Shown in pieces: positions 1-64,000 of a DNA stretch of 64,000 nt. Source of the DNA: Thermolongibacillus altinsuensis (lineage in GTDB: Bacteria > Bacillota > Bacilli > Bacillales > Anoxybacillaceae); assembly GCF_004341205.1 (NCBI RefSeq), contig NZ_SLUL01000003.1, forward strand, positions 62,001-126,000, given 5' to 3'. Within the stretch, counting starts at the first letter, position 1. Every line of letters begins with the position of its first letter. The translations under genes and the position numbers were made by a program. Under the pieces are notes generated by a model that worked only from the letters and a program-made list of their open reading frames with translations, had not been told where the DNA came from and made no database searches.

Positions 1-322
1 GTGTAAACCAGCGAATGATCGTCATTCCTGTTTGCGCACCCCCTGTAGCGGATAAAATAAGTAAAAATTGCTTAATGACGTCTCTTGTTTCGCCTTGAAA
101 GAATCCGCGCTCGACGCTGTAAAATGTATCAAACGTGCCGCCAATCGCCGAAATGAGCGCCCAAATTTTTAAGCTGTTTGCAAAACGGTAGATCATTGTC
201 AAAGGAGGTTCACCGGATAAGAACGCCCCGAATCCTCCGATCAATGCGCCTCCGATTAATACTCCCAACGCGATAAAATAACTTTGAATGAACGCGGGCA
301 AAAACGCGGTTTTTATCTCCAT
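1..322 (-). CDS. ytrH: Sporulation membrane protein YtrH, partial (3' end outside window)
   Basis: The minus strand reads from an ATG at 322 without a stop to base 1, giving 107 codons. An AAGGGG ribosome binding site lies just upstream of the ATG. The product begins MEIKTAFLPAFIQSYF and contains a glycine-rich hydrophobic stretch (ALGVLIGGALIGGFGAFL) typical of a membrane segment, then SLKIWALISAIGGTFDTFYS. I recognise this as YtrH, a mother-cell sporulation membrane protein that in B. subtilis sits beside dnaE, as here. It is divergent from dnaE, with about 110 bp between the two starts. A sigma-E promoter is expected from knowledge of the family, but I could not define one with confidence. 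The C-terminus is cut by the window edge. Confidence 0.85.
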   Translation of the reverse strand, partial: MEIKTAFLPAFIQSYFIALGVLIGGALIGGFGAFLSGEPPLTMIYRFANSLKIWALISAIGGTFDTFYSVERGFFQGETRDVIKQFLLILSATGGAQTGMTIIRWFT

Positions 323-373
323 TGTCTCATCCCCTTTTGTATTATGTATATGGACGAAAAGAACAAGTATGTT

Positions 374-403
374 TTGCTTTCGTGTTTTGTTGTTGACTAT
401 AAT
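374..403 (+). promoter_or_regulatory. Candidate sigma-A promoter of dnaE
   Basis: A -35-like TTGCTT (374-379) is followed after 18 bp by a consensus -10 TATAAT (398-403). Transcription would start near 410, just upstream of the dnaE ribosome binding site. This makes any dnaE start upstream of 436 unlikely. Confidence 0.5.
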
Positions 404-435
404 GAAGAAAATTGGAGAAAAAGGTGGGAAGAACG

Positions 436-3400
436 TTGGCTTTTGTCCATCTTCAAGTTCGGAGCGGCTACAGCTTGTTAACAAGCACAGTCAAAGTGGA
501 TGAATTAGTAAAACGAGCAAAAGAACTTGGCTTTCCTGCATTAGCGCTGACAGATGAGAACGTTCTATACGGAGCGATTGCTTTTTATAAGGAATGTAAA
601 AAACATCAATTGAAACCGATTATCGGGATGATTGCTGATCTATTCGATGAAGAAGGAGAAAACGATCAGCTTATTTTGCTGGCGAAAAATAACGAAGGAT
701 ACAAGAATCTGCTAAAAATTTCAAGCCTCATTCAAACGAATGAAAAATCGGCTATTTCGCATGAACAGCTTGCTCATTATACAAACGGGTTAATTGCCGT
801 TACATCGGGATGGAAAGGTCGAATCGAAACGCTGGTTCTTGGCGGTTATTTTGAAGAGGCAAAAAAATTGGTTCATCTGTACACAGAATTATTTCAACGT
901 GAAAATTTCTATCTTGGTGTACAAAACCACGGACTTCCGCAAGAACTTCAGTTGTTTGAATTGTTGCCATCATTTAGCGTCGAATGCGGCATCCCGCTTG
1001 TCGCAACGAATAATGTATACTATCTCGATCGTGAAGATGCATTTGCCCACGACTGCTTGCTGGCAATGAAGCACGGAAAAAAAGTGAACGATCCTGATCG
1101 TCCGCGTTTAGCTAATGACGAATACTATTTAAAGTCGATTCAAGAAATGGAACGGTTGTTTGAGCGCATTCCATCAGCGTTAGAAAATACAATCAAAATT
1201 GCGGAACAGTGTGACGTAGAACTAAATTTAGGGACAATGATGTTGCCGCGTTATCCGGTTCCGAATGGGAAAACAGCGGATGATTATTTGGCTGAATGGT
1301 GTTGGGAAGGATTAAAAAAACGGCTCTCTCAGCCGTCCGAACGCTATATAAAACGAATGGAGCACGAGCTGCAAATCATAAAAAGAATGAAATTTAGCGA
1401 CTATTTTTTAATTGTTGCCGATTTTATGAAGTTTGCGCGCGAGCAGGGAATTTTAACGGGGCCAGGCCGCGGTTCAGCGGCAGGTTCACTTGTTGCGTAT
1501 GCGCTTGAAATTACACAAATCGATCCGCTTGAATACGACCTTTTATTTGAACGGTTTTTAAATCCAGCCCGCATCTCTTTCCCTGATATTGATATTGATT
1601 TTCCAGATCATCGGCGTGAAGAGGTGATTCGTTACATTCAAAATAAGTACGGTGAGCAGCATGTCGCCCAAATTATTACGTTTGGGACATTCGGTGCCCG
1701 CTCAGCGCTTCGCGACGTCGGACGGGTTTTGGACGTTTCATTAGAAGAAATTCAAGGTTTGTTAAAAAAAATCCCCGAGAGCGATGGTTCATTGAAATCA
1801 TTTGCGCATGCGTTACCAAAAAATAAATTCATTGAAACGGCTATGAAACTTGAGGGATTGCCGCGCCATACTTCCATCCATGCGGCTGGCATTGTGATTA
1901 GTGCTCAACCGCTTGTTGAAGCTGTTCCTGTGCAAAGCGGACAAGTGACGATGTATGTCACTCAATATGCGATGGATGATCTTGAAGAAATTGGATTGTT
2001 GAAAATCGATTTGCTTGGGTTGAAAAACTTAACCATTTTGGAGCAAGCGTTAAAATCCATTGAAATGCGGACGGGAGAGCGTCTAAATATCAATGATATT
2101 CCTCATGATGATGCGAAAACGTATGAATTGTTAAGCAAAGGAGATACGCTCGGCGTTTTTCAGTTGGAATCCGAAGGGATGAAACGAATTTTGCGGCAGC
2201 TGCAGCCATCGACGTTTGAAGATCTTGTTGCTGTCAATGCCCTTTATCGCCCGGGACCAATGGAGCAAATACCGCTTTATATCAAAAGAAAACACGGACA
2301 AGAGAAAGTGACTTATTTTCACGATGACTTAAAAGAAATTTTACAATCAACTTATGGAGTGTTGATTTATCAAGAGCAAATTATGAAAATAGCTGAGAAA
2401 ATGGCAGGGTTTTCATTAGGCGAAGCAGATTTGTTGCGGCGAGCGATTAGCAAAAAAGATGTTCATCTTCTTGTTCATGAGAAAAAACATTTTATTGAAG
2501 GATGCATTCGAAAAGGATATAGCCATGTGATTGCCGAACAATTGTATAAACTTATTGTTCGCTTTGCTCATTACGGATTTAATCGAAGCCATGCGGTTGC
2601 GTACAGCCGAATTTCCTATGTGCTTGCTTATTTAAAAGCGCATTATCCTTGTGATTTTTATGCGGCGTTGTTGACGAACTCGGTTGGCAATAAAGAGCGA
2701 ATGACAGAACTTATTCACGAAATTCGCCGAAAAGGCATTGCGCTGTTACGGCCGTCCATTCATCAAAGCGGATATCGTTTTTTAGTTGAGCAAGGAGCGA
2801 TTCGTTATAGCTTATTGGCGATTAAGCATGTAAGCTATTCGTTTATAAAAGAAGTGATCGAAGAGCGAAAAAAACGGCCATTTCACGATTTTTTTGATTT
2901 TATGATTCGGCTTGCCGTTCAACCATCGCAAAAAAAAATGATTGAAGCGCTTATTTTTGCGGGCTGCTTTGATGAATTCGGCGTTGATCGTGCAACGTTA
3001 CAGCAAAGCATCGATGTGGCGATCGAGCATGCTGAACTTTTGGCGACGGTAGATTCGCTTACTTTAAAGCCGAAATATGTGGAAGCGCCGCCGCTTTCCG
3101 TGAATGAAAAATTAAAATATGAAAAAGAGCTCCTTGGTACGTACGTATCTCCACACCCTGTTGCAGCCTTTTCACATTTATTTGCTCTTTTAGGAGCAAA
3201 GCCGATCTATGAATGGGTTTCGGCGAAAGAAACGTATGGAAAAATGGTTGTTTATATTGAGGAAGTGAACCGGACGCGAACAAGAAAAGGAGAGGAAATG
3301 GCGTTTTTGAAGATCCATGATGACAGTGAAGAAATGAAAGCCGTTGTGTTTCCAAATTGCTATGATCGCTTTCACCATGTATTAGAAAAGGGGAAAGTCG

Positions 3401-3696
3401 TTTATTTAGAAGGAAAATTAGAGTGGCGGCCGAATGGAATTCATTTGATTGTTCAACGAGCCATGAAGCCGGCCATCCTTTATTTAAAAATTGATGAACA
3501 CCATGTTTCTTCAAATGTTTTACATCAGCTAAAAAATATATTGAAAAAACATCACGGTCACACCCCTGTCATTTTATATTACGAAAAAGAAAGAAGAAAA
3601 ATTCAACTCCCAAATGAATATGCAGTTCACGCCGATGAACAATGCCTTGAACAATTAAAAGCGTTATTAGGAGAAGGGAATGTGGCGTTAAAATAA
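436..3696 (+). CDS. dnaE: DNA polymerase III alpha subunit DnaE
   Basis: Replicative DNA polymerase of the DnaE type, 1086 aa; in bacilli it works with PolC and extends RNA primers. I chose the TTG at 436 because AAGGTGG lies 8 bp upstream and the product then starts MAFVHLQVRSGYSLL, like B. subtilis DnaE. In order: an N-terminal PHP domain (about 1-280), the palm with GPGRGSAAGS and the catalytic PDIDIDF motif (Asp384, Asp386, Asp388), the fingers and the beta-binding region. A C-terminal OB fold follows at about residues 930-1030 (KMVVYIEEVNRTRTRKG onward). The length is close to the 1115 aa of B. subtilis. An in-frame ATG at 412 would add eight residues but lies at the predicted transcription start and lacks a ribosome site. 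No frameshift is visible. Confidence 0.95.
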   Translation: MAFVHLQVRSGYSLLTSTVKVDELVKRAKELGFPALALTDENVLYGAIAFYKECKKHQLKPIIGMIADLFDEEGENDQLILLAKNNEGYKNLLKISSLIQTNEKSAISHEQLAHYTNGLIAVTSGWKGRIETLVLGGYFEEAKKLVHLYTELFQRENFYLGVQNHGLPQELQLFELLPSFSVECGIPLVATNNVYYLDREDAFAHDCLLAMKHGKKVNDPDRPRLANDEYYLKSIQEMERLFERIPSALENTIKIAEQCDVELNLGTMMLPRYPVPNGKTADDYLAEWCWEGLKKRLSQPSERYIKRMEHELQIIKRMKFSDYFLIVADFMKFAREQGILTGPGRGSAAGSLVAYALEITQIDPLEYDLLFERFLNPARISFPDIDIDFPDHRREEVIRYIQNKYGEQHVAQIITFGTFGARSALRDVGRVLDVSLEEIQGLLKKIPESDGSLKSFAHALPKNKFIETAMKLEGLPRHTSIHAAGIVISAQPLVEAVPVQSGQVTMYVTQYAMDDLEEIGLLKIDLLGLKNLTILEQALKSIEMRTGERLNINDIPHDDAKTYELLSKGDTLGVFQLESEGMKRILRQLQPSTFEDLVAVNALYRPGPMEQIPLYIKRKHGQEKVTYFHDDLKEILQSTYGVLIYQEQIMKIAEKMAGFSLGEADLLRRAISKKDVHLLVHEKKHFIEGCIRKGYSHVIAEQLYKLIVRFAHYGFNRSHAVAYSRISYVLAYLKAHYPCDFYAALLTNSVGNKERMTELIHEIRRKGIALLRPSIHQSGYRFLVEQGAIRYSLLAIKHVSYSFIKEVIEERKKRPFHDFFDFMIRLAVQPSQKKMIEALIFAGCFDEFGVDRATLQQSIDVAIEHAELLATVDSLTLKPKYVEAPPLSVNEKLKYEKELLGTYVSPHPVAAFSHLFALLGAKPIYEWVSAKETYGKMVVYIEEVNRTRTRKGEEMAFLKIHDDSEEMKAVVFPNCYDRFHHVLEKGKVVYLEGKLEWRPNGIHLIVQRAMKPAILYLKIDEHHVSSNVLHQLKNILKKHHGHTPVILYYEKERRKIQLPNEYAVHADEQCLEQLKALLGEGNVALK

Positions 3697-3744
3697 AATC
3701 GCTTTACTATTTTCACTTTTTGTTATATTTTTATAGAAGTTAGG

Positions 3745-3755
3745 TGGTCAGACCA
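3745..3755. promoter_or_regulatory. Palindromic operator of FadR/GntR type upstream of ytsJ
   Basis: TGGTCAGACCA is a perfect odd-centred palindrome 35 bp before the ytsJ start, downstream of AT-rich -10-like sequence (TATATT 3724-3729, TATAGA 3732-3737). It resembles the TGGTCnGACCA core bound by E. coli FadR and related GntR regulators. A GntR/FadR-type gene is the last gene of the same operon (5030-5647), so autoregulation is the simplest inference. Confidence 0.55.
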
Positions 3756-3789
3756 GTTTGGTTGTCACTGTGTAAGGAGGAAGATTCAG

Positions 3790-5043
3790 TTGTCATTGTT
3801 TAAAGAAGCGTTACATATGCATGAACGTCATCAAGGAAAGCTTGAGGTGAAAACAAAAGTTCCTCTGCAAAATGCTCATCATTTAAGTTTAGCGTATTCT
3901 CCAGGGGTCGCTGAGCCTTGCAAAGAAATTCATCGCGAGCGAAGCAAAGTATATGATTACACGCTAAAAGGAAATACGGTAGCCGTTGTTTCAGACGGCA
4001 CAGCGGTTCTTGGTTTAGGGAATATCGGTCCTGAGGCTGCGCTGCCGGTCATGGAAGGAAAAGCGGTTTTATTTAAAAGTTTTGCAGGTGTCGATGCGTT
4101 TCCGATTTGCTTAAATACAACAGATGTAGAGCAAATCATTGAAACGGTCAAATTGCTTGAACCGACATTTGGCGGCATTAATTTAGAAGATATTGCTGCT
4201 CCGAATTGTTTTATTATTGAGGAACGATTGAAGAAGGAAATGAACATCCCTGTTTTTCATGATGATCAACACGGTACAGCGATCGTTACGGTTGCAGGGC
4301 TTGTGAATGCTTTAAAATTAGTTGGAAAGAAAATGGAAGAAATTAAAGTGGTGATCAATGGTGCAGGAGCAGCCGGAGTTGCCATTATTAAATTGCTTCA
4401 CCGCTATGGCGTTCGCAATATGATTATGTGCGATTCAAAAGGTGCTATTTTCGCTGGGCGTCCATATGGGATGAACGAGGTGAAGGAAGAAATTGCCCAA
4501 TGGACAAACCCTGAAAGAATAAGCGGATCACTTGCTGAAGTGATTCAAGGAGCGGATGTGTTCATTGGCGTGTCCGTAGCAGGGGCGCTTACAACTGAGA
4601 TGGTACAAACCATGAATGAAGATGCGATTATTTTTGCCATGGCGAATCCTGTTCCGGAAATTATGCCGGAAGAAGCGTTAGCAGCTGGGGCAAAAGTGGT
4701 CGGAACAGGCCGTTCTGATTATCCGAATCAAGTCAATAACGTCCTAGCTTTTCCGGGGATTTTCCGCGGAGCGCTAGATGTGCGTGCAAAACAAATTAAT
4801 GAAGAAATGAAAATCGCTGCAGTCGAAGCCATTGCGAATTTAATTGCTGAAGATGAACTACGGTCCGATTATGTCATTCCGGCTCCGTTTGATCCACGCG
4901 TGGCTCCAGCGGTTGCAGCTGCGGTTGCAAAAGCGGCGATGGAAACTGGAGTAGCTCAAATTCATGTCGATCCGAAACAAGTGGAAGAAAAAACACGAAC
5001 ACTTTCAACGATTGTGAGTGAGGGTGACATTGGCAACGTCTAA
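3790..5043 (+). CDS. ytsJ: NAD(P)-dependent malic enzyme YtsJ
   Basis: Decarboxylating malate dehydrogenase (malate to pyruvate, CO2 and reduced cofactor), 417 aa; the B. subtilis orthologue YtsJ prefers NADP. The start is a TTG at 3790 preceded by AAGGAGG at 3775-3781. Recognised motifs are YSPGVAEPC near the N-terminus, GKAVLFKSFAGVDAFPI, the metal-binding segment FHDDQHGTAIV and the Rossmann fold VVINGAGAAGVAIIK. The C-terminal NQVNNVLAFPGIFRGALD is typical of bacterial malic enzymes. The last bases overlap the start of the GntR regulator gene, so the two are co-transcribed. The upstream palindrome at 3745-3755 suggests repression by that regulator. It connects the pyruvate and malate pools of the pyk and citZ-icd-mdh genes downstream. 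Confidence 0.95.
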   Translation: MSLFKEALHMHERHQGKLEVKTKVPLQNAHHLSLAYSPGVAEPCKEIHRERSKVYDYTLKGNTVAVVSDGTAVLGLGNIGPEAALPVMEGKAVLFKSFAGVDAFPICLNTTDVEQIIETVKLLEPTFGGINLEDIAAPNCFIIEERLKKEMNIPVFHDDQHGTAIVTVAGLVNALKLVGKKMEEIKVVINGAGAAGVAIIKLLHRYGVRNMIMCDSKGAIFAGRPYGMNEVKEEIAQWTNPERISGSLAEVIQGADVFIGVSVAGALTTEMVQTMNEDAIIFAMANPVPEIMPEEALAAGAKVVGTGRSDYPNQVNNVLAFPGIFRGALDVRAKQINEEMKIAAVEAIANLIAEDELRSDYVIPAPFDPRVAPAVAAAVAKAAMETGVAQIHVDPKQVEEKTRTLSTIVSEGDIGNV

Positions 5044-5647
5044 GGTTTATATTGAAATTTTATGGCAAATTCGACGCATTATTGAAGAAGACGGGCTTCA
5101 AGCGGGCGATCGGCTTCCATCCGAGCGAGAATTGTCCGACCGATTGCAGGTCGGACGTTCATCCGTCCGCGAAGCGTTGCGAGCGCTTGAACTGTTAGGT
5201 CTTATCGAAACAAGGCGCGGGGAAGGTACGTTTATTAAAGAATTTGGGGATCACCAATTGATTCATTTATTGGGCACGTTTATTTTACAAGGAAAAAGGG
5301 AAAAAGACGATTTAAAGGAAACGAAAATATTGTTTGAAAAAATGTGTTTGTCGTTAGCCTGCATGCGAATGACCGATGAAAAATGGCAAAAAATGCACCA
5401 AATCGTTACAGAGGAACAGGTCGATTACGAATCGTTTTTTAAATGGATCGTTGAAGCGACAGATAATTATTTGTTGTTGCGTATTTGGCTTGTATTAAAC
5501 GATTTCTTTACGTGCGTGGAAGCAGATGTTTCTTTCCCTTCTTCATTTTACGAGGGAATGCTTTTGGCGCTAGGGCAGCGCCAGAGCGAAAAGGCGCTTG
5601 AACTTTATGAGCAATTCGTTGTGCAAAATTTGTCGAAAACGAAATGA
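5030..5647 (+). CDS. GntR/FadR-family transcriptional regulator
   Basis: A 205-aa regulator with an N-terminal winged helix (YIEILWQIRRIIEEDG, then GDRLPSERELSDRLQVGRSS, then VREALRALELLGLIETRRGEG), diagnostic of GntR. The rest is a short helical domain resembling the FCD ligand domain of the FadR subfamily, although the metal-binding histidines are not obvious to me. I chose the TTG at 5030, after GAGGGTG, which overlaps the ytsJ end by 14 bp; a GTG at 5018 is possible. Coupling to the malic enzyme gene and the TGGTCAGACCA palindrome upstream of ytsJ suggest control of malate/pyruvate flux, possibly with the adjacent accDA. The ligand is unknown. From memory B. subtilis has no such gene here. 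Confidence 0.85.
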   Translation: MATSKVYIEILWQIRRIIEEDGLQAGDRLPSERELSDRLQVGRSSVREALRALELLGLIETRRGEGTFIKEFGDHQLIHLLGTFILQGKREKDDLKETKILFEKMCLSLACMRMTDEKWQKMHQIVTEEQVDYESFFKWIVEATDNYLLLRIWLVLNDFFTCVEADVSFPSSFYEGMLLALGQRQSEKALELYEQFVVQNLSKTK

Positions 5648-5728
5648 CACACTTTTACAAACAGCGTCCTCCATTTTCGTTTAAAGTAGAAATGATCGCT
5701 GAAAATTTTATGTAAGGGAGAGAATACT

Positions 5729-6595
5729 TTGCTGAAAGAACTGTTCTCGAAAAAGAAAAAGTACGCAACCATTCCTTCTGAACAGGCAAAGCAAGATGTA
5801 CCTGAGGGAATTATGACGAAATGTCCTCGTTGTAAAAAAATTATGTATACGAAAGAGCTAGTGAAAAATTTACGTGTTTGCATTTCTTGCGGGTATCATC
5901 ATCCGATGTCAGCGCCTGAGCGAATTGCGAGCATTTTAGATGAGGGAAGCTTCCGAGAGTATGATGCTGACATGATTTCTGAAAACCCTTTGCAATTCCC
6001 TCAATATACGGAAAAATTAGCGGAGGATCGTTTAAAAACAAAACTAAATGAGGCGGTTGTCACTGGCGAAGGAACGATTAACGGCTTCCCTGTTGTCATC
6101 GCGGTGATGGATTCTCGCTTTCGTATGGGAAGCATGGGCTCGGTTGTTGGTGAAAAAATTACGCGTGCGATTGAAAAAGCAATGGAGCGAGGTGTTCCTT
6201 TTATTATCTTTACTGCATCGGGTGGCGCACGTATGCAAGAGGGCGTGCTAAGTTTAATGCAAATGGCTAAAACGAGTGCAGCATTAAAAATGTTTAGCGA
6301 GCAAGGTGGACTCATTATATCGATCATGACTCATCCAACGACAGGTGGCGTTTCGGCGAGCTTTGCTTCGCTTGGCGATTACAATTTGGCTGAACCGGGT
6401 GCTTTAATAGGCTTTGCGGGAAGAAGGGTTATCGAGCAAACCGTTCGTGAAGAATTACCGGAGGATTTTCAAACAGCAGAGTTTTTGTTAAAGCATGGGC
6501 AACTGGATGCGGTCATTCCACGTCATGAATTGAAAGAAACGCTAACCAATATATTAGATATTCACCAATCGAGAGGTGAAGCACAATGGTTTTAG
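5729..6595 (+). CDS. accD: Acetyl-CoA carboxylase carboxyltransferase beta subunit
   Basis: Beta subunit of the carboxyltransferase half of acetyl-CoA carboxylase, which makes malonyl-CoA for fatty acid synthesis; 288 aa. A TTG start at 5729 follows AAGGGAG by 8 bp. A four-cysteine zinc ribbon (Cys32, Cys35, Cys51, Cys54) precedes the crotonase-like carboxyltransferase fold with [18 protein letters not shown] and [12 protein letters not shown]. The stop overlaps the accA start by 10 bp, so the two subunits are translationally coupled, as expected for a stoichiometric complex. The biotin carboxylase and carrier genes are not in this window. Confidence 0.96.
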
Positions 6596-7563
6596 AATTA
6601 GAGTTTGAAAAGCCTCTTGTCGAATTGAGGAAAAAGATTAGTGAATTAAAAGAGTTTACGAAAAATAAAGAGGTTGATTTTTCTGATGAAATTGCGAAAT
6701 TAGAAGCGCGATTAGAGAAATTAGAAAATGAAATTTATGCAAATTTAAGTCCATGGGATCGGGTGCAAATTGCTCGTCATCCAAACCGGCCAACCACGCT
6801 CGACTACATTGAGCGGCTATTTACTAATTTTTTCGAATGTCATGGCGATCGTTGTTTTGGAGATGATGAAGCGATTGTTGGCGGGATCGCCAAATACGAT
6901 GGATTGCCTGTCACCGTTATCGGTCATCAACGCGGAAAAGATACAAAAGAAAATATTCGCCGCAATTTTGGGATGCCGCATCCTGAAGGATATCGAAAAG
7001 CGCTGCGCCTCATGAAGCAGGCTGAGAAATTCGGACGCCCGATCATTTGCTTCATCGATACGAAGGGAGCGTATCCAGGAAAAGCGGCAGAGGAACGCGG
7101 ACAAAGCGAAGCTATTGCGCGCAATTTATTTGAAATGGCTGGGTTGAAAGTCCCAATCGTTTGTATTGTGATCGGAGAAGGGGGAAGCGGAGGAGCGTTG
7201 GCGCTTGGAGTCGGAAACTATATTCATATGCTTGAAAATTCGACCTATTCCGTCATTTCGCCGGAAGGAGCAGCTGCGATTTTGTGGAAAGATGCTTCCC
7301 TTGCCAAAAAAGCAGCAGAGACCATGAAGATTACAGCGCAAGATTTAAAACAACTTGGCGTCATTGATGAAATTATTCCTGAAGTGCGTGGCGGAGCACA
7401 TCGAGACGTTGATGAGCAGGCAAAGAAAATCGATCAAGTGTTAAAACAATCGTTAAAAACATTACTAAAGCTTGATGAACAGACGCTCATTCAGCAGCGT
7501 TATGAAAAGTATAAAAGAATTGGAACATTTGCATTCATGAATGAACAGATCCACGTTCGCTAA
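6586..7563 (+). CDS. accA: Acetyl-CoA carboxylase carboxyltransferase alpha subunit
   Basis: Alpha subunit of acetyl-CoA carboxytransferase, partner of AccD, 325 aa. The ATG at 6586 lies inside the end of accD, with GAGAGGTG about 8 bp upstream. A charged N-terminal helix (residues 1-50, [14 protein letters not shown] and following) precedes the carboxyltransferase core with [15 protein letters not shown]-like sequence (here [19 protein letters not shown]), [18 protein letters not shown] and [16 protein letters not shown]. These bind the acyl-CoA and stabilise the enolate. The length equals that of B. subtilis AccA. A strong terminator hairpin begins 11 bp after the stop and closes the accDA unit. 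Confidence 0.96.
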
Positions 7564-7573
7564 TTTTGCATTC

Positions 7574-7609
7574 AAGGTCATCGTAGTATAGTAGATGACC
7601 TTTTTCTTA
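7574..7609 (+). terminator. Terminator after accA
   Basis: A 9-bp stem AAGGTCATC (7574-7582) pairs with GATGACCTT (7594-7602) and is followed by a T-rich tract. This is a standard intrinsic terminator. Confidence 0.9.
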
Positions 7610-7695
7610 TTCCTCCTACATGAAATCACTCTTTTTTGGATACACTTCTTTATGGATGAAAAAATGCAACGTTTTGTGAAACCTTTCATTATGTA

Positions 7696-7724
7696 TTGTG
7701 TTCATCTTTCCTTCATGTTATTTT
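7696..7724 (+). promoter_or_regulatory. Candidate sigma-A promoter of pfkA-pyk
   Basis: TTGTGT (7696-7701) and TATTTT (7719-7724) are separated by exactly 17 bp. The match is moderate, but it is the best -35/-10 pair in the 190 bp between accA and pfkA. Confidence 0.4.
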
Positions 7725-7730
7725 AAAGTA

Positions 7731-8757
<1,027 letters not shown>

Positions 8758-8805
8758 TGAAAAATTTATGGTATCGTTTCCATGTTGAAATGTAGGAGGA
8801 TTGTT

Positions 8806-10566
8806 ATGCGTAAAACAAAAATTGTTTGTACCATTGGTCCAGCTAGCGAAAGTGTTGAGAAACTTGTTCAGTTGATTGAAGCGGGAATGAACGTTGCGCG
8901 TTTAAACTTTTCGCACGGCAGCCATGAAGAACATGCAGCACGAATCCGCAACATTCGTGAAGCCGCAAAAATAACAGGAAAAACCGTTGCGATTTTACTT
9001 GATACAAAAGGTCCTGAAATTCGGACGCATAATATGGAAAACGGTGCGATCGAATTAAAAGCAGGATCTGAAGTGACGATTTCCATGACAGAAGTGTTAG
9101 GAACTCCAGAGAAATTCTCCATTACGTATGAAGGCCTCATCGACGATGTGGAAGTCGGTTCCACCATCTTATTAGATGACGGTTTAATCGGATTAGAAGT
9201 CATCGCGATTGATAAAGAGGCAAAGGAAATTAAAACAAAAGTATTAAATGGCGGCGTGTTGAAAAACAAAAAAGGCGTCAATGTCCCTGGAGTTAAAGTG
9301 AATTTACCTGGAATTACAGAAAAAGATGCAGCTGATATTCGTTTTGGCATTGAACAAGGAATCGATTTTATTGCCGCTTCGTTTGTTCGTCGTGCCTCTG
9401 ACGTGCTTGAAATCCGCGAGTTATTGGAAGCGCACAATGCCCTTCACATTCAAATTATTTCAAAAATCGAAAACCAAGAAGGCGTTGACAACATTGATGA
9501 AATTCTCGAAGTATCTGACGGATTAATGGTGGCACGCGGTGATTTAGGAGTTGAAATTCCAGCTGAAGAAGTGCCCCTTGTGAAAAAAGAATTGATTAAA
9601 AAATGCAATGCGTTAGGAAAGCCTGTTATTACTGCGACGCAAATGTTAGATTCGATGCAACGCAATCCTCGTCCAACACGCGCAGAAGCAAGCGACGTTG
9701 CGAATGCCATTTTCGATGGAACGGATGCGATTATGTTGTCTGGGGAAACAGCAGCAGGTGCTTATCCAGTTGAAGCGGTTCAAACGATGCATCGCATCGC
9801 TTTACGTACGGAGCAAGCGTTGCAATATCGCGATCTGTTAACGAAACAAAGCAAACAAAGCGGCAAAACCATTACGGATGCAATCGGTCAATCCGTTGCT
9901 CATACGGCATTAAATTTAGATGTAGCTGCGATTGTGACACCAACTGTTAGCGGCTATACAGCGCGAATGATTTCAAAATATCGTCCAAAAGCGCCAATTA
10001 TTGCGGTTACTTCTGATGAGTCTGTTTCAAGAAAATTGTCGCTTGTTTGGGGCGTTTATCCACAAGTAGCACAGCAAGCAAGTTCGACAGATGAAATGCT
10101 TGATATCGCTGTCGAAGCGGCAGTCGATACAGGAATTGTGAAACATGGCGATTTAGTTGTGATCACAGCCGGTGTTCCAGTTGGTGAAACAGGCTCTACA
10201 AACTTGATGAAAGTGCATGTGATCGGTGACATCATCGCAAAAGGACAAGGAATTGGGCGGAAGTCTGCATTTGGTAAAGCCATCATTGCTAAAAATGCGG
10301 CGGAAGCGCTAGAAAAGATGGTTGACGGGGGCATTCTTGTTACACCGGCAACAGATGCGGATATGATGAAAGCATTAGAAAAAGCGGCTGCGATTATTAC
10401 GGAAGAGGGAGGCTTAACGAGCCACGCAGCTGTTGTGGGGTTAAGTTTAGGCATCCCGGTTATTGTCGGGGTTAAACATGCAACTTCATTGTTAAAAGAC
10501 GGTCAAGAAATCACAGTTGATGCTGGATTCGGTGCGATTTATCGAGGACATGCGAGCGTGTTATAA
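8806..10566 (+). CDS. pyk: Pyruvate kinase with C-terminal PEP-utiliser domain
   Basis: Converts phosphoenolpyruvate and ADP to pyruvate and ATP; 586 aa. The start is the ATG at 8806 with TAGGAGGA upstream, giving [15 protein letters not shown]. The barrel contains [12 protein letters not shown], the active-site [13 protein letters not shown], and [11 protein letters not shown]. As in bacilli, an extra C-terminal domain of about 110 residues resembles the phosphohistidine domain of PEP synthase, with [21 protein letters not shown]. It is co-transcribed with pfkA and ends at a strong terminator. Confidence 0.97.
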
Positions 10567-10568
10567 TA

Positions 10569-10598
10569 AAAGAGGCTGAGTACAGCCTCTTCTTTTTC
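10569..10598 (+). terminator. Terminator after pyk
   Basis: AAGAGGCTG (10570-10578), loop AGTA, CAGCCTCTT (10583-10591), then a T-rich tail. Confidence 0.92.
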
Positions 10599-10618
10599 TA
10601 TTTCAATGGGTGGAGTGG

Positions 10619-11017
10619 ATGCGTGTGCGCAACATCGTTTTATTTCTTTTTATTATCATTCCTGCGTTAGAAATTGCTCTTCTCGTTTTATCAGGAAATG
10701 TATTGGGAATATGGCCAACGTTTACACTGATTGTGGCGACAGGAGTCATCGGTGCCGCTCTTGCCAAACGACAAGGCTGGCGCACGCTTGAACGTGCAAA
10801 ACGTGAATGGATGAGCGGGAAAATTCCAGGGGATGCACTATTGGATGGGGTTTGCATTTTGATCGGTGCCATTTTGTTGTTGACGCCCGGATTTATTACA
10901 GATACCGTTGGGTTCCTTCTTTTGTTTCCAGTGACGCGCAAGCGAATAAAACCAGTTTTGACTCGCTTTTTTAAATGGTTTTTTTATACACGAACGTGGG
11001 TGTATATTCGAAAATAA
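10619..11017 (+). CDS. fxsA: FxsA family membrane protein
   Basis: A 132-aa protein with about three hydrophobic segments: IVLFLFIIIPALEIALLVL near residues 4-22, WPTFTLIVATGVIGAALA, and LLDGVCILIGAILLLTPGFI. The PALE and TPGFITD motifs are hallmarks of FxsA, which in E. coli relieves F-plasmid exclusion of phage T7; the bacillar role is unknown. I chose the ATG at 10619 after GGGTGGAG; a GTG six bases later is also possible. It lies between the pyk terminator and a hairpin shared with the convergent ytvI, the same place as in B. subtilis (ytzA). Confidence 0.85.
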   Translation: MRVRNIVLFLFIIIPALEIALLVLSGNVLGIWPTFTLIVATGVIGAALAKRQGWRTLERAKREWMSGKIPGDALLDGVCILIGAILLLTPGFITDTVGFLLLFPVTRKRIKPVLTRFFKWFFYTRTWVYIRK

Positions 11018-11047
11018 AAGTCCTTGCATGAACGGCAAGGACTTTTA
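11015..11047. terminator. Bidirectional terminator shared by fxsA and ytvI
   Basis: A 13-bp perfect stem (11015-11027 with 11035-11047) and a 7-nt loop, flanked by A- and T-rich runs. The stem begins with the TAA of fxsA and ends with the reverse complement of the TAA of ytvI, so both stop codons form part of the hairpin. Confidence 0.9.
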
Positions 11048-12160
11048 TGCTTTTTTTCCAACGATAAAATTCCAAACATCGTGGAAGACATTGGCGCTAT
11101 GCAGAGTGCGAATGATCACAAGCAAAACAGGTCCGACAATTAAACCGAGAAAGCCTATTAGCTTAAAACCAACAAATAGAGCAATTAATGTCGCCAGCGG
11201 ATCAAGCCCAATATTTGAAGATAAAAGTTTCGGTTCCATAATTTGTCTTTGGACGAGAACGACTAAATAAAGAACGCCAAGGCCAATTGCGAGATGAACA
11301 TTGCCGCTCATCGCTGCGTAAATAATCCATGGAACAAATACTGCTCCTGTTCCTAAATACGGCAAAATATCAACAATTCCAATAATTAAAGCAATGGTAA
11401 TGGCGTATTCGACACGAAGAACGAGCAAACCGACTAAAACGATTAACGTCGTAATGGAAATAAGGGTTACTTGTGCTTTTACAAAGCCGAACAGCGCCTT
11501 TTTCAAATCGGCAAATATCGTTTTTCCACTCATTTGTACTTTTTTTGGTAATATCTTTTGAAACATGGCTTGCAATCGATACCAATCTTTGCTAATGAAA
11601 AAAGTAGCAAGCAATGAAAAAATAAAAACGGTTGCGAAATTTGGTAACCAACCAAGTAAAACAGGAATATTTTGTAAAATATCTTCGATAAATCGCCCGA
11701 CTGTTGTTGCTACTTTTGTTCCGACGGATTGGATATTCGTCATAATGGTATCTTGCTGTGTTGTATCTAAACTTTTGAAAATGGTCGCCAATTGATTATA
11801 AAGCGGAATTAATTGGCTAGCAACAAACTGTTCAATGTAACTGACTAATTTTTGTAAATGATCTGGAATAACAGTCGCTAAATATTGCGTTCCGGAAACG
11901 ATTTCTGCAACAAGCAATGTAACAAGTCCGGCAACGATTGCAAGAAGAAGAATTAAAACAAAAATAACCGCTAATGAACGCGGCATTCTTGCTTTTCGTT
12001 CAAAAAAATCGACGAGCGGATTCATGAAAAAAGCGATCGCAAACGCAATTAGAAACGGATACGTCAACGTTGAAATGTAGTAAAGACTAATAAAGCCGAA
12101 AATGGCAATAGCAACCACCAAGATGAAACGAAGAGAACTATACAGATAATGTTTCGACAA
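11045..12160 (-). CDS. ytvI: Sporulation integral membrane protein YtvI (AI-2E transporter family)
   Basis: A 371-aa polytopic membrane protein of the AI-2E/UPF0118 family. The TTG start at 12160 on the minus strand follows GGAGGTG closely. There are two N-terminal transmembrane helices (FILVVAIAIFGFISLYYI and TLTYPFLIAFAIAFFMNPLVDFF), then an amphipathic soluble part (residues 90-190). A C-terminal bundle contains IALIIGIVDILPYLGTGAVFVPW and GLDPLATLIALFVGFKLIGFLGLIVGPVL, the family signature. In B. subtilis YtvI is known as a sporulation protein; the transported substrate is unknown. It is convergent with fxsA and divergent from ytwI. Confidence 0.88.
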   Translation of the reverse strand: MSKHYLYSSLRFILVVAIAIFGFISLYYISTLTYPFLIAFAIAFFMNPLVDFFERKARMPRSLAVIFVLILLLAIVAGLVTLLVAEIVSGTQYLATVIPDHLQKLVSYIEQFVASQLIPLYNQLATIFKSLDTTQQDTIMTNIQSVGTKVATTVGRFIEDILQNIPVLLGWLPNFATVFIFSLLATFFISKDWYRLQAMFQKILPKKVQMSGKTIFADLKKALFGFVKAQVTLISITTLIVLVGLLVLRVEYAITIALIIGIVDILPYLGTGAVFVPWIIYAAMSGNVHLAIGLGVLYLVVLVQRQIMEPKLLSSNIGLDPLATLIALFVGFKLIGFLGLIVGPVLLVIIRTLHSANVFHDVWNFIVGKKA

Positions 12161-12261
12161 TTTTTCACCTCCAAATCGTTCATGCTATCATTAATTATAC
12201 TACACATTTTGATACGAATGGAAATAAGGAAAAGTTTCGAAAATAGCGAGGAGGATTTTTC

Positions 12262-12714
12262 ATGCAGCCTATTTTATTTTTACTTATTTTGCTGATGATC
12301 GGGATGATTGCTAAAAATCAATCATTGATCATTGCGGTAATTGTTCTTTTAGCTATTAAGCTAATTGGTTTGGATACAAAACTTTTTCCGTACTTGCAGT
12401 CAAAAGGAATTCATTTGGGAGTGACGATCATTACGATTGCTGTGTTAGTGCCAATCGCTTCTGGAGAGATTGGCTTTAAAGAGCTTTCTCACGCAACTAA
12501 ATCGGCATACGCATGGATTGCTCTTTTATCTGGAGTGGCCGTTGCGCTGTTAGCGAAAGGCGGGGTGACACTGCTCGCGAAAGACCCGCATATAACAACT
12601 GCTTTAGTGTTTGGAACCATTCTCGCTGTATCTTTATTCAACGGTGTGGCTGTCGGTCCGTTGATCGGCGCTGGCATCGCCTATATCGTCATGAAAGTCA
12701 TTGATTTTTTCTAA
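12262..12714 (+). CDS. ytwI: DUF441 family membrane protein YtwI
   Basis: A 150-aa hydrophobic protein with about four transmembrane segments (ILFLLILLMIGMIAKNQSLIIAVIVLLAIKLIG, then GVTIITIAVLVPIASGEI, AWIALLSGVAVALLA, and TALVFGTILAVSLFNGVAVGPLIGAGIAYIVM). The segment IAKNQSL followed by AIKLIGLD matches DUF441 proteins such as YtwI and YeaL. The ATG at 12262 follows GAGGAGG. Function is unknown throughout the family. It is divergent from ytvI and precedes the citZ promoter region, as in B. subtilis. Confidence 0.85.
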   Translation: MQPILFLLILLMIGMIAKNQSLIIAVIVLLAIKLIGLDTKLFPYLQSKGIHLGVTIITIAVLVPIASGEIGFKELSHATKSAYAWIALLSGVAVALLAKGGVTLLAKDPHITTALVFGTILAVSLFNGVAVGPLIGAGIAYIVMKVIDFF

Positions 12715-12762
12715 ATCATCATTTTTTTATTATAATATTTTTGCAATTATAATTTCTTTTAG

Positions 12763-12791
12763 TTCACAAAAGTCTGATAATTGTTTATAAT
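12763..12791 (+). promoter_or_regulatory. Sigma-A promoter of citZ
   Basis: TTCACA (12763-12768), exactly 17 bp, then consensus TATAAT (12786-12791). The predicted leader is about 200 nt long and contains two short inverted repeats (12843-12869 and 12924-12936). Confidence 0.7.
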
Positions 12792-12886
12792 AGAGACGGG
12801 AACATGTTAGAAAAAGTTTGTTTGATTGGCAAGCATATTCTTCTCATCGCTTTTTCATCAAACGATGAGTTGAATATATTACAAAA

Positions 12887-12900
12887 TGTAAGCATTTTCT
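12887..12900. promoter_or_regulatory. Possible cre site (CcpA) in the citZ leader
   Basis: TGTAAGCATTTTCT fits the cre consensus TGNAANCGNWNNCW except for CA instead of the central CG. It lies about 90 bp downstream of the predicted start. CcpA repression of citZ through a downstream cre is known in B. subtilis. Confidence 0.45.
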
Positions 12901-12995
12901 TTTGTATTTTTATTCAATCGTTTTGAGCAATCGCTCAGCGACTCGTCAACCAAAATGGGCAAAGGGGAATTTTAAGAAAAAGGAGAGATGAAAGA

Positions 12996-14114
12996 ATGAC
13001 AGTTACTCGCGGTCTCGAAGGGGTAGTGGCAACAACATCAACCATCAGTTCCATCATTGATGATACGCTCACATATGTAGGGTATAACATCGATGATCTA
13101 GCAGAGCATGCAACGTTTGAGGAAGTGATTTATCTTCTTTGGCATCGCAAACTTCCGAATAAAGAGGAGCTCGCAACGCTGACACGGCAGCTTGCGGAAA
13201 ATGCTTCTGTACCGAAAGAAGTGCTCGATCATTTTAAAATGTATCCAATCGAGAAGGTCCATCCAATGGCAGCGCTCCGCACAGCGATTTCGCTGCTTGG
13301 ATTGTATGACGAAGAAGCAGAAGTGATGAATGCAGAGGCGAATTATCGCAAAGCGATTCGCTTACAAGCGAAAGTTTCAACGATTGTCGCAGCGTTTTCA
13401 CGCATTCGCAAAGGATTAGAACCTGTTGAACCTCGCCAAGATTTAAGTTTTGCGGCTAATTTCTTGTACATGTTAACGGGACAAGAACCGAACGATATCG
13501 CGGTGGAAGCATTTAATAAAGCGCTTGTGCTTCATGCTGATCATGAATTGAACGCTTCCACGTTTACAGCGCGCGTTTGTGTCGCAACTTTATCTGACGT
13601 ATATTCCGGCATTACTGCAGCCATTGGCGCATTGAAAGGACCGCTTCACGGAGGGGCAAACGAAGCGGTAATGAAAATGCTTACTGAAATCGGTTCTGTA
13701 GAAAACGTAGAGCCTTATATTCAAAATAAATTGAAGAATAAAGAAAAAATTATGGGATTCGGTCATCGCGTTTACCGTAACGGTGATCCACGTGCGAAAC
13801 ATTTGAAAAAAATGTCTGAAAAACTAACGAAATTAACAGGCGAACCTCATTGGTACGAAATGTCTGTAAAAATTGAAGAAATTGTTACGTCAGCGAAGTC
13901 GTTGCCGCCAAACGTCGACTTCTATTCAGCTTCTGTTTACCATAGCTTAGGAATTGATCATGATTTGTTTACGCCAATTTTTGCAATTAGCCGCATGTCA
14001 GGATGGTTGGCTCACATTTTAGAACAATACGAAAATAACCGTCTCATTCGTCCGCGTGCCGAGTATACAGGACCAACGAGACAAACGTATGTGCCAATCG
14101 AGCAAAGAGGGTAA
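12996..14114 (+). CDS. citZ: Citrate synthase
   Basis: Condenses oxaloacetate and acetyl-CoA to citrate at the entry of the TCA cycle; 372 aa, the short Gram-positive form. The ATG at 12996 follows AAGGAGAG. Catalytic motifs: LHADHELNASTFTARV, LKGPLHGGANEAV with the acetyl-CoA histidine, GFGHRVYRNGDPRA with the oxaloacetate histidine, and the catalytic aspartate near VDFYSASVYHSLGI. It heads the citZ-icd-mdh group. A hairpin after it, before icd, probably reduces read-through, so icd may partly depend on its own promoter. Confidence 0.96.
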   Translation: MTVTRGLEGVVATTSTISSIIDDTLTYVGYNIDDLAEHATFEEVIYLLWHRKLPNKEELATLTRQLAENASVPKEVLDHFKMYPIEKVHPMAALRTAISLLGLYDEEAEVMNAEANYRKAIRLQAKVSTIVAAFSRIRKGLEPVEPRQDLSFAANFLYMLTGQEPNDIAVEAFNKALVLHADHELNASTFTARVCVATLSDVYSGITAAIGALKGPLHGGANEAVMKMLTEIGSVENVEPYIQNKLKNKEKIMGFGHRVYRNGDPRAKHLKKMSEKLTKLTGEPHWYEMSVKIEEIVTSAKSLPPNVDFYSASVYHSLGIDHDLFTPIFAISRMSGWLAHILEQYENNRLIRPRAEYTGPTRQTYVPIEQRG

Positions 14115-14126
14115 TGATCGCTAACA

Positions 14127-14160
14127 AGAGGTGAGAGAGCACACCTTTCTCACCTTTTTA
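14127..14160 (+). terminator. Terminator or attenuating hairpin between citZ and icd
   Basis: AGGTGAGA (14129-14136) pairs with TCTCACCT (14148-14155) around an 11-nt loop, followed by five T residues. As icd starts 29 bp further on, read-through is probably partial. Confidence 0.75.
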
Positions 14161-14188
14161 TCAATAAAATAATTTGGAGGTTGTTATC

Positions 14189-15463
14189 GTGATTCAAGGA
14201 GAAAAAATTACGGTTACAAATGGGGTATTAAACGTTCCAAACTATCCAATTATTCCTTTTATTGAAGGGGATGGGACAGGCCCGGATATTTGGGCGGCGG
14301 CTTCTCGCGTGTTGGAAGCAGCTGTTGAAAAAGCGTATAAAGGAGAGCGTAAAATCGTTTGGAAGGAAGTCCTTGCAGGTGAAAAGGCATTCAAACTAAC
14401 AGGGGAATGGCTTCCGCAAGAAACGCTTGATACGATCCGTGAATACATAATTGCGATTAAAGGTCCGTTAACTACTCCAGTTGGCGGCGGAATTCGTTCA
14501 TTGAACGTTGCTCTTCGGCAAGAATTAGATTTATATGTATGCTTGCGTCCTGTTCGCTACTTTAAAGGCGTTCCTTCTCCGGTTAAGCGGCCAGAGGATA
14601 CAGATATGGTCATTTTCCGTGAAAATACGGAAGATATTTATGCGGGAATTGAGTATGCGAAAGGAACAGAAGAAGCTAAAAAGCTGATCAACTTCTTGCA
14701 AAATGAAATGGGCGTGCGCAAAATTCGCTTCCCTGAGACATCGGGAATCGGAATTAAGCCGATTTCAGAAGAGGGAACAAAACGACTTGTTCGCGCAGCG
14801 ATTAAATACGCGATTGAACATGGCCGCAAGTCAGTGACGCTTGTTCATAAAGGAAACATCATGAAATTTACAGAAGGTGCGTTCAAAAACTGGGGCTATG
14901 AAGTAGCAGAACAAGAATTTGGCGATAAAGTGTTCACATGGGCAGAATATGATCGCATTGTTGAAACGCAAGGAAAAGAAGCGGCAAATAAAGCGCAAGC
15001 GGAAGCAGAAGCAGCTGGAAAAATCATCATTAAAGATGTCATTGCCGATATTTTCTTGCAACAAATTTTAACACGTCCGCGCGAGTTCGATGTTGTTGCA
15101 ACGATGAACTTAAACGGTGACTATATTTCTGACGCATTAGCGGCTCAAGTGGGCGGTATCGGCATTGCGCCAGGAGCCAACATTAACTACGAAACAGGGC
15201 ATGCCATTTTTGAAGCAACACACGGAACAGCGCCGAAATATGCCGGCTTAGATAAAGTAAATCCTTCTTCTGTTATTTTATCTGGTGTGTTAATGCTTGA
15301 GCATCTTGGATGGAATGAAGCAGCGAAGCTCATTATTGAAGCGATGGAAAAAACAATCGCTGCAAAAATTGTGACGTACGATTTTGCTCGTCTCATGGAA
15401 GGTGCAACAGAAGTGAAATGTTCTGAATTTGCTGACGCGCTCATTCGCAATATGGGAGAATAA
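14189..15463 (+). CDS. icd: Isocitrate dehydrogenase (NADP-type)
   Basis: Oxidises isocitrate to 2-oxoglutarate, 424 aa; very close to B. subtilis Icd (CitC). The GTG at 14189 follows TTGGAGG by 8 bp and gives [17 protein letters not shown], aligning with B. subtilis MAQGEKITVSNGVLNVP. An in-frame upstream start at 14174 overlaps the ribosome site. [13 protein letters not shown] holds the substrate serine (about 104) that is phosphorylated in enterics. [20 protein letters not shown] carries the NADP-site residues, and [17 protein letters not shown] the metal aspartates. It is followed after 24 bp by mdh. Confidence 0.96.
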
Positions 15464-15487
15464 AAACAAAAAAAGGGGATGGATCAA

Positions 15488-16426
15488 ATGAAAATGAAGC
15501 GAAAAAAGATTTCGGTCATTGGTGCAGGATTTACTGGAGCGACAACGGCGTTCATTTTAGCCCAAAAAGAGTTAGGCGACATCGTTCTTGTTGATATTCC
15601 GCAATTGGAAAATCCAACAAAAGGAAAAGCGCTTGATATGCTCGAATCAAGTCCTGTATTAGGATTTGATGCAAACATTATCGGCACATCTGATTATGCG
15701 GATACAGCTGATTCGGATATTGTCGTCATTACGGCAGGAATTGCGCGTAAACCGGGAATGAGCCGCGATGATTTAGTGACAACGAACCAAAAAATTATGA
15801 AAGCTGTTACAAAGGAAGTTGTTAAATATTCACCAAATTGTTATATTATCGTTCTTACAAACCCAGTGGATGCCATGACGTACACGGTCTATAAAGAGTC
15901 TGGTTTTCCGAAAAACCGCGTCATCGGTCAATCTGGAGTGTTAGATACAGCCCGCTTCCGTACGTTCGTTGCTCAAGAGCTAAATATTTCTGTGAAGGAC
16001 GTTACCGGCTTCGTTTTAGGTGGACATGGCGATGATATGGTTCCGCTCGTTCGCTATTCATATGCAGGCGGCATTCCGCTTGAAAAACTATTGCCGAAAG
16101 AGCGTCTTGATGCAATTGTGGAGCGTACGCGTAAAGGCGGCGGTGAAATCGTGAACTTATTAGGAAACGGTAGTGCATACTATGCTCCTGCAGCATCGCT
16201 TGTCGAGATGGTTGAAGCGATCATTAAAGATCAACGTCGCATTCTTCCAGCGATCGCTTATCTTGAAGGAGAATATGGATACGAAGGCATTTATTTAGGT
16301 GTGCCAACGATTTTAGGCGGAAATGGCATCGAACAAGTCATCGAATTGGAATTGACAGATGAAGAAAAAGCCGCCCTTGCTAAATCCGTAGAATCGGTTA
16401 AAAACGTAATGAAAGTATTAGAATAA
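15488..16426 (+). CDS. mdh: Malate dehydrogenase
   Basis: NAD-dependent malate dehydrogenase, LDH-like type of bacilli, 312 aa, identical in length to B. subtilis Mdh. I placed the start at ATG 15488, 9 bp after AGGGG; the in-frame ATG at 15479 sits within the ribosome binding site. Motifs: [17 protein letters not shown] for the dinucleotide fold, [14 protein letters not shown] as mobile loop with the malate-specific arginine, [10 protein letters not shown], and [13 protein letters not shown] with the catalytic histidine. It ends the citZ-icd-mdh unit; a very strong terminator follows. Confidence 0.97.
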
Positions 16427-16436
16427 TCGTCAGAAG

Positions 16437-16466
16437 CAAAAATTCGGGGACTCCCCGAATTTTTGT
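16437..16466 (+). terminator. Terminator after mdh
   Basis: A 13-bp perfect stem (16437-16449 with 16453-16465) with a 3-nt ACT loop; the 3' arm ends in five T residues. Confidence 0.9.
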
Positions 16467-16500
16467 CTATCCTCGCACGGTCAAACAAAGGGGGAGTTGG

Positions 16501-16968
16501 ATGTTTTTAGGTAAAAAAAGGAAAATCGGGAGGCACGTATCAGAAATCAGCGTCGGTGAAAAATTAACGTTGACAGAAGCGATTGAAGATAAAGATTTGT
16601 TGTTGTATTTAGGATTGACGAATGATGCGAATCCGTTATACATTCAGCACGATTATGCATCGCAAACACCATTAAAAAAACCGATTGTTCCGGCGATTAT
16701 GTTAAATGGGATTATCACTTCAGCGATATCAAAATATTTACCGGGTCCGGGAAGTCATATTGCTGAACAATCGCTGCAATTTATCCAACCTGTTTATCAT
16801 TATGAGCATGTGGAATTTTTGTTTGAAGTGACGGAAGTCGATCAAGAGAATAATCAAATTGAGATGGCGGTTTCTGCTTTTCGCGATCGGGACAAAGTGC
16901 TTCAAGGAACGTTGCGCGTCGTTCCGCCATATCCGTTTGCAAATGAAAAAGCATTAGATAATTTTTAG
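16501..16968 (+). CDS. MaoC-like hot-dog-fold protein
   Basis: A 155-aa single-domain protein similar to MaoC/(R)-enoyl-CoA hydratase-like proteins. The hydratase-2 signature region is visible as TNDANPLYIQHDYA, followed by P.VPAIMLNGIITSAISKYLPGPG and an LQFIQPVYHYEHVEF segment. In active hydratases the motif is D-x4-H; here the Asp is present but the catalytic His position holds Tyr (DANPLY). It may therefore bind acyl groups without hydratase activity, or use another residue. It sits alone between the mdh and phoP terminators, with a GGGGGAG ribosome site. It could relate to fatty acid metabolism; the true substrate is unknown. Confidence 0.75.
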   Translation: MFLGKKRKIGRHVSEISVGEKLTLTEAIEDKDLLLYLGLTNDANPLYIQHDYASQTPLKKPIVPAIMLNGIITSAISKYLPGPGSHIAEQSLQFIQPVYHYEHVEFLFEVTEVDQENNQIEMAVSAFRDRDKVLQGTLRVVPPYPFANEKALDNF

Positions 16969-17000
16969 AAGGGGATGAGCGCATCCCTTTTTTCTTTTTT
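16969..17000 (+). terminator. Terminator after the MaoC-like gene
   Basis: GGGATG (16972-16977), loop AGCG, CATCCC (16982-16987), extended by A-T pairs and followed by a T-rich tract. Confidence 0.85.
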
Positions 17001-17002
17001 TG

Positions 17003-17011
17003 TGCTATGAT
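17003..17011 (+). promoter_or_regulatory. Extended -10 promoter of phoPR
   Basis: TGCTATGAT fits the extended -10 pattern TGnTATNNT, about 36 bp before the phoP start. No good -35 is present, which is common for extended -10 promoters. Confidence 0.5.
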
Positions 17012-17047
17012 AGTGACAGAATATTTTATGAGATGGTGGGGGCTCGT

Positions 17048-17764
17048 ATGGGAAAAAACGTGTTAGTTGTGGATGATGAACAGTCCATTGTGACATTGTT
17101 GGAGTACAATTTGAAGCAGGCTGGTTTCACCGTCATGACTGCGAATGATGGAGAAGAAGGGTTCTATATGGCGGTTCATCATCAGCCAGATTTAATCATT
17201 CTTGATTTAATGTTGCCGAAGTTGGACGGAATCGAAGTTTGTAAACAATTGCGGCAACAAAAAATTACGACCCCGATTTTAATGCTTACGGCGAAAGATG
17301 ATGAATTTGATAAAGTGCTTGGTTTGGAGCTTGGCGCAGATGATTATATGACCAAACCGTTTAGTCCGCGTGAAGTTGTAGCAAGAGTCAAAGCGATTTT
17401 GCGTCGTACGAAAATGTACGAAAAAGAAGGAAAGGAAGAAAACGAAACAGATTCACTTGTGGTTGGTCAATTAAAAATATTTCCTGACCGTTATGAAGCT
17501 TATTTTCTTGATGAACGGCTCGAATTAACTCCGAAAGAATTTGAACTTCTTGCTTATTTAGCAAAGTATAAAGGAAGGGTGTTAACGCGCGACCAGTTGT
17601 TGAGCGCAGTATGGAATTACGATTTTGTTGGGGATACTCGCATCGTAGATGTTCACATTAGCCATTTGCGTGAGAAAATTGAAAAAGATACGAAAAAGCC
17701 GGTTTATATTAAAACGATCCGCGGGTTAGGTTATAAGCTTGAGGAGCCAAAAGGCGATGAATAA
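17048..17764 (+). CDS. phoP: Phosphate response regulator PhoP
   Basis: OmpR/PhoB-type response regulator, 238 aa, partner of PhoR in the phosphate-starvation response. The ATG at 17048 follows GGTGGGGG and gives MGKNVLVVDDEQSIVTLL. The receiver domain (1-120) contains the phospho-acceptor Asp53 in IILDLMLPKLDG and the conserved Lys in ADDYMTKPF. The C-terminal winged helix (about 135-235) has LTPKEFELLAYLAKYKGRV and GDTRIVDVHISHLREKIE. The last 8 bp overlap phoR, so the pair is translationally coupled. Tandem PhoP-box-like repeats lie just after phoR, suggesting a local target of this regulator. Confidence 0.96.
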   Translation: MGKNVLVVDDEQSIVTLLEYNLKQAGFTVMTANDGEEGFYMAVHHQPDLIILDLMLPKLDGIEVCKQLRQQKITTPILMLTAKDDEFDKVLGLELGADDYMTKPFSPREVVARVKAILRRTKMYEKEGKEENETDSLVVGQLKIFPDRYEAYFLDERLELTPKEFELLAYLAKYKGRVLTRDQLLSAVWNYDFVGDTRIVDVHISHLREKIEKDTKKPVYIKTIRGLGYKLEEPKGDE

Positions 17765-19520
17765 ATTTCGCTCACGCCTTCTTTTTGGGCTTGTTTCTAT
17801 TATTGTTTCTGTGCTTATTGGACTCGGGCTATTGCTAGGGCAGTTATTTAAAAATTTTTATATGGATACCTTTAATGAACGTGTTGAAAAAGAGGCCAAG
17901 CTTCTTGCCTTGTATATGGAGAGTCAATCTTTAGAAAACGAAGCGTTTCAACAGCAACTTGACACGATTAGCGATACGCTATCAGCTCGCGTGATCATTT
18001 TGAATGATGAAGGAACGATCTTGTTTGACACACGGAAGCATGTTTCGATTGATGATGACGATCATGAAAAAATGTTAAAAGCGCTATTGAAAAAAGAGGA
18101 TGATCGTTCATTCATGGTCGAAGAAGAGCATGAGGTGTATTATTATTCCGTTCCTTTTTTTCAAGAAGGAAAAAAAGCAGGAAGAATTGTGTTAAGTTTG
18201 CCGGTATATTCGATTCAAAAAGTACATGAGCAAATTTGGATGTTATTAATTAGCAGTTTAGGAACTGCATTTATGATCATTCTTTTTCTAGGCATTAAAA
18301 TCACGAATCAATATACAAAGCCGATTGAAGAAGCGACGAAAGTAGCGATGGAATTAGCGAAAGGAAATTATAAGGCACGGACGTATGAACATCATTTAGA
18401 TGAAACAGGGATGCTTAGTCAATCGTTGAATGTATTAGCGAAAAACTTGCAAGATATGGTTAGAACCCAAGAGATGCAGCAAGATCGTTTGCGAACGTTA
18501 ATTGAAAACATGGGAAGCGGGCTTATTTTGATTGATCAGCGCGGGTACATTAACCTTGTCAATCGAGCGTATAAAGAGATTTTCCATATCAATCCATCCG
18601 ATTATTTAAATCGATTATATTATGAAGCGTTTGAACATAAAGAAATCATTGATCTTGTTGAAGAAATTTTTATGACGGAAGTAAAAGTAAGAAAGCAAAT
18701 GCTTCTTCCGATCGATATTGAACGAAAGCATTTTGAGGTGTACGGTGCGCCGATCATTGGCACCAATCATGAGTGGAAGGGGATTATCCTCGTTTTTCAT
18801 GATATTACCGAATTGAAAAAATTAGAGCAAATGCGCAAAGACTTTGTCGCGAATGTTTCGCATGAATTGAAAACGCCGATCACATCGATTAAAGGCTTTG
18901 CAGAAACATTGCTAGATGGTGCAATGAAAGATGAACAAGCACTTGAATATTTTCTTTCCATTATTTTGAAAGAAAGTGAACGGCTGCAAAATTTAATTCA
19001 AGATTTGCTCGACCTATCCAAAATTGAGCAACAAGGATTTAAATTAAATATTTCGGTTGTTAATTTGACGGAAGTGTTGCAAGAAGTAATCGTCATGCTC
19101 GAAGCGAAGGCGAACGATAAAGAAATTAAGCTTGAGTTAGAGGCAGAGCAAAAGTTGTTTTATATGTACGGAGATTTAAACCGCTTAAAACAAATTTTTA
19201 TTAATTTAATTAACAATGCCATTGCTTATACACCAAAAGGCGGAGAAGTAAAAGTAAAGGTTGAAAGCAGGGATGACGAGGTTCTTGTTCACGTTCAAGA
19301 TACAGGAATCGGAATTGACCAAAAAGAAATTCCGCGCATTTTTGAACGTTTTTATCGCGTCGATAAAGCGCGAAGTCGAAACTCTGGCGGAACAGGATTA
19401 GGTTTGGCGATTGTAAAACATTTAGTCGAAGCGCATCATGGGTATATTTCTGTAAAAAGTAAAGTAGGAAGCGGGACAACCTTTACGGTTCATTTCCAAA
19501 AAGATGCGTTTCAATCATAG
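17757..19520 (+). CDS. phoR: Phosphate sensor histidine kinase PhoR
   Basis: Membrane sensor kinase, 587 aa (579 in B. subtilis). The ATG at 17757 overlaps the phoP stop and follows GAGGAG. Order: transmembrane helix (about 9-30, LLFGLVSIIVSVLIGLGLLL), extracytoplasmic PAS-like region (30-160), second helix (WMLLISSLGTAFMIILFLGI), HAMP linker, cytoplasmic PAS (240-350), then the HisKA domain with His369 in FVANVSHELKTPITS. The HATPase domain has NLINNAIAYTPKGGE (N box) and DTGIGI and GGTGLGLAIVKH (G boxes). All catalytic boxes are intact. It phosphorylates PhoP under phosphate limitation. Confidence 0.96.
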   Translation: MNKFRSRLLFGLVSIIVSVLIGLGLLLGQLFKNFYMDTFNERVEKEAKLLALYMESQSLENEAFQQQLDTISDTLSARVIILNDEGTILFDTRKHVSIDDDDHEKMLKALLKKEDDRSFMVEEEHEVYYYSVPFFQEGKKAGRIVLSLPVYSIQKVHEQIWMLLISSLGTAFMIILFLGIKITNQYTKPIEEATKVAMELAKGNYKARTYEHHLDETGMLSQSLNVLAKNLQDMVRTQEMQQDRLRTLIENMGSGLILIDQRGYINLVNRAYKEIFHINPSDYLNRLYYEAFEHKEIIDLVEEIFMTEVKVRKQMLLPIDIERKHFEVYGAPIIGTNHEWKGIILVFHDITELKKLEQMRKDFVANVSHELKTPITSIKGFAETLLDGAMKDEQALEYFLSIILKESERLQNLIQDLLDLSKIEQQGFKLNISVVNLTEVLQEVIVMLEAKANDKEIKLELEAEQKLFYMYGDLNRLKQIFINLINNAIAYTPKGGEVKVKVESRDDEVLVHVQDTGIGIDQKEIPRIFERFYRVDKARSRNSGGTGLGLAIVKHLVEAHHGYISVKSKVGSGTTFTVHFQKDAFQS

Positions 19521-19521
19521 T

Positions 19522-19560
19522 TTTACAATACGTTTACAGACATTTTACTGTCTATTAATA
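19522..19560 (+). promoter_or_regulatory. Four tandem PhoP-box repeats
   Basis: TTTACA (19522), TTTACA (19533), TTTACT (19544) and TTAATA (19555) recur with an exact 11-bp period. The first three fit the PhoP repeat TT(A/T/C)A(C/T)A in five or six positions. A -10-like CATAAT (19573-19578) lies 12 bp downstream, placing the boxes at about -25 to -63, the usual position for PhoP activation in B. subtilis. Confidence 0.7.
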
Positions 19561-19584
19561 AAATTTTGGTAGCATAATGGTTGA

Positions 19585-19647
19585 AAACCCCTTCATCCAA
19601 GGAGCCAATCCTGGAAAGGCGAGAACAACGTTTGTTCTCGTCTTTTT
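19585..19647 (+). ncRNA. Predicted PhoP-activated small RNA or polA leader
   Basis: A transcript starting about 7 bp after the -10 at 19573-19578 would run roughly 60 nt to the intrinsic terminator at 19620-19647. It could fold into an internal hairpin (AGGA 19600-19603 with TCCT 19609-19612, flanked by CC/GG and CCTT/AAGG pairs) followed by the terminator stem. No ribosome binding site or convincing reading frame lies within it. It could instead be the leader of polA with an attenuator. Confidence 0.4.
19620..19647 (+). terminator. Terminator between phoR and polA
   Basis: CGAGAACAA (19620-19628), loop CGT, TTGTTCTCG (19632-19640), then T-rich sequence. It ends phoPR transcription and any transcript from the PhoP-box promoter. 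Confidence 0.88.
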
Positions 19648-19707
19648 TCTTTTTCTGCCTTGATCATGTTAAAATAGAAACAACAGAGAATGAGGGAGGT
19701 TTTTGTG

Positions 19708-22335
19708 TTGCATAAGAAGTTAGTGCTGATTGACGGCAACAGCATTGCTTATCGCGCGTTTTTTGCGCTGCCGTTATTAAATAATGAAAAAGGCATTCAT
19801 ACAAATGCGATTTACGGTTTTACGATGATGTTAATGAAAATTTTAGAAGAAGAAAAACCGACGCATTTACTTGTCGCATTTGACGCGGGAAAAACGACAT
19901 TTCGTCATGAAGTGTTCGATGACTATAAAGGGGGGCGGCAAAAAACACCGCCTGAATTATCGGAGCAGCTTCCGTTTTTACGCGAGTTATTAGATGCCTA
20001 TCAAATTCGTTCGTATGAGTTAGAAAACTATGAAGCGGATGATATCATCGGCACGCTTGCCGCTCAAGCAGAAAAAGAAGGGTTCGATGTGATCGTTATT
20101 TCGGGGGACCGTGATTTAACTCAGTTAGCTTCGGAAAAAGTAAAAGTTCATATTACGAAAAAAGGGATTACAGACATTGAATGTTATACGCCTGAATTGG
20201 TATTTGAAAAATACGGTCTTACTCCTGAGCAAATTGTTGATTTAAAAGGGTTGATGGGCGATAGCTCGGATAACATTCCAGGAGTGCCGGGGATCGGGGA
20301 AAAGACGGCGTTAAAGCTGTTGAAAGAATTTCACACGGTTGAAAATGTTTTGCGTTCCATTGAGCAAATCAAAGGAAAAAAATTAAAAGAAAATCTTGAA
20401 CAATATCGTGAGCAGGCATTGATGAGCAAACAACTTGCGACCATTTCTCGCAATGCGCCGCTGACGATTACGTTAGACGACTTAGAATGGAAAGAATACG
20501 ATGTGAATAAAGTCGCTGCGCTATTTAAAGAACTAGGATTTGCTTCTTTGATGGACAAATTGGGGAAAATCGAGAAGGAAGAAAAGCCATTAAACGAAAT
20601 TACATACACAACCGTTACTGAAGTAACAGATGATATGCTGACAAATGATTGCGCCCTTGTTGTTGAGGTGATCGAAAGCAATTATCATCAAGCTCCGATT
20701 GTTGGTTTTGCGATCGTCAATGAAAAAGGAAACTTCTTTATTCCTACCGATGTAGCAATGAAATCCGCTGCGTTTAAACAGTGGCTTGAAGACGAGGAAT
20801 GCCGAAAAAGTGTATTTGATGCCAAAAGAGCGATTGTGTCATTGAAGTGGCAAGGAATCAACCTAAAGGGAATTGATTTTGATTTGTTGCTTGCTTCTTA
20901 CTTGATTAATCCATCAGAATCAACCGATGATGTTGCTTCCGTTGCGAAAACAAAACAATATACGGATGTACAAAGCGATGAAGCGATTTATGGAAAAGGA
21001 GCGAAGCAAGCGGTTCCGAGTGAAGAGGTGCTAGCCGAACATCTTGTTCGAAAAGCGAAAGCGATTGCTTCATTGAAGGAGACGTTTATTAACGAATTGA
21101 AGAGCAATGAGCAGTACGAATTGTTCACTAATTTAGAGCTTCCGCTAACGTTTATTTTAGCGGAGATGGAATTCAATGGTGTAAGTGTGGATGTAGCCCG
21201 TTTACAGGCGATGGGCGAAGAGTTTACAGAGCAGCTAAAGCAAATTGAACAGGAAATTTATGAACTGGCAGGAACGGAGTTTAATATTAATTCCCCAAAA
21301 CAATTGGGGGTCATTTTATTTGAAAAATTGCAACTTCCGGTGATTAAAAAGACTAAGACAGGCTATTCTACTTCCGCCGATGTGTTAGAAAAATTAGCCG
21401 ATCAGCACGAAATCATCGGGAAAATTTTGCATTATCGCCAACTCGGAAAATTGCAATCTACGTATATTGAAGGATTGATCAAAGTCATTCGCCCGGATAC
21501 CGGAAAAGTGCATACCATCTTTAACCAAGCATTAACGCAAACAGGACGGTTAAGTTCAACCGAACCTAACTTGCAAAACATTCCGATTCGTTTAGAGGAA
21601 GGAAGAAAAATTCGCCAAGCGTTTATTCCATCAGAACCAAATTGGGTTATTTTTGCGGCCGATTATTCGCAAATTGAATTGCGCGTTTTAGCGCATATTG
21701 CTAATGATGAAAATTTAATTGAGGCATTTAAGCAAGATTTAGATATTCATACAAAAACGGCGATGGATATTTTCCATGTCCGCCAAGAAGAAGTGACATC
21801 AAACATGCGCCGCCAAGCAAAAGCGGTGAATTTCGGCATTGTGTACGGCATTAGCGATTATGGATTGTCCCAAAATTTAGGGATTACAAGAAAAGAGGCC
21901 GCGCAATTTATCGAACGTTATTTTCAAAGCTATCCTGGCGTAAAACAGTACATGGAGGACATCGTCCAAGAGGCGAAACAAAAAGGATATGTGACAACAT
22001 TGTTGCACCGCCGACGCTACCTTCCAGACATTACGAGCAAAAATTTTAATTTGCGCAGCTTTGCGGAACGAACAGCGATGAATACACCGATTCAAGGAAG
22101 CGCGGCTGACATCATTAAAAAAGCGATGATTGATCTTGCGAATCGCCTTAAAAAAGAACGGTTAAAGGCGCGGATTTTGTTGCAAGTGCATGACGAATTA
22201 ATTTTAGAAGCGCCGCAAGAAGAAGTTGAAAAGTTGAAGGAAATTGTTCCAGAAGTGATGGAGCATGCGATTGAATTAAAAGTTCCGTTAAAAGTCGATT
22301 ATCATTTTGGACCTACATGGTATGACGCAAAATAA
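19708..22335 (+). CDS. polA: DNA polymerase I
   Basis: DNA polymerase I, about 875 aa, for Okazaki-fragment processing and repair. I prefer the TTG at 19708, 8 bp after GGGAGG; a GTG at 19705 is equally readable. Order: 5'-nuclease domain (1-290) with LLVAFDAGKTTFRHE, YEADDIIGTLAAQAE and GVPGIGEKTA; a proofreading-domain remnant (295-470); and the polymerase domain with GRLSSTEPNLQNIP, AADYSQIELRVLAHI, RRQAKAVNFGIVYG and LLQVHDELILEAP. The exonuclease segment reads LVVEVIES, lacking the D-x-E metal ligands, as in Geobacillus stearothermophilus Pol I, so proofreading is probably absent. It is followed by mutM after 14 bp. Confidence 0.96.
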   Translation: MHKKLVLIDGNSIAYRAFFALPLLNNEKGIHTNAIYGFTMMLMKILEEEKPTHLLVAFDAGKTTFRHEVFDDYKGGRQKTPPELSEQLPFLRELLDAYQIRSYELENYEADDIIGTLAAQAEKEGFDVIVISGDRDLTQLASEKVKVHITKKGITDIECYTPELVFEKYGLTPEQIVDLKGLMGDSSDNIPGVPGIGEKTALKLLKEFHTVENVLRSIEQIKGKKLKENLEQYREQALMSKQLATISRNAPLTITLDDLEWKEYDVNKVAALFKELGFASLMDKLGKIEKEEKPLNEITYTTVTEVTDDMLTNDCALVVEVIESNYHQAPIVGFAIVNEKGNFFIPTDVAMKSAAFKQWLEDEECRKSVFDAKRAIVSLKWQGINLKGIDFDLLLASYLINPSESTDDVASVAKTKQYTDVQSDEAIYGKGAKQAVPSEEVLAEHLVRKAKAIASLKETFINELKSNEQYELFTNLELPLTFILAEMEFNGVSVDVARLQAMGEEFTEQLKQIEQEIYELAGTEFNINSPKQLGVILFEKLQLPVIKKTKTGYSTSADVLEKLADQHEIIGKILHYRQLGKLQSTYIEGLIKVIRPDTGKVHTIFNQALTQTGRLSSTEPNLQNIPIRLEEGRKIRQAFIPSEPNWVIFAADYSQIELRVLAHIANDENLIEAFKQDLDIHTKTAMDIFHVRQEEVTSNMRRQAKAVNFGIVYGISDYGLSQNLGITRKEAAQFIERYFQSYPGVKQYMEDIVQEAKQKGYVTTLLHRRRYLPDITSKNFNLRSFAERTAMNTPIQGSAADIIKKAMIDLANRLKKERLKARILLQVHDELILEAPQEEVEKLKEIVPEVMEHAIELKVPLKVDYHFGPTWYDAK

Positions 22336-22349
22336 AAGGAAGTGGTGAA

Positions 22350-23171
22350 ATGCCAGAATTACCAGAGGTTGAAACAGTTCGTCAAACCCTTATTCCGCTT
22401 GTAGTTGGAAAAACGATTGAAGATGTATCTGTTTTTTGGCCAAACATTGTGAAACGTCCGGATGTTCCATCATTCATCCGGCAATTAAAAGGACAGACGA
22501 TCCGCGAAATTGGACGGAAAGGGAAGTTTTTGAAATTTATTTTTGACGATGTTGTGCTCGTTTCCCATTTGCGAATGGAAGGACGCTACCTTCACGAACA
22601 GAAGGGTGCACTGCGCGATGTTCACACGCATATCATTTTTTCTTTTACGGATGAAACAGAGCTTCGTTATCGCGATGTACGCAAGTTTGGGACGATGCAT
22701 TTATTTAAAAAAGGAGAAGAGGATGATCAATTGCCTCTCTCCCAATTAGGTCCGGAGCCGTTTTCTCATACATTTACAATCGAGCAGTTCAAACAATGTC
22801 TTCAAAAAACAAATCGAAAAATGAAAGTGGTTTTGCTCGACCAAACGGTGATTGCAGGACTTGGAAATATTTACGTCGATGAGGTGCTATTTCGATCAGG
22901 CATTCATCCCGAGCGACGAGCCCATCAATTGACGGATGAGGAAATTGCCAAGCTGCATGCAGAAATCATTTCGACGTTACAAGGAGCGATTGAAAAAGGC
23001 GGAAGTACGATTCGAACATATGTGAATACGCAAGGGAAAAAAGGAACGTTTCAAACAGAACTGTATGTGTACGGCCGCAAAAATGAGCCGTGTAAACGAT
23101 GCGGTGAATTGATTGAAAAAATAATCGTTGCTGGCCGAGGAACGCATTATTGCAAGAAATGCCAATCATAG
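22350..23171 (+). CDS. mutM: Formamidopyrimidine-DNA glycosylase (Fpg)
   Basis: Bifunctional glycosylase/lyase removing 8-oxoguanine and formamidopyrimidines, 273 aa. The N-terminus PELPEVETVRQTL carries the catalytic proline (after Met removal) and glutamate. The conserved lysine region (HLRMEGRY) and helix-two-turn-helix (DQTVIAGLGNIYVDE) follow. A C-terminal zinc finger has CKRCGELIEK and CKKCQ, with the DNA-contact arginine in IVAGRGTHYC. It starts 14 bp after polA and forms a repair unit with it, as in bacilli. Confidence 0.97.
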   Translation: MPELPEVETVRQTLIPLVVGKTIEDVSVFWPNIVKRPDVPSFIRQLKGQTIREIGRKGKFLKFIFDDVVLVSHLRMEGRYLHEQKGALRDVHTHIIFSFTDETELRYRDVRKFGTMHLFKKGEEDDQLPLSQLGPEPFSHTFTIEQFKQCLQKTNRKMKVVLLDQTVIAGLGNIYVDEVLFRSGIHPERRAHQLTDEEIAKLHAEIISTLQGAIEKGGSTIRTYVNTQGKKGTFQTELYVYGRKNEPCKRCGELIEKIIVAGRGTHYCKKCQS

Positions 23172-23285
23172 ATGAACAGCGAAACATTGGAATTTCCGTT
23201 CAACATGTGATGCTTTTTTCACCATGAACATAAATTAGGCTCCTTCCATATACTATCGTAGCTGTAGTGGGAAGGAGCTGATCGC

Positions 23286-23909
23286 ATGGTGACATGGTCT
23301 CTTTTTTTACTAGCATTAGCGGTTAGTATAGACGGATTTACAGTCGGTTTCACATATGGGATGAGAAAAGTATCGATCCCGATTCGATCATTGCTCGTTA
23401 TTTCGAGTTGTTCGTTTATTACGCTTCTCGCTGCGATGGGAATCGGGAAGATCATCAACCATCTTTTTTCTCCAGCCTTTGCAAAAATGATTGGTGGGAC
23501 CTTGCTTATTATTCTTGGATTATGGATCATTGTTCAATTTTTTTTCAAAAAAGAAGAAAAAGAAGAAAAGCTGCTCATCAATGTAGAAATTCGTTCATTA
23601 GGGATTGTCATTCATATTTTACGTAAACCAACGATTGCTGATTTTGATCGATCGGGGACCATTACGGGAATAGAAGCTGTTTTTTTAGGGCTCGCTCTTT
23701 CGCTAGATGCGTTTGGGGCGGGAGTCAGCGCTGCTCTTTTGAATTATTCGTTGCTTTCTACTGCTTCGCTCGTGGCGCTGCTCAGCTTTTGTTTTTTGCT
23801 TAGCGGTCTTAAGACGGGAAAAGCATTTGCTAAATATGCTTGGTTGCAAAAATACTCTTTTTTGCCAGGAATTTTGCTCATTTTAATTGGTATTTTTAAA
23901 CTTAAGTAG
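23286..23909 (+). CDS. ytaF: Sporulation membrane protein YtaF (MntP-like)
   Basis: A 207-aa membrane protein with about six hydrophobic helices. LALAVSIDGFTVGFTYGM and LALSLDAFGAGVSAALL form two inverted-symmetry halves with the conserved Asp characteristic of the MntP/YtaF family. Between them is a charged cytoplasmic loop (FFKKEEKEEKLL). The ATG at 23286 has GGAAGGAG upstream. B. subtilis YtaF is annotated as a sporulation membrane protein; transport of a metal ion is suggested only by family similarity. A CATATACT box at 23247-23254 resembles a sigma-E -10, but its spacing to an ATA is not ideal. The stop abuts the coaE ribosome site. Confidence 0.88.
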   Translation: MVTWSLFLLALAVSIDGFTVGFTYGMRKVSIPIRSLLVISSCSFITLLAAMGIGKIINHLFSPAFAKMIGGTLLIILGLWIIVQFFFKKEEKEEKLLINVEIRSLGIVIHILRKPTIADFDRSGTITGIEAVFLGLALSLDAFGAGVSAALLNYSLLSTASLVALLSFCFLLSGLKTGKAFAKYAWLQKYSFLPGILLILIGIFKLK

Positions 23910-23918
23910 GTGAGAAAT

Positions 23919-24524
23919 ATGGTGTTGACCATTGGATTAACAGGTGGCATCGCAAGCGGCAAAAGCACCGTTGCGGCGATGCTTCGTCAATTACATATTC
24001 CTGTCATTGATGCGGATGAGATTGCCCGTAAAGCGACGGCGATCGATGGGGAAGCGTATGAGCCGATTATTCGAGCGTTTGGCAAAGAAATTTTGCAAAA
24101 GGATGGAACGATTGATCGGCTTAAGCTCGGCTCGATTGTCTTTCATGACGAAAATAAACGAAAGTTGCTGAATGAAATTGTGCATCCAATTGTGCGGAAA
24201 AAGATGCTACAACAAAAAGAGGTCTACATCCAACAAGGAAAACAAACGATTGTTCTTGATATTCCTCTTTTATTTGAAAGCCGATTAGAGCATCTTGTTG
24301 ATCGCATTATCGTTGTATATGTCAATGAAGCGATTCAATTACAACGTCTAATGAAAAGAAACGGTTTTTCTGTTGAAGAGGCCAAGGCACGAATTCGTTC
24401 GCAAATGCCGCTTGAAGAAAAAGTGAAAAAAGCCGATGCGATCATTGACAACAACGGTACGATTGAAGAAACGCAACAACAACTACATGATCTTCTTATT
24501 CGCTGGGGTGTCCTAAAAAAATAG
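23919..24524 (+). CDS. coaE: Dephospho-CoA kinase
   Basis: Last step of coenzyme A synthesis, phosphorylating dephospho-CoA; 201 aa. The ATG at 23919 follows AGGTGAG, which overlaps the ytaF stop. The P-loop GLTGGIASGKSTVA starts at residue 5. VIDADEIARKA, LDIPLLFES and IRSQMPLEEKVKKADAIIDN are typical family motifs. The stem of the terminator after this gene uses its last codons and stop. It probably shares a transcript with ytaF and perhaps with the polA-mutM read-through. Confidence 0.94.
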   Translation: MVLTIGLTGGIASGKSTVAAMLRQLHIPVIDADEIARKATAIDGEAYEPIIRAFGKEILQKDGTIDRLKLGSIVFHDENKRKLLNEIVHPIVRKKMLQQKEVYIQQGKQTIVLDIPLLFESRLEHLVDRIIVVYVNEAIQLQRLMKRNGFSVEEAKARIRSQMPLEEKVKKADAIIDNNGTIEETQQQLHDLLIRWGVLKK

Positions 24525-24538
24525 GGCACCATTTTTTG
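24506..24538 (+). terminator. Terminator after coaE
   Basis: GGTGTCCTA (24507-24515), loop of six A, TAGGGCACC (24522-24530), then six T residues. The stem overlaps the coaE stop codon. Confidence 0.85.
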
Positions 24539-24576
24539 TGTTTTAGGTTATTTTTTAATAGCACAAACGATATAAA

Positions 24577-24587
24577 TATGTTATACT
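24577..24587. promoter_or_regulatory. CcpN-type operator 1 overlapping the gapB -10
   Basis: TATGTTATACT fits the CcpN recognition sequence TRTGHYATAYW (as I recall it from B. subtilis gapB and pckA) at all 11 positions. It covers the likely -10, TATACT (24582-24587), with a poor -35-like TAGCAC 17 bp upstream. Confidence 0.65.
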
Positions 24588-24610
24588 AATTGTGAATTGT
24601 TCAGATAAAT

Positions 24611-24621
24611 AGTATAACATA
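24611..24621. promoter_or_regulatory. CcpN-type operator 2, inverted
   Basis: AGTATAACATA is the exact reverse complement of the first operator at 24577-24587. The two are 23 bp apart and lie between the -10 and the gapB ribosome site. Confidence 0.65.
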
Positions 24622-24642
24622 TATTTGAGGGGAGTAATATTA

Positions 24643-25674
24643 ATGAAAGCGAAAGTAGCAATTAACGGATTTGGACGCATCGGGAGAATGGTGTTCCGAA
24701 AAGCGATTAATGAAGAAAATCTCGAAATTGTTGCCATTAATGCGAGCTACCCTGCTGAAACGTTAGCTCATTTAATAAAATATGATTCCAACCATGGAAA
24801 ATTTGATGGGGATGTCACTCCGCTTGAAGACGGATTGCTTGTCAACGGAAAAAAAGTCAAATTGCTCAGTTCACGCGATCCACGAGAGCTTCCATGGAAA
24901 GAATTAGATATTGACATCGTTATTGAAGCGACTGGAAAATTCAATTCGAGAGAAAAAGCGAGCATGCATTTAGAAGCGGGAGCCAAGCGCGTGATTTTAA
25001 CGGCACCAGGTAAAAATGAAGATGTCACGATTGTCATTGGCGTCAATGAGCATGTTCTTGATATAGATCAACATTTCATTATTTCGAACGCTTCTTGTAC
25101 GACCAATTGTTTAGCGCCTGTTGTCAAAGTCTTGGATGAGAAGTTTGGAATTGAAAATGGCTTAATGACGACGGTTCATGCGTATACAAATGATCAAAAA
25201 AATATCGATAATCCGCATAAAGATTTACGCCGCGCTCGTTCGTGCGGTCAATCGATCATTCCGACGACAACGGGAGCCGCAAAAGCGTTAGCATTAGTGT
25301 TGCCGCATTTAAAAGGAAAGTTGCATGGAATGGCGCTTCGTGTTCCAACGCCAAACGTATCATTAGTGGACTTAGTTGTCGACTTGAAACAGGATGTAAC
25401 GGTAGAAGAGGTTAATGAAGCATTTATGGAGGCCGCAAGAGGTCCGTTAAAAGGAATTTTAGATGTGACAATGGAACCGCTTGTTTCCATTGATTTCAAC
25501 ACAAATCCACATTCAGCGATCATTGACGGATTATCCACGATCGTCATGGAAAATCGCAAAGTGAAAGTGTTAGCTTGGTATGACAATGAGTGGGGTTATT
25601 CATGCCGCGTCGTTGATTTGGCTAATTTAGTCGCAAAAAAAATGGCAGAAAAAGTAGAAGTGCCTGTCATGTAA
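24643..25674 (+). CDS. gapB: Gluconeogenic glyceraldehyde-3-phosphate dehydrogenase GapB
   Basis: Phosphorylating GAPDH, 343 aa. The ATG at 24643 follows GAGGGGAG. Catalytic Cys152 is in SNASCTTNCLAP. After the Rossmann motif INGFGRIGRMVFRKA, the residue that is Asp in NAD-specific GapA is replaced (VAINASYPAETLAH), which fits the NADP preference of GapB. The family works in the gluconeogenic direction. The promoter carries two inverted copies of a CcpN-like operator, agreeing with glucose repression. A strong terminator follows, so speD is a separate unit here, unlike a simple gapB-speD operon. Confidence 0.95.
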   Translation: MKAKVAINGFGRIGRMVFRKAINEENLEIVAINASYPAETLAHLIKYDSNHGKFDGDVTPLEDGLLVNGKKVKLLSSRDPRELPWKELDIDIVIEATGKFNSREKASMHLEAGAKRVILTAPGKNEDVTIVIGVNEHVLDIDQHFIISNASCTTNCLAPVVKVLDEKFGIENGLMTTVHAYTNDQKNIDNPHKDLRRARSCGQSIIPTTTGAAKALALVLPHLKGKLHGMALRVPTPNVSLVDLVVDLKQDVTVEEVNEAFMEAARGPLKGILDVTMEPLVSIDFNTNPHSAIIDGLSTIVMENRKVKVLAWYDNEWGYSCRVVDLANLVAKKMAEKVEVPVM

Positions 25675-25705
25675 AAAGCGCTGGGAAATCAGCGCTTTTC
25701 TTATT
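25674..25705 (+). terminator. Terminator after gapB
   Basis: AAAAGCGCTG (25674-25683), loop GGAAAT, CAGCGCTTTT (25690-25699), then T-rich sequence. Confidence 0.92.
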
Positions 25706-25751
25706 TTTCATAATATCCTTTTCCTTTGGCACAATAATTGATAAGTTGAAT

Positions 25752-25933
25752 TTTCCGACATAAACAAGCTTTTCTGCCACTTTCCCGAACGAAAACGTCA
25801 TTGACAAATGAATTTGTCCGCTATGCGTTTTCCGTTCGGGACCGGCATGCTAGAAGCATGCTGGGCGGCAAGATTTTTCTTGCCGCCTATGGCAGAAAAG
25901 CGATCATCTTTTCATGATGAGGCATGTCGGAAA
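25752..25933. repeat. Multi-branched inverted-repeat element, possible structured RNA or MITE-like relic
   Basis: In the 517-bp non-coding stretch between gapB and speD, nested perfect or near-perfect stems cover most of 182 bp. The outer stem is TTTCCGACAT (25752-25761) with 25924-25933. The second is GCTTTTCTGCCA (25768-25779) with 25890-25901. Inside are three hairpins: 25784-25797 with 25826-25840 (one bulge, apical GACAAAT/ATTTGTC); 25842-25851 with 25855-25864; and 25865-25872 with 25879-25886. A small hairpin, 25903-25907 with 25914-25918, lies before the outer stem closes. TTGAATTT occurs at 25746 and again at 25940. No reading frame is convincing. Confidence 0.75.
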
Positions 25934-26003
25934 CACAACTTGAATTTATATAGCGAGGATCTGAAAAAAAACCCCCATTTTATAAAAAAATAAAAAAAGA
26001 ATG

Positions 26004-26032
26004 TTGCAAAAAAAATACAAACAAAGTATACT
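26004..26032 (+). promoter_or_regulatory. Sigma-A promoter of speD
   Basis: TTGCAA (26004-26009), exactly 17 bp, TATACT (26027-26032). The predicted leader before speD is about 150 nt. The 70 bp upstream are very A/T-rich and may act as an UP element. Confidence 0.7.
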
Positions 26033-26058
26033 ATGTCTCGTGAACTTCTTAAAAGCGT

Positions 26059-26127
26059 GGTAATGTGACTACTTAAAGGGTTAGGACCTCTTTGGACTAA
26101 CTTTCCCCCGTGGTAGTTATACATGCC
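26059..26127 (+). ncRNA. Structured 5' leader of speD, candidate cis-regulatory RNA
   Basis: The speD leader can fold into a long interrupted hairpin: GG/CC (26059-26060 with 26126-26127), ATGT/ACAT (26063-26066 with 26121-26124), ACTAC/GTAGT (26068-26072 with 26113-26117), and GTTAG/CTAAC (26080-26084 with 26097-26101). A CCCCC run at 26105-26109 is complementary to the GGGGG of the speD ribosome site (26178-26182), so alternative pairing could block translation. I do not recognise a known riboswitch class. Confidence 0.45.
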
Positions 26128-26191
26128 AGAAAGCAAAAGAATTTCATGATCATTTTTGTTTTAAAAATTATGATTAAGGGGGACATGATTG

Positions 26192-26566
26192 ATGGATACA
26201 ATGGGTCGTCACGTTATCTCAGAACTTTGGGGATGCGATTTTGATAAGCTGAACGACATGGAATTCATTGAAAAAACATTTGTGGACGCAGCATTGAAAT
26301 CTGGTGCTGAAATTCGTGAGGTAGCATTTCATAAGTTTGCGCCACAAGGAGTTAGCGGAGTAGTCATTATCTCTGAATCGCACTTAACGATTCACAGCTT
26401 CCCAGAACATGGTTATGCGAGCATTGACGTGTACACTTGCGGAGACTTAGATCCAACCATTGCCGCTGATTATATTGCGGAGGCTTTAGGTGCGCAAACG
26501 CGCGAAACAATTGAATTGCCTCGTGGCATGGGTCCAATTGAAATTAAGCAAGCAAAAGCTTTATAA
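26192..26566 (+). CDS. speD: S-adenosylmethionine decarboxylase proenzyme
   Basis: Pyruvoyl-dependent AdoMet decarboxylase, 124 aa, making decarboxylated AdoMet for spermidine synthesis. The ATG at 26192 follows AAGGGGG by 9 bp. With this start the self-cleavage site falls at Glu62-Ser63 ([14 protein letters not shown]), the proton donor at His68 and the catalytic Cys at 83, the standard numbering of the class 1B bacterial enzyme, which supports the start. The chain is cleaved into beta and alpha parts and Ser63 becomes the pyruvoyl group. It has its own promoter, a structured leader and a terminator, so it is monocistronic. Confidence 0.96.
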
Positions 26567-26574
26567 TATGTGTT

Positions 26575-26610
26575 AAAAAGAGGTGTAGATTCTGCACCTC
26601 TTTTTTATCA
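26575..26610 (+). terminator. Terminator after speD
   Basis: AAAAAGAGGTG (26575-26585) pairs with CACCTCTTTTT (26595-26605) and is followed by T residues. It ends just before the next gene's ribosome site. Confidence 0.92.
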
Positions 26611-26635
26611 TGGTTGCAAAGCGAGGAGACCAATC

Positions 26636-27031
26636 GTGCAAAAGTTAAAACATTTGTTTTCCAACCATTGCGAAACGCATGAGCGTCATCCAGACGAACA
26701 ATTGAAAAGCCGTTATTATAAAACGACGCACGCAACAGCAGTTAAAACGATCAAAGAGTTAATCGAAAAACTTCCTGGTTTTCAATTGCTTTCTGTTTCA
26801 GAAGAGCGAGGAGAAATCAGCTTTTCGGTGCATCGCGGGAAGAAAGCGTTTGTGGTTGTAACAGTCATTTCGGTTCGCCCTTTTGAAACAGCGATCGACT
26901 TTTCGGTCACAACGGAGACAAAGTGGCTCCCGATTGATTTTGGATTTAGTCGCAATCTCGTTATCGAGCTGTACCAAAAACTAGATGAACGCCTTCCGTA
27001 TATTGGATCTGGTATGTACAGCGGAACATAA
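26636..27031 (+). CDS. Conserved hypothetical cytosolic protein
   Basis: A 131-aa soluble protein that I cannot name. The GTG start at 26636 follows GAGGAG by 7 bp; upstream in-frame codons lie in the speD terminator. It begins with a charged, histidine-rich segment (HLFSNHCETHERHPDEQ), then RYYKTTHATAVKTIKELIEKLPGF. A beta-rich part follows (GEISFSVHRGKKAFVVVTVI, then AIDFSVTTETKWLPIDFGFS), and a C-terminal helix (VIELYQKLDERLPYIG). The layout, with a conserved helix followed by strands, recalls DUF1499-type proteins, but that is uncertain. There is no signal peptide or membrane segment. It sits between speD and nrdR, and similar small proteins occur there in related bacilli. Confidence 0.75.
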   Translation: MQKLKHLFSNHCETHERHPDEQLKSRYYKTTHATAVKTIKELIEKLPGFQLLSVSEERGEISFSVHRGKKAFVVVTVISVRPFETAIDFSVTTETKWLPIDFGFSRNLVIELYQKLDERLPYIGSGMYSGT

Positions 27032-27117
27032 TTTCTTGCAACTTCTCTTGTACACATTGCTTTTTTTCGAGTACTATAAATGGTAAAGGACTATATTTTT
27101 GAACGGGAGCTGGTTTG

Positions 27118-27588
27118 ATGAAGTGTCCATCCTGTCAACATAATGGAACGAGAGTGCTCGATTCTCGTCCTGTCGAAGAAGGTCGGTCGATTCGGCGAAG
27201 ACGTGAGTGTGAACGTTGTCATTTTCGTTTCACAACGTTTGAGAAAGTAGAAGAAACTCCTTTGATTGTCGTGAAGAAGGAAGGAACGCGCGAAGAGTTC
27301 AGCCGTGAGAAAATTTTGCGGGGGCTTATTAAAGCTTGCGAAAAGCGTCCGGTGGCGCTCGAACAACTTGAGGAGATTACACAACAAATTGAGCGCGAAT
27401 TGCGCAATCGCGGAATATCTGAAGTGAAAAGTGAAACAATCGGTGAAATGGTGATGGAGCGGCTATCAAAAGTAGACGAAGTGGCGTATGTTCGTTTCGC
27501 TTCGGTTTACCGACAATTTAAAGATTTAAATGTGTTTATCGAGGAATTAAAAGAGTTAATTAAAAAAGAACAAGGAGAGAGGGCTTAG
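27118..27588 (+). CDS. nrdR: Transcriptional repressor NrdR
   Basis: Repressor of ribonucleotide reductase genes that senses nucleotides, 156 aa. The ATG at 27118 follows GGGAGCTGG. The N-terminal zinc ribbon has Cys3, Cys6, Cys31 and Cys34 ([10 protein letters not shown] and [16 protein letters not shown]). The ATP-cone domain follows with [20 protein letters not shown] and [13 protein letters not shown]. It lies directly upstream of dnaB and dnaI, as in B. subtilis, linking nucleotide supply with replication initiation genes. No NrdR box was found in this window. Confidence 0.96.
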
Positions 27589-27635
27589 CGTGTAAGCTCT
27601 TTTTTTCACATTATGCACATTGGAAGGTCGAGAAT

Positions 27636-29048
27636 ATGGAGTATTATTGGAAGGAATTGGTAGCTGTCGACCGTTACATTGTTCGTTCAAATGGTGTGCT
27701 CAGCGATTTGGATCGGAAAGTGGTCACTCTTTTGTATCAACCGCTTATTGGCTCGCAAGCTTACAGCTTATATATGACGTTGTGGAGTGAACTGGAACAA
27801 CAGCGGTTATGGAGTGAAGAAGCGACCCATCATAGTTTGATGGCCATTATGCAATGCAGTTTGCCAAAAATTTATGTTGAGCGCTTAAAGCTAGAAGGAA
27901 TCGGGTTGTTGAAAACATATGTAAACAAAAAAGAAGAAAACAAATTGTTCATTTATGAACTGCAAATGCCATTGACACCGGAACAATTTTTTTCAGACGG
28001 TGTGCTCAACGTATTTTTGTATAATCGCGTTGGAAAAACAAAATTTCATAAGTTGAAGAAATTCTTTTCTGATTTTGCGATTGACCGCAGCAATTTTGTG
28101 CCGGTGACGCGTTCATTCAATGAAGTATTTTCGTCTGTTCATCCTGAACAAATGGTTAGCGCCATGAATGACGAAGCAAGAGAGGATTTGTTGTTACCGA
28201 GTGAACGCGAATATATCAACAATCAAAGAGGAGAATATGTCATCGAAGATGACGTATTTGATTTTGAGCTTTTTTATGCAGGTTTATCGAATCATCTTGT
28301 GCCGCGTCGAGCCATTACCGAGAAGGTAAAAGAAGCGATTAAGAAACTTGCTTTTTTGTATGGAATCGGTCCGATCGATATGCAAAAAATTATCATGAGC
28401 GTCATTGATCCTTCTGAACAAATTGATATAGATGCGTTACGGAAAGCGGCGCGTGAATGGTATCAATTTGAACGGGGAGAAGCGCTCCCGAACCTATGTG
28501 ACCGCGTGCAACCGTTAGCGGAACGAACCATGGCAAACGTTCAGCCAAAAAATGAAGAAGAGTATTTGATCAAACAACTCGAAACGATTTCACCGCGGCA
28601 GTTGCTAATGGAGTTTTCTGGAGGAGCTGAACCGGCATTAGCTGATTTGCAAATGATTGAAGAAATTATGTTTAAACAAAAGCTTCTTCCAGGCGTGGTG
28701 AACGTTTTAATTTATTATGTCATGTTGCGGACAGATATGAAGCTCCCAAAAAAATATGTTGAAAAAATCGCTAGTTCCTGGGCGCGAAAAAAAGTTCGTA
28801 CCGTTAAAGAAGCGATGGAATTAGCGAAAAAAGAAGCGCGTGAATATGAAAAGTTCATGAGTGAAAAGGAAAAGGGGCAGAAAGCGAAACGAAAACCGAT
28901 TCGTACAGAATTATTACCGGATTGGTTAAAAACGGATTATTCTCAGTTTGAAAACAGACAAACGGAATCGGAAGAAGCGCTTGAACAAAAACGTCGAGAA
29001 CTCGAGGAACGTTTGAAAAAATATCGTGAAAATCCGCCGAATAGTTAG
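27636..29048 (+). CDS. dnaB: Replication initiation and membrane attachment protein DnaB
   Basis: Gram-positive DnaB, a primosome/helicase-loading accessory protein (not the replicative helicase), 470 aa compared with 472 in B. subtilis. The ATG at 27636 follows GGAAGG. The N-terminal part has VVTLLYQPLIGSQAYSLYMT, typical of the DnaB/DnaD family winged helix. The region from about 310 to 400 (SPRQLLMEFSGGAEPALADL onward to NVLIYYVMLRTDMKLP) is the DnaB_2 domain. The C-terminus is highly charged and rich in Lys and Glu. It is followed after 12 bp by its partner dnaI. Confidence 0.95.
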   Translation: MEYYWKELVAVDRYIVRSNGVLSDLDRKVVTLLYQPLIGSQAYSLYMTLWSELEQQRLWSEEATHHSLMAIMQCSLPKIYVERLKLEGIGLLKTYVNKKEENKLFIYELQMPLTPEQFFSDGVLNVFLYNRVGKTKFHKLKKFFSDFAIDRSNFVPVTRSFNEVFSSVHPEQMVSAMNDEAREDLLLPSEREYINNQRGEYVIEDDVFDFELFYAGLSNHLVPRRAITEKVKEAIKKLAFLYGIGPIDMQKIIMSVIDPSEQIDIDALRKAAREWYQFERGEALPNLCDRVQPLAERTMANVQPKNEEEYLIKQLETISPRQLLMEFSGGAEPALADLQMIEEIMFKQKLLPGVVNVLIYYVMLRTDMKLPKKYVEKIASSWARKKVRTVKEAMELAKKEAREYEKFMSEKEKGQKAKRKPIRTELLPDWLKTDYSQFENRQTESEEALEQKRRELEERLKKYRENPPNS

Positions 29049-29060
29049 GAAGTGTGAACA

Positions 29061-30002
29061 ATGAAACCAATTCGCGAAACGATTCATCAGCTTATGAATC
29101 GAACCGATTTTAAGCAGCGATATGAAGCAATGAAAAAGGAAGTGCTGAACAATCAGGATGTTCAGCAATTTTTACGTGAACATCAAGCGGAAGTTACAGA
29201 GGAAATGATTGAACGCAACTTAGTGAAGCTTTATGAATTTGCGATGCAAAGTCACAACTGCCGGCAATGCCCCACGCTTGAAAAATGCCCTAATTTATTA
29301 AAGGGCTACCATCCTCACCTTGTTTTGCAAGGAAAAAGCATTGAGCTTCAGTATGAACGCTGCGCACAAAAAATTCAATATGATGAACGAAAAAAGCAAG
29401 AATCACTGATTCAAACAATGTTTATTCCTAACGAAATTTTACGAGCCTCCTTTTCTAACTTGGCAACGGATGATCTTGGGCGAATTAAAGCCATCGATAT
29501 GGCAGAGAAGTTCGCTTTAACATATGAAGTTGGAAAGAAAATGAAAGGGCTTTATTTGTATGGCTCCTTTGGTGTCGGAAAAACGTATCTTCTTGGTGCC
29601 ATTGCTAATAAATTAGCTGAACGAAAAATACCGTCGCTGCTCATCTACGTTCCAGAGTTTTCACGTTCGTTGAAAACATCTTTACAAAGCGACTCGTTCA
29701 ATGAAAAATTGGATTATGTTAAAAAAGTTCCTGTTCTTATGCTTGATGATCTCGGTGCAGAACTGATGTCTAGCTGGTGGCGCGATGAAGTGCTTGGACC
29801 GATTTTGCAATATCGCATGCTTGAAAACTTGCCTACTTTCTTCACATCCAATTTTGATTTAAACCGCCTTTCTCACCACTTAGCACATTCGCAACGCGGG
29901 GAAGAAGAACAAGTGAAGGCAACAAGAATCATTGAACGAATTATATATTTAGCTACCGTCGTTGAAGTAAAAGGAAAAAACAGAAGAATCGAGGCTGAAT
30001 AA
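29061..30002 (+). CDS. dnaI: Primosomal protein DnaI, helicase loader
   Basis: AAA+ ATPase that loads the replicative helicase, 313 aa. The N-terminal helicase-binding domain carries a zinc-binding cluster (SHNCRQCPTLEKCPN with a further Cys in YERCAQK). The C-terminal AAA+ core has Walker A GSFGVGKTYLL and Walker B VLMLDDLGAE, then sensor 1 TFFTSNFDLNRL and an arginine-rich end TRIIERI. The ATG at 29061 follows AGGAAGTG. Together with dnaB it forms the loading machine at oriC and PriA-dependent restart sites. Confidence 0.96.
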   Translation: MKPIRETIHQLMNRTDFKQRYEAMKKEVLNNQDVQQFLREHQAEVTEEMIERNLVKLYEFAMQSHNCRQCPTLEKCPNLLKGYHPHLVLQGKSIELQYERCAQKIQYDERKKQESLIQTMFIPNEILRASFSNLATDDLGRIKAIDMAEKFALTYEVGKKMKGLYLYGSFGVGKTYLLGAIANKLAERKIPSLLIYVPEFSRSLKTSLQSDSFNEKLDYVKKVPVLMLDDLGAELMSSWWRDEVLGPILQYRMLENLPTFFTSNFDLNRLSHHLAHSQRGEEEQVKATRIIERIIYLATVVEVKGKNRRIEAE

Positions 30003-30068
30003 TTATTCTAAATCAACGGTTCTCTCCATATATATAAAACAAGCATGGTCGGAAAAGGGGGAGCACCG

Positions 30069-30911
30069 TTGATTAATATTTTGTTCCAAGAAGCAGATGA
30101 TGCAAAAAAATTATTTGATGAGATGATGAAATCTCCGCAACACCATTGGAGACTTACATATGATGAGAACGCAGTGAATGTTTATTTTCATGAAGGGACA
30201 TCGGAATGCATTCACTCATTGTTCATCCCTGTTTTTACGAAATGTATCGTTAGGCTATTTGAGAGTCGCTGGCTTTTAATGATCATTACCCGTTCGTTTT
30301 ATTATGAAAATGAAGAAGAGCAGCAGCAAATTTTGCAGCTCGCTCATTCTTTCATTGACGGGGAGCGGTATGATTATCGAATGGGCAAAAAATGTTTGCA
30401 TTCTCGAGAACAGTTGATCGAGCGGTCGCTGCGGGAGTTTCTGCATGATGGTCTTTCGTTTTCGTTTGAATCGTTTGTGAAATTTCGGTTGAAAGAATAT
30501 TATGATCGATTGGTGCATTACGTTGAACTAGCGATCGATGAATATAAACTTGAGCAGGAATATCAAAATTTTGTACAAATGTTGCGAGAGATCGTGGCGA
30601 ATCGTTCACCGCAAATGGATGTTATTCATCTTTTACATAAGAATGAGTCGTTTCACTTTTTTGATGAACAGTTTTCAGAAATTGCTCCGACACAGTTAAA
30701 GGGATTAATTGATCGCCGGTTGATGGTAAGCCAACCGATGTACATTGATAGTTTTGTGCTAGCGCCTCTTGTCTCGATCGCCCCAACGGTCATTCGTTTG
30801 TATACGAACCAAGTCGATGATGGAATCATCCAAACGGTTCAAAACGTATTTCAAGAGCGCGTTCAACTTTTTCCGATAACTTTTTTTGCAAAGCTTGATT
30901 TTGTCGACTAA
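30069..30911 (+). CDS. ytxC: Sporulation protein YtxC
   Basis: A 280-aa protein matching YtxC, which is conserved in endospore formers and in B. subtilis lies between dnaI and thrS as it does here. The TTG at 30069 after AAAGGGGGAG is the likely start; an ATG at 30045 precedes the ribosome site. The sequence has no signal peptide. A central segment is clear (FVKFRLKEYYDRLVHYVELA, then IDEYKLEQEYQNFVQMLREI), and the C-terminus is hydrophobic-rich (VLAPLVSIAPTVIRLYTNQ). The molecular function is unknown. The thrS -35 box lies within its last codons. Confidence 0.85.
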   Translation: MINILFQEADDAKKLFDEMMKSPQHHWRLTYDENAVNVYFHEGTSECIHSLFIPVFTKCIVRLFESRWLLMIITRSFYYENEEEQQQILQLAHSFIDGERYDYRMGKKCLHSREQLIERSLREFLHDGLSFSFESFVKFRLKEYYDRLVHYVELAIDEYKLEQEYQNFVQMLREIVANRSPQMDVIHLLHKNESFHFFDEQFSEIAPTQLKGLIDRRLMVSQPMYIDSFVLAPLVSIAPTVIRLYTNQVDDGIIQTVQNVFQERVQLFPITFFAKLDFVD

Positions 30912-30923
30912 TCTTCGTATAAT
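30895..30923 (+). promoter_or_regulatory. Sigma-A promoter of thrS
   Basis: TTGATT (30895-30900), exactly 17 bp, consensus TATAAT (30918-30923). The -35 lies inside ytxC. Confidence 0.75.
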
Positions 30924-30929
30924 CACATA

Positions 30930-31205
30930 CATAGGTGAATAAAGTGAAAAGTGATGATGAGGACATGGGTGTATTTTTACGGTTTCCAGAGAGGGAAGGC
31001 ATTGGCTGGAACCTTCCTAACACGAAAAATACACTTACCACCTCTAAACTTCAGCAGTGAACAATGGGACGATGACGCCCGTTTAGTAATTGCTGACGGC
31101 TAGCACCGTTATCGAAATCGAGCCATTTCGTCCTTTAGCGGCGAATGGGAAGAAGGGTGGAACCACGAAATCAACTCGTCCCTTGTTTTGGGGCGAGTTT
31201 TTTTA
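30930..31205 (+). ncRNA. T-box leader, threonine-specific
   Basis: The thrS leader ends with the T-box core AGGGTGGAACCACG (31154-31167), then a terminator. The upstream stem I region contains a plausible specifier ACC (31037-31039), a threonine codon, followed by A. Uncharged tRNA-Thr would pair at the specifier and the T-box bulge to stop termination. The leader fills the 326-bp gap between ytxC and thrS. Confidence 0.92.
31173..31205 (+). terminator. T-box terminator of thrS
   Basis: AACTCGTCCC (31173-31182) pairs with GGGGCGAGTT (31190-31199), followed by a T run. The 5' arm is the part that pairs alternatively with the T-box sequence in the antiterminator. Confidence 0.9.
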
Positions 31206-31237
31206 TTTTTTATCTTTCAAGGAGGAGTGAAACGTTC

Positions 31238-33169
31238 ATGTCAGATGTAGTAAAAATTACATTTCCAGATGGAGCGGTGAAGGAGTTTCCAAAAGGTGTG
31301 ACAACAGAAGAAATCGCCGCTTCGATTAGCCCAGGATTGAAGAAAAAAGCGATTGCTGGAAAATTGAATGACAAAATGATTGATTTGCGCACACCGATTT
31401 ATGAGGACGGAGCGATTACGATCATTACGCAAGACATGCCTGAGGCGCTTGAAATTTTACGCCATAGCACTGCTCACTTAATGGCGCAAGCGATTAAACG
31501 CCTTTATAAAAATGTCAAACTCGGCGTTGGTCCAGTCATCGAAAACGGTTTTTACTACGATATTGACATGGAAGAATCGTTAACGCCAGAAGACCTGCCA
31601 AAAATTGAAAATGAAATGCGAAAAATCGTAAAAGAAAACTTAGAAATTGTGCGCAAAGAAGTGAGTCGCGAAGAAGCGATTCGCCGTTATGAAGAAATTG
31701 GCGACAATTTAAAATTGGAGTTAATTCAGGACATTCCAGAAGGAGAAGTTGTTTCGATTTACGAGCAAGGTGAATTTTTTGACCTTTGCCGCGGGGTTCA
31801 TGTTCCGTCAACTGGAAAAATCAAAGAGTTTAAGCTGTTGAGCATCGCTGGAGCTTACTGGAGAGGCGACAGCAAAAACAAAATGTTGCAGCGCATTTAC
31901 GGAACAGCCTTTTTCAAAAAAGAAGATTTAGAAGAATATCTTCGCCTGCTTCAAGAAGCAAAAGAACGCGATCATCGCAAATTAGGAAAAGAACTTGATT
32001 TGTTTACAACATCGCAAAAAGTTGGACAAGGATTGCCGCTTTGGTTGCCAAAAGGAGCGACAATTCGCCGCGTCATTGAACGCTATATTGTCGATAAAGA
32101 AATCGAGCTCGGCTATCAACATGTTTACACACCGGTGCTCGGCAGCGTGGAATTATATAAAACATCTGGCCATTGGGATCACTATAAAGACGGCATGTTC
32201 CCGCCAATGGAAATGGACAACGAGCAGCTCGTTCTTCGTCCGATGAACTGCCCGCATCATATGATGGTGTATAAACATAAAATTCACAGCTATCGCGAAT
32301 TGCCGATTCGCATCGCCGAACTGGGAACGATGCACCGCTATGAAATGTCCGGGGCGCTTACAGGGCTGCAGCGCGTGCGCGGCATGACGTTAAATGATGC
32401 GCACATTTTCGTTCGTCCAGACCAAATTAAAGACGAATTTAAGCGAGTCGTAAACCTAATTTTAGAGGTATATAAAGATTTTGGATTAAACGACTACTCA
32501 TTCCGTCTCTCTTACCGCGACCCGCACGACAAAGAAAAATATTATGACGATGATGCGATGTGGGAAAAGGCGCAAAGCATGTTAAAAGAAGCGATGGACG
32601 AGTTAGGTTTAGAGTATTATGAAGCGGAAGGCGAGGCCGCGTTTTACGGTCCGAAATTAGACGTGCAAGTGCGCACAGCGCTTGGAAAAGATGAAACATT
32701 ATCAACCGTTCAACTTGACTTCTTATTGCCAGAACGTTTCGATTTAACGTACATCGGCGAAGATGGAAAACCGCATCGTCCAGTCGTCATCCATCGCGGT
32801 GTCGTTTCAACGATGGAACGTTTCGTTGCCTTTTTAATTGAAGAATATAAAGGGGCGTTCCCAACATGGTTAGCTCCTGTTCAAGTCCAAGTCATTCCGG
32901 TTTCACCAGCGGTTCATCTCGATTATGCATATGAAGTGAAACGGGAATTACAATCAGCTGGTTTCCGCGTTGAAGTCGATGAGCGCGACGAAAAAGTTGG
33001 CTATAAAATTCGGGAAGCGCAAATGCAAAAAATTCCGTATATGCTCGTTGTCGGGGACAATGAAATGAAAGAGCGTGCGGTGAACGTTCGCAAATATGGC
33101 GAGCAAAAAAGCGAAACGATGGCACTTGATGCCTTCATTGATGCGTTGAAGGCAGAAGTCCGAAAATAA
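31238..33169 (+). CDS. thrS: Threonyl-tRNA synthetase
   Basis: Class II synthetase, 643 aa as in B. subtilis ThrS. The ATG at 31238 follows AAGGAGGAGTG; longer readings would run into the T-box terminator. Order: TGS domain (1-62, [18 protein letters not shown]), the editing/SAD domain with [10 protein letters not shown] and the conserved [11 protein letters not shown], the catalytic core with [11 protein letters not shown] and [16 protein letters not shown], motif 3 in [14 protein letters not shown], and the anticodon domain (from about 540, [10 protein letters not shown]). The conserved zinc ligands (Cys in MNCPHH and downstream His residues) are present. Expression is controlled by the T-box leader. 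Confidence 0.97.
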
Positions 33170-33174
33170 AAAGA

Positions 33175-33203
33175 TTGCATTTTCGGCATAGGTCTGTTAT
33201 AGT
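33175..33203 (+). promoter_or_regulatory. Candidate promoter P1 of infC-rpmI-rplT
   Basis: TTGCAT (33175-33180), 17 bp, TATAGT (33198-33203). Confidence 0.5.
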
Positions 33204-33231
33204 TATCTTTGTTGCGAATGGATAAGAGATC

Positions 33232-33261
33232 TTGACAGAAGCATGAAGCTTGTGATATATA
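33232..33261 (+). promoter_or_regulatory. Candidate promoter P2 of infC-rpmI-rplT
   Basis: A perfect -35, TTGACA (33232-33237), lies 17-18 bp upstream of ATATAT/TATATA (33255-33261). It is the second of two tandem promoters. Confidence 0.6.
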
Positions 33262-33265
33262 TGTT

Positions 33266-33430
33266 AAGGTGAAATCAAATACTTGTTTGTGGAACAAGCA
33301 GAAGCACCCGCTTCTCACCTGATTGACGCCATCGGCAGTCGACAGGTTTTACGATGCAAAACGGCGAATCGCTTTTTAGTCGCTTGATTCGTAAAGTGTG
33401 GGTGTGGTATGCACTCACACTTTTTTTGTT
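33266..33430 (+). ncRNA. Ribosomal-protein L20-type autoregulatory leader of infC
   Basis: The leader before infC folds into a closing stem AGGTGA (33267-33272) with TCACCT (33315-33320) that encloses two hairpins (33282-33287 with 33293-33298; 33300-33305 with 33310-33315). It then reaches an intrinsic terminator at 33393-33428. Position and layout match the L20 leader that attenuates infC-rpmI-rplT in B. subtilis when L20 is in excess. Confidence 0.75.
33393..33428 (+). terminator. Attenuator terminator in the infC leader
   Basis: A 12-bp stem (33393-33404 with 33412-33423, one G-T pair), 7-nt loop, then a T run. It lies 70 bp before infC, inside the transcribed leader. Confidence 0.88.
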
Positions 33431-33497
33431 GTCGAGTGCTCTCTGCAAGTCGCTACAAGCAAGAAATGTGTTCAAAAAACCGTGGAGGTGGCTAGTT

Positions 33498-34013
33498 ATT
33501 AGCAAAGATTTTATCATTAATGAAAACATTCGGGCGCGCGAAGTTCGTCTCATCGATCCAAATGGAGAACAACTCGGCATTAAAACAAAACAAGAAGCGT
33601 TAGAAATCGCAGCGAGAATGAACCTTGACTTAGTGATGGTGGCTCCAAATGCCAAACCACCTGTGTGCCGTATTATGGACTACGGTAAATTCCGCTTCGA
33701 ACAGCAAAAGAAAGAAAAAGAAGCGCGCAAAAAGCAAAAAGTGATCAACGTCAAAGAAATTCGTTTGAGTCCGACGATCGAGGAGCATGATTTTAACACG
33801 AAACTTCGCAATGCGCGGAAGTTCCTTGAAAAAGGAGATAAAGTAAAAGCGACGATTCGCTTTAAAGGACGTGCCATCACTCATAAAGAAATTGGGCAAC
33901 GCGTGTTAGATCGTTTTGCGGAAGCTTGCTCTGATATCGGCACAATCGAATCCGCGCCAAAAATGGACGGTCGCAGCATGTTTTTAGTTTTAGCACCGAA
34001 AAACGACAAATAA
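33498..34013 (+). CDS. infC: Translation initiation factor IF-3 (ATT start)
   Basis: IF-3, 171 aa, which keeps 30S subunits free and checks start codons. The natural start is the ATT at 33498: GGAGGTG lies 7 bp upstream and the protein then reads (M)[19 protein letters not shown], like bacillar IF-3. There is no in-frame ATG, GTG or TTG close to it, and longer readings run back through the attenuator. An AUU start is known for infC of E. coli and, as I recall, of G. stearothermophilus; it lets IF-3 repress its own translation. Domains: N-domain (1-75), a charged linker ([20 protein letters not shown]), and C-domain with [20 protein letters not shown]. Confidence 0.93.
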
Positions 34014-34032
34014 AACAAGGGAGGAACACCTT

Positions 34033-34233
34033 ATGCCAAAAATGAAAACTCACAAAGGCTCAGCAAAGCGTTTCAAAAAGACGGGTACTGGTAAATTAAA
34101 ACGTTCACACGCATTTACTAGCCACTTGTTCGCAAACAAAACACAAAAACAAAAACGTAAACTTCGCAAAGCAACGCTTGTATCAAAAGGTGACTTCAAA
34201 CGCATTCGTCAATTGTTAGATAACGTAAAATAA
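34033..34233 (+). CDS. rpmI: 50S ribosomal protein L35
   Basis: Small basic ribosomal protein of 66 aa, [20 protein letters not shown], followed by [18 protein letters not shown] and an [18 protein letters not shown] end, which is the full L35 pattern. A GGGAGG ribosome site precedes the ATG at 34033. It is the middle gene of infC-rpmI-rplT, with 19 bp on each side, and is co-regulated through the leader attenuator. Lys and Arg make up over a third of the chain, as expected for an rRNA-binding protein. Confidence 0.97.
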
Positions 34234-34252
34234 TTTCTAGGAGGGAAACAAC

Positions 34253-34612
34253 ATGCCACGTGTAAAAGGCGGTACAGTAACACGCAGACGTCGTAAAAAA
34301 ATCATTAAACTAGCGAAAGGTTATTTCGGTTCTAAACATCGTTTATATAAAGTTGCAAATCAACAAGTAATGAAATCTTTAATGTACGCTTACCGTGACC
34401 GTCGTCAAAGAAAACGCGACTTCCGTAAGCTTTGGATTACTCGTATCAACGCAGCCGCTCGCATGAACGGTCTTTCTTACAGCCGTTTTATGCATGGCTT
34501 AAAGCTAGCAGGTATTGAAGTAAACCGCAAAATGCTTGCGGATTTAGCGGTAAACGACGCAGCTGCATTCGCACAGCTTGCAAATATCGCAAAAGAAAAC
34601 TTAAATAAGTAA
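34253..34612 (+). CDS. rplT: 50S ribosomal protein L20
   Basis: Ribosomal protein L20, 119 aa, an early 50S assembly protein binding 23S rRNA and, in bacilli, the autoregulator of this operon. Motifs: [20 protein letters not shown] with the extended basic N-terminal tail, [38 protein letters not shown] and the C-terminal globular part [20 protein letters not shown]. The ATG at 34253 follows TAGGAGGG. A strong terminator closes the operon immediately after the stop. Confidence 0.98.
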
Positions 34613-34619
34613 TCAAAAT

Positions 34620-34652
34620 GGGCTGTTCTTTTTGAAAGAACAGCCCGTTTTT
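34620..34652 (+). terminator. Terminator after rplT
   Basis: A 12-bp stem GGGCTGTTCTTT (34620-34631) with 34635-34646, a 3-nt loop, then GTTTTTG. Confidence 0.93.
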
Positions 34653-34671
34653 GTAAGGGGGAGAACGAGCG

Positions 34672-35160
34672 ATGAATTTAGAGCGTTTGTTCATGATGCA
34701 AAAACAATTAGACGAACGAATCGAAACAAAGCGACAGCTAAAAGGGGAAAATTTAGTATCCAAAAAAATATTAGCCCTGCTCGTTGAAATTGGCGAACTC
34801 GCCAATGAGACGCGCTGCTTTAAATTTTGGAGCTCGAAGCCGCCTGCACCTAGAGAAAAAGTGATTGAAGAGTATGTAGATGGGTTACACTTTATTTTAT
34901 CGCTAGGTATTGACTTAAAATTTGCCGATCACGTTCACCTCATCGACGTTCAAGAAAGCAAACCGCTTGTCGAGCAGTTTTTATGCGTCTTTCAAGCCGT
35001 TCATCAATTTGAACGCGCATTATCTCTTGAGTCGTATCAATCGTTATTGGACACTTACTTACAGTTAGCCCATGCCCTTTGCTTTACCTTAGATGAAGTG
35101 GAACAAGCGTACATCGCCAAAAACGAAGTAAATCATGAGCGCCAAAATCAGAATTATTAA
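34672..35160 (+). CDS. Dimeric dUTPase-like protein (all-alpha NTP pyrophosphatase)
   Basis: A 162-aa helical protein of the dUTPase_2/MazG-like superfamily, which hydrolyses dUTP to dUMP and limits uracil in DNA. The metal-binding helices are visible as VEIGELANETRCFKFW and EEYVDGLHFILSLGIDLKF, giving the EExxE-like and ExxD acidic pattern. The ATG at 34672 has GGGGGAG upstream. It stands between the rplT terminator and ysdC; related dUTPases are found on phages and in chromosomes of thermophilic bacilli. Activity on other NTPs cannot be excluded from sequence alone. The gene has no obvious signs of recent transfer. Confidence 0.85.
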   Translation: MNLERLFMMQKQLDERIETKRQLKGENLVSKKILALLVEIGELANETRCFKFWSSKPPAPREKVIEEYVDGLHFILSLGIDLKFADHVHLIDVQESKPLVEQFLCVFQAVHQFERALSLESYQSLLDTYLQLAHALCFTLDEVEQAYIAKNEVNHERQNQNY

Positions 35161-35217
35161 CGAATTTTGTTTATTCTAGTATAATGGATTTGTCTTACAT
35201 AGAGAGGAGTGAAAAAG

Positions 35218-36303
35218 ATGGTGAAATTAGATGAAACGTTAACGATGTTAAAAGAGTTAACGGATGCCAAAGGTGTGCCAGGCAACGAACGTGAAGCGCG
35301 CGAAGTGATGAAAAAATATATTTCTCCTTATGCGGACGAAATCACAACGGATGGCCTTGGCAGCTTAATTGCTAAAAAAGTTGGAAAAGCGGATGGCCCG
35401 AAAGTGATGGTCGCTGGCCATTTAGACGAGGTCGGCTTCATGGTGACACAAATTGATGACAAAGGATTTATTCGCTTTCAACCGCTTGGCGGCTGGTGGG
35501 GCCAAGTGATGCTTGCCCAACGTGTCACAATCATGACGAAAAAAGGAGACATTACGGGCGTCATCGGCTCCAAACCGCCGCACATTTTACCTCCGGAAGC
35601 GCGCAAAAAGCCAGTTGAAATCAAAGACATGTTTATTGACATTGGCGCATCAAGCCGTGAAGAAGCGATGGAATGGGGCGTTCGTCCGGGCGATTCAATC
35701 GTTCCATACTTTGAATTTACCGTCATGAATAACGAAAAAATGCTGTTGGCGAAGGCATGGGACAACCGCATCGGCTGCGCGATCGCAATCGATGTTTTAA
35801 AACGACTAAAAGATGTTGAGCATCCGAACGTGGTTTACGGCGTCGGCACGGTTCAAGAAGAAGTCGGATTGCGCGGCGCAAGAACGTCTGCTTATGCGAT
35901 TGAGCCGGATATTGCGTTTGCCGTCGATGTCGGCATTGCCGGAGATACGCCGGGCGTTTCCGAAAAAGAAGCGATGGGCAAACTTGGCGCAGGTCCACAT
36001 ATCGTTTTATACGATGCCTCCCTTGTTTCCCATAAAGGATTGCGTGAATTTGTGATTGATGTCGCTGAAGAAATGAACATTCCTTACCGTTTCGATGCGA
36101 TGCCGGGCGGAGGAACCGATGCGGGGGCCATTCATATGACGATGCGCGGCGTTCCAGCATTAACGATCGCCATCCCGACGCGCTACATTCACTCCCACGC
36201 GGCGATGCTTCACCGCGATGACTATGAAAACACGGTGAAACTGCTTGTCGAAGTCATTAAGCGTTTAGATGAGCAAAAAGTGAAGGAGATTACGTTTGAT
36301 TAA
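35218..36303 (+). CDS. ysdC: M42 family aminopeptidase YsdC
   Basis: Co-dependent metallo-aminopeptidase of the M42 family, 361 aa. The ATG at 35218 follows GAGGAGTG. Ligands of the dinuclear metal site: His in [11 protein letters not shown], Asp in [11 protein letters not shown], the catalytic Glu pair in [10 protein letters not shown], Asp in [13 protein letters not shown] and His in [11 protein letters not shown]. These proteins form large tetrahedral complexes that trim peptides after proteasome-like degradation; glutamyl aminopeptidase specificity is commonly annotated. A TATAAT (35180-35185) lies 33 bp upstream, so it probably has its own promoter. A terminator follows the stop. Confidence 0.94.
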
Positions 36304-36333
36304 TAAAAAAGTCGGTGAATGCCGACTTTTTTG
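36304..36333 (+). terminator. Terminator after ysdC
   Basis: AAAAAAGTCGG (36305-36315), loop TGAATG, CCGACTTTTTT (36322-36332). Confidence 0.92.
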
Positions 36334-36350
36334 GTTATATTTGTTTTAAT

Positions 36351-36390
36351 GTAAAAAGGTAAGTCATGAAAACAGTGACTTACCTTTCTT
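36351..36390 (-). terminator. Terminator of sspI (minus strand)
   Basis: A 12-bp stem, AAAGGTAAGTCA (36355-36366) with 36376-36387. On the minus strand the stem is followed by a T run (complement of the A run at 36353-36357), directly downstream of sspI. Confidence 0.88.
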
Positions 36391-36395
36391 ATGGG

Positions 36396-36605
36396 TTATT
36401 GCTTTACCGCTTGTTCTAATGTTGATAGCATCATGTCTCTTTCTTGTTGATCAGCATGATTCCATAACGCTTCAAAAAGGACGCCGAGTCCCGGAAGGTA
36501 TTTTTCTTCTCCTTGTTGAATCGCATCGGTAATCGTGTGCTCTAATTGCTCTTTTGTGTTGTTGGCGACGTTGCTCATAACCGCATGGCGCAAATTTAAA
36601 TTCAC
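36396..36605 (-). CDS. sspI: Small acid-soluble spore protein SspI
   Basis: Minor spore protein of the SspI type, 69 aa, made in the forespore and bound in the mature spore. The GTG at 36605 gives [13 protein letters not shown], which aligns with B. subtilis MDLNLRHAV, and GGAGTG lies about 8 bp upstream. An ATG six bases further upstream (36611) has the ribosome site almost touching it and adds two residues. The core [20 protein letters not shown], then [18 protein letters not shown], is typical. It is transcribed opposite to its neighbours, as in B. subtilis, and ends at its own terminator. Confidence 0.95.
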
Positions 36606-36647
36606 GTTCATTCACTCCATTCTTTTATGTATTGCGCGATTAGTTTT

Positions 36648-36656
36648 TGCTATAAT
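36648..36656 (+). promoter_or_regulatory. Extended -10 promoter of msrA
   Basis: TGCTATAAT is a consensus extended -10. The 17-bp-spaced hexamer upstream (TGTATT) is poor, as is common with extended -10 promoters. Confidence 0.6.
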
Positions 36657-36691
36657 GAAAAGTACTATTCATTGTAGGAGGAGAGGTTGAA

Positions 36692-37219
36692 ATGGAAAAA
36701 GCAACATTCGCAGGCGGATGTTTTTGGTGCATGGTCACTCCGTTTGAAGAGCTCGATGGAATTTATGGCATCGTTTCAGGCTATACTGGAGGACATGTTG
36801 AAAATCCTACATATGAGCAAGTGAAAACAGGGACGACCGGGCATTACGAAGCGGTACAAATTACATTTGACCCAAATGTATTTCCATATGAGAAGCTGCT
36901 TGAGTTGTATTGGTGCCAAATCGATCCAACCGATGACGGCGGCCAATTTCATGATCGCGGACCGCAATACCGGACGGCGATTTTCTATCATAATGAAGAA
37001 CAGCGCAAAAAAGCGGAAGCATCGAAACGAGCGTTGGAAGAGAGCGGAAAATTCCAAAAACCGATCGTAACGAAAATTTTGCCGGCAACGACGTTTTATC
37101 CTGCTGAGGAATATCATCAAAACTACCATAAGAAAAATCCGAAGCATTACAAAGAAGACCGCGCAGCTTCCGGACGCGATGAATTTATTGCTAAACATTG
37201 GGGCATAAAGGGGCAGTGA
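36692..37219 (+). CDS. msrA: Peptide-methionine (S)-S-oxide reductase
   Basis: Repairs methionine-S-sulfoxide in oxidised proteins, 175 aa. The catalytic Cys10 lies in FAGGCFWC near the N-terminus. GYTGGHVENPTYEQVKTGTT and HYEAVQITFDP, DQFHDRGPQYRTAIFY-like sequence (here DDGGQFHDRGPQYRTAIFYH), and YHQNYHKKNP are conserved. The ATG at 36692 follows GGAGGAG. The next gene starts one base after the stop, so the two share a transcript. Recycling by thioredoxin is expected; trxA lies later in this window. Confidence 0.96.
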   Translation: MEKATFAGGCFWCMVTPFEELDGIYGIVSGYTGGHVENPTYEQVKTGTTGHYEAVQITFDPNVFPYEKLLELYWCQIDPTDDGGQFHDRGPQYRTAIFYHNEEQRKKAEASKRALEESGKFQKPIVTKILPATTFYPAEEYHQNYHKKNPKHYKEDRAASGRDEFIAKHWGIKGQ

Positions 37220-37978
37220 ATGTTGAAACGAATCCAATCAACAAAAAATCCACAAGTGAAGGAATGGAAAAAGCTTTTAACGAAAAAGGGACGAGAAAAA
37301 ACAGGATTATTTCTCATTGAAGGATTTCATTTAGTCGAAGAAGCGTTAAAGAGCGATGTACATATTGTTGAACTGATTGTTGATGAGGGAAAAGAAATAC
37401 CTTCAAGCTGGAATGTCGATCACATTCCAATGACATTCGTTACGGAAGAAATTATACAAGCAATAAGCGATACCGAAGCGCCGCAAGGAATTGTAGCTGT
37501 ATGTAAACAATTGGTTCATAAACCAATTAATTGGAATCGTGCGAATGTGTTAATGATCGATGCGGTCCAAGATCCGGGTAACATCGGCACGATGATTCGC
37601 ACCGCCGACGCAGTTGGAATGGATGCGGTCATTCTCGGAGAAGGCTGCGCCGATTTGTACAATCCGAAAGTCATTCGGGCAACGCAAGGGTCGCTTTTTC
37701 ATCTTCCCGTATTTAAAGGAAACTTGCAAGAATGGATCGAACAATTAAAATCGCAAAACGTTTCGATTTACGGCACGTCGTTAGAAAACGGCGAAGATTA
37801 CCGGAATGTGCCGCCGATGGAGCCGTTTGCTCTTCTTGTCGGTAACGAAGGAAGCGGCGTTCGCAAAGAACTGTTGGACATGACAACAAAAAATTTATAC
37901 ATTCCGATTTACGGACGAGCGGAATCGCTCAACGTCGCCGTAGCAACCGGAATTTTGCTTTATCACTTGCGCGGATAA
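37220..37978 (+). CDS. ysgA: TrmH/SpoU family RNA 2'-O-methyltransferase (YsgA)
   Basis: SPOUT-class methyltransferase, 252 aa, predicted to methylate a ribose in rRNA. The N-terminal L30e-like substrate domain (1-95, GLFLIEGFHLVEEALKS) precedes the knotted SPOUT domain: IDAVQDPGNIGTMIRTADAVG (motif 1), LLVGNEGSGVRKEL (motif 2) and IPIYGRAESLNVAVATGILL (motif 3). Those three motifs build the AdoMet pocket. The ATG directly follows the msrA stop, with AAAGGGGC upstream. The exact target nucleotide cannot be told from sequence. The pheST T-box operon begins just after it. Confidence 0.92.
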   Translation: MLKRIQSTKNPQVKEWKKLLTKKGREKTGLFLIEGFHLVEEALKSDVHIVELIVDEGKEIPSSWNVDHIPMTFVTEEIIQAISDTEAPQGIVAVCKQLVHKPINWNRANVLMIDAVQDPGNIGTMIRTADAVGMDAVILGEGCADLYNPKVIRATQGSLFHLPVFKGNLQEWIEQLKSQNVSIYGTSLENGEDYRNVPPMEPFALLVGNEGSGVRKELLDMTTKNLYIPIYGRAESLNVAVATGILLYHLRG

Positions 37979-37981
37979 AGG

Positions 37982-38010
37982 TTGCAACGCTTGTTTAGTT
38001 TGCCTATAAT
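37982..38010 (+). promoter_or_regulatory. Sigma-A promoter of pheST
   Basis: TTGCAA (37982-37987), exactly 17 bp, consensus TATAAT (38005-38010). Confidence 0.78.
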
Positions 38011-38016
38011 ATAAAA

Positions 38017-38287
38017 ATAGTTAAATAAGGGAAAAAACGATGAAAGAGAAGAGTAGCTTGCCACTCGCCATCCAGGGAGAAAACGCCATAGACTGAGAGC
38101 GTTTTTATGGTAGAAGCAAGTGAATTCACCTCTGGAGTTGACACTTGGACCATTCTGCGTCCGCAGAATGTAAAGGTGTTCCGGTCTACGCCGTTATCGC
38201 AATGAAGTGAACAGCGCCTTTTTGCGCTGTTAATAAGGGTGGTACCGCGATTTCACTCGTCCCTTGCTTGAGGGGCGAGTTTTTTAT
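38017..38287 (+). ncRNA. T-box leader, phenylalanine-specific
   Basis: The leader ends with the T-box core AGGGTGGTACCGCG (38236-38249), followed by a terminator. A plausible specifier TTC (38125-38127), a phenylalanine codon, is followed by A. It fills the 333-bp gap before pheS and should couple pheST expression to uncharged tRNA-Phe. Confidence 0.93.
38255..38287 (+). terminator. T-box terminator of pheST
   Basis: ACTCGTCCC (38255-38263) pairs with GGGGCGAGT (38272-38280), then a T run. The stem is nearly identical to the thrS T-box terminator. Confidence 0.9.
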
Positions 38288-38311
38288 TTGAGAAAAAAGG
38301 AGGAAATGCAG

Positions 38312-39346
38312 ATGAAAGAACGTTTACACCAACTTCAACAAGAAGCGCTTGAAAAAATCGAACAAGCAAGCGATTTAAAAGCACTTAACGATGTTCGTAT
38401 CGCTTATCTCGGCAAAAAAGGACCGATTACGGAAGTGCTTCGCGGCATGGGATCATTATCGCCAGAAGAGCGCCCGATCATGGGAGCGCTCGCGAACGAA
38501 GTGCGTCAAGCGATTCAAACCGCATTAGAAGCAAAGCAAGCGAAGCTCGAACAAGAAGAAGTCGAGAAAAAGTTAGCGGCGGAAACGATTGATGTCACGC
38601 TTCCAGGTCGTCCGATTCGCCGCGGCAATCCTCATCCGCTTACACGCGTGATTGAAGAAATTGAAGACTTATTTATCGGCATGGGCTATACAATCGCCGA
38701 AGGTCCAGAGGTAGAAAAAGACTATTACAACTTTGAAGCGCTCAACTTGCCAAAAGGCCATCCGGCGCGCGATATGCAAGATTCGTTCTATATTACGGAA
38801 GAAATTTTGCTGCGCACGCACACGTCGCCAGTTCAAGCGCGCACGATGGAAAAACATCAAGGACGCGGTCCGGTGAAAATCATTTGCCCGGGAAAAGTGT
38901 ATCGCCGCGACAACGATGATGCGACGCACTCTCATCAGTTTACGCAAATTGAGGGTCTTGTCGTTGATGAAAACATTCGCATGAGCGATTTAAAAGGAAC
39001 ACTTCGCGAGTTTGCGCGCAAAATGTTTGGAGAAGATCGCGACATTCGCTTCCGTCCAAGCTTTTTCCCATTTACAGAGCCGTCTGTGGAAGTGGACGTT
39101 TCATGCTTCAACTGCGGCGGGCATGGCTGCAATGTGTGTAAAGGAACCGGTTGGATTGAAATTTTAGGCGCCGGCATGGTGCATCCAAACGTATTAGAAA
39201 TGGCTGGCTTTGATTCGAAAAAATATACAGGTTTTGCGTTTGGAATGGGACCAGAGCGCATTGCGATGTTGAAATACGGCATCGATGACATCCGCCATTT
39301 CTATCAAAACGACATTCGCTTTTTACAACAATTCAATCGTGTGTAA
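38312..39346 (+). CDS. pheS: Phenylalanyl-tRNA synthetase alpha subunit
   Basis: Catalytic subunit of the alpha2-beta2 PheRS, 344 aa as in B. subtilis. The ATG at 38312 lies 8 bp after AAGGAGG; another ATG at 38306 is too close to it. The N-terminal coiled coil (1-85) binds tRNA. Class II motifs follow: [76 protein letters not shown], and the C-terminal [21 protein letters not shown] CxxC pair set ([18 protein letters not shown]) is typical of bacillar PheS. pheT starts 14 bp later. Confidence 0.97.
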
Positions 39347-39360
39347 AGGGAGGGTTATCC

Positions 39361-41775
39361 ATGTTCGTATCATATAAATGGCTACAAGAATATGTCGATT
39401 TAACAGGCATCACGGCAAAAGAACTAGCGGATCGAATTACCAAAAGCGGCATCGAAGTTGAAAGCGTGGAAGTATTGAATAAAGGAGCAAAAGGGGTTGT
39501 TGTCGGGCATGTACTTGAGCGCGAACAACACCCAAATGCGGATAAATTAAGCAAATGTCTCGTCGATATCGGCGAAGGCGAGCCGGTGCAAATCATTTGC
39601 GGGGCTCCAAACGTGGCAAAAGGACAAAAAGTTGCTGTTGCGAAAGTCGGTGCGGTGCTGCCGGGCAATTTCAAAATTAAACGTGCGAAACTGCGCGGCG
39701 AAGAATCAAACGGAATGATTTGTTCGCTGCAAGAGCTTGGCATTGAGTCTAAACTTGTGCCAAAAGAATACGCAGACGGCATTTTCGTCTTCCCGAGCGA
39801 TGCGCCAGTTGGTGCGGATGCATTGGAGTTATTAAACTTAGATGATGAAGTGCTAGAGTTGGGATTAACGCCAAACCGTGCAGATTGCTTAAGCATGATC
39901 GGCGTTGCCTATGAAGTGGCGGCAATTTTAGGAAGAAACGTGAAGCTGCCAGCGATTGAGCTTCATGAAAATGAAGAAAACGTTCATGATTACATTTCTG
40001 TTCGCGTCGAAGCGGCGGAAGACAATCCGCTATACGCAGGACGCATCGTCAAAAACGTCAAAATCGGTCCGTCGCCGCTTTGGATGCAAACGCGCTTAAT
40101 GGCGGCCGGCATTCGTCCGCATAACAACGTTGTCGATATTACGAACTACATTTTGCTTGAGTATGGCCAACCGCTTCATGCGTTTGATTATGATCGCCTC
40201 GGTTCAAAAGAAATTGTCGTGCGCCGCGCGAAAGCTGGCGAAACGATCGTGACCCTTGATGATGTTGAAAGAACGTTAACAGAAGACCATCTCGTTATTA
40301 CAAACGGAACAGAGCCAGTGGCGCTTGCGGGCGTTATGGGTGGAGCGAATTCCGAAGTGCGCAACGACACGACAACGGTATTTATTGAATCAGCGTATTT
40401 CAATGGCGCAACGGTTCGCAAAGCGTCAAAAGACCATGGCTTGCGCAGCGAAGCAAGCATGCGTTTTGAAAAAGGAATTGACCCAGCGCGCACAAAAGAA
40501 GCGTTAGATCGGGCAGCGGCGTTAATGGCTGAGTACGCTGGTGGGGAAGTCGTTGGCGGCGTTGTCGAAGTGAATACGCTCAAGCAAGAAGAAGTGAAAG
40601 TGACGATTACGCTTGACCGCATCAATCGTGTGCTTGGTACAAACATTACAAAAGAGGAAGTTTCAACGATTTTAACGAATTTACAATTTGCCTTTACCGA
40701 AGATCACGGAACGTTTACGATCACTGTTCCATCGCGTCGCCGCGATATTTCCATTGAAGAAGATATCATCGAAGAAGTGGCGAGATTGTACGGCTATGAC
40801 CGTTTGCCAGCGACATTGCCGGTTGCTGAGTCCAAACCGGGCAAACTAACTCCTTATCAAGCGAAACGTCGCCAGGTGCGTCGCTATTTAGAAGATGTCG
40901 GCTTGTTCCAAGCCATTACGTATTCGTTAACGAGCGAAGCGAAAGCGACCATGTTTGCGTTAGAAACCGCCAAACCAATTCGCTTGGCGCTTCCGATGAG
41001 CGAAGAGCGCAGCGTCCTTCGCCAAAGCTTAATTCCGCATTTATTGGAAGTCGTCAGCTACAACCGTGCCCGCCAAGTCGAAAACGTTGCGGTGTATGAA
41101 ACAGGAGCGGTTTACTTAGCAAACGACGAAAACGAATTACCACAAGAGAAAGAACGACTTGCCGGAGCGTTGACAGGCGTATGGCATGCGAACCTATGGC
41201 AAGGCGAGAAAAAAGCGGTTGATTTCTATGTCGTGAAAGGAATTTTAGATGGGTTATTTGCGTTGCTTGGCCTAGAAAAACGCATTGCATATAAACAAGC
41301 GAAACGCGACGGCATGCACCCGGGCCGTACGGCAGACATTTTGCTTGACGGAAAAACGATCGGCTTTGTCGGTCAATTGCATCCAACCGTGCAAAAAGAA
41401 TATGATTTAAAAGAAACATACGTATTCGAATTGGCATTGACGGACTTGCTCAATACGGAAGTCGAAGAGATTCGTTACTCGCCAATTCCGCGCTTCCCGT
41501 CCATTACGCGCGACATTGCGCTTGTCGTTGATGAGCACGTCATTGCCGGCGACATTCAACAAGCGATTATCGAAGCGGGCGGCGAATTGCTCAAAGAAGT
41601 AATGATTTTCGACGTGTACAAAGGCGATCGCCTGCCAGACGGCAAAAAGTCGATTGCCTTCTCCCTCCGTTATTATGATCCGGAACGTACATTAACAGAC
41701 GAAGAAGTAACCGCCGTTCACGAACAAGTCATCAAAGCTGTTGAACAACAATTCGGCGCGACCTTGCGCGGATAA
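39361..41775 (+). CDS. pheT: Phenylalanyl-tRNA synthetase beta subunit
   Basis: Beta subunit of PheRS, 804 aa. Order: an OB-fold tRNA-binding domain (about 38-155, [20 protein letters not shown]), the B3/B4 editing domain that removes Tyr-tRNA-Phe ([36 protein letters not shown]), the B5 domain (about 400-475), the catalytic-like module (485-690) and the ferredoxin-fold anticodon-binding domain at the C-terminus ([16 protein letters not shown]). The ATG at 39361 follows AGGGAGGG. The gene is followed by an exceptionally long hairpin and, unlike in B. subtilis, not by rnhC. Confidence 0.97.
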
Positions 41776-41782
41776 AAAAAGC

Positions 41783-41833
41783 AAGAGGCTGACTCAACAT
41801 CGCTCAAAGGCGATGTTTTGAGTCAGCCTCTTT
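41783..41833. terminator. Unusually long hairpin after pheT
   Basis: A 15-bp outer stem (41783-41797 with 41818-41832) and a 6-bp inner stem (41798-41803 with 41810-41815), separated by a 2-nt bulge. Seven A residues precede it, so on the minus strand it has a good T tail, while on the plus strand the tail is only TTTC. Confidence 0.8.
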
Positions 41834-41934
41834 CAATTATAATACCATTTTAATTTTTCTACTTCAAAACCGAACCCGTTAGGTTGCTTCCAAACCTTTT
41901 TTCATTTTAGCGATCGTCATCGATGCGCGCGTCT

Positions 41935-41963
41935 TTTCATGTCATCGCGATTCGTGATATGAT
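41935..41963 (+). promoter_or_regulatory. Promoter of zapA-cvpA
   Basis: TTTCAT (41935-41940), 17 bp, TATGAT (41958-41963), with an extended -10 TG at 41955-41956. Confidence 0.55.
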
Positions 41964-42014
41964 AAAAGATAGAATTTTGACGAAGTGGGAGATAGGACGA
42001 ATGGGGGAAATGCT

Positions 42015-42290
42015 TTGACAGAACAACAGAAAACGAGAGTTACAGTTGACATATATGGACAGCAATATTCCATTGTTGGGACCGAAAGTTCAAGCCACAT
42101 TCGTTTAGTGGCTTCGATTGTCGATGATAAAATGCGTGAAATTAGCGCAAAAAACCCGACGCTCGATACGAGCAAATTAGCTGTTTTAACGGCTGTCAAC
42201 GTTGTTCATGAATACATAAAATTAAAAGAAGAGTATGATCGACTTATGCAACAAATAAAAAAAGAAAAGGATGAGCGCAAGGATGATTGA
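42015..42290 (+). CDS. zapA: Cell division protein ZapA
   Basis: FtsZ-ring stabilising protein, 91 aa. The TTG at 42015 follows GGGGGAA and gives [22 protein letters not shown], closely matching B. subtilis ZapA; an upstream start at 41985 would run through the ribosome site. The N-terminal globular part ([20 protein letters not shown]) is followed by a long C-terminal helix ([20 protein letters not shown]) that forms the coiled-coil dimer. The stop overlaps the cvpA start by 8 bp, so the two are coupled. rnhC, which lies before zapA in B. subtilis, is missing here. Confidence 0.93.
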
Positions 42291-42822
42291 TTTACTTCTA
42301 CTTTTCATCCTTTTGATGGGATTTATGATCGGTTTAAAGCGCGGATTTATTTTGCAGTTTATTCATATGACAGGATTTATCGTTGCCTTTGCTGTCGCTT
42401 ACATGAATTATAAAGAATTAGCTCCACGGTTGAAACTATGGGTTCCGTATCCAAGCTTTGGCGATGGCGAAACAGTGAAATTGCTCATTGAGAGCACAAA
42501 TTTAGACGAAGCGTATTATCGAGCAATTGCGTTTGCCCTTTTATTCTTTGTCACAAAAATTGTGATGCATTTGATTGGTTCTATGCTTGATTTTGTTGCT
42601 CAACTCCCGGTTCTAAAAAGCATCAATCGCTGGGCGGGAGGAGCGCTCGGCTTTTTAGAAGTGTATTTGCTTTTGTTTCTCCTTCTTTACGTTGGAGCAC
42701 TCATTCCGATTGAAAGCATTCAGGAGCCGCTGCGCGATTCGTTTATGGCAAGCATCATCGTCAAGCATACGCCGATCTTGTCAGATGTCGTAAAAAAAAT
42801 GTGGGTGCAATATATCGCTTAA
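42283..42822 (+). CDS. yshB: CvpA family membrane protein (YshB)
   Basis: A 179-aa membrane protein of the CvpA/colicin V production family with four hydrophobic segments: [52 protein letters not shown] and [20 protein letters not shown]. The glycine-containing GLKRGF loop and the [12 protein letters not shown]-type signature (here [16 protein letters not shown]) are conserved. The ATG at 42283 overlaps the zapA stop and follows AGGATGAG; an ATG at 42271 has no ribosome site. The function in bacilli is poorly known; CvpA proteins are linked to envelope stress resistance in other bacteria. A terminator follows. Confidence 0.88.
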
Positions 42823-42833
42823 TGGGTCGCTGT

Positions 42834-42861
42834 AAAACTTCTCTTTACGGAGAAGTTTTTT
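42834..42861 (+). terminator. Terminator after cvpA
   Basis: AAAACTTCTC (42834-42843), loop TTTACG, GAGAAGTTTT (42850-42859), then TT. Confidence 0.92.
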
Positions 42862-42927
42862 GTCCTTTTTGTTGAATTTTTGGATCATTTCGATGGGTCA
42901 ATCGTATATGTTAGGGGATGATCATGT

Positions 42928-44655
42928 ATGGAAAGAAATAAAAAAGAGGCCGTTCAGTTATTAGAAACGATTGCGTTGTATATGGAAATAAAAGGAGAGA
43001 ATCCATTTAAAATTTCAGCGTTTCGCAAAGCGGCAGCAGCGCTTGAACGTGATGAGCGAGCGTTAACGGATATTGGCGATTTCACATCGATTGCTGGAAT
43101 TGGAAAAGGGACGGCGGCGGTTATTCAAGAGTGGATCGAGACAGGAAGATCGACCGTTCTTGAGCAATTAAAAGAAGAAATTCCATCCGGCCTTTTTCCG
43201 CTATTAAAACTGCCGGGGCTTGGCGGGAAAAAGATTGCGAAGCTGTATCAAGAGTTAGGAATCGTGGATGTCGATACGTTAAAAGCGGCTTGTATCGAGC
43301 AGAAAGTGCGTCAATTATCCGGTTTTGGCGCCAAAACGGAAGAAAAAATTTTAGCGGCGCTCGAGGCTATGAATGCTCGGCCGGATCGTTTGCCTCTTGC
43401 GTTTATGTTGACGGTTGCAGAAGAGGTCGAGCGCCAATTGGACAACATAAAAGGAATCGTTCGCTTTTCTCGTGCGGGCAGTTTACGCCGCATGTGCGAG
43501 ACGATCAAAGATTTGGATTTTATTATTGCGACGAATGAACCGACTGTTGTCCGTGAACAATTGCTGCAGTTAAAAAACGTATGTGATGTGATCGCGAACG
43601 GCGAAACGAAAGTATCGTTGCAACTAAAATATGACTATCCTGTCAACGTTGATTTTCGTCTTGTCACTCCTGAACAATTCGCAACGACTTTGCATCATTT
43701 TACCGGATCAAAAGAACATAATGTTCGCATGCGACAAATCGCCAAAGAACGCGGTGAAAAAATTAGCGAGTACGGCGTTGAAAACAGCCAAACAGGTGAA
43801 ATCATCACATTTCCGACAGAGCAAGCGTTTTTTGCCCATTTTGGCCTTCCGTTCATTCCGCCGGAGTTGCGCGAAGATGGGAGCGAAGTGGATCGATATA
43901 CGGAAGATGATTCGCTTATTTCGCTCAAGCATATCAAAGGCGATTTACATATGCACTCAACGTGGAGCGATGGAGCATTTTCGATTGCTGAAATGGCGGA
44001 AGCGTGCCGGAAAAAAGGCTATCGCTATATCGCGATCACCGATCATTCCAAGTTTTTAAAAGTGGCGAACGGATTAACGGTCGAACGTTTAAAAAGGCAA
44101 CAAGAAGAGATTGCCCGTTTAAATGAAAAATACGATGATTTTGTTATTTTATCTGGAATTGAAATGGATATTTTACCAGATAGCACGTTAGATTATGATG
44201 ACGAAGTGCTTGAAAGCGTTGATTTTGTCATTGCTTCGATTCATTCGGCGTTTTCGCAACCGCGCGAAGTGATTATGGAACGATTAAAAAGAGCGCTTAT
44301 GAATCATCACGTGGATCTCATTGCCCATCCGACAGGAAGATTAATTGGTCAGCGGGACGGGTATGATGTCGATATCGACATGTTGATTGAGTTAGCGAAA
44401 GAAACGGATACAGCGTTGGAGCTAAACGCGAATCCCCATCGCCTTGATTTAACATACGAATATTTAAAAAAAGCGCAAGAGGCAGGCGTGAAAATCGCGA
44501 TCAACACCGATGCGCACAACATTCAAATGCTCGATCATATGGAAATTGGGGTCGCGTTTGCGCGCAAAGGATGGATTCGAAAAGAAACGGTCATTAATAC
44601 ATGGGATCTTGAACAATTAAAGCAATTTTTGCAGCGTCATCATGTAAATTCATAA
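42928..44655 (+). CDS. polX: DNA polymerase X with PHP domain
   Basis: Family X DNA polymerase/3'-5' exonuclease for base-excision repair, 575 aa. The ATG at 42928 follows AGGGGATG. Order: 8-kDa helix-hairpin-helix part (1-80, [20 protein letters not shown]), fingers and palm with the [18 protein letters not shown] metal-ligand motif and [13 protein letters not shown]. The C-terminal PHP phosphoesterase domain (from about 335) has [35 protein letters not shown], and AHPTGRL, which hold the histidines and acids of the trinuclear metal site. It is followed immediately by mutS2, a repair pair conserved in bacilli. Confidence 0.95.
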
Positions 44656-44672
44656 GTATGGAGGTTTTGAGC

Positions 44673-47027
44673 GTGCACCCGAGAACGTTAACGATATTAG
44701 AATTTGATAAAGTTAAAGCACAGTTGATGGAACATGTTGCTTCATCATTGGGGAAAGAAAAAGTGGAGAAGCTTGTTCCATCTACCGATTTCGCTGAAGT
44801 TGTCCGCTGGCAAGAAGAAACGGATGAAGCGGCTACCGTTCTTCGCCTGCGCGGACATGTTCCGCTCGGCGGGATTTTTGATATCCGCGCGAGCGTGAAA
44901 AGAGCAAAAATTGGCGGAACGTTAAGCCCACATGAGTTGCTAGATGTGGCGAGCACGATTTATGCGAGCAGACAAATGAAAAAATTTATCGAATCGCTTC
45001 TTGACGATGTCGCATTGCCGCATTTAGCTCCATATGTGGAACGGATGATCGCCTTGCCAGAGCTTGAACAAGCGATTAACCATTGCATTGACGACCACGG
45101 CGAAATCATGGATCAAGCGAGTGAACGATTGCGTTCTCTCCGTCAACAATTGCGTGCGACGGAAGGAAGAATTCGCGATAAATTAGAAAGCATCATTCGC
45201 TCTTCATCGGCGCAAAAAATGTTGTCCGATGCGATTATTACCATTCGCAACGAACGATATGTCATTCCGGTTAAACAAGAATATCGTCACGCTTATGGCG
45301 GGATCGTGCATGATCAATCATCTTCAGGAGCGACGCTCTTTATTGAGCCGCAATCGGTTGTCGATTTAAACAACCAGCTCCAAGAATTGCGCGTGAAAGA
45401 AAAGCAAGAAATGGAGCGAATTTTAGTCGAATTGACCAAGAAAGTAGCGGAGGATGCTGAAGCCATTCTCGTCGATGTTGACATGCTAGCGGAACTCGAT
45501 TTTATTTTTGCGAAAGCGAAATATGCGAAACAAATCAAGGCGACAAAGCCGGATATGAACGATCGCGGTTACATTCGTTTGTTGCAGGCGCGACATCCTT
45601 TAATCTCGCCCGATGAAGTCGTTCCCAACGATATTGAACTTGGCAAAGATTACACCGCCATCGTGATTACGGGACCAAATACAGGCGGTAAAACCGTTAC
45701 GCTGAAAACGATTGGATTGTTTACATTGATGGCTCAAGCAGGTTTGCAAATTCCTGCGCTCGATGGTTCTGAACTAGCTGTTTTCCGCGCGGTTTATGCC
45801 GATATTGGCGATGAACAATCAATCGAGCAAAGCTTAAGTACATTTTCTTCCCACATGGTAAATATTGTGGATATTTTAAAGAAAGTCGACGAACATAGCC
45901 TCGTCTTATTTGATGAATTAGGGGCTGGAACCGATCCGCAAGAAGGCGCGGCGCTGGCGATTGCGATTTTAGATGAAGTGCATCAGCGCGGTGCTCGTGT
46001 CGTTGCGACAACGCATTATCCAGAACTGAAAGCCTATGGGTATAATCGTCAAGGAGTCATTAATGCGAGCGTTGAATTTGATATCGAAACGTTAAGCCCG
46101 ACTTATAAATTATTGATCGGCATTCCGGGCCGAAGCAATGCGTTAGAAATTTCGCGCCGGCTTGGTCTGGATGAGCAAATTATTGAGCGAGCAAGAACGT
46201 ATATAAGCGCGGAAAGCAACCAAGTGGAAAATATGATTGCTTCGTTGGAATATAGCAAAAAACGGGCTGAAGAAGAATTTAAAGAAGCGGAAGATTTCCG
46301 CAAAGAGGCGGAGAAACTTCATAAAGAGCTGCAAAAGCAAATCATTGAATTAAACGAACAGCGAGACCGTTGGCTCGAAGAAGCGAAGAAAAAAGCGGAA
46401 AGCATTGTTAAAAAAGCGCAACAAGAAGCAGAGCAAATTATTCGCGAATTGCGTCAAATGAAAAAAGAGCAATTGGCCAACATTAAAGAGCACGAGTTAA
46501 TAGAAGCGAAAAAACGGTTAGAAGAAGCGATTCCTCATATTGAAATAAAGCGAAAAGAGAAAAAACAGAAAAAGCCGGAACAAACGCTGCATCCTGGCGA
46601 CGAAGTAAAAGTCGTCAATTTGAATCAAAAGGGACAATTGCTTGAGAAAGTATCGGATGATGAGTGGCTCGTTCAAATTGGCATTTTAAAAATGAAAGTA
46701 AAAGAAGAAAACTTAGAGTACGTTAGCCGCCCGAAACCGATTGAAACGAAACCGCTCGCGACAGTGAAAGGGAAAGACTATCATGTTCCATTAGAGCTCG
46801 ATTTGCGTGGAGAACGGTATGAAGATGCATTGTTGCGTCTTGAAAAATACATTGACGATGCTTTGTTAGCTGGTTATCCGCGCGTTTCCATTATTCATGG
46901 AAAAGGGACAGGAGCGTTGCGCAAAGGTGTCCAACAATATTTGCAAAACCATCGTTCCGTCAAAAGCTTCCGCTTTGGTGAAGCAACAGAAGGCGGAACC
47001 GGCGTCACCATTGTTGAGTTGAAATGA
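44673..47027 (+). CDS. mutS2: Endonuclease MutS2
   Basis: MutS-like ATPase with a nuclease domain, 784 aa (785 in B. subtilis). I chose GTG 44673 because GGAGG lies 9 bp upstream and the N-terminus then aligns; an ATG at 44658 is part of the ribosome site. Order: MutS core/lever region (1-300), ABC ATPase with [18 protein letters not shown] (Walker A), [14 protein letters not shown] (signature) and [20 protein letters not shown] (Walker B), a long coiled coil (510-640), a KOW-like stretch, and the C-terminal Smr domain ([34 protein letters not shown]). In bacilli it acts on recombination intermediates and on collided ribosomes. Confidence 0.96.
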
Positions 47028-47041
47028 TGGGAGAGGATGGT

Positions 47042-47449
47042 ATGAACTCCTTTTGGGAAAATGAAATTGTTAAAATTGCAGCGAACTTTAGCGTCGTTAT
47101 TTTATGTATGGTCGTCTTTCTAGCTGTTTTTGAATTAGTAACAAAATATAAAAACTGGGAAGAGATTCAAAAAGGGAATGTAGCCGTGGCGATGGCGACA
47201 GGCGGAAAAATATTTGGAATTGCAAATATTTTCCGCTACTCGATTAGCCATCATGATTCGCTCTTGTCAATGATTGGCTGGGGGGTTTACGGCTTTCTTC
47301 TTCTGCTAGGAGGCTACTTTATTTATGAATTTTTAACGCCAAAGTTTAACATCGATCAAGAGATTGCAAATGATAATCGAGCGGTTGGCTTTATTTCCAT
47401 GGTCATTTCCATCGGATTATCTTTTGTCATTGGAGCAAGCATACGATGA
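47042..47449 (+). CDS. yshE: DUF350 membrane protein YshE
   Basis: A 135-aa DUF350-type membrane protein with about four helices (FSVVILCMVVFLAVFELV, AMATGGKIFGIANIF, MIGWGVYGFLLLLGGYFIYEFL, VGFISMVISIGLSFVIGASI). The ATG at 47042 follows GGGAGAGG, 14 bp after the mutS2 stop; longer readings have no ribosome site. It is very close to B. subtilis YshE throughout, including KNWEEIQKGNVAVAMATGGK and DNRAVGFIS. Function is unknown. A 27-codon membrane-peptide gene begins 12 bp after it. Confidence 0.9.
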   Translation: MNSFWENEIVKIAANFSVVILCMVVFLAVFELVTKYKNWEEIQKGNVAVAMATGGKIFGIANIFRYSISHHDSLLSMIGWGVYGFLLLLGGYFIYEFLTPKFNIDQEIANDNRAVGFISMVISIGLSFVIGASIR

Positions 47450-47461
47450 GGGGAGAACGAA

Positions 47462-47545
47462 ATGGAAACGTTAGCGAAAGTATTGCTCATCCTTTGCGGC
47501 ATCTTTTTGATGATTGGAGTGGTTTATTTAAGCTTCTTTGCATAA
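47462..47545 (+). CDS. Predicted 27-aa single-helix membrane peptide
   Basis: A short reading frame of 27 codons plus stop, starting ATG at 47462 with a strong GGGGAG site 7 bp upstream. The product METLAKVLLILCGIFLMI, then GVVYLSFFA, is almost entirely one hydrophobic helix. It begins 12 bp after yshE and ends inside the operon's terminator, whose stem includes its TAA. The spacing, ribosome site and terminator position all argue that it is a real gene of the mutS2-yshE unit. No function can be assigned; a partner or regulator of YshE is possible. Confidence 0.6.
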   Translation: METLAKVLLILCGIFLMIGVVYLSFFA

Positions 47546-47579
47546 AAGGATGTCTAGAGGCATCCTTTTATAATTTTTG
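47542..47579 (+). terminator. Terminator after the yshE unit
   Basis: TAAAAGGATG (47543-47552) pairs with CATCCTTTTA (47561-47570) around an 8-nt loop, then TAATTTTTG. The stem starts at the stop codon of the 27-aa gene. Confidence 0.9.
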
Positions 47580-47606
47580 ATGTAAAATTTCAGAAAATAT
47601 TATAAA
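47577..47606 (+). promoter_or_regulatory. Candidate promoter of lcfA
   Basis: TTGATG (47577-47582), 18 bp, TATAAA (47601-47606), about 40 bp before lcfA. No FadR-type palindrome was found here. Confidence 0.45.
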
Positions 47607-47648
47607 ATATAAATAGTCTTACAAAAAAAACAAAAAGGGGGAGAAGGG

Positions 47649-49325
47649 ATGGAGAGACCGTGGTTAGCGTTGTATCCTCAAGAAATTCCTCATACCATCG
47701 ATTATCCGCAAAAGCCTTTACAACAATTTTTAAAAGAAGCTGCAGAGCAGTTTCCAAACAAAGTGGCTATTCACTTTTTAGGAAAAGAACTAACTTATCA
47801 AGAAGTGTATGAACAATCGTTAAAACTTGCTCATTATTTACGTCGCATCGGCTTGGAAAAAGGCGATCGCGTTTCCATTATGTTGCCGAATTGCCCGCAA
47901 TCGGTCATCAGCTATTATGCGGTTTTATTCGCTGGCGGCATCGTTGTGCAGACCAATCCGCTTTATACGGAGCGAGAGTTAGAACACCAATTAAATGATA
48001 GCGGTGCCAAGATCATCATTACTCTTGATCTCATTTTTCCAAAAGCGATCAAAATGAAAGCGGTAACAAATTTAAAGCATATCATTGTAACAAGCATAAA
48101 AGATTACTTGCCATTTCCAAAAAACATTCTTTATCCTTTCGTGCAAAAGAAACAGCAGCCGGTTGCCGTAAAAGTAAAACACGAAGGGGAGTGTCATTTA
48201 TTCACAAAAGCGATTGCTACGTCCAATGCTGAGGAATATTCAGTCGATGTCAATCCGCTTGAAGATGTGGCTCTTTTGCAATATACGGGCGGAACAACAG
48301 GATTTCCGAAAGCAGCGATGCTCACTCATCATAATTTGATTGCAAATACGCTCATGTGTGCAAAATGGATGTATAAATGTCAAAAAGGAAATGAATCGAT
48401 CCTTGGTGTGCTGCCATTTTTCCATGTATATGGAATGACGGCTGTGATGAATTTATCGATTATGGAAGGACACAAAATGATTTTGCTTCCGAAGTTTGAT
48501 GTTGTAACAACGTTGAAAACGATCGAAAAACAAAGACCGACGCTGTTTCCGGGAGCGCCAACCATTTATATTGCTTTATTAAATCATCCGGATTTGAAAA
48601 AATACGATCTTTCATCCATCAAAATATGCATTAGCGGTTCCGCGCCTTTGCCAGTGGAAGTGCAGGAACAATTTGAAGCGGTGACAGGCGGAAAAATCAT
48701 TGAGGGATATGGATTAACAGAAGCCTCTCCCGTTACTCATGCCAATTTCATTTGGGATGGAAAAAGAATAAAAGGAAGCATCGGCGTACCTTGGCCGGAT
48801 ACAGATGCGATGATCGTTTCGCTTGAAACAGGAGAAAAAGCAAACGTAAACGAAATTGGCGAAATCGCTGTGCGCGGTCCTCAAGTGATGAAAGGATATT
48901 GGAATCAGCCCGAAGAAACGGAGGCTGTTTTGCGCGATGGATGGTTATTGACAGGGGATTTAGGATACATGAATGAAGAGGGATATTTCTTCGTTGTCGA
49001 CCGCAAGAAAGATATGATTATTGCAAGTGGATACAACATTTATCCGCGTGAAATTGAAGAAGTGTTATATGAGCATCCGAAAGTGCAAGAGGCTGTCGTC
49101 ATTGGCGTTCCAGATGCGTACAGGGGGGAGACAGTCAAAGCGTATATCGTTCTAAAAGAAGGTGAGCAGTGCACGGAAGAAGAGCTCGATCAATTTATGC
49201 GCAGTCGCTTAGCGGCATACAAAGTTCCGCGTATTTATGAATTTAGAAAAGAGCTGCCGAAAACAGCGGTCGGAAAAATATTGCGCCGTACTCTATTAGA
49301 AGAAGAGAAAGAGAAACAAAAATAA
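47649..49325 (+). CDS. lcfA: Long-chain fatty-acid--CoA ligase
   Basis: Acyl-CoA synthetase activating fatty acids for beta-oxidation, 558 aa. It is an ANL-superfamily enzyme with the AMP-binding signature LLQYTGGTTGFPKAAML (A3), LPFFHVYGM (A4), EGYGLTEASPVTH (A5), TGDLGYMNEEGYFFVVDRKK (A7-A8) and the C-terminal catalytic lysine in PKTAVGKILRRTL (A10). The ATG at 47649 follows GGGGGAG. It heads the lcfA-fadR-fadB-etfB-etfA group known from B. subtilis. It has its own candidate promoter; a second promoter with a FadR box follows it. Confidence 0.95.
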   Translation: MERPWLALYPQEIPHTIDYPQKPLQQFLKEAAEQFPNKVAIHFLGKELTYQEVYEQSLKLAHYLRRIGLEKGDRVSIMLPNCPQSVISYYAVLFAGGIVVQTNPLYTERELEHQLNDSGAKIIITLDLIFPKAIKMKAVTNLKHIIVTSIKDYLPFPKNILYPFVQKKQQPVAVKVKHEGECHLFTKAIATSNAEEYSVDVNPLEDVALLQYTGGTTGFPKAAMLTHHNLIANTLMCAKWMYKCQKGNESILGVLPFFHVYGMTAVMNLSIMEGHKMILLPKFDVVTTLKTIEKQRPTLFPGAPTIYIALLNHPDLKKYDLSSIKICISGSAPLPVEVQEQFEAVTGGKIIEGYGLTEASPVTHANFIWDGKRIKGSIGVPWPDTDAMIVSLETGEKANVNEIGEIAVRGPQVMKGYWNQPEETEAVLRDGWLLTGDLGYMNEEGYFFVVDRKKDMIIASGYNIYPREIEEVLYEHPKVQEAVVIGVPDAYRGETVKAYIVLKEGEQCTEEELDQFMRSRLAAYKVPRIYEFRKELPKTAVGKILRRTLLEEEKEKQK

Positions 49326-49345
49326 TACCCCTCTATATCTTTTTC

Positions 49346-49375
49346 TTGACAATGCCCGTCGACCGTTTTTAAAAT
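49346..49375 (+). promoter_or_regulatory. Internal promoter upstream of fadR
   Basis: A perfect -35, TTGACA (49346-49351), 18 bp, TAAAAT (49370-49375). It would transcribe fadR-fadB-etfBA separately from lcfA. Confidence 0.65.
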
Positions 49376-49380
49376 AAAAA

Positions 49381-49402
49381 TATGAATGATTGTTCATTCA
49401 TA
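49381..49402. promoter_or_regulatory. FadR operator
   Basis: TGAATGA, TTGT, TCATTCA form a perfect palindrome (9-bp arms including flanking A/T pairs). This matches the FadR (YsiA) box of B. subtilis and starts 5 bp after the -10 at 49370-49375, an ideal position for repression. Confidence 0.85.
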
Positions 49403-49421
49403 TTTGAAAGGGAGAATGATA

Positions 49422-50003
49422 TTGAAGAGAGACAAACCAAAATTTAAGCAAATTATTGATGCAGCCGTCATTGTCATTGCGGAAAATGGCTATCATCAAG
49501 CGCAAGTATCAAAAATCGCCAAGCAAGCGGGCGTCGCTGACGGCACGATTTACCTTTATTTTAAAAACAAAGAGGATATTTTAATTTCGTTATTTCAAGA
49601 AAAGATGGGGAATTTCATCGAAAAAATTCAGGAGGAAATAGAAGGAATTTCAAGTCCTTCGGAGAAGTTGTTCTTGTTGATTCAAAAACATTTTCAAATG
49701 TTAGCAGCTGATCGTCATTTAGCAGTTGTGACTCAACTTGAACTTCGTCAATCCAATAAAACGCTTCGTCTAAAAATTAATGAAATTTTAAAAGGATACC
49801 TAAAGGTCGTTGATCAAATTGTGCAAGAAGGAATTGAAAAAGGAGAATTTCGTCCAGATTTAGACGTGCGTTTAGCTCGCCAAATGATTTTTGGTACGAT
49901 TGACGAAACCGTGACAACATGGGTGATGAATGACCAAAAATACGATTTAGTCGCTTTAGCCAAGCCGGTTCATCAGTTGCTAACGAAAGGTTGTTGCATA
50001 TAA
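49422..50003 (+). CDS. fadR: TetR-family fatty acid degradation regulator FadR (YsiA)
   Basis: Bacillar FadR, a TetR repressor of beta-oxidation genes released by long-chain acyl-CoA; 193 aa. The TTG at 49422 follows AAAGGGAG by 7 bp. The HTH domain reads QIIDAAVIVIAENGYHQAQ then VSKIAKQAGVADGTIYLYFK, almost identical to the B. subtilis protein. The C-terminal ligand domain includes VTQLELRQSNKTLRLKINEI, and MIFGTIDETVTTWVMNDQKY. Its operator lies between its promoter -10 and the coding sequence, so autorepression is predicted. It is unrelated to the GntR-type E. coli FadR. Confidence 0.95.
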   Translation: MKRDKPKFKQIIDAAVIVIAENGYHQAQVSKIAKQAGVADGTIYLYFKNKEDILISLFQEKMGNFIEKIQEEIEGISSPSEKLFLLIQKHFQMLAADRHLAVVTQLELRQSNKTLRLKINEILKGYLKVVDQIVQEGIEKGEFRPDLDVRLARQMIFGTIDETVTTWVMNDQKYDLVALAKPVHQLLTKGCCI

Positions 50004-50045
50004 AGCAGCAACCTTTGTATATCATTTTTTGGGGAGGGAGAAAGG

Positions 50046-50819
50046 ATGGAATTTTTTCACGTAACAACAGAGGGGTATGTTGCGATCGTGACGATTAACC
50101 GACCGCCAGCAAATGCCCTTTCGTCCGCTGTTTTGAAAGAGCTTTCGTCTGTTTTAGATGAACTTGAACAGAATGAACATGTGCGCGTCATCATTCTTCG
50201 TGGGGAAGGACGTTTCTTTTGTGCAGGAGCCGATATTAAAGAATTTACATTGATTGAAACGAAAGAAGAAGCGACAGAAGTGGCTTTGAGCGGGCAACAG
50301 TTAATGGAGAGGGTAGAGCAGTTCAAGAAGCCGATTATTGCAGCTATTCACGGAGCTGCGTTAGGCGGAGGATTGGAACTTGCAATGAGTTGCCATCTCC
50401 GTGTCGTTGCTGAAAACGCTAAGCTTGGTTTACCTGAATTGCAGCTTGGCATCATCCCAGGGTTTGCGGGAACACAAAGATTGTTGCGTTACGTCGGAGC
50501 GGCAAAGGCGCTTGAAATGATGTGGACGAGTGAACCGATTACGGGAACCGAAGCGGTGCAATGGGGATTAGCAAACGTTGCTGTACCAGAAGAAAACGTA
50601 TTGGGAGCAGCGAAGCAGTTAGCGGAGAAAATTGCTAGAAAAAGTCCGCTCTCGATTCAAGCGACATTGCAGTTGTTAAATGCCGCAAAGGTTCATTCGT
50701 TTCACGAGTGTGTCAAAAAAGAAGCGGAGCTATTCGGTCAAGTTTTTGTTACCGAAGATGCGAAAGAAGGAATTTCAGCGTTTATTGAAAAAAGAACACC
50801 ACAATTTCAAGGTAAATAA
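50046..50819 (+). CDS. fadB: Enoyl-CoA hydratase
   Basis: Crotonase-fold enoyl-CoA hydratase of beta-oxidation, 257 aa. The ATG at 50046 follows GGGGAGGG. Motifs: TINRPPANALSS, the oxyanion-hole segment FCAGADIKEF, and AAIHGAALGGGLELAMSCHLR with the second oxyanion glycine. The catalytic glutamate region is LGLPELQLGIIPGFAGTQRL. In B. subtilis this gene is ysiB/fadB. It lies between fadR and etfB on the same transcript and hydrates trans-2-enoyl-CoA; ETF takes electrons from the acyl-CoA dehydrogenase step, whose gene is not in the window. Confidence 0.94.
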   Translation: MEFFHVTTEGYVAIVTINRPPANALSSAVLKELSSVLDELEQNEHVRVIILRGEGRFFCAGADIKEFTLIETKEEATEVALSGQQLMERVEQFKKPIIAAIHGAALGGGLELAMSCHLRVVAENAKLGLPELQLGIIPGFAGTQRLLRYVGAAKALEMMWTSEPITGTEAVQWGLANVAVPEENVLGAAKQLAEKIARKSPLSIQATLQLLNAAKVHSFHECVKKEAELFGQVFVTEDAKEGISAFIEKRTPQFQGK

Positions 50820-50878
50820 TTTTTTGTTTATAAATTTCCGAATTTTTTTAAAACCGATCGAATTTGGGGGGAGAGTCT

Positions 50879-51652
50879 ATGAATATTTTTGTTTTAATGA
50901 AGCGAACATTTGATACAGAAGAAAAAATTGTCATTCAAAACGGAAAAGTGAGTGAAGAAGGAGCCGAGTTTATCATTAATCCTTACGATGAATACGCGAT
51001 TGAAGAAGCGATTCAAGTGCGCGACAAACACGGCGGTGAGGTAACGGTTGTAACCGTTGGAAATGAAGACGCGGAAAAAGAGCTTCGTACAGCGTTAGCA
51101 ATGGGAGCTGATAAAGCGGTTTTAATTAACATTGAAGATGACGTCGAAGATGGCGATCAATATACAACAGCGAAAGTGCTTGCAGAGTATTTAAAAGACA
51201 AAGAAGCGGACTTAATTTTAGCGGGAAACGTAGCGATCGATGGCGGGTCTGGACAAGTTGGTCCGCGCGTGGCAGAATTGCTTGGCATCCCTTATGTCAC
51301 AACGATTACAAAGCTTGAAATCGACGGTACAAACGTTAAAGTGGTCCGCGATGTGGAAGGGGATGAAGAAATCATCGAAACCTCTCTTCCTCTTTTAGTG
51401 ACAGCGCAACAAGGTTTAAATGAACCGCGCTATCCGTCTTTACCGGGGATTATGAAAGCGAAAAAGAAACCGCTTGAAGAATTAGAGCTAGATGATTTAG
51501 ATCTTGATGAGGATGATGTGGAGGCAAAAACAAAAACAATTGAAATCTTTTTGCCGCCGAAAAAAGAAGCAGGAAAAATTTTGCAAGGGGATATTGCTGA
51601 CCAAGTGAAAGAACTCGTTTCGCTTCTTCATACAGAAGCAAAAGTGATTTAA
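50879..51652 (+). CDS. etfB: Electron transfer flavoprotein beta subunit
   Basis: Beta subunit of the FAD/AMP-containing heterodimer that accepts electrons from acyl-CoA dehydrogenases, 257 aa. The ATG at 50879 follows GGGGGGAGAG. The N-terminus MNIFVLMKRTFDTEEKI, the INPYDEYAIEEAIQ motif and GNVAIDGGSGQVGPRVAELL are conserved in EtfB, as is PRYPSLPGIMKAKKKPLE near the end (the recognition loop). The segment LDDLDLDEDDVEAKTKTIEI is an acidic insertion typical of bacillar EtfB. etfA starts 15 bp later. Confidence 0.95.
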   Translation: MNIFVLMKRTFDTEEKIVIQNGKVSEEGAEFIINPYDEYAIEEAIQVRDKHGGEVTVVTVGNEDAEKELRTALAMGADKAVLINIEDDVEDGDQYTTAKVLAEYLKDKEADLILAGNVAIDGGSGQVGPRVAELLGIPYVTTITKLEIDGTNVKVVRDVEGDEEIIETSLPLLVTAQQGLNEPRYPSLPGIMKAKKKPLEELELDDLDLDEDDVEAKTKTIEIFLPPKKEAGKILQGDIADQVKELVSLLHTEAKVI

Positions 51653-51667
51653 TAGGGGGATGGGACA

Positions 51668-52645
51668 ATGACGAGAAAAGTGTTGACGTTAGCAGAAGTG
51701 CGTGACGGTGCGTTAAGAAACGTTTCATTCGAGGCGATTGCAGCTGCAAAAACGATTGCTGAAGGCGGAGAAGTTGTTTCTGTATTAGTCGGAGTGAGCG
51801 TTCGCTCATTAGCCGCTGAATTGATTCATTACGGAGCGGACCGTGTTTTAGTCGTTGAGCATGAAAAGTTAGCGCATTATACGCCAGATGGCTATACTCA
51901 AGCGTTGCAAGCGGTCATTGAACAAGAAAAACCGGAAGGAATCGTCTTTGGCCATACGGCGCTTGGCAAGGATTTATCGCCAAAATTGGCAGCGAAACTA
52001 CAGTCAGGCCTTGTCTCAGATATTGTCGCATTAGAAGAAGCTGGCGGAAACATTGTTTTTACAAGACCAATTTACTCTGGAAAGGCGTTTGAAAAGAAAA
52101 TTGTAACGGATGGCCTCATTTTTGTAACCGTTCGTCCAAACAATATCGCTCCGTTGCAAAAAGATGAAAGCCGCACGGGAGAAGTGACGGATGTAGCGGT
52201 TGATATTAAAGATTTACGCACCATTGTAAAAGAAGTTGTTCGCAAAACAGCTGAAGGCGTTGATTTGTCAGAGGCGAAAGTCATCGTTGCTGGCGGACGC
52301 GGTGTGAAAAGTGCAGAAGGATTTGAACCGCTTAAAGAACTTGCAAAAGTACTGGGCGGAGCTGTTGGCGCTTCTCGCGGCGCATGCGATGCAGGATATT
52401 GCGACTATTCATTGCAAATCGGCCAAACAGGAAAGGTGGTTACACCAGATCTTTATATCGCTTGCGGCATTTCCGGAGCGATCCAGCATCTAGCAGGAAT
52501 GTCCAACTCGAAGGTGATTGTTGCCATTAATAAAGATCCTGAAGCAAATATTTTTAAAGTGGCGGATTACGGAATTGTCGGAGACTTGTTTGAAGTCGTT
52601 CCGCTGTTAGTCGAAGAGTTTAAGAAGTTAAAAGTTCACTCATAA
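51668..52645 (+). CDS. etfA: Electron transfer flavoprotein alpha subunit
   Basis: Alpha subunit of ETF, 325 aa, carrying the FAD. The ATG at 51668 follows AGGGGG. The N-terminal domain holds [21 protein letters not shown]. The FAD domain has [20 protein letters not shown], then [20 protein letters not shown] and [20 protein letters not shown], and the signature [21 protein letters not shown]. It ends the beta-oxidation operon at a terminator. The electrons go on to the quinone pool through an ETF dehydrogenase not present here. Confidence 0.96.
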
Positions 52646-52651
52646 TATTTC

Positions 52652-52685
52652 AAACGGGCAAGGCACTCTGCTTTCGCCCGTTTTC
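52652..52685 (+). terminator. Terminator after etfA
   Basis: AAACGGGC (52652-52659) pairs with GCCCGTTT (52676-52683), followed by T-rich sequence. Confidence 0.88.
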
Positions 52686-52755
52686 TTCAGCATAAATTTT
52701 TTTGAGTAGGAAATAGTAGAAGCGAAGCAAATTATTAGCACTGTTGAACATTCAG

Positions 52756-52764
52756 TGGTATACT
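52756..52764 (+). promoter_or_regulatory. Extended -10 promoter of trxA
   Basis: TGGTATACT combines an extended TG with a TATACT -10 (52759-52764), about 40 bp before trxA. The 17-bp-spaced hexamer (TAGCAC) is weak. Confidence 0.55.
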
Positions 52765-52801
52765 GTTCTTACTTAAATGAATTATACGAGGAGGAGTAAC
52801 G

Positions 52802-53116
52802 ATGGCAATTGTAAATGCAACTGATCAAACTTTTGTTAACGAAGTAAGTCAAGGTGTTGTGCTTGTTGACTTTTGGGCGCCTTGGTGCGGACCTTGCAAA
52901 ATGATCGCTCCGGTGTTGGAAGAAGTCGATCAGGAATTAGGCGACAAAGTAAAAATCGTCAAAGTAAACGTTGATGAAAACCAAGAAACAGCTGGTAAAT
53001 ACGGTGTGATGAGCATTCCGACATTATTTGTATTTAAAAATGGCGAAGTGGTTGATAAAACGGTTGGCTATCAACCAAAAGAAGCGCTTGTTAGCTTATT
53101 AAACAAACATCTATAA
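52802..53116 (+). CDS. trxA: Thioredoxin
   Basis: General protein disulfide reductant, 104 aa. The active site is [10 protein letters not shown] with Cys29 and Cys32. The buried Asp in VVLVDFWAP and the cis-proline in [12 protein letters not shown] are present. The ATG at 52802 follows GAGGAG. In B. subtilis trxA lies after etfA, as here. It would recycle MsrA encoded earlier in the window. It has its own promoter and terminator. The accessory island begins immediately after its terminator. Confidence 0.97.
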
Positions 53117-53125
53117 TTTATTCAA

Positions 53126-53157
53126 GACAGCCCAAAATGTTCTGGGCTGTTTTTTTA
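53126..53157 (+). terminator. Terminator after trxA
   Basis: ACAGCCCA (53127-53134) pairs with TGGGCTGT (53143-53150), followed by seven T residues. Confidence 0.93.
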
Positions 53158-53166
53158 TGATTTTTA

Positions 53167-53195
53167 TTGACATTGAAAATCGTTATCTATATAAT
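53167..53195 (+). promoter_or_regulatory. Promoter of the island lipoprotein gene
   Basis: Perfect TTGACA (53167-53172), exactly 17 bp, perfect TATAAT (53190-53195). A Fur-like box fills the spacer, so tight iron repression is expected. Confidence 0.85.
53174..53188. promoter_or_regulatory. Fur box 1 upstream of the lipoprotein gene
   Basis: TGAAAATCGTTATCT compared with the 7-1-7 Fur consensus TGATAATNATTATCA; 11 of 14 informative bases match. It lies between the -35 and -10. Confidence 0.7.
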
Positions 53196-53207
53196 TCTAA
53201 ATGTTAA

Positions 53208-53222
53208 TGAAAATCGTTATCA
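53208..53222. promoter_or_regulatory. Fur box 2 upstream of the lipoprotein gene
   Basis: TGAAAATCGTTATCA matches 12 of 14 consensus bases. Its first 14 bases repeat box 1 exactly, 34 bp downstream. Confidence 0.75.
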
Positions 53223-53248
53223 AAAGTGGGGATAAGGGGGATACCTAT

Positions 53249-54442
53249 ATGAAAAAGAGACATTTAAAAGCAGTATTTGCGATGTTTTTGCTCGCGAGCG
53301 GTGTGTTAGCGGGTTGTAATTCACAAAAAACAGAAACAACTGAGAAGAAAGAAGAAACAGCGGTAGAAGATCGAAAAGAAGAGCAAGCAGAACAAGAAGA
53401 AGCAGAGCACGAAGAAATCAATTATGGCGAAGCGTTCAAAGAAGCAGTAACAGAGCTTGAGAAGGCAAAAGAAGGGCAAGATGTCGATTTTGATAAAGTC
53501 ATCCATATTTATGAAACAAAATTACAAGCGCTTGTACAAAAACGAGATGCAGAATTCGAAGAAACCATTGATCAACATATTACAACGGCATTGAACGCTG
53601 GAAAAGACGGTTCAATGGGAAAAATGGTTGTTAAACAAATTTTTGATAAGTTGATGCAAAAAGTGTTCTATACAACAATTAAACACGAGTTCGCTGAAAT
53701 TGAAGAAAATTGGGGAAATAAAGAAGTTGTAAAAGAAGAAATTGAAGAAGCCAAAGAATTTTATGCCATTTTACAGTCTACGGTTGAAAAACGCGATGCT
53801 GCATATGGTACAAGCTTAGTTGATACGATTAATGGCGCATTTTCAGAGATTGAGAGCGCAGTAGAAAAAGATGATGCTTTGGCATTTGCGCTTGGAAAGC
53901 AAGTGGTAGATAAAACGTTAATGAAAACGTTCTATTTAGCAACAGGTGCGCTTCCACATGGCTATGCAACAAAAACGGCGGCAGAAGCGAAAGAAAACGC
54001 GGAAGAAGCAAAGGTGGAGCAAGCAGAAGGATGGGCATTTTATCAATCCATTTATCCTTACATGAAAAAACATGCAGCGGAAGAAGCAGATTACATTTTA
54101 AATCAATTTGATTTACAAACAGATGTCAAAACATTAGATCCTGCTGCGATTAATAAAGCCTTTATCCGCGGTTTAGCGAAAGTGGCATTACATGAATATG
54201 AAGAAAGCGAAGAAAATTGGGGACAAGATAAATCGGTGATTACAGCGCTTGAAGGAGCATTGTTCATTGATATGATCGGAAACGATATTAAAACACTATT
54301 AGGTGAACAAGCATTTGCAACATTAAATGATCAAGCGCAAAAATATTTAGAAGCAGCAAAAGCGAAAAATAAAGAAGAAGCAGAAAAACTTCTAGAACAA
54401 ATCGAAGCAACAGTAAATACGGTGATTGAAAAAGCAAAATAA
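53249..54442 (+). CDS. Fur-regulated lipoprotein with internal helical repeats, probable iron-uptake component
   Basis: A 397-aa predicted lipoprotein. The ATG at 53249 follows AAGGGGG; the lipobox VLAGC puts the lipidated Cys at 23, followed by a Glu/Lys-rich linker (about 25-60). The rest is helical and contains at least two similar units: QIFDKLMQKVFYTTIKHEFA then EIEENWGNKE, and AFIRGLAKVALHEYEES then EENWGQDK. A related QVVDKTLMKTFYLATG lies between them. The paired Fur boxes at its promoter indicate iron control. Parts resemble the protein at 58700-59446, the partner of the FTR1 permease. I infer a surface iron-binding or delivery role; no EfeO cupredoxin or imelysin motif is visible. 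Confidence 0.6.
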   Translation: MKKRHLKAVFAMFLLASGVLAGCNSQKTETTEKKEETAVEDRKEEQAEQEEAEHEEINYGEAFKEAVTELEKAKEGQDVDFDKVIHIYETKLQALVQKRDAEFEETIDQHITTALNAGKDGSMGKMVVKQIFDKLMQKVFYTTIKHEFAEIEENWGNKEVVKEEIEEAKEFYAILQSTVEKRDAAYGTSLVDTINGAFSEIESAVEKDDALAFALGKQVVDKTLMKTFYLATGALPHGYATKTAAEAKENAEEAKVEQAEGWAFYQSIYPYMKKHAAEEADYILNQFDLQTDVKTLDPAAINKAFIRGLAKVALHEYEESEENWGQDKSVITALEGALFIDMIGNDIKTLLGEQAFATLNDQAQKYLEAAKAKNKEEAEKLLEQIEATVNTVIEKAK

Positions 54443-54454
54443 TCCATTTATAGA

Positions 54455-54488
54455 GCAAAAAACCTTGTTCTCATACAAGGTTTTTTGC
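54455..54488 (+). terminator. Terminator after the lipoprotein gene
   Basis: A 14-bp perfect stem (54455-54468 with 54475-54488), a 6-nt loop and a T-rich 3' arm. Confidence 0.92.
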
Positions 54489-54559
54489 ATTTATGCGCAT
54501 ACGAATTTTTGTGAACTTGTTTATAATGTTGTTGATACCAAAATAATGAGGTGTTTTGT

Positions 54560-55504
54560 TTGAAAATTTTAATTACAGGTGGAGCCGGCTTTATCGGAAG
54601 TCATTTAGCGAAAAAATTGCTTCGTTTAGGACATGGGCTCATCATCATTGATAATTTTGATTCATATTATTCACCGATTCGCAAAAAACAACAATTAGAA
54701 GAGGTAAAAAAAGAAGGATCCTTTCACTTTTATGAAGTGAATGTATTAGATTTAGAGAAAACGATGCAAATTTTTGCTGATCATCGTCCCGAGGCTGTTT
54801 TTCACTTAGCGGCATTGCCAGGTGTCCAACGTTCTTTAGATGATCCGCTTGCTTATATCGATTATGATGTGAAAGCAACCGTCAATGTTTTAAAAGCAGC
54901 AGGAGAATCGGGAGTGCGTCATGTGTTATTTGCTTCTTCTTCCTCTGTTTATGGTAACCGGCCTTTTCAACCGTTAAAAGAAGAAATGGCAACCGGTCAA
55001 GTCATCTCTCCGTATGCAGCTGCCAAGTACAGCGCTGAATCTTTTTGTCATGCGTACGCCCATTTGTATGGTTATGCATTGACGATTTTTCGCTATTTTA
55101 CTGTTTACGGCCCTTGGGGGAGACCGGATATGGCCATCAGCAAGTTTATTCGTCGTTTGTTGAAAGATGAGCCGATTACCGTGTATGGCGAAAACACGGC
55201 GAGGGATTATACGTTTATCGATGATATTGTCGACGGAATGGTTGCTGCGCTTTCAAGGGAAAACGGGAGCGAGATTTTCAATCTTGGAGCGGGACAACCG
55301 GTGACGATGAATGAATTGCTTCTTTCTTTAAAACAATATTTTCCAAATATGAAGGTGATTCACGAACGTCCGCGATTAGGAGACGTGTCCGCAACGTGGG
55401 CGGATATTTCAAAAGCAAGGAAACTGCTTGGGTATGAACCAAAATTTTCGTTGAAAGAGGGGTTAGCGAAAACAATCGCATGGGCAAAAGAATATGAACG
55501 GTAA
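54560..55504 (+). CDS. NAD-dependent epimerase/dehydratase, UDP-glucuronate 4-epimerase-like
   Basis: Extended short-chain dehydrogenase of nucleotide-sugar metabolism, 314 aa. The TTG at 54560 follows GAGGTG by 6 bp. Motifs: ITGGAGFIGSHLAKKLL for NAD binding, FHLAALPGVQRSLDDP, the serine motif FASSSSVYGN, and the catalytic YAAAKYSAE (YxxxK). YFTVYGPWGRPDMAISKFI is characteristic of the UDP-glucuronate epimerase/CapI type. C-4 epimerisation of UDP-glucuronate is the best guess; a UDP-glucose/galactose epimerase or a dehydratase is possible. It starts a four-gene run with overlapping ends, suggesting a sugar precursor for a surface glycan or glycolipid. Confidence 0.8.
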   Translation: MKILITGGAGFIGSHLAKKLLRLGHGLIIIDNFDSYYSPIRKKQQLEEVKKEGSFHFYEVNVLDLEKTMQIFADHRPEAVFHLAALPGVQRSLDDPLAYIDYDVKATVNVLKAAGESGVRHVLFASSSSVYGNRPFQPLKEEMATGQVISPYAAAKYSAESFCHAYAHLYGYALTIFRYFTVYGPWGRPDMAISKFIRRLLKDEPITVYGENTARDYTFIDDIVDGMVAALSRENGSEIFNLGAGQPVTMNELLLSLKQYFPNMKVIHERPRLGDVSATWADISKARKLLGYEPKFSLKEGLAKTIAWAKEYER

Positions 55505-56429
55505 AAAAATGACATGGATTGTTCGAACGATCAGTTTATTGCTTATTGCTGTTTTTGTTTATTTAACGATCCGCCATTTTGAGGAAAAAATCATTTGGGA
55601 AGCTATTCGCCAGTTGATTATTCATCCATGGAGAATGGTGTATATCTTTTTTGTCTATGCACTTTCTTTTTTGTTGCGCGCGTTTGCGTGGAAATGGTAT
55701 ATGCCAAACGTTCGCTTGCAAACATGTTTAGACGGATTATTTGCGAGTTTGTTTGTCAATCATCTTGCTCCGATGAAAATAGGCGATCTTGTTCGAATTG
55801 GCGTATGCGTAAAGAAAGAAAAGCATGTTCCGCTTGATGTTGCTGCTCATTCTGTGGCGATCATGCGCTTGTTTGATATGATGGTTTTATTTGTTTTCGT
55901 TGTCATTGGTATGTATATCTATATCGGAACGTTTTCTGTTTCGCTGCTTTTCTTTCCTGCTATCGTGATTGGATTTAGTTTGATCGTATGGGCCGTTTGG
56001 AAATGGAAGCCATTATTTTTTCAAAAGCATAAACAACTATTTTTCGAAGCATTTCGTAGCCCGTTTCGTGTTCCGATGATCATAGCGATTGTCGGAAGCT
56101 GGATTTGTGAGGCGGTCATTTTATTTGAGGTAGCGAAAATTTTTTCATTTCCGCTTTCTTTTGGGCAAGCGGTTTGGGTCAACAGTATGGCTGTTGCGGG
56201 ACAAATTTTTCAAGTGACTCCTGGGGGATTAGCGACGTATGAAGCGGTGATGACGTTTGCGTTAACGCGTCTTCATCCTGCTTGGCAAGAAGCTTACACA
56301 ATGGCTTTGTTAACCCATGCATTAAAATTTATTTTTTCTTATTTCGTTGGCATTTATGTATTATGGCGAGTTCCAGAGATGTTTTCATTTGTGCGCAAGG
56401 CGCAAAAGAAAGGATGGAGTAAGAAATGA
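55494..56429 (+). CDS. LPG-synthase-type flippase-like membrane protein (UPF0104)
   Basis: A 311-aa polytopic protein of the lysylphosphatidylglycerol synthase transmembrane family (UPF0104), without the catalytic transferase domain of MprF. About eight helices are visible, starting with IVRTISLLLIAVFVYLTI. Signature segments: LFVNHLAPMKIGDLVRIGV, AIMRLFDMMVLFVFVVIGM, and QVTPGGLATYEAVMTFAL (the PGGxxxYE motif). The ATG at 55494 overlaps the epimerase by 11 bp and has only a weak ribosome site, so translation is probably coupled. Such proteins are thought to flip or bind lipids; with a polyprenyl-phosphate sugar transferase downstream it may handle a lipid-linked sugar. Confidence 0.75.
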   Translation: MNGKKMTWIVRTISLLLIAVFVYLTIRHFEEKIIWEAIRQLIIHPWRMVYIFFVYALSFLLRAFAWKWYMPNVRLQTCLDGLFASLFVNHLAPMKIGDLVRIGVCVKKEKHVPLDVAAHSVAIMRLFDMMVLFVFVVIGMYIYIGTFSVSLLFFPAIVIGFSLIVWAVWKWKPLFFQKHKQLFFEAFRSPFRVPMIIAIVGSWICEAVILFEVAKIFSFPLSFGQAVWVNSMAVAGQIFQVTPGGLATYEAVMTFALTRLHPAWQEAYTMALLTHALKFIFSYFVGIYVLWRVPEMFSFVRKAQKKGWSKK

Positions 56430-57919
56430 AAAAAGCGTCGAAATTTGAAAAATTCGCCGCGAGATGTTGGAATTTGTTAAATGAAGGAAAGCCGTTTACT
56501 CCCATTTTTGTTGTTGGGACAATGTTCGTTTTTCACGTTTTAGATGGAATCAATGTAGAAGAAATAAAGCCATTATTTTTTAGTTTTCTAGTCGTTTTAC
56601 CGCTTTTTGCCCTTTATTACATGTATGATTATCCGTTATTTTTGCGCAATTATTTATGGATTCCGTATATGGTCTTTTTAATTGTTTGGAATTTTGCCCC
56701 TTTGCCGCTTCTTTTTTTAGCGGTCGGATTATATTTTTTCTTTACCGTGTTCTTTTGGGGAACGCTTTATTATCATTTGCGAATTGGGACAACATGGCTC
56801 AATTTCACTCGCTTTTGGAAGTTGGTGCTGAAAAATAGTGACTCCACGAGCGGAAACGCGCAAGAACAGCTGCCAAAGTTTTTGTTGCTCCTTTCTTTAT
56901 GGCAGTATATATTCGAAAACCTCTCGAACTTGACTATTACTAACTATATTCATTTCGCATTATTTTATTTGTTTGTATTCGTTTTCTCATTCGTTTTACA
57001 TCATTATTTATTCGATTGGAAGCCGAAAGTGATCGAATCCTATACGAATAACGTTCCTTCTCCTAATGAGCCGATCAACAATAAAGTTATTGTCATCGTC
57101 ATTGACGGAATGCGCAAAGATCGCTTTGAACAAGCGAAGGCTCCATTTTTAAAGTCTTTGCGTGCGAATGGTACGGATTTTACGCAAATGGAAACCGTTT
57201 ATCCAGCACGCACCGTCGTTTGTTTTACGTCCATGTTGACAGGAACGTATCCATTTGAGCATGGAATCCGTTCCAACATGGTTTGGAAGCTTGGAATCAA
57301 AGTTGAGAGCATTTTTGACTCGCTTCGAAAAGTCGGAAAAAAAGGAAAAGTGTTAGGAATTGCGCATCTTGTCGATTCCCTAGGAAATGATGTCGAGACA
57401 GTGACAGCGGTCATGCATAATGATGTGGCCGATCGCAACATCATCGAACGGGCAAAGCAAATCATGGAGGAGCAAGATTTAGATTTGTTTGTCATTCAAT
57501 TAATTGCGACCGATCAAACAGGACATAGCCGCGGCGTGCTCTATGACGAATACATTCAAAAAATTGAAGAGGCGGATGCGCTCGTGCGTGAATATGTGGA
57601 GTGGTTAGAACAAAAAGGAAAACTGCAAAATGCCACGCTGATTATTTGTGCCGATCATGGACAAGCGGACGGAATTGGCGGCCACGGCCATCTTGATGAA
57701 GGAGAGCGTTACGTTCCGTTTTTTATGTACGGACCGAGAATTGAAAAAGGAAAACGAATTGATGAGAAACATAGCCTTGTTTCTCTTGCGCCGACGATCG
57801 CTTATTTGCTTGGTGCACCTTATCCAAGCCACAGCCGCGGCCCTGTTTTAATTGAAGCCATCAAGAAAGGTGATGAAAATGAAGCAAAAAATCATCGTTT
57901 TTTTGCCAGCACACAATGA
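56426..57919 (+). CDS. Membrane-anchored alkaline-phosphatase-superfamily phosphodiesterase
   Basis: A 497-aa protein with an N-terminal membrane domain of five or six helices (residues 25-195) and a C-terminal type I phosphodiesterase/nucleotide pyrophosphatase domain. The metal-ligand VIVIDGMRKDRF comes first, then the nucleophile Thr263 in YPARTVVCFTSMLTG. DQTGHSRG, CADHGQADGIGGHGH, and the final FMYGPRI complete the metal site. The start overlaps the previous stop as ATGA, and the end overlaps the next gene by 41 bp. Substrates could be a lipid-linked pyrophosphate, phosphoethanolamine-type or teichoic-acid-like group. Whether the catalytic part faces in or out cannot be decided from the sequence. 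Confidence 0.72.
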   Translation: MKKASKFEKFAARCWNLLNEGKPFTPIFVVGTMFVFHVLDGINVEEIKPLFFSFLVVLPLFALYYMYDYPLFLRNYLWIPYMVFLIVWNFAPLPLLFLAVGLYFFFTVFFWGTLYYHLRIGTTWLNFTRFWKLVLKNSDSTSGNAQEQLPKFLLLLSLWQYIFENLSNLTITNYIHFALFYLFVFVFSFVLHHYLFDWKPKVIESYTNNVPSPNEPINNKVIVIVIDGMRKDRFEQAKAPFLKSLRANGTDFTQMETVYPARTVVCFTSMLTGTYPFEHGIRSNMVWKLGIKVESIFDSLRKVGKKGKVLGIAHLVDSLGNDVETVTAVMHNDVADRNIIERAKQIMEEQDLDLFVIQLIATDQTGHSRGVLYDEYIQKIEEADALVREYVEWLEQKGKLQNATLIICADHGQADGIGGHGHLDEGERYVPFFMYGPRIEKGKRIDEKHSLVSLAPTIAYLLGAPYPSHSRGPVLIEAIKKGDENEAKNHRFFASTQ

Positions 57920-58625
57920 AGAAGAAGCGATCGGAACCGTCATTCAAAAGATTCCTCGCCACTTCCATCCAAACGTTGAGGTAAAAGTGCTTGTTGTAGA
58001 TGATGGATCAACCGATCGAACCGTCGAGGTAGCGAAAGCAGCAGGAGCGGACTACATTTATCAAAACGAGCAAAATAAAGGTCTTGGCGCTGCAGTTCGA
58101 ACGGGATTGCAACAATGTTTGCAGCTGGGAGCAGACATCGGGGTGATGATTGATGCCGATAATGAATATCCTGCTGAACAGATTCCTGACTTAGTGGCGC
58201 CGATTTTAAATGGAGAAGCAGATTATACGATGGGTTCGCGTTTTTTAGGAACAATTAAAGGAATGAAATGGCACCGTCGGCTAGGAAACTATTTCTTTAC
58301 ATTATTGCAGTCGATTTTATTAAAAACGTGGATTTATGACGGACAGTCAGGAATGCGCGCGTTTTCAAAACAAGCGATGGAACATGCGGAAATTATTCAC
58401 GATTATAACTATGCACAAGTGTTAACGCTCAATTTAGTACGGAAAGGATTCCGTTTAAAAGAAGTGCCAATTTCTTATCAAGTACGAACAACAGGAAAAT
58501 CGTTTATTAAATTTCAAGCGTATTTGTCTCGGGTTATTCCGGCGATTTGGAAAGAAATGCGCCGCCCTGTTCAAAAGGTCGTTGTAAACGAACAAGCTCA
58601 TAAACTAAAAACAGCACGAAGCTAG
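57879..58625 (+). CDS. GT2 family glycosyltransferase, polyprenyl-phosphate sugar transferase-like
   Basis: A 248-aa GT-A fold enzyme resembling dolichol/undecaprenyl-phosphate mannosyl- or glucosyltransferases. Motifs: VFLPAHNEEEAIGTVIQKIP, VLVVDDGSTDRTVEVA, NKGLGAAVRTGLQQ, the metal motif MIDADNEYPAEQIP (DAD), and DYTMGSRFLG. No long C-terminal membrane helices are present. The ATG at 57879 follows AAAGGTG by 6 bp and lies inside the previous gene (41-bp overlap), so the two are tightly coupled. It would load a sugar on undecaprenyl phosphate, to be used by a membrane GT-C enzyme such as the one at 60446-61849. The acceptor is unknown. Confidence 0.82.
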   Translation: MKQKIIVFLPAHNEEEAIGTVIQKIPRHFHPNVEVKVLVVDDGSTDRTVEVAKAAGADYIYQNEQNKGLGAAVRTGLQQCLQLGADIGVMIDADNEYPAEQIPDLVAPILNGEADYTMGSRFLGTIKGMKWHRRLGNYFFTLLQSILLKTWIYDGQSGMRAFSKQAMEHAEIIHDYNYAQVLTLNLVRKGFRLKEVPISYQVRTTGKSFIKFQAYLSRVIPAIWKEMRRPVQKVVVNEQAHKLKTARS

Positions 58626-58647
58626 AGAAAAGCTCTCTAGCTTTTTA
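58619..58647 (+). terminator. Terminator after the GT2 gene
   Basis: AAGCTAGAG (58619-58627) pairs with CTCTAGCTT (58635-58643), then a T run. The stem includes the stop codon and abuts the next promoter's -35. Confidence 0.9.
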
Positions 58648-58676
58648 TTGACATGAAATATGATAATTATTATCAT
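58648..58676 (+). promoter_or_regulatory. Promoter of the FTR1 operon
   Basis: Perfect TTGACA (58648-58653), exactly 17 bp, TATCAT (58671-58676). The Fur box covers the spacer and -10. Confidence 0.75.
58661..58675. promoter_or_regulatory. Perfect Fur box at the FTR1 operon
   Basis: TGATAATTATTATCA is the exact 7-1-7 Fur consensus, followed directly by a further partial repeat (TTATCATTG). Strong repression in iron-rich conditions is expected. Confidence 0.92.
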
Positions 58677-58699
58677 TATCATTGTAGGAGGAGATCGGA

Positions 58700-59446
58700 A
58701 TGAAAAAATGGCTCTTTTTTTGTATGGCATTGATAGTGGTTTTCAATTTCGCGCCGCATGACGCGTTGGCATATTCATATGGGGATCCAAACGAAGAAGC
58801 GGTTGCGGAAGCCTATAAAGAAATGGTAGCAAAACTCGAAAACAATCGATTTGATGAAGCAAAAGCAATTTATGAAACGGTTCAAAAAGAAATTGATATG
58901 CATATGGGCCCAGAGCCGTCGGAAGTTATTTTGGAAGCGTTAGAAAAAAAGGATAAGCAACTGGTCATCGACAGCATGAGAAAAGTGCTTGTGCTAAATA
59001 TTGCTCGGCGTCTTGAAAACGTTGAGAAAAATTTTGAAAAGTATGATACGAGCAAGCGATTATTAGCCAAAGCATTTGCTACATATGAAGCGCTTTCACC
59101 AGTAGTGCAGGAGAAAAATCGCGAACTTGATCAAAAGCTCAAAAAAGAGTTTGATCAAGCTCTTCAATCCCTCGGTAATCCAGGTTTATTTGGCGTTGGA
59201 AAAAAAGAATCGAACATCGAGCAGTTCAAAAAAAGCAAAGAAACGATTTTAAGTTCATTGCAAAAAGAATTTAAGTTAAAGAGCTTAGAAGTCGGTCATT
59301 TTAGCGAAAGCGACTTGGAACGTTTAGCATCAGCGAAGAAAAAAGAATGGACGGACTTATCAAAGGTGAAAAACTGGATTCCTTTAATCGTCATTGTTGT
59401 CATTATTGGCGCTGTTGTCGTGTATGCGGTAAGAAAGAAAAAATAA
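58700..59446 (+). CDS. Membrane-anchored FTR1-associated protein
   Basis: A 248-aa protein with a signal peptide (KKWLFFCMALIVVFNFAP, likely cleavage after ALA near 25) and a C-terminal membrane anchor (WIPLIVIVVIIGAVVVYAV followed by RKKK). Between them is a helical extracellular domain with YGDPNEEAVAEAYKEMVAKL, rich in Glu and Asp. This looks like the N-terminal extracytoplasmic domain fused to FTR1 in other bacteria, here as a separate gene just upstream of the permease. Part of it (KVLVLNIARRLENVEKNFEK and the following ALSPVVQEKNRELDQ) aligns loosely with the repeat of the lipoprotein at 53249-54442. It is controlled by a perfect Fur box. Ferrous/ferric iron binding is inferred, not shown. 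Confidence 0.7.
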   Translation: MKKWLFFCMALIVVFNFAPHDALAYSYGDPNEEAVAEAYKEMVAKLENNRFDEAKAIYETVQKEIDMHMGPEPSEVILEALEKKDKQLVIDSMRKVLVLNIARRLENVEKNFEKYDTSKRLLAKAFATYEALSPVVQEKNRELDQKLKKEFDQALQSLGNPGLFGVGKKESNIEQFKKSKETILSSLQKEFKLKSLEVGHFSESDLERLASAKKKEWTDLSKVKNWIPLIVIVVIIGAVVVYAVRKKK

Positions 59447-59474
59447 TGCCCATCGAAGGAAAGGGGAGCGAAAA

Positions 59475-60401
59475 GTGGAAGTTCAAGCACTGTTGATTAC
59501 GTTTCGCGAAGCGTTAGAGGCGTTATTGATTGTCGGAATTATTACTTCGTATTTAAAAAGAATTGATCAGGCACGCTATACAAAGTATGTTTGGCTCGGG
59601 GCATGGCTTGCCGTCGTTGCGAGTTTCGGCGTGGCGCTTTTATTCCAAGTAGTCTTTACAGGATTTGCCGCGATGGGCAGTGAAATGTACTTAAAAATTA
59701 GCATCATTTTCATCTCCTCCATTTTGCTTACGCAAATGGTATTTTGGATGGCGGAACATAGCAAAGATATAAAGAGCAATATGGAAGGAAAAATGAGCAA
59801 ATATGTCTCTAAAGGAGACGTATTTGGAATGGTGATGCACTCCTTTTTAGTCGTGTTGCGCGAAGGGGTCGAAACGGTCTTTTTCTTTGCGGCGATTACA
59901 GGTGGAAATATCGGTGCGGCGATGCAAAGCTGGGGCGCGGTGACTGGACTCGTTCTTGCTGCGATTGTCAGCTATATGTTTTTTAAAGGAACGATGCGCG
60001 TGCCGCTTAAAACGTTTTTCAAAGTTACCGGTGCCTTTATCATTCTCATTGCCGCTGGATTGCTTGTACAAGGAATTTCGATGTTACAAGATTTAAATAT
60101 TATCGGCAGCGTTATGCCTCATGTCTATGACATTACGTGGTTTTTACCAGAGCATCCGATCGATTATGAACACTATTTGCGCGATCACGGTGTGGCTCCT
60201 GTGTTATCCGGTGATATTGGCATTTTCTTAAAAGCGTTGTTCGGCTATTCAGCGATGCCATCGCTTGAGGAAGTTCTTGCGTATATCGGCTACTTTGTCG
60301 TCATTTACTTGCTCATTCAATCGCGCTACGCCAAAAGCGAAACGAAAAAAGAAGAGAAAAACGTCAACGTGCTTGAACAGAAAACAAAAAATGTGATTTA
60401 A
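59475..60401 (+). CDS. FTR1-family high-affinity iron permease
   Basis: Oxidase-dependent-type iron permease of the FTR1/EfeU family, 308 aa with seven hydrophobic helices. The two iron-binding RExxE motifs are present: Arg11-Glu15 in TFREALEALLIVG and Arg129-Glu133 in VLREGVETVFF. The GTG at 59475 follows AAGGGGAG, 28 bp after the associated membrane-anchored gene, so both are under the perfect Fur box. No EfeB-type peroxidase or multicopper oxidase is in the window, so the oxidation partner, if needed, is elsewhere. The C-terminal tail is charged and cytoplasmic. A strong terminator follows at once. Confidence 0.92.
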   Translation: MEVQALLITFREALEALLIVGIITSYLKRIDQARYTKYVWLGAWLAVVASFGVALLFQVVFTGFAAMGSEMYLKISIIFISSILLTQMVFWMAEHSKDIKSNMEGKMSKYVSKGDVFGMVMHSFLVVLREGVETVFFFAAITGGNIGAAMQSWGAVTGLVLAAIVSYMFFKGTMRVPLKTFFKVTGAFIILIAAGLLVQGISMLQDLNIIGSVMPHVYDITWFLPEHPIDYEHYLRDHGVAPVLSGDIGIFLKALFGYSAMPSLEEVLAYIGYFVVIYLLIQSRYAKSETKKEEKNVNVLEQKTKNVI

Positions 60402-60432
60402 AAGTACAAGGGGGTCCCTTGTACTTTTTTTT
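60400..60432 (+). terminator. Terminator between the FTR1 gene and the GT-C gene
   Basis: A 13-bp perfect stem (60400-60412 with 60416-60428), GGT loop, then four T. The AGGAGG site of the next gene begins at 60433, so the hairpin touches it and could also affect its translation. Confidence 0.9.
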
Positions 60433-60445
60433 AGGAGGAATAAGA

Positions 60446-61849
60446 ATGATTTTTCGGCGTTTCTCTACCATGATCAGCATCGGTTCTCTTTTGTTTGTTT
60501 ATTATGTATTTTTTGCGTATGCGAGCCCGTATGCAGCGACGTGGGATCAAGTCGATTTTGCGCTCGCTTTAGATCGCTACGATTTATTGGCGATGCAGCC
60601 TCACTTTCCAGGATATCCATATTTCATCCTCGGCGGAATAATGGTACATTCATTTGTAGAAAATCCAGCGCAAGCGCTTGCGATTTGGAACGGATTGGTC
60701 ATGATGAGCGCAACCATTCCTATTTTTTTATTGGCCAAGCAATATGTGAAAGCGCATGCTTGGCTTTTGACTGCGCTCATTCAATCGCTTAGCTATGTCA
60801 TTCTTATTGTGACGCAGCCGATGTCGGAAGGGGCGGCGATTGCGGTTTTATGGTGGTATATTTGGTCGCTTGAGCGGACACTTCGTTCGTCAAAGTGGAG
60901 TGCGCAACTTTTGCCTCTTTTTTTATTTAGCGTCATTGTTGGTATTCGTCTGTCTTATTTCCCATTTGGGGTTGGAATTTTATATGTATGGTGGAAAACG
61001 ATTCGCAATTTTAAACGAATAGCGCTTTATTTCTTGCTAGCTTGTTTGTTTCAACTGCTTTGGATTGGCGCGGTGGCGGCGACAGAAGGCGGAATCACTA
61101 ATTTTATAAAACTAGCTCTTTCTTTTACAAGCGGGCATTTTCAACAATGGGGCGGGGCGATTTCCACAGATGATCAACCGTTTTGGCATCGACTGCTAAC
61201 GCTTGTTTTTTACAATATTATTTGGACAGGAGTGGCTTGTCAGTCTGTTGTGTTGCTTATTTTTTGGGGGATGGTCGTCCTTTTCAATCGCGGCAAAATA
61301 AACATGTCGCCGATGTATCGATGGTTAATGGCAAGCTACTTTTCATGGGCTCTTTTCGCTCAAAATATTGATAAGCCTCGTCACATCGTTCCTTTCGTCG
61401 GACTGCTTATCTTTTTTGTGCTTGTTCGTTTTTTCCATGCTTCCCCCCGTTTTTATGCAATGGCGATCATTGTGCTGGTAACCCAGCTCGTCGTCGGTGC
61501 GAATGCTGCGAGGGAACAAGCAACACAGTTGCCTGCTGTATATCAGTTAGCGTATGATTTTCAAGAGAAAGACGAAAAGTTCGTCATGTTTACATGGGAA
61601 GAAACAAGAGTATTGCAGTATTTAAATGTTTCGTTTCCACATGAACGCGTTTTTTCATTCGATGTTTTCGAACGTGAAAAGGCAAATTATCCAAATGCGA
61701 CGGTATATGTGACGGACCATGTAGTAAAGGGGTTTCAAGCTCAAGGAATTGACGTTAGCAAGCACATCCGAAAAGTGAAGACCTATCATTCAAGTCGTCT
61801 ATCGGATCCCGTTTACGGTCGCATTACAGTATATGAGTGGATGGAGTGA
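60446..61849 (+). CDS. Predicted GT-C-type membrane glycosyltransferase
   Basis: A 467-aa protein with about nine to ten transmembrane helices. An early loop [20 protein letters not shown], then [14 protein letters not shown], carries acidic residues and a PGYP motif like those in the first extracytoplasmic loop of GT-C/PMT-like transferases that use lipid-linked sugars. The C-terminal 100 residues form a soluble domain. The ATG at 60446 follows AGGAGG by 7 bp. A terminator lies directly before that site, so expression depends on read-through. uvrC follows after 5 bp. The GT2 enzyme at 57879-58625 could supply its donor. The family assignment is by motif appearance only. Confidence 0.6.
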
Positions 61850-61854
61850 TGAGC

Positions 61855-63636
61855 GTGAATGATCGTCTCAAAGAAAAATTAGCGATTTTACCGGAACAAC
61901 CCGGTTGCTATTTAATGAAAGATAAGCACGGAACGGTCATTTATGTAGGAAAAGCGAAGGTGCTCAAAAATCGGGTTCGCTCTTATTTTACAGGTACGCA
62001 CGATGGAAAAACATTGCGCCTTGTCAACGAAATTGCCGATTTTGAATACATCGTCACCTCATCCGATTTAGAAGCGCTTATTTTAGAGATGAATTTGATT
62101 AAAAAATACGATCCGAAATATAACGTCATGTTAAAAGACGATAAAGGCTATCCGTTTATTAAAATTACCGCGGAAACGCATCCGCGTTTAGTTATTACGC
62201 GAAAAGTGAAAAAGGATAAAGGAAAGTATTTTGGGCCGTATCCGAACGTGCAGGCAGCACATGAAACGAAAAAGCTGCTTGACCGCATTTATCCGTTAAG
62301 AAAATGCGCCACATTGCCAAAACGCGTTTGTTTGTATTATCACATGGGCCAATGTTTAGCCCCGTGTGTATATCCTGTTTCGGAGGAAGAAAATAAACGA
62401 ATCGTCGAGCAAATTTCGCGCTTTTTAAACGGCGGATATAAAGAAGTCAAACAAGAATTAACGGAAAAAATGATGCAAGCAGCTGAAGAGTTGCAGTTTG
62501 AGCGAGCGAAAGAGTATCGCGATCAAATTGCGCATATTGAAGCGATTATGGAAAAACAGAAGATGATTTTAAACGATTTCATTGATCGCGATGTGTTTGG
62601 TTATGCTTACGATAAAGGTTGGATGTGCGTGCAAGTGTTTTTCATTCGGCAAGGGAAGCTGATTGAACGGGATGTTTCTTTATTTCCGATGTATCAGGAG
62701 CCAGAAGAAGAGTTTTTAACGTTTTTGGGGCAATTTTATGCGAAAGAGCATCATTTTAAACCAAGGGAAATCGTATTGCCGCGCAGCGTCGATGGAGCCA
62801 TTGTCGAGCAGCTGCTTGAAATTCATGTGACGCAGCCGAAAACAGGAAAGAAAAAAGAATTGGTCGATTTGGCTTGCAAAAATGCTGAAATTGCATTGAG
62901 AGAAAAGTTCTTTTTAATTGAACGTGATGAGGAGAGAACGATCAAGGCCGTCGAAAATTTAGGGAAACTGCTTGGAATTGCCACGCCGCATCGAATCGAG
63001 GCATTTGATAATTCCAATATTCAAGGAACAGATGCGGTTTCGGCGATGGTTGTGTTTATTGATGGAAAACCAAGCAAAAAAGAGTATCGAAAATATAAAA
63101 TTAAAACTGTTCAAGGACAAGATGATTATGAGTCTATGCGCGAAGTGGTACGAAGAAGATATACGCGCGCATTAAAAGAACGGTTGCCGCTTCCTGATTT
63201 AATCATCATTGACGGCGGAAAAGGACAAATGCAAGCAGCGAAAGACGTGCTGGAAAATGAACTAGGGCTGTCCATTCCGCTTGCAGGGCTTGTAAAGGAT
63301 GAAAAACATCGCACATCACATTTGCTTATTGGAGATCCTCCAACGGTTGTGGCGTTAGAAAAAAATAGTCAAGAGTTTTATTTGCTGCAGCGCATTCAAG
63401 AAGAAGTGCATCGTTTTGCCATTACATTTCATCGACAAGTGCGAACGAAGTCTGCGTTTCAATCGATCCTCGATCAAATTCCAGGGGTCGGAGAGAAAAG
63501 AAAACAAGCGTTGTTTCAACATTTTGGTTCCATCAAAAAAATGAAAGAGGCAACTGTTGAGGAGCTACAAAGAGCGAACATTCCGAGAAATGTAGCGGAA
63601 AAAATTTATGAAACGCTGCAAAAATACGAAAGCTGA
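61855..63636 (+). CDS. uvrC: Excinuclease ABC subunit C
   Basis: Nucleotide-excision repair nuclease that cuts on both sides of a lesion, 593 aa. I chose GTG 61855, 9 bp after GGAG, because [20 protein letters not shown] aligns with B. subtilis UvrC; ATGs at 61837 and 61849 are less suitable. Order: GIY-YIG nuclease ([18 protein letters not shown]), the CXXC-like cluster region ([19 protein letters not shown]), the UvrB-interacting UVR motif ([20 protein letters not shown]), the RNase-H-like endonuclease ([32 protein letters not shown]) and a C-terminal helix-hairpin-helix pair ([17 protein letters not shown]). It is close enough to the upstream gene for coupled translation. Confidence 0.96.
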
Positions 63637-63663
63637 CCGTTTGCAAGCGCGGTCAGCTTTTTC
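63629..63663 (+). terminator. Terminator after uvrC
   Basis: AAAGCTGACCG (63629-63639) pairs with CGGTCAGCTTT (63650-63660), then TT. The stem includes the uvrC stop. Confidence 0.92.
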
Positions 63664-63739
63664 AGTTGGTTAAGAAAGCATGAACATTTTGAACGGGAAG
63701 AATGTCTTTTTCGAGGCGTACTCGATGTCTAACCTCAAA

Positions 63740-64000
63740 CTAGATGTGATCTTTTCGATCCCATTTCACCGTAAAGTATACGGTTTTCGATTTTTTCTTT
63801 TGCTGTTCATACGTTTCGGCGATTTGTCTTTTTTGTTGTTCAATTTGCTGGGCAAGAAAACCTGCTTCTAGTTGGAACGTGCAAGAGTCACCCCAATCAA
63901 AGCGCGTCGAAACAAGCGGACCATTTAATTCAAACTCGTATTCATCCTTTTTCTCCTCAAGAAGCGTTAACGTTCCCCAACCTGCTTTTTCAAAAAATGA
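63740..64000 (-). CDS. yslB: DUF2507 protein YslB, partial (5' end outside window)
   Basis: The minus strand is open from 64000 to a TAG at 63740-63742, giving the last 86 residues. SFFEKAGWGTLTLLEEKKDE is followed by YEFELNGPLVSTRF, LEAGFLAQQIEQQKRQIAE and VYFTVKWDRKDHI. This matches the C-terminal half of B. subtilis YslB (FFEEAGWGTLT, LEAGFIAEQIQ, VKWDMKD). YslB is an uncharacterised protein encoded next to sdhC in B. subtilis. It is convergent with uvrC. No terminator for it was identified with certainty in the 75 bp between the two genes. Confidence 0.88.
   Translation of the reverse strand, partial: SFFEKAGWGTLTLLEEKKDEYEFELNGPLVSTRFDWGDSCTFQLEAGFLAQQIEQQKRQIAETYEQQKKKSKTVYFTVKWDRKDHI

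Follow-up and report, generated by a model that had tools for sequence, protein, structure and literature searches.

PhoPR ranks among the textbook two-component systems. PhoP-activated promoters of the B. subtilis type carry hexamers 5 bp apart at about -20 to -60, the classical activator position. To our knowledge, no PhoP-controlled small RNA (sRNA) has been described for Bacillus; none appeared in the open-access literature searched, though an earlier description, for instance as an S-segment of the B. subtilis transcriptome atlas, may exist. Several described systems nonetheless bear on such an RNA. FsrA is the Fur-controlled iron-sparing sRNA of B. subtilis; OmrA and OmrB of E. coli are activated by a response regulator, depend on Hfq, and pair with and repress ompR-envZ; and the icaR mRNA of S. 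aureus has a C-rich 3' end complementary to its own leader (5'-3' UTR pairing). C-rich sRNAs of Firmicutes are mostly repressive, and RoxS shields the 5' end of the yflS mRNA from RNase J1. Closest in position are the boxes of B. subtilis itself that PhoP~P binds between the phoR stop codon and the operon terminator and that, with PhoP~P bound, augment phoPR autoregulation by a mechanism as yet unknown—so at least the passage devoted to them in a 2018 review (PMC6232261, citing Salzberg 2015).

A comparable arrangement is found in Thermolongibacillus altinsuensis. In the window (the whole 64,000-nt stretch of DNA that was analysed), phoP (17048-17764, +; response regulator of the PhoB/OmpR type, Pfam Response_reg and Trans_reg_C) is followed by the sensor kinase gene phoR (17739-19520, +; HisKA, HATPase_c, PAS, HAMP, and sCache_like), and the encoded PhoP, close to the B. 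subtilis PhoP receiver 1MVO, is the ortholog of B. subtilis PhoP. The first of four PhoP boxes (19522-19560, +) lies 2 bp past the phoR stop codon, and the hexamers follow each other in 11-bp steps: TTTACA (19522-19527), TTTACA (19533-19538), TTTACT (19544-19549), and TTAATA (19555-19560). This regular array, first pointed out in a sequence-only reading of the window, was borne out well above chance: it matches TT(A/C/T)A(C/T)A hexamers at 11-bp steps in 23 of 24 positions, it is the sole site scoring at least 22 on either strand of the window, and neither 20,000 dinucleotide shuffles of the surrounding 171 bp nor shuffles of the whole window ever produced that score. The same reading had taken CATAAT as the -10; this hexamer does exist (19573-19578), but the -10 that is conserved in an alignment of about 150 homologous promoters is instead an extended one 3 bp further upstream, TGGTAGCAT (19567-19575, +; TG-N-TA-N-N-(A)-T), with its TG at 19567-19568 and TAGCAT at 19570-19575. 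Transcription would thus start at about 19583 (a G) and yield an RNA of about 65 nt, and the boxes fall at about -61 to -23 relative to this predicted start, i.e., with the spacing and position of a PhoP-activated promoter. From this arrangement we infer that PhoP binds the boxes in T. altinsuensis and that transcription from this promoter depends on it.

Genome-wide, four-box arrays with 11-bp steps and at most two mismatches occur in three places only: the 3' end of phoR, the promoter of pstS, which encodes a PstS-like phosphate-binding protein (Pfam PBP_like_2), and, with the array in reverse orientation, the promoter of an operon in which a DUF47 gene precedes that of a PiT-type transporter (DUF47-pit; L464/L519, contig C12 near 19542-19669). 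The array at DUF47-pit suggests that the low-affinity phosphate transporter, too, may be under direct PhoP control.

The predicted sRNA (19583-19647, +) would consist of a seed domain, GAAAACCCCUUCAUCCAAGG (19583-19602, +), a small central hairpin, CCAAGGA-GCCAA-UCCUGGA (19597-19615, +), and an intrinsic terminator (19613-19648, +). The terminator, which the sequence-only reading had placed some 60 nt past the start, is indeed present (19613-19647; z = -4.1, the downstream RNA folding far better than its shuffles); it is probably shared with the phoPR operon, and relatives without the sRNA keep it. While core and terminator are conserved across the order, the degree of conservation differs along the element: among homologous loci the 5' core is near-invariant, whereas the following hairpin (not universal; the own family has it, as do some others), its length, and the terminator sequence all vary, which argues that the core is conserved as a base-pairing seed and not for its structure. 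The C-rich 5' end is largely single-stranded, and this unpaired segment is complementary to mRNA leader or ribosome sites: its 5' half to the ribosome site of DUF47-pit and, in other families, its 3' half to the phoP leader. The features of a promoter, a short RNA, and an intrinsic terminator are present at the level of sequence, and the aligned cores share no conserved start codon. Two other candidate functions were set aside, as neither a CsrA-type AAGGA motif nor a small ORF within the element is conserved among these cores. No Rfam family, RoxS/RsaE included, matches the window element or the eight other loci carrying it that were searched. Elsewhere in the window, Rfam recognizes a T-box leader (38031-38267; RF00230, 121.5 bits) and an L20 ribosomal protein leader (33290-33432; RF00558).

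Among relatives, one and the same combination recurs 3' of phoR: boxes with 11-bp phasing, the extended -10, the 5' core, and the terminator. With a covariance model built from 17 sequences, 180 of 299 Bacillales genomes have a match at E<=0.01, the weakest of these matches including chance matches to terminators, and outside Bacillales no genome matches it better than about 4e-4. The weak matches without phoR (L091-L093, L096, and L097) were discarded as chance matches of this kind. phoR is present in 59 of the 64 loci of the element that were examined, and 69 of 80 named matches to an IUPAC pattern of the core lie directly 3' of phoR, in Halobacillus, Rossellomorea, Cytobacillus, Priestia, Mesobacillus, Sutcliffiella, Metabacillus, Peribacillus, Anoxybacillus, and others. 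The boxes accompany the core: a score of at least 21/24 at 11-bp steps is found in 143 of 185 distinct core loci, compared with 0-1 at other steps from 8 to 15. In the B. subtilis group, whose genomes were recognized by a PhoP receiver up to 98% identical to that of PDB 1MVO, the element lies directly after phoR, which is exactly the place of the PhoP~P boxes reported in the review. Within the own family, genera g1, g3, g5, g8, and g9 have the element between phoR and polA, and g2, g4, g6, and g7 have lost it, with the terminator retained in those loci that were read out. Loci L020-L027 and L023 (g2, g6, and g7) thereby form a natural deletion series in which sRNA and PhoP boxes are lost and a phoR terminator of the same type is kept. 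In Bacillus litorisediminis, a group II intron fragment lies upstream of the phoPR locus (L112 124-193). Conservation on this scale strongly supports the identification of the region as a PhoP-type promoter for a short RNA 3' of phoR that is kept across Bacillales, i.e., the first of two possibilities, a PhoP-driven short RNA, that had been proposed for it.

In the own family, pit is the best-supported predicted target and offers the sole convincing pairing. Specifically, the predicted pairing of the DUF47-pit ribosome site of the own genome, GAUGGGGGUUUUCAUAUG, with GAAAACCCC-uu-CAUC has an energy of -19.5 kcal/mol (P ~0.004), and every sRNA-bearing member of the family with this gene retains the site GGGGUUUU. 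Family f9 (G044) has it too, f29 (G064) and f38 (G073) have variants that pair, and f22 lacks it, though f22 has the sRNA. Families without the sRNA mostly lack the pit site. Of the genera that lost the sRNA, g6, g7, and part of g2 still carry GGGGUUUUC, and g4 no longer has it. In genus g3, which has the sRNA, no DUF47-pit gene was found.

In most other Bacillales families, the seed is also complementary to the mRNA of the element's own operon. There, the phoP leader has the form UUGGAUGA(A)-n-GGGG, complementary to CCCC-UUCAUCCAA. In 31 of 51 loci, the stretch of the own phoPR mRNA that pairs best with the sRNA's 5' end lies no more than 100 nt upstream of the phoP start (binomial p ~3e-30 on the assumption of independent loci, which is only partly justified). 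When the stretch from -80 to -13 of phoP was compared with shuffled leaders, sRNA-bearing loci of other families averaged -15.7 versus -8.8 kcal/mol for the shuffles, with 49 of 92 loci (close relatives included) at P<=0.01, while genomes without the sRNA did not differ from their shuffles (mean -8.9 versus -8.9 kcal/mol) and none of 18 reached P<=0.01. Relative to the phoP start codon, the site has a median position of -41 to -25, which places it upstream of the ribosome site; many of these sites begin 5-10 nt past a TATAAT, i.e., near the likely mRNA 5' end. Matching changes in seed and leader were seen in several genomes (CAUCU/AGAUG in G045 and G039, CAUCCG/CGGAUG in G208, UAUCC/GGAUA in G153), but G073 clearly runs against this, the seed of the Halobacillus type, CCCUUUCAUC, is a weak partner for its own phoP leader, and across all 26 loci with variant seeds the own seed pairs better than the consensus in 14 and worse in 10. 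In G111, where no sRNA was detected, the phoP leader (L517) nonetheless resembles the pairing site (GATGTAAGGGG); a divergent sRNA may have been overlooked in this genome. In the own family, leader pairing is absent (mean -6.6), so that the autoregulatory part of the model set out below may not hold in T. altinsuensis; a possible weak pairing site over the phoP ribosome site, GAUGGUGGGGG (17032-17042, +; dG ~-15.7), is not conserved in the family.

These patterns make it probable, in our judgement, that a PhoP~P-activated promoter directs a trans-acting sRNA of about 65 nt which ends at the phoPR terminator and pairs with the pit and phoP mRNAs. Under phosphate starvation, PhoP~P would occupy the four boxes, transcription would begin near 19583, and the exposed 5' end of the RNA would base-pair with mRNAs. 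The 5' half, GAAAACCCC, would mask the DUF47-pit ribosome site and so repress the low-affinity phosphate transporter while Pst takes over. In most other Bacillales families the second half, UUCAUCCAA with CCCC, would bind the phoP leader a short way upstream of the ribosome site and, most likely, stabilize or activate the phoPR mRNA, as RoxS does for yflS. What the analysis shows is sequence, conservation, and complementarity; the direction of both effects is what we infer, and for the leader we favor stabilization or activation because the 3' boxes of B. subtilis are reported to augment autoregulation. The broader model, that across Bacillales an sRNA from the phoPR 3' end combines positive feedback via the phoPR leader with a switch at pit, and is thereby the unexplained mechanism of the 3' boxes, is put forward tentatively and with somewhat less than even confidence.

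The sign of the feedback could also be the reverse. If the sRNA, pairing upstream of the phoP ribosome site, blocked translation, it would damp autoregulation much as OmrA/OmrB act on ompR; the site at its median position is within reach of an initiating ribosome, and repression is the usual mode of C-rich Firmicute sRNAs. We consider this unlikely, if far from negligible, given that PhoP~P at the 3' boxes of B. subtilis, as the passage in the review has it, augments and does not lower phoPR autoregulation. With the leader site occupied, predicted accessibility of the ribosome site rises in 28 of 61 leaders and falls in 17 of 61, a split that fits either sign.

Nor need the seed belong to a separate RNA. 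Sitting as it does between phoR and the terminator, it could be carried by the 3' UTR of the phoPR mRNA and pair with that mRNA's own 5' leader, tying the two ends together, with PhoP binding modulating this 5'-3' pairing in an icaR-like manner; the leader pairing does involve the mRNA of the same operon. Such a purely cis arrangement appears improbable, as the conserved extended -10 at a fixed distance from the core, together with boxes at the activator position, argues for a separate start, and as pairing with pit requires a trans RNA. Cis and trans action of the seed may, however, coexist. A reading in which the boxes act as DNA only, for example by looping or as a roadblock affecting phoPR transcription, with a functionless RNA, would fit the effect of 3'-end PhoP~P binding on phoPR expression that the review passage describes and leaves unexplained; it is very improbable in our view, for it accounts neither for a near-invariant transcribed core of 20 nt nor for the complementarity of that core to phoP leaders.

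Finally, the second possibility raised by the sequence-only reading, a polA leader in which the promoter drives polA and the terminator sets read-through by attenuation, is scarcely credible and largely refuted: polA is the next gene in the window, read-through RNA is predicted to fold onto its ribosome site, and this site pairs best with the seed among 30 ribosome sites in the window, but in most element-bearing genomes polA is not adjacent (usually at least 2 kb away, as in G040 with >2 kb, or not found nearby), which indicates that the element is not a polA leader, insertions on both sides part the intact element of G025 (L022, contig C3 159952-160846) from phoR and polA alike, and polA pairing is limited to g1 and g3.

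As a target of the trans-acting sRNA, polA is at best a weak lead for these two genera, and its ribosome site was rejected as a general one; the possible site in the window, AUGAGGGAGGUUUU (19690-19703, +), is a seed complement with one bulge, with a similar pairing only in g3. The likely polA start is the TTG at 19708 and not the ATG at 19690. Further candidates fared no better. The hbd ribosome site is not conserved, and that of spoIIIAE offers 11 bp in the own genome and g3 and is not conserved elsewhere; the spoIIIAD-spoIIIAE junction (L305/L432, own genome; g3) reads GATGAAGGGGT, an 11-nt seed complement confined to g1 and g3. Outside the sRNA gene itself, sequences complementary to the core over its full length (GGATGAAGGGGTTTT, at most one mismatch) lay, where inspected, in or across coding sequence, such as a lipL-like gene of g3, or near no ORF, and no ribosome site among them is conserved. 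A plain search for the SD pattern (GATGAAGGGG before ATG) was uninformative because it is inflated by Shine-Dalgarno sites.

Set beside the known systems, the predicted sRNA resembles RoxS/RsaE of B. subtilis and S. aureus, likewise a short, C-rich Firmicute trans sRNA that is activated by a two-component regulator and acts by pairing with the ribosome sites or 5' ends of mRNAs. Yet the element beside phoR differs from it in sequence (as the lack of an Rfam match indicates), points to a different regulator through its PhoP boxes, and sits at the end of the regulator's own operon. With FsrA it would share the logic of a nutrient-limitation sRNA expected to lower systems that are unneeded in the shortage, though FsrA is unrelated in sequence and under Fur control. 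OmrA/OmrB provide the precedent for a response-regulator-activated sRNA that pairs with its regulator's mRNA; they do not, however, arise from the operon's 3' end, and they require Hfq and repress, whereas for the phoR-side sRNA we think activation more likely. The icaR mRNA has no separate promoter for its C-rich 3' end, while the seed described here has a dedicated one with PhoP boxes. If the predicted effects hold, i.e., if the phoPR mRNA is stabilized and the low-affinity pump shut, one sRNA would join signal amplification to transporter exchange. The 3' boxes of B. subtilis phoPR, going by the review passage (PMC6232261), occupy the same position in the orthologous operon, and since genomes of the B. 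subtilis group carry the element there, a PhoP-controlled sRNA with two named targets is predicted for that group as well, offering a testable answer to why PhoP sites stand at the far end of the phoPR operon.
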